DNA of 10,255 nucleotides from Bacillota bacterium (lineage in GTDB: Bacteria > Bacillota > Clostridia > Oscillospirales > Oscillospiraceae). The DNA lies in contig JAKOSQ010000112.1 in assembly GCA_029777215.1 (NCBI GenBank), forward strand, positions 1 through 10,255. The letters are read 5' to 3'. The notes under the pieces were generated by a model, which saw only the letters and a program-made list of their open reading frames with translations, did not search any database and was not told where the DNA came from. The position numbers and the translations under genes were made by a program. Of this stretch, positions 1-10,255 are shown one piece after another (within the stretch, counting starts at the first letter, position 1; each line of letters begins with the position of its first letter).

Positions 1-42
1 AGTGCTAATCGGTTGCAAAAAAGAGAACATAAATTAGCACTC
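1..42. repeat. Inverted repeat with CIRCE-like half-sites
   Basis: AGTGCTAAT (1-9) is perfectly inverted as ATTAGCACT (33-41) with 23 bases between. Each arm matches a half of the HrcA/CIRCE operator (TTAGCACTC-N9-GAGTGCTAA), but the halves are in the reverse order and too far apart for one CIRCE. The left arm touches the window edge, so it may be the second half of a true CIRCE lying mostly outside. It could equally be a terminal repeat of an inserted element. No heat-shock gene is visible here. Confidence 0.4.
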
Positions 43-72
43 TGTTCGGTGTTGAGCTGTTGGGTTCAATTG

Positions 73-101
73 CGTTGAAACCGTTGAAACGAAAGCGTTT
101 C
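73..101. repeat. Tandem 9-bp repeat and small hairpin in A/T-rich end
   Basis: CGTTGAAAC occurs twice back to back (73-81, 82-90), and GAAACG (86-91) can pair with CGTTTC (96-101) around AAAG. The surrounding 1-150 is clearly richer in A and T than the rest of the window and contains no credible gene. Short repeats of this kind near a broken tRNA could be arm-type binding sites of a tyrosine integrase or excisionase. That reading is inference only. Confidence 0.35.
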
Positions 102-151
102 CTTGCGTTTAATTGTGTTCAAAATCGAGTAAAAAAGAGCTTCAACTGTCA

Positions 152-196
152 CTCCTAAGCGGAAGGCCAGCAGTTCGAACCTGCTCGGGGGTGCCA
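152..196 (+). other. 3' half of tRNA-Arg(CCT), probable attachment site
   Basis: From 152 the sequence reads as the second half of a tRNA: anticodon loop CTCCTAA (152-158, anticodon CCT), the 3' anticodon stem strand (159-163), a five-base variable loop, a T arm with stem AGCAG/CTGCT around TTCGAAC (169-185), the 3' acceptor strand CGGGGGT (186-192), discriminator G and CCA (194-196). Upstream there is no matching 5' acceptor (ACCCCCG or a wobble variant) and no D arm, and 147-151 does not pair with 159-163. So the gene is broken at the anticodon loop, the usual crossover place for tyrosine integrases that use tRNA genes. I infer that this is the displaced 3' end left by an element lying to the left, with the intact gene expected at its other end. 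Confidence 0.7.
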
Positions 197-200
197 ACTG

Positions 201-262
201 AAAAGGTCCTCCCGCGCTTCGTCTCCCCCTTCGGGGTTTCGGAGCGCGGGAGGACCTTTTTC
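201..262. terminator. Long intrinsic terminator after the tRNA fragment
   Basis: An uninterrupted 18-bp stem (201-218 with 243-260) has an inner CCC/GGG stem capped by a UUCG-type loop (about 227-236). T's follow it on the plus strand and the stem begins with AAAA, so it could work in both directions: for the tRNA on the plus strand and for the converging sigG remnant on the minus strand. Confidence 0.9.
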
Positions 263-563
263 AACTGCGGACACTCATCGGCACGCCATAGGTCGAAAAA
301 CGGACGGGCTGGTCCGTGTCGAAATTGTCGATCGCTTTGATGAGGCCGATGCAGCCCACCTGAAACAGATCGTCCACATTCTCGCCACGCGAGGAAAATT
401 TCTGGATCACCGATAAGACGAGACGGAGATTGCCGGAGATCAGCGTCTCTCGCGCGTCGCTGTCCCCCGCCTTGGCCTGCTTCAAAAGTGCCATTGTCTC
501 GTCGTTTTTCAAAACCGTCAGCCGCGACGTGTTCACGCCGCAAATTTCCACCTTGTTGAGCAT
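261..563 (-). pseudogene. sigG: sigG, 5' fragment of sporulation sigma factor G
   Basis: The product begins MLNKVEICGVNTSRL, a hallmark of the forespore sigma factor sigma-G, and continues through region 2 (NLRLVLSVIQ, VDDLFQVGCIGLIKAIDNFD, RFSTYGVPM). Homology stops at VPM, where sigma-G normally continues IIGEIRRYLRDN; four unrelated residues and TGA follow. Only 100 residues remain of about 257, so the -10-reading part of region 2.4 and all of regions 3 and 4 are gone. The start is ATG at 563, with GGAGG at 571-575 seven bases upstream; an ATG 57 bases further upstream lacks such a site. No other frame continues the protein, because the tRNA terminator starts directly behind. The remnant would keep the core-binding surface but could not read promoters. 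It may be a dead gene, or the 5' piece of a gene split by an element. A second, intact sigG elsewhere cannot be excluded. Confidence 0.85.
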
Positions 564-593
564 ACTTCCGCCTCCGCTCTTTTTTTGTACTGG

Positions 594-622
594 TAGTATT
601 CCCCCGCCCTGCCGTTTCATGC
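594..622 (-). promoter_or_regulatory. Forespore-type (sigma-F/G) promoter of sigG
   Basis: On the minus strand GCATG (622-618) is followed after 17 bases by AATACTA (600-594). This fits the sigma-G pattern GHATR / CATWHTA, with one mismatch in the -10. The overlapping GGGAATACT also matches the sigma-F -10 pattern. It lies about 30 bases upstream of the sigG start, so the 5' end of this sigma gene sits in its native regulatory setting. Confidence 0.55.
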
Positions 623-641
623 GAAAAATTTGCGCGGCGAG

Positions 642-673
642 CAGTTAACCTGTGCCGTGTTTTTGGTTGACAA
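642..673 (+). promoter_or_regulatory. BirA operator (biotin box)
   Basis: The half-sites CAGTTAACC (642-650) and GGTTGACAA (665-673) are separated by exactly 14 bases, matching the Firmicute BirA box TTGTTAACC-N14-GGTTAACAA with few mismatches. The right half overlaps the -35 hexamer (667-672) of the birA promoter, so biotin-bound BirA would shut off its own gene and bioY. Confidence 0.8.
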
Positions 674-695
674 GCGCTGTGGGGAACGCTAAAAT
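667..695 (+). promoter_or_regulatory. Sigma-A promoter of birA-bioY
   Basis: TTGACA (667-672), a 17-base spacer and TAAAAT (690-695) give a near-consensus housekeeping promoter. Transcription would start near 702. This makes the TTG at 705 an unlikely start codon and supports the TTG at 735. Confidence 0.85.
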
Positions 696-734
696 GAAAA
701 CATCTTGCAAGATGAAAAAGAAGGAAGTGAGACC

Positions 735-1700
735 TTGACAACGAAGGACGCGGTACTGGCGTTTCTCGAAAAGGACCGGGGCCGCTTCGTCTCGGGGCCG
801 GAGCTCGCGGAAAAGCTCTCCCTCTCCCGGACGGCGGTCTGGAAAGCCATACGGGCCCTCGAAGCGGAGGGCCATGAGATCACAGCGGTCAAGAACAAAG
901 GCTACCGTCTGGAGACGGGCAGCGACCGGCTCTCCGCGGCGGGGATATCCGCCTGTCTGCCGGAGAAACACCGGACCTGCGCGATACATTTTTTTGAGAC
1001 GACCGACTCGACCAACACGCAGGCCAAACGTCTCGCGCTCGAGGGCGCTCCCCACGGCACCATCGTCGCCGCCTCGGAGCAGACGGCGGGACGTGGGCGG
1101 AGCGGAAAGGCTTTCTTTTCGCCCGACACAGGCCTCTACGTCACAGTCATTTTAAAGCCGCCCGCCGGAATGCCGGACCCGCAGAAGATCACGATTGCCG
1201 CCGCCGTGGCGGTCTGCCGGGCCGTGGAGGCTCAGACTGCGCTCAAGCCGCAGATCAAGTGGGTCAACGACGTCTATCTCGACGGGAAAAAAGTCTGCGG
1301 CATCCTGACCGAGGCGGTCACCGACCTCGAGAGCGGCGGGATCGACAGCATCGTCGTCGGCATCGGCGTCAACTGCGCCATCCCGGCCGAGCGCATCCCA
1401 AAAGAGCTTGTCGGCATCGTCGGCTCGCTCAACGCCGAGGGGCTCTCCCGCAGCCGGCTTGCCGCCGACATCGCCGCTTTCGTGCTCGACGCCTTCGACG
1501 ATCTCGACGCCCCTGCGCTCATCGACGACTACCGCCGCCGCTCCTTCCTTTTCGGCAAAGAGATCGGCTTCAAACGCAACGGCGAAGCGCTGAACGGTAC
1601 GGTCACCGGGATCAGTGACGCCGGAAACCTCCTCGTCCGGCTTGGAAGCGGCGAAACGCTTTCGCTTTCGAGCGGCGAGGTCACGATCGGCAAACTATAA
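735..1700 (+). CDS. birA: BirA, biotin-protein ligase and biotin repressor
   Basis: This 321-residue protein attaches biotin, via biotinyl-AMP, to the lysine of biotin carboxyl carrier domains and represses biotin genes. The N-terminal winged helix-turn-helix is visible at about residues 25-49 (LAEKLSLSRTAVWKAIRALE), so this is the bifunctional type. The ligase domain carries the adenylate-binding loop TAGRGRSGKAF (about 117-127) and KWVNDVYLDGKKVCGIL (about 175-191), followed by the small C-terminal domain. I chose TTG at 735 because AAGGAAG lies just upstream (721-727). The in-frame TTG at 705 would sit almost on the transcription start. Length is normal for the family. bioY follows 15 bases after the stop and a BirA box overlaps the promoter, so the pair forms an autoregulated biotin unit. 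Confidence 0.93.
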   Translation: MTTKDAVLAFLEKDRGRFVSGPELAEKLSLSRTAVWKAIRALEAEGHEITAVKNKGYRLETGSDRLSAAGISACLPEKHRTCAIHFFETTDSTNTQAKRLALEGAPHGTIVAASEQTAGRGRSGKAFFSPDTGLYVTVILKPPAGMPDPQKITIAAAVAVCRAVEAQTALKPQIKWVNDVYLDGKKVCGILTEAVTDLESGGIDSIVVGIGVNCAIPAERIPKELVGIVGSLNAEGLSRSRLAADIAAFVLDAFDDLDAPALIDDYRRRSFLFGKEIGFKRNGEALNGTVTGISDAGNLLVRLGSGETLSLSSGEVTIGKL

Positions 1701-1715
1701 GGAGGAATATTTAAA

Positions 1716-2297
1716 ATGGAAGAAAAGCAAATCAAAAAACCGTTTCTGACCACGAAGGAAATGGTCTTCTGCGCCATGTTCACGGCGCTCATAGCCGCCG
1801 GGGCTTTCATCAGCTTCCCCCTGCCCTCCGGCGTCCCCGTCTCGCTGCAGTTTTTGTTCACGAACCTCGCCGGTGTCCTGCTCGGCCGCAAAAAGGGCCT
1901 GACCTCCTGCCTTGTCTACATCATTTTAGGCCTCATCGGCATCCCGATTTTCACCGCCGGCGGCGGCATCGGCTACGTTTTGAAGCCCAGCTTCGGCTAC
2001 ATCATCGGCTTTGCCGTCGGCGCGTGGCTCGCGGGATACATCTCCGAAAAGGGTAAGAGCACGGTCATGTCCTACATCTGGGCGAGCCTCGCCAACATGG
2101 CGGTCGTCTTCGCGATCGGCCTTGTCTACTTCTATTTCATCATGAACTACTACGTCGGCAAGCCCCTCGATCTCCAGACGCTTTTCGTCACGGGCTTCCT
2201 CGTCTTCGCCCCGGCGGACGTCGCCTACTGCATCCTCTCCGGCTTTCTCGCCAAGCGTCTGCAGCCCGTGCTGCAAAAGTCCTTCGCGGCGGCGTGA
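1716..2297 (+). CDS. bioY: BioY, biotin-specific S component of an ECF transporter
   Basis: This 193-residue integral membrane protein has about six hydrophobic segments and the length typical of BioY. Family signatures include PSGVPVSLQFLFTNLAGVLLG (first 20 of these at about residues 30-50), GLIGIPIF and the glycine-rich GGGIGYVLKPSFGYIIGF stretch that forms the biotin pocket. BioY captures biotin and works with the shared EcfA, EcfA' and EcfT energising module, which is not in this window and is probably encoded elsewhere. The start ATG has a strong GGAGG at 1702-1706, directly after the birA stop, so the two genes are cotranscribed and repressed together by BirA. No biotin synthesis gene is seen here, so the locus suggests salvage rather than synthesis, though biosynthesis elsewhere is possible. 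Confidence 0.93.
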   Translation: MEEKQIKKPFLTTKEMVFCAMFTALIAAGAFISFPLPSGVPVSLQFLFTNLAGVLLGRKKGLTSCLVYIILGLIGIPIFTAGGGIGYVLKPSFGYIIGFAVGAWLAGYISEKGKSTVMSYIWASLANMAVVFAIGLVYFYFIMNYYVGKPLDLQTLFVTGFLVFAPADVAYCILSGFLAKRLQPVLQKSFAAA

Positions 2298-2330
2298 TTG
2301 GTTGACATAAACCAATTTTAGTTTACATAA
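2297..2330. repeat. Dyad and phased direct repeat after bioY
   Basis: ATTGGTT (2297-2303) and AACCAAT (2310-2316) form a 7-bp dyad with six bases between. GTTGACATAA (2301-2310) recurs as GTTTACATAA (2321-2330) exactly 20 bases on. The ten bases TTGGTTGACA (2298-2307) are identical to those in the BirA box/-35 region at 663-672. The role is unknown. A cryptic promoter or a compact operator are both possible. Confidence 0.4.
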
Positions 2331-2365
2331 GTACCGTGTCGAAGCGTTTCGGCGCGGTGCTTTTT
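2331..2365 (+). terminator. Terminator of the birA-bioY unit
   Basis: A 13-bp stem with some G-T pairs (2331-2343 with 2348-2360) around GCGT is followed by five T's (2361-2365). It lies 33 bases past the bioY stop codon. Confidence 0.85.
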
Positions 2366-2403
2366 CTGTCCGCAGGCCGGAGACAGAAAGCGGGGCCGGA
2401 CGA

Positions 2404-2432
2404 TTGCGTTTCCCCGCAAATGGGTATATAAT
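2404..2432 (+). promoter_or_regulatory. Sigma-A promoter of the dipeptidase gene
   Basis: TTGCGT (2404-2409), a 17-base spacer and a perfect TATAAT (2427-2432) lie about 40 bases upstream of the start codon and downstream of the previous terminator. The gene is therefore probably its own transcription unit. Confidence 0.75.
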
Positions 2433-2471
2433 ACTGGAGACAAATATGTTGTCTGAAAGGACGGATACGAT

Positions 2472-3902
2472 ATGCCCAGTGCAGAAAAGGTTTTCCACTA
2501 TTTTAAAGAGCTCTCAAAGATCCCGCGCAGCAGCGGCGACGAAAAAGCGGTCGCCGACTGGCTCGTGCGTTTTGCCGAGGAGCGGCATTTGGAGTGTGTG
2601 CGCGACGAGCGCAACAACGTCATCATCCGCAAGGCGGCGACCAAGGCCGGCTGCCAGTGCGCGCCTGTTATTTTGCAGGGCCACACGGACATGGTCTATG
2701 TCCGCACGCCGGAATGCACGCGCAGATATGAAGACGGCATCGGCCTCATCGAAAAGGACGGCTTTCTCTCCGCCGACGGGACGACCCTCGGCGCGGACGA
2801 CGGCATCGCCGTGGCCTACGCTCTCGCGGTGCTCGACAGCGACGAGCTCGTCCACCCGGAGCTCGAGTGCATCTTCACAGTTTCCGAGGAGACCGGCCTC
2901 ATGGGTGCGGAGAGCCTCGACTACAGTCAGCTGCGCGGCAGGCTCATGCTCAACATGGACTCCGAGGACGAGGGCGTCTTCTGCACCGGCTGCGCGGGCG
3001 CGTTTCGCGTCGATTTCGACCTGCCGCTGCGCTACGACGTCATGACCGGCACAAAGCTGACCGTCGCCTTCAAGGGCCTCACGGGCGGCCACTCCGGCGA
3101 GGAGATCAACCGGGGCCGCGCCAACGCGATCACGCTTATGGGCCGTCTGCTGACCGCGCTGGGCCGCGAGGTGCGCGTCGTCTCCCTTGCCGCCGAGGGC
3201 AAGACCAACGCCATCTCCAACAACGCCACCGCCGAGCTCTGCGTCTTCACCGGCAGAGAGGCGGACGTTGAGGCGCGCATCCGCGCGCTCGAAGCCGAAT
3301 TTCAGGCCGAGTGCGGCAGCCGCGACAACATCCATATCGAGCTCACGCGCGGCAGCGGCCTTGCGACCTGCTCCGTCTACGACGAGGCGACGCAAAACCG
3401 CGTCGCGTCCTCCCTGCTCCTATTCCCCAGCGGCGTCATGGCGATGAGCTACAACGTCCCCGATCTCGTCGAGACCTCCTCGAACCCCGCCATTCTGGAG
3501 CAGGCGGACGCGGAATTGAAGCTCGCGGCCTGTGTCCGCAGCAGCGTCGGCAGCCGGAAAACCGAAATGCGCGCGCGCATCGCGGCGCTTGCGAAGGCCC
3601 TCGGTGCGAAGGCCGTCTGCGACTCGGACTACCCCCAGTGGGAGTATAAGCCCGTGTCCCCCCTGCGCGATCTTGCGATGGGGACCTATGAGGAGCTGTT
3701 TAACAAGAAGGCCGAGGCCCGCGCCATCCACGCCGGACTCGAGTGCGGCTACTTCGACGTGAACGTCCCCGGCATCGACATCATCTCCTTCGGTCCGAAC
3801 ACAGAGGACATCCACACGCCCAAGGAGCACATCGAGATCGCGTCCATCGAGCGCATGTGGGATTTCCTTGTTGCCCTGCTGGGCAAGCTCGCGGAGAAAT
3901 AA
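2472..3902 (+). CDS. pepD: PepD-type aminoacyl-histidine dipeptidase, M20C family
   Basis: This 476-residue cytoplasmic zinc dipeptidase resembles E. coli PepD (about 485 residues), which splits Xaa-His and some other dipeptides. The metal and catalytic residues of the M20 family are in place: QGHTD (His71, Asp73), LGADDG (Asp110), SEETG (Glu139, Glu140), NMDSED (Asp163) and a C-terminal HTPKEH (His448). The lid/dimerisation domain lies between, including GGHSGEEINRGRANAI at about residues 205-220. The start ATG has GAAAGGA about ten bases upstream, and its own promoter lies at 2404-2432. A clean terminator follows the stop. The family assignment is firm. The exact substrate (carnosine-like, Xaa-His or other dipeptides) cannot be read from the sequence. 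Confidence 0.92.
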   Translation: MPSAEKVFHYFKELSKIPRSSGDEKAVADWLVRFAEERHLECVRDERNNVIIRKAATKAGCQCAPVILQGHTDMVYVRTPECTRRYEDGIGLIEKDGFLSADGTTLGADDGIAVAYALAVLDSDELVHPELECIFTVSEETGLMGAESLDYSQLRGRLMLNMDSEDEGVFCTGCAGAFRVDFDLPLRYDVMTGTKLTVAFKGLTGGHSGEEINRGRANAITLMGRLLTALGREVRVVSLAAEGKTNAISNNATAELCVFTGREADVEARIRALEAEFQAECGSRDNIHIELTRGSGLATCSVYDEATQNRVASSLLLFPSGVMAMSYNVPDLVETSSNPAILEQADAELKLAACVRSSVGSRKTEMRARIAALAKALGAKAVCDSDYPQWEYKPVSPLRDLAMGTYEELFNKKAEARAIHAGLECGYFDVNVPGIDIISFGPNTEDIHTPKEHIEIASIERMWDFLVALLGKLAEK

Positions 3903-3928
3903 GAAGCGGTCCTTATGACAGAAAAAGC

Positions 3929-3960
3929 CGGCACCTGCGAAAGCAGGTGCCGGTTTTTTT
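3929..3960 (+). terminator. Terminator of the dipeptidase gene
   Basis: A perfect 11-bp stem (CCGGCACCTGC 3929-3939 with 3944-3954) with a GAAA loop is followed by six T's. The T run ends on the first base of the CCA end of the converging tRNA gene, so the two units meet with no spare sequence. Confidence 0.95.
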
Positions 3961-4036
3961 GGTACGCCTGATGCGATTCGAACGCACGACCCTCAGAGTC
4001 GGAGTCTGATACTCTATCCAGCTGAGCTACAGGCGC
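3960..4036 (-). tRNA. tRNA-Arg (anticodon CCG)
   Basis: A complete 77-base cloverleaf on the minus strand. The acceptor GCGCCTG (4036-4030) pairs with CAGGCGT; the D arm contains TAGCTCAGCTGGATAGAG; the anticodon stem TCAGA/TCTGA surrounds the loop CTCCGAC, giving anticodon CCG; the T arm contains GTTCGAATC; the discriminator is A and the CCA is encoded. It would read CGG arginine codons. Confidence 0.95.
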
Positions 4037-4059
4037 ATATTCATTTGACAGCGTGAAGT

Positions 4060-4089
4060 ATTATACCAGACACGCGCCGAAAAGTAAAG
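4060..4089 (-). promoter_or_regulatory. Promoter of tRNA-Arg(CCG)
   Basis: The minus strand reads TTTACT (4089-4084), an 18-base spacer and TATAAT (4065-4060). The expected transcription start near 4053 leaves a short 5' leader before the tRNA at 4036. Confidence 0.7.
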
Positions 4090-4090
4090 G

Positions 4091-4124
4091 GAAAAATGGG
4101 GAGCATCCGCGCGGGGCGCTCCCC
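4091..4124 (-). terminator. Terminator of the paaK-ACT operon
   Basis: GGGGAGC (about 4098-4104) pairs with GCTCCCC (about 4118-4124), with a GC-rich inner loop, and on the minus strand is followed by a run of T's. It begins just past the stop of the ACT-domain gene and separates the operon from the tRNA promoter. Positions may be off by one base. Confidence 0.8.
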
Positions 4125-4131
4125 TTTTGCT

Positions 4132-4557
4132 TTATTTGATCTCTTCCGCCGTCAGAAGCTTGAAGCCCTTGCTCGTGAGGCAGCCAAGGGCCTTTTCCTG
4201 GTCGTCGCAGCGGAGGATGCAGGTTGCCTCGCCGTTGATGGGCGAAACAAAGCCGTAGCTGTATTCGATCATCACCTCGCTCGCGGCGAGCGCGGTCAGC
4301 GCCTCGTACATTGCGCCGGGGCGGTCTGGCACGGACAGCGCGAGCACGTCCGTCTCCTTGACGGTCATGCCGTTTTCGCGGAGGGCTGAAAGGGCCTCCT
4401 TGCGCTTGTCGACGATGAGGCGCACAATGCCGAAGTCCGCCGTGTCCGCGATGGACATGGCCCGAATATTGATGCCCGCGTTCGCAAGCACGCCCGCGAT
4501 GTCGCGGATCGCGCCGTGGCGGTTTTCCACAAAGACCGAGATCTGTTTGAGCAGCAT
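4132..4557 (-). CDS. Double ACT-domain protein
   Basis: This 141-residue soluble protein consists of two ACT domains in tandem (about residues 1-66 and 69-138), with no catalytic domain. The first begins LKQISVFVENRHGAIRDIAG and has the turn GINIRAMSIAD; the second has ALSVPDRPGAMYEALTALAA. ACT domains usually bind amino acids and act as allosteric or regulatory modules. Proteins of this layout are commonly encoded next to phenylacetate-CoA ligase genes in clostridia and archaea. Here the start ATG lies 12 bases after the paaK stop, and its AAGGAGGG (4571-4564) overlaps that stop codon, so the two are translated as a tight pair. I infer that it senses an aromatic or branched amino acid for the ligase or its pathway. 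The ligand is not visible in the sequence. Confidence 0.88.
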   Translation of the reverse strand: MLLKQISVFVENRHGAIRDIAGVLANAGINIRAMSIADTADFGIVRLIVDKRKEALSALRENGMTVKETDVLALSVPDRPGAMYEALTALAASEVMIEYSYGFVSPINGEATCILRCDDQEKALGCLTSKGFKLLTAEEIK

Positions 4558-4569
4558 GGTGTTCCCTCC

Positions 4570-5886
4570 TTAAAAGTTGACCTGCGTGCGCTTGTCGATC
4601 ACACGCTTTGCCTTGCCCTCGAAGCGTTCGATGCTCCGGGGCTCTACCAGCTTTACCCTGACGGCGATGCCGAGGACCGAGTGGATGGCCTCGGTGACCT
4701 TGCGGGTCATGTCCTCCAGAATGCGGATCTCGTCCGTGAAGGCGTCCTCCGTCATCTCGACGAGGACAGTGAGCTTGTCGAGATTACCGTCGCGCTCGAC
4801 GACCATCTGGAAGAAGGGCGCGATGCCCTCGATGTCCATGAGGACAGATTCGATCTGCGAGGGGAAGACGTTGACGCCGCGGATGATGAGCATGTCGTCC
4901 GTGCGTCCGGCGGGCTTTTGCATGCGGACGAAGGTGCGGCCGCATTCGCACTCGCCGGGCAGACGCACGCCGACGTCGTGCGTGCGGTAGCGGATGAGCG
5001 GCAGGGCCTCCTTCGTCATGCAGGTGAAGACAATCTCACCCTCCGTGCCGTCCGGCAGCTGCTCGCCGGTGTCGGGGTCGATGATCTCGATGAGGAAGTG
5101 GTCCTCGTTGACGTGCAGGCCGTGCTGGCACTCGCACTCGTAGGCAACGCCCGGGCCAATGGCTTCCGACAGGCCGTAGATGTCATACGCCTTGATCTGG
5201 AAACGATTTTCGATCTCCCTGCGCATCTCCTCCGTCCACGGCTCCGCGCCGAAGAAGCCGGCCTTGAGGCTCAGGGACGCCGGGTCGATGTTGTTCTCCG
5301 CGAGGTATTCCGCGATGGTCAGCGCGTAGGACGGGGTCGCGAGGATGAAGGTCGGCTTGAAGTCCTGCAAAATGGTGACTTGACGGCGGGTGTTGCCGGT
5401 CGAGGCCGGGATGGTCGCGCAGCCGACGGTCTCGGAGCCAAGGTTGCCGCCCATGCCGCCGGTGAACAGGCCGTAGCCGTAGCTGATGTGGCCGATGTCC
5501 TTTTTCGTCACGCCGCCCGCGCCGAGCGTGCGGGCCATGACCTCGCCCCAGATGTCGAGGTCGTGCTTCGTGTAGCCGACGACGGTCTGCTTGCCGGTCG
5601 TGCCGGAGGAGGCGTGAATGCGGACGACCTCGTCCATCGGCACGGCGAAGAGGTCAAAGGGGTAATTGTCGCGCAGATCCTGCTTGTTGGTGAACGGCAG
5701 CTTCGTGAGATCCTCGATGCTGCAGATGTCCTCGGGCTTCAGGCCCATTTCGTCGAACTTCTTTTTGTAGAATGGGACGTTTTCATAGACGCGCTTTACC
5801 ACCGCGCGCAGTCTTTCGTTCTGGAGCTTTGTGAGCTCCGCGCGCGGCATGCACTCCGCGGCTTCATTATAATAGTGATACGACAA
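4570..5886 (-). CDS. paaK: Phenylacetate-CoA ligase (PaaK) family protein
   Basis: This 438-residue cytoplasmic AMP-forming ligase joins an aryl-acetic acid (phenylacetate or a relative such as indoleacetate) to CoA through an acyl-adenylate. The phosphate-binding loop SSGTTGK is at about residues 93-99, YGLSEA at about 237-242, RYRTHDVG at about 299-306, and the C-terminal domain ends with EGKAKRVIDKR, which carries the lysine used in adenylation. I start it at TTG 5886: AGGGG lies eight bases upstream, the N-terminus (LSYHYYNEAAECMPRAEL) then matches family members, and the length is typical. The in-frame ATG at 5934 has no ribosome site. In anaerobes such enzymes often serve amino-acid fermentation beside indolepyruvate ferredoxin oxidoreductase; that partner is not in this window. 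The gene has a long regulated leader and is followed by the ACT protein. Confidence 0.9.
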   Translation of the reverse strand: MSYHYYNEAAECMPRAELTKLQNERLRAVVKRVYENVPFYKKKFDEMGLKPEDICSIEDLTKLPFTNKQDLRDNYPFDLFAVPMDEVVRIHASSGTTGKQTVVGYTKHDLDIWGEVMARTLGAGGVTKKDIGHISYGYGLFTGGMGGNLGSETVGCATIPASTGNTRRQVTILQDFKPTFILATPSYALTIAEYLAENNIDPASLSLKAGFFGAEPWTEEMRREIENRFQIKAYDIYGLSEAIGPGVAYECECQHGLHVNEDHFLIEIIDPDTGEQLPDGTEGEIVFTCMTKEALPLIRYRTHDVGVRLPGECECGRTFVRMQKPAGRTDDMLIIRGVNVFPSQIESVLMDIEGIAPFFQMVVERDGNLDKLTVLVEMTEDAFTDEIRILEDMTRKVTEAIHSVLGIAVRVKLVEPRSIERFEGKAKRVIDKRTQVNF

Positions 5887-5951
5887 TTTGAATACCCCTT
5901 TTCTGTGCGCCGGAGACCGGCGACGTTCATACATTAAAAATATGGTCCGTT

Positions 5952-6020
5952 TCAGTGAAGGTCGGCGCGCGTTTGCCGCCGGCCGGAGCGCAGCGTCCGT
6001 CTAAACGCCGGGTCTGTCAT
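5952..6020 (-). CDS. Possible short basic peptide in the paaK leader
   Basis: A 22-codon frame begins with ATG (6020-6018) and ends in TGA at 5952. AAGGAAGGG lies directly upstream on the minus strand (about 6035-6027), one of the better ribosome sites in the area. The peptide is arginine-rich (RRTLRSGRR) and matches nothing I recognise. It lies between the leader terminator and paaK, so it would be translated only on read-through transcripts. It may be a second leader peptide, a translation entry point, or chance. Confidence 0.3.
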   Translation of the reverse strand: MTDPAFRRTLRSGRRQTRADLH

Positions 6021-6072
6021 CGGCATCCCTTCCTTTCGGTGCTCTGCGTCCCGCATCCCGCCGCCGCGGCTG

Positions 6073-6104
6073 AAAAAAGCCCCGCGGCGAGTCTGCCGCG
6101 GGGC
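6073..6104 (-). terminator. Intrinsic terminator in the paaK leader (attenuator)
   Basis: The perfect 10-bp stem GCCCCGCGGC (6079-6088) with GCCGCGGGGC (6095-6104) has a six-base loop. On the minus strand it is followed by TTTTTT (6078-6073), so it stops minus-strand transcripts. It lies about 190 bases before the paaK start and about 20 bases after the stop of the phenylalanine-rich frame, the position expected for transcription attenuation. Confidence 0.8.
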
Positions 6105-6125
6105 CAAAAGCTCTTTTTGCTCTTT

Positions 6126-6227
6126 TTACCCGTTATCGGACAAACCCGAATAAGCCTTACCGAAAAAGCCGGTAAAGCAAAAGGTAAAGAGGAAGCCATA
6201 TTCGGTTTTGGTGACGCTTGTATGCAT
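6126..6227 (-). CDS. Phenylalanine-rich leader peptide of the paaK operon
   Basis: This 33-codon frame starts with ATG (6227-6225) and ends in TAA (6128-6126). A GGAG (6238-6235) lies seven bases upstream, and an extended -10 promoter about 35 bases upstream. Six of 33 residues are Phe (codon positions 12, 14, 16, 18, 21, 22; core GFLFTFCFTGFFG) and two are Tyr. Classic attenuators such as enterobacterial pheL have Phe-rich leader peptides followed by a terminator, which is the arrangement here. Its position upstream of an aryl-acid CoA ligase and an ACT protein fits sensing of phenylalanine supply. I could not find a strong antiterminator that competes with the terminator stem, so the mechanism could differ from the enterobacterial one (for example ribosome arrest with Rho). 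Confidence 0.55.
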   Translation of the reverse strand: MHTSVTKTEYGFLFTFCFTGFFGKAYSGLSDNG

Positions 6228-6259
6228 GATCTCTCTCCAAACAGGCTTTGATGAAAAAA

Positions 6260-6268
6260 AGTATAACA
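6260..6268 (-). promoter_or_regulatory. Extended -10 promoter of the paaK leader
   Basis: The minus strand reads TGTTATACT (6268-6260), that is TGn followed by the -10 hexamer TATACT. No good -35 is seen, which is usual for extended -10 promoters. Transcription would start near 6253, leaving about 25 bases before the leader peptide start. Confidence 0.55.
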
Positions 6269-6492
6269 CAAGCCCGCTCCCGCGAATAGTGGCACAATGC
6301 ACAGAATTATTTCCTCCGTGCGGACGGTTCTTTATCTATTTGACGTATCAAACTCTCTTGGGCGCCGCTGCGCCGGTTTTTTCGGTGTTCCACAGCTGGA
6401 AAATGACTGTCTCTGCGCCGCGAACACGAAAGATTTTGTTTTTCGCACAAAAACACTTTGCTTCTTTAATGCGTTTTTCACAGGCATGACTA
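6269..6492. other. Intergenic stretch between divergent operons
   Basis: I see no credible gene here. A 5-bp GC hairpin (6361-6374) followed by six T's (6377-6382) resembles a weak plus-strand terminator, but no promoter points into it. Several A/T-rich runs occur before the livJ promoter. This is the upstream regulatory DNA shared by the paaK and liv operons. No recognisable operator was found. Confidence 0.4.
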
Positions 6493-6521
6493 TTGACTTT
6501 ATCGCAATGAAGATTTAAAAT
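6493..6521 (+). promoter_or_regulatory. Sigma-A promoter of livJ
   Basis: TTGACT (6493-6498), a 17-base spacer and TAAAAT (6516-6521). Transcription would begin near 6528, leaving an untranslated leader of about 110 bases before livJ. I did not recognise a riboswitch in that leader. Confidence 0.85.
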
Positions 6522-6636
6522 ACTAACAATTACAGTGGTTGAAGGTGAAAAATCAAGCAGTAAGCGTACTCAAGATGACTTCGTCTGATCGCGGGGTCGT
6601 TTTTTGTATAAACACCAATCTACAGGAGGAAAGAAA

Positions 6637-7824
6637 ATGAAAAAGTTTATCAGCCTCGCGCTCTGCCTGGCGCTGATGGTCGGCTGCATGGCCGGCTGCG
6701 GCAGCAAGGGCAACAACACAAGCGCGACCAGCGCAAGCCCCGCCGCCTCCGCATCCGCCACCGCCATCAAGATCGGCGGCACAGGCCCGCTCTCCGGCGC
6801 GGCTGCGATCTACGGCACCGCCGCCAAAAACGGCGCGAAGATCGCCGTTGACGAAATCAACGCCATGGGCGAATCCATCCAGTTCGACCTCAAGTATGAG
6901 GACGACGAGCACGACGCCGAAAAGGCCGTCAACGCCTACAACACCCTCAAGGACTGGGGCATGCAGATTTCTCTCGGCTCCGTCACCTCCAAGCCGTGCG
7001 AAGCGACCTCCGCACTGACCTATGAAGACCGCATCTTCGCGCTGACCCCGTCTGCCTCCTCCACCGCTGTCACCGAGGGCAAGGACAACCAGTTCCAGAT
7101 GTGCTTCTCCGACCCGAACCAGGGCACTGCTTCCGCACAGTACATCTCCGACCAGAAGCTCGGCACAAAGATCGCCGTCATCTATAAGAACGACGACGTT
7201 TACTCCAAGGGCATCTACGACAAGTTCGCCTCCAAGGCAAAGGAGCTCGGCCTCAACATCGTCTCCGCCACCACCTTCACCGACGACAGCCAGACGGACT
7301 TCACCGTCCAGCTCTCCGAGGCCCAGAAGGCCGGCGCGGACCTCCTGTTCCTGCCGATGTACTATCAGCCCGCCTCCCTCATCCTCAGCCAGGCCAAATC
7401 CATGAACTACGCTCCGAAGTTCTTCGGCGTTGACGGCATGGACGGCATCCTCACGATGGAAGGCTTCGACGCCTCCCTTGCAGAGGGCGTCATGCTCCTG
7501 ACCCCGTTCAACGCGGACTCCACCGATGAGAAGACACAGAGCTTCGTCAAGAAGTACAAGGAACTCTACAACGAGACCCCGAACCAGTTTGCAGCCGACG
7601 CCTATGACTGCGTCTATGCGCTCTACAGCGCCTGCAAGATCGCCGGCATCACCTCCGACATGGACGCCTCCTCCATCTGCGACAAGATGGTCGCCACCTT
7701 CACGGACGCGAACTTCAAGTTCGACGGTCTGACCGGCACCGGCGTCACTTGGGACAAGACCGGCGCGGTCTCCAAGACCCCGAAGGGCATGGTCATCAAG
7801 AACGGCGCATACGCCGGTATGTGA
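6637..7824 (+). CDS. livJ: LivJ-type amino-acid-binding lipoprotein
   Basis: This 395-residue substrate-binding protein belongs to an ABC importer for branched-chain or related hydrophobic amino acids. The N-terminus MKKFISLALCLALMVG is a lipoprotein signal; the lipobox is most likely MAGC with Cys21 as the lipid-bearing residue (Cys17 is a second candidate). A Ser/Ala/Thr-rich linker to about residue 45 follows. The type I periplasmic-binding fold begins at AIKIGGTGPLSGAAA and continues through NGAKIAVDEINAMG and KIAVIYKNDDVYSKG. The start ATG has AGGAGG at 6624-6629; an upstream in-frame TTG at 6604 would put extra residues before the signal peptide. The product would be anchored outside the membrane and pass its ligand to LivH/LivM. 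The specificity (Leu/Ile/Val, aromatic amino acids, or other) cannot be fixed from the sequence. Confidence 0.93.
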   Translation: MKKFISLALCLALMVGCMAGCGSKGNNTSATSASPAASASATAIKIGGTGPLSGAAAIYGTAAKNGAKIAVDEINAMGESIQFDLKYEDDEHDAEKAVNAYNTLKDWGMQISLGSVTSKPCEATSALTYEDRIFALTPSASSTAVTEGKDNQFQMCFSDPNQGTASAQYISDQKLGTKIAVIYKNDDVYSKGIYDKFASKAKELGLNIVSATTFTDDSQTDFTVQLSEAQKAGADLLFLPMYYQPASLILSQAKSMNYAPKFFGVDGMDGILTMEGFDASLAEGVMLLTPFNADSTDEKTQSFVKKYKELYNETPNQFAADAYDCVYALYSACKIAGITSDMDASSICDKMVATFTDANFKFDGLTGTGVTWDKTGAVSKTPKGMVIKNGAYAGM

Positions 7825-7846
7825 TCTCCCCACCAGAAGCTTTGGC

Positions 7847-7889
7847 GCAGGGGCTGCCGCATTACCCGGCAGCCCTTGCTTTGGTTTTT
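7847..7889 (+). terminator. Hairpin between livJ and livH (partial terminator)
   Basis: A 13-bp stem with one G-T pair (7847-7859 with 7867-7879) is followed by an interrupted T-rich run (7880-7889). A hairpin after the binding-protein gene usually protects that message and lets only part of transcription continue, giving more binding protein than permease. Positions 7890-8015 otherwise hold only the livH ribosome site. Confidence 0.8.
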
Positions 7890-8015
7890 CATTTTCGTGC
7901 GCAAGGTGTCGAAAAGGAAGCTGACAGGACCTGACGAGTGTATTTTCGGGCCTTGTCACCTTCCCTGTCGCTGCTTTGCAGTTCCGTTTTATCAAATATA
8001 ATTGAGGTGTGCTGC

Positions 8016-8897
8016 ATGAATTTTCTGTTCTATGTGATCAGCGGGATCAGCCTCGGCAGTATCTATGCGATCATCGCGCTCGGCTACACCATGGTCTACG
8101 GCATCGCCAAGATGCTCAACTTCGCCCACGGCGACGTCATCATGGTCGGCGCCTACATTTCCTTTTGCGCGACCAGTTACTGGGGCATGTCCCCGTTCAT
8201 GTCCGTGATCGTTTCAATGCTCGTTTGCACGGTGCTCGGCGTCGTGATCGAGCGTCTGGCCTACAGGCCGCTGCGGCAGGCAACCTCCCTCGCCGTCCTC
8301 ATCACAGCGATCGGCGTGTCCTACCTGCTCGAAAACCTCGCGCTTCTCATCTGGACCTCCAACCCGAAGGTCTTCACCTCCATCGTCGGTACTGGCTCCG
8401 TCAAGCTCTTCGGCGGTCAGATGTCCATCACGACCGTGACGCTCGTGACCATTGCGGTCTGCGTCGCCATCATGATTGGCCTCACGCTCTTCACGAGCAA
8501 GACCAAGATGGGCAAGGCCATGCGCGCCGTGTCCGAGGACAAGGGCGCGGCCCAGCTCATGGGCATCAATGTTGACACAACGATCTCCGTTACCTTCGCG
8601 ATTGGCTCCGGCCTCGCGGCGGTCGCGGGCGTGTTGCTGTGCTCCGCCTACCCGACGCTGACCCCGATGACCGGCTTCATGCCCGGCATCAAGGCCTTCA
8701 CGGCGGCGGTCTTCGGCGGCATCGGCTCCGTTCCCGGCGCGATGATCGGCGGCATCCTTCTGGGCATCATCGAGATTTTCGGCAAGGCTTACATCTCCAC
8801 CCAGCTCTCTGACGCCATCGTCTTTGCCGTTTTGATCATCGTCCTGCTCGTCAAACCGACCGGCCTGCTCGGCAAGCCGATCAACGAGAAAGTCTGA
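8016..8897 (+). CDS. livH: LivH-type branched-chain amino-acid ABC permease
   Basis: This 293-residue membrane protein is one of the two permease subunits of the transporter. It has about eight hydrophobic segments, the family motif MLNFAHGD (about residues 33-40) and a cytoplasmic EAA-type loop KAMRAVSEDKGAAQLMGIN (about 167-185) that docks on the ATPases. I start at ATG 8016, with GAGGTG at 8004-8009, because the protein then begins MNFLFYVISGISLGSIYAII, as family members do. In-frame codons upstream would add a non-homologous 26-residue extension. livM begins ten bases after the stop, in one operon with it. Confidence 0.94.
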   Translation: MNFLFYVISGISLGSIYAIIALGYTMVYGIAKMLNFAHGDVIMVGAYISFCATSYWGMSPFMSVIVSMLVCTVLGVVIERLAYRPLRQATSLAVLITAIGVSYLLENLALLIWTSNPKVFTSIVGTGSVKLFGGQMSITTVTLVTIAVCVAIMIGLTLFTSKTKMGKAMRAVSEDKGAAQLMGINVDTTISVTFAIGSGLAAVAGVLLCSAYPTLTPMTGFMPGIKAFTAAVFGGIGSVPGAMIGGILLGIIEIFGKAYISTQLSDAIVFAVLIIVLLVKPTGLLGKPINEKV

Positions 8898-8907
8898 GGG
8901 CCGCGAC

Positions 8908-10026
8908 ATGAAAAAAGAAAGACTCTCATCCGCCCCGAAAAAGCCGATGACGAAGTCCGCCAGGGACACCGTCACCTGCTACGGCATCGTCATCGTCGCC
9001 TATATCGTCATCTCGATCCTTTTAAACGGCGGCCACGTCAACTCCTCGATGAAGGGCCTGCTCATCCCGATCTGCGCTTACATCGTCATGGCGCTGTCCC
9101 TGAACCTCACGGTCGGCATCCTCGGCGAGCTGTCCCTCGGCCACGCGGGCTTCATGAGCGTCGGCGCGTTTTCCGGCGTTGTCGCCGCAATGAGCCTCAA
9201 GGGCGCCATCGCCTCCACCCCGCTGCTGCTCGCCGTGTCGATGCTCATCGCCGCCGGCTGCGCCGCGATCGCGGGCTTCCTCGTCGGCATCCCGGTGCTG
9301 CGCCTCAACGGCGACTACCTCGCCATAGTGACGCTCGCTTTCGGTGAGATCATCAAGAACCTCATCAACTGCCTCTATGTCGGTCACGACGCCGACGGCC
9401 TGCACTTTGCCTTCCTCAAGACCTCCGACGCCCTCGGCCTCGCGGACGGCGGCAAGGTCATCATCAACGGGCCGATGGGCGTGTCCGGCATTCCGAAGCT
9501 CTCTACCTTCACGGCCGGGTTTATCCTGATCTTAATTACCCTGTTCATCATTCTGAACCTCGTCCACAGCCGGCAGGGCCGCGCGATCATGGCCATCCGC
9601 GACAACCGCATCGCAGCTGAGAGCGTCGGCATCAACGTGACGCAGTATAAGCTCATGGCTTTTGTGACCTCCGCCGCGCTCGCGGGCGCGTCGGGCGCGC
9701 TGTACGCGATGAATTTCACGACGGTCGTCTCCTCGAAGTTCAACTTTTTCACATCTATCATCGTGCTGGTCTATGTCGTCCTCGGCGGACTCGGCAACAT
9801 GTGGGGCACGATCATTTCCGCAACACTCCTTACACTTCTACCGGAACTGCTGCGCAAGTTCGGTGACTACCGCATGCTGATCTACGCGCTGGTCCTCATC
9901 ATCGTGATGGTCGTGTCGAACAACGCGAACTTCAAGGCTTTCTTTACCCGCCTTTTCTCCAAGGAGAAGAGCGCGGACGTCCCGTCCGCGGACGCCGACA
10001 CGAAGGGAGGCGCGGCAAATGAATAA
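8908..10026 (+). CDS. livM: LivM-type branched-chain amino-acid ABC permease
   Basis: This 372-residue second permease subunit has a basic cytoplasmic N-terminus, many hydrophobic segments, the motif LSLGHAGFMSVGAFSG (about residues 72-87), and the EAA-type loop RAIMAIRDNRIAAESVGIN (about 225-243). A hydrophilic C-terminal tail rich in Lys, Asp and Ala follows the last membrane segment. The start has only a modest GAGGG that overlaps the livH stop region, so it is probably helped by translational coupling. A perfect 8-bp hairpin (9972-9979 with 9983-9990) lies in the tail coding sequence just before the livG ribosome site. The stop overlaps the livG start by eight bases. Confidence 0.94.
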   Translation: MKKERLSSAPKKPMTKSARDTVTCYGIVIVAYIVISILLNGGHVNSSMKGLLIPICAYIVMALSLNLTVGILGELSLGHAGFMSVGAFSGVVAAMSLKGAIASTPLLLAVSMLIAAGCAAIAGFLVGIPVLRLNGDYLAIVTLAFGEIIKNLINCLYVGHDADGLHFAFLKTSDALGLADGGKVIINGPMGVSGIPKLSTFTAGFILILITLFIILNLVHSRQGRAIMAIRDNRIAAESVGINVTQYKLMAFVTSAALAGASGALYAMNFTTVVSSKFNFFTSIIVLVYVVLGGLGNMWGTIISATLLTLLPELLRKFGDYRMLIYALVLIIVMVVSNNANFKAFFTRLFSKEKSADVPSADADTKGGAANE

Positions 10027-10255
10027 CCAGAAGCGGCATCCCGACACCAAGATGGTCCCCGTCCCCTCCGTGAACATCGTTCCGGAGCGCGATGTCGACA
10101 AGACGCCGATCCTCGAGGTCTCGCACCTCGGCATCGACTTCGGCGGCCTCACCGCCGTCGACGACTTCAACATGGCCATCGGCCGCACCGAGATCGCGGG
10201 CCTCATCGGCCCGAACGGCGCGGGCAAGACGACCATCTTCAACCTTCTCACCAAG
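10019..10255 (+). CDS. livG: LivG-type amino-acid ABC transporter ATPase (partial)
   Basis: The first 79 codons of an ABC ATPase, cut by the right edge of the window. The nucleotide-binding domain begins near residue 31 (ILEVSHLGIDFGGLTAVDDF) and contains the Walker A motif GPNGAGKTT (residues 64-72). ATG 10019 overlaps the livM stop, and GGGAGG (10005-10010) lies eight bases upstream. Before the ABC domain there is an unusual proline- and charge-containing extension of about 30 residues; no better start codon with a ribosome site lies downstream. With livJ, livH and livM it completes most of the transporter. livF is expected just beyond the window. Confidence 0.92.
   Translation, partial: MNNQKRHPDTKMVPVPSVNIVPERDVDKTPILEVSHLGIDFGGLTAVDDFNMAIGRTEIAGLIGPNGAGKTTIFNLLTK

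Follow-up and report, generated by a model that had tools for sequence, protein, structure and literature searches.

The region upstream of a paaK-like gene in a genome of the Oscillospiraceae raises the question of whether a short reading frame dense in phenylalanine codons, together with the terminator that follows it, forms a transcription attenuator, and what such a device would be doing in front of an aryl-acid CoA ligase. The window, that is the whole stretch of DNA analysed, comprises 10,255 nucleotides of contig JAKOSQ010000112.1, and the genome from which it comes is referred to here as G000. A first-pass annotation had proposed attenuation by a translating ribosome, and had regarded this as unusual in the Firmicutes, where T-boxes are the expected device.

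The elements of the leader all lie on the minus strand. An extended -10 promoter element (TGTTATACT, 6268-6260), recognised by the TGnTAnnnT pattern and by comparison with relatives, is followed by a ribosome binding site (GGAGAGAG, 6238-6231) and by a frame of 33 codons closed by TAA (6227-6126, with its ATG at 6227-6225). The encoded peptide, MHTSVTKTEYGFLFTFCFTGFFGKAYSGLSDNG, includes two Tyr and six Phe, the latter at codons 12, 14, 16, 18, 21 and 22. Downstream lies an intrinsic terminator (6105-6073), identified by its sequence and by covariation, whose hairpin (6105-6078) has 11 pairs, 10 of them G-C, and a loop of 6, followed by six T. These four elements had been listed in the first-pass annotation, and each was found where it had been placed. 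The extended -10 is missing from the output of a two-hexamer promoter scan of the window, indicating that it has no good -35 to accompany it; among 115 distinct related copies, 111 have the TGnTAnnnT pattern at a distance of 36-65 nt on the 5' side of the ATG, as opposed to 7.7% of shuffled stretches. The leader strand also folds more stably than dinucleotide shuffles of itself (z -3.80; 0 of 200 shuffles as stable). Fold stability, the enrichment of the extended -10, and the recurrence of leader, terminator and antiterminator in relatives confirm that the elements of the leader exceed chance. Longer frames overlap the leader, two of 58 and 92 codons on its own minus strand and one of 98 codons on the plus strand; that the leader belongs to one of them was rejected, because the ATG at 6227 has a ribosome site and agrees with the starts of the relatives.

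The putative controlled gene encodes a paaK-like aryl-acid CoA ligase (5886-4570, minus strand), identified by model match, and is followed by a second gene for an ACT domain pair protein (PF19571, 4557-4132, minus strand). The ligase gene most likely starts with the TTG at 5886 and not with the ATG at 5934, because relatives have a start codon at precisely that place (TTG in G001, G005, G006, G007 and G010; ATG in G004 and at L187). At 586 bits the protein falls short of the cut-off of the PaaK equivalog model (646 bits), so that calling it a 'paaK-like aryl-acid CoA ligase' is safer than the plain paaK of the first-pass annotation.

Elsewhere in the window, a divergent liv-type ABC transporter operon occupies positions 6604-10255 of the plus strand, beginning with a gene for a substrate-binding protein (6604-7824); by resemblance, a related substrate-binding gene stands at the same place in G003, G005, G006, G007 and G008, and another at L187 (31% identical). 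Given this recurring position, the transporter may take up aromatic acids or amino acids. Further away are a tRNA-Arg (CCG) gene (4036-3960, minus strand) with a promoter-like site just upstream (4088-4060), and a biotin ligase and biotin transporter pair, birA then bioY (705-2297, plus strand).

Within the leader RNA, three alternative pairings can be drawn. Segment 1 (6210-6199) pairs with segment 2 (6152-6129) in the minimum free energy structure of the free RNA; segment 2, which lies just 3' of the Phe codons, provides the 3' side of this 1:2 helix as well as the 5' side of the antiterminator, and is complementary to segment 3 (6105-6088), which is the 5' arm and loop of the terminator and would form the 3' side of the antiterminator; segments 3 and 4 together make up the terminator. 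Between segments 1 and 2, folding places an inner hairpin (GCUUUACCG/CGGUAAGGC, 6178-6154) with a loop that overlaps the last two Phe codons. In the folding model the 1:2, 2:3 and 3:4 pairings follow textbook attenuator logic.

On the strength of its elements and of their recurrence, of the preserved reading frame and of the compensatory changes in both antiterminator and terminator, we regard the leader as very probably a classical three-helix attenuator of transcription, worked by a translating ribosome, that would sense charged tRNA-Phe. We infer the start site, the stalling, the response to Phe and the consequence for paaK as follows. Transcription would start near 6253. When Phe is plentiful, the ribosome would pass the six Phe codons, reach the stop codon and hide segment 2, whereupon the terminator (6105-6073) would form and the paaK-ACT genes would not be transcribed. 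When Phe-tRNA is scarce, the ribosome would stall at one of the Phe codons between 12 and 22 and break the 1:2 helix, leaving segment 2 free to pair with the emerging 5' arm of the terminator, and the polymerase would continue into paaK-ACT. Without translation, the 1:2 helix would favour termination. The features looked for in an attenuator were found: a short, Phe-rich frame, a terminator between the leader and the first gene, an antiterminator that, on the sequence and the folding model, cannot coexist with the terminator and is covered by a ribosome standing on the stop codon, and, in the survey of species described below, target genes of aromatic metabolism.

The effect of the position of the ribosome was modelled by placing each codon from 9 up to the stop in the A-site in turn and masking the RNA to 13 bases past the first base of that codon. 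While the A-site holds one of codons 9-23, a range that takes in all six Phe codons and the first of the Tyr codons, an antiterminator of 14 pairs can form before the 3' arm of the terminator exists; on codons 24-28 the number of antiterminator pairs left drops from 11 to 4, and from codon 29 to the stop there are none. Once the RNA is complete, the terminator has the greater stability whatever the mask, so that antitermination would have to be kinetic, chosen during synthesis of the RNA.

If the leader is an attenuator, it might be expected to recur with its parts intact. A search of 11 genomes of the genus with the 33-residue leader peptide found it in nine, and aroF (DAHP synthase) is present in exactly those nine genomes, the remaining two having neither; weak matches of a profile built from 11 leaders in G002 (E 0.34) and G009 (E 0.05) were taken as chance. 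Two layouts were encountered. In G005, G006 and G007 a single leader precedes one operon in the order aroF-aroB-aroA-(chorismate mutase/prephenate dehydratase)-(aroE-aroK)-aroQ-paaK-ACT, its enzymes having been identified by models in G005 and by resemblance of the translations elsewhere; G003 has two contigs whose pieces fit the same order. In G001, G010 and G004, paaK has a leader of its own, and a separate leader stands before aroF and then a tyrA-like gene, which in G010 matches prephenate dehydrogenase models below their cut-offs. The window corresponds to the paaK half of this second layout: in G000 the aroF match lies right at the start of its contig, leaving no upstream sequence in which a leader could be seen, and a search of G000 for further leader copies found none at E 10. 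In G008 a leader copy stands before aroF and a tyrA-like gene. The first-pass annotation had suggested aligning the region in relatives as a check, and the outcome is favourable: directly upstream of paaK, the window, G001, G010, G004 and L187 (where paaK is 80% identical to that of the window) all retain the short frame with its Phe codons as well as the terminator, and these features are kept likewise before aroF operons, including those of the four genomes that combine aroF with paaK.

Several further observations were made within the genus. G008 has a second leader (L048:362-436, G008:C202), beside a liv operon, which ends right after the GKA motif of the peptide and runs off its contig; paaK of this genome lies behind an aroK-like gene on a different contig. 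The aroF leader of G004 (L160, 3376-3568, G004:C119) carries a frameshift within a run of T, either an assembly slip or a decaying copy. Extra aroF paralogues exist in G005, G006, G007 and G008 (L275, L276, L277 and two more places), and the profile of 11 leaders gave no strong match near them.

Beyond the genus, this profile of 11 leaders matched 34 of 400 genomes of the family at E 0.001, detection being patchy. Inspection of 36 family loci, 23 chosen automatically and 13 by hand, down to E 0.07, showed aroF within 700 bases downstream in 32 and not in the other 4. Peptide matches at L088, L090, L092 and L093, with neither aroF nor paaK within 700 bases, were considered spurious; L050 was rejected as lying inside a long coding frame, and L248 as a wrong-frame match immediately upstream of a genuine copy. 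At the level of the order, 30 of 394 genomes matched at E 0.01, and the 15 new loci, from several families, all precede aroF. A profile of 43 leaders found, besides its own match, two matches at E 0.001 in the class (391 genomes searched) and two in the phylum (398 genomes); all four lie before aroF, and one of them is in the same family. Three aroF leaders, L283, L284 and L285, which the peptide alone revealed in a different family of this class and in genomes beyond it, suggest an older origin or a transfer of the leader.

Finally, 84,980 species, each represented by one genome, were scanned for a DNA pattern that combines the inner hairpin with the beginning of segment 2; the results overlap in part with those of the peptide searches. 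The 116 stretches found are followed by aroF in 110 cases, by paaK in 4 (G010, G001, G004 and the record behind L187), and in 2 by too little downstream sequence (less than 350 bases). Their labels are Oscillibacter, Dysosmobacter, Lawsonibacter, Colidextribacter and Flintibacter, all Oscillospiraceae, or unplaced Clostridia, Firmicutes or Bacillota, with single ones labelled Christensenella, Angelakisella and Fimivivens. A cultured carrier is Oscillibacter valericigenes, with an aroF copy of the leader (L097, AP012044). Judged by gene order, the usual target of the leader is aroF, and paaK is the apparent target in one clade. Two things were not visible to the first-pass annotation: the main target elsewhere is aroF, and in most aroF copies Tyr codons belong to the signal.

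A terminator-like hairpin lies downstream of the leader in 118 of 118 distinct copies. For covariation, 60 copies were chosen from 81 representatives; since these copies are related, the pairing and covariation counts that follow are not probabilities. In the antiterminator 96.9% of cells are paired, in contrast to 13-67% when the partner is slid, and there are 44 double-side changes versus 12.2 in shuffles, several columns of segment 2 being limited by the search pattern whereas the letters of the terminator are not so limited. Two of the five antiterminator measures do not rise above the shuffles (double-change pairs, 141/500; further pair types, 198/500). The terminator is 98.3% paired, with 81 double changes versus 23.1. 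Along with the recurrence of the leader in relatives, the antiterminator helix and its compensatory changes bear out the layout of ribosome-mediated attenuation recognised in the first-pass annotation.

Pairing energies are consistent with the same picture. Over 85 distinct types, segments 2 and 3 from the same copy pair with a mean of -14.55 against -13.13 when partners are permuted (sd 0.19; 0 of 20,000 permutations as good), an advantage that lies mostly between sequence classes: in the commonest class cognate partners reach -15.1 and non-cognate ones -15.0, and a foreign partner binds as well as a copy's own in 37% of cases on average. For segments 1 and 2 the cognate mean is -11.97 versus -11.18 (sd 0.17; 0 of 5,000 as good). 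Not every copy has a strong segment 1 (L058 and L073 reach only -6.1 kcal/mol); its commonest form, AGCYGAAUACCG, resembles the terminator arm AGCCGAACCG. One branch (L069, L073, L074, L076, L087, L091 and L109) has another terminator arm, CUUCACGGUG, and segment 2 has changed with it to GGGUUUCACC. The letters of the inner hairpin are fixed by the search pattern, and its invariance among pattern-selected copies is no evidence of covariation; a looser expression, which itself limits the result, finds the hairpin in 37 of 47 peptide-selected copies, 9 of the 37 having other letters and all of them 8 or 9 of the 9 pairs.

The coding character of the leader is visible in how it varies. Of 118 distinct copies, 116 have a hairpin loop inside the frame of 6, 9 or 12 bases, lengths divisible by three. 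Loops that preserve the frame in this way would hardly be expected of an untranslated RNA, and the leader is therefore probably translated. An in-frame ATG is available for 117 of the 118 copies and a ribosome-site-like stretch before it for 112, the choice of start having favoured both. In five copies (L075, L080, L187, L190 and L204) the stop follows GKA directly, just before segment 2. Over 117 copies the averages are 5.0 Phe, 3.6 Tyr and 0.06 Trp per leader. In the control stretch, from residue 9 to GKA, the five leaders directly before paaK (window, G001, G010, G004 and L187) have 5-7 Phe and 0-1 Tyr; where aroF and paaK share an operon, the leaders have 5-7 Phe with 1-2 Tyr, and the three leaders before aroF and a tyrA-like gene have 3-5 Phe and 3 Tyr. 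For 103 copies outside the genus the means are 3.9 Phe and 3.15 Tyr, with at least two Tyr in 101 and none in one. These codon counts suggest that the leader before paaK has been retuned toward Phe, the paaK copies being few and related.

Three other explanations need to be weighed against attenuation. The short frame could encode an independent small protein, the terminator being the end of its gene and the paaK promoter lying between 6072 and 5887. Such a protein might account for the invariant core of the peptide (F-T and G-K-A in 11 leaders) and for the C-terminal part that is kept in many copies, but the conserved C-terminal codons are those of segment 2, which covaries with the terminator arm, and the other positions vary (mean column identity 40% over 43 leaders). 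Moreover, 6 of 118 copies end immediately after GKA, the window leader has no Pfam or NCBIfam match, and 114 of the 116 pattern loci precede aroF or paaK, a placement that helps to make an independent protein improbable.

An RNA switch independent of translation, similar to a riboswitch or T-box and binding an aromatic compound or a tRNA, would fit the stable structure, in genomes where T-boxes are common. Against it stand the in-frame loop, the in-frame starts and the ribosome-site-like stretches, the start choice having favoured the latter two, as well as the absence of an Rfam match to the leader at the gathering score; we consider a switch of this kind very improbable. Nor do we give much credence to the idea that the element arrived with an aroF operon and is now an idle relic before paaK, which of the alternatives seems to us the hardest to believe. 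That paaK is a rare target (the window besides four of the 116 pattern loci) would suit a relic, yet the paaK leaders named above retain the frame, the Phe codons, the terminator and the complementary segments, and their control stretch, with at most one Tyr, looks like selection rather than decay. Attenuation by a translating ribosome is the reading that we retain.

The closest classical counterpart is the Phe operon leader of enterobacteria (pheL-pheA, the Phe leader of Rfam), in which a Phe-rich peptide and a switch between antiterminator and terminator respond to Phe-tRNA. The window leader has the same layout and, as proposed, the same signal, but it differs in host phylum and in target genes, and it matches no Rfam family, Phe leader included, at the gathering score. 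With the window scanned to E 5, the only Rfam hits over the leader were ncS025 (24.4 bits, cut-off 46) and anti-hemB (19.1, cut-off 49.5), and at the gathering score eight related loci yielded tRNAs only. The T-box (RF00230) is like the proposed leader in sensing the charging of one tRNA and switching a terminator; a T-box binds tRNA without translation, and its model does not match at the window leader. The expectation that Firmicutes use T-boxes does apply to G000, which has 10 matches, but among the matches listed none falls on the leader-to-operon stretches. The 11 leaders have no Pfam match, and the two NCBIfam families that matched one member each (E 0.16 and 0.23) were taken as chance.

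In the open-licence literature, searched by titles and the starts of abstracts, neither an aromatic leader of the Oscillospirales nor a paaK attenuator was found. The nearest description found is that of the uORFC-13-1 motif upstream of aroF, known from 24 examples in Acholeplasma and environmental sequences with a U run coding at least one Phe (PMC8632094). As excerpted, this account describes a promoter, a ribosome site, a short Phe frame and a terminator before aroF, like those of the window leader, and proposes attenuation; the excerpt mentions another helix and no antiterminator, whereas the family described here has one (PMC8632094). Compared by description only, the present family also differs in occurring mostly in Oscillospiraceae and their relatives, in its long conserved peptide, in its Tyr codons and in its second target, paaK. 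His leader peptides of Firmicutes provide a precedent, in the excerpted accounts, for amino acid leader peptides that replace T-boxes, and differ from the window leader in their histidine codons and histidine genes (PMC2965389, PMC9413887). As far as these searches reach, in Rfam, Pfam, NCBIfam and the literature, the leader represents a previously undescribed family within a known kind of device, with a target gene that is likewise new.

This returns us to the role of the ligase. Genes turned on by shortage of an amino acid usually serve its synthesis or import, and in a route of anaerobes phenylacetate, activated by an AMP-forming ligase, could then be converted, by a ferredoxin oxidoreductase of the indolepyruvate type, to phenylpyruvate and thence to Phe. 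A search of open-licence papers for this phenylacetate-to-Phe route in anaerobes gave no result. The alpha subunit of indolepyruvate ferredoxin oxidoreductase reaches its cut-off in 8 of the 11 genus genomes but not in G000, G002 and G004, with a strong partial match in G004; prephenate dehydratase occurs in 7 of the 11 and was not found in G000, G002, G008 and G009, absence of a gene from G000 being little proof, as this assembly consists of 376 contigs at 90% completeness. If it is induced by Phe shortage, the paaK-like ligase would be predicted to serve Phe synthesis from phenylacetate.

The family amounts to a common aromatic amino acid attenuator, with more than 100 copies, in bacteria where T-boxes are the expected device, and it is undescribed as far as the searches reach. 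Its leaders before paaK, before aroF-paaK and before aroF with a tyrA-like gene form a series that bears on the retuning of control codons after an attenuator has been transferred to other genes. Tentatively, and with doubt prevailing somewhat, the aromatic attenuator of a shikimate operon may have been copied to paaK, where its mixed Phe/Tyr signal was retuned to a nearly pure Phe signal. The regulatory signal would then amount to a prediction about the enzyme, namely that a ligase induced by Phe shortage should make Phe from phenylacetate. If true, the retuned paaK leader would show that the ligase serves Phe synthesis, by way of phenylacetyl-CoA and phenylpyruvate, and not the breakdown of aromatic compounds.
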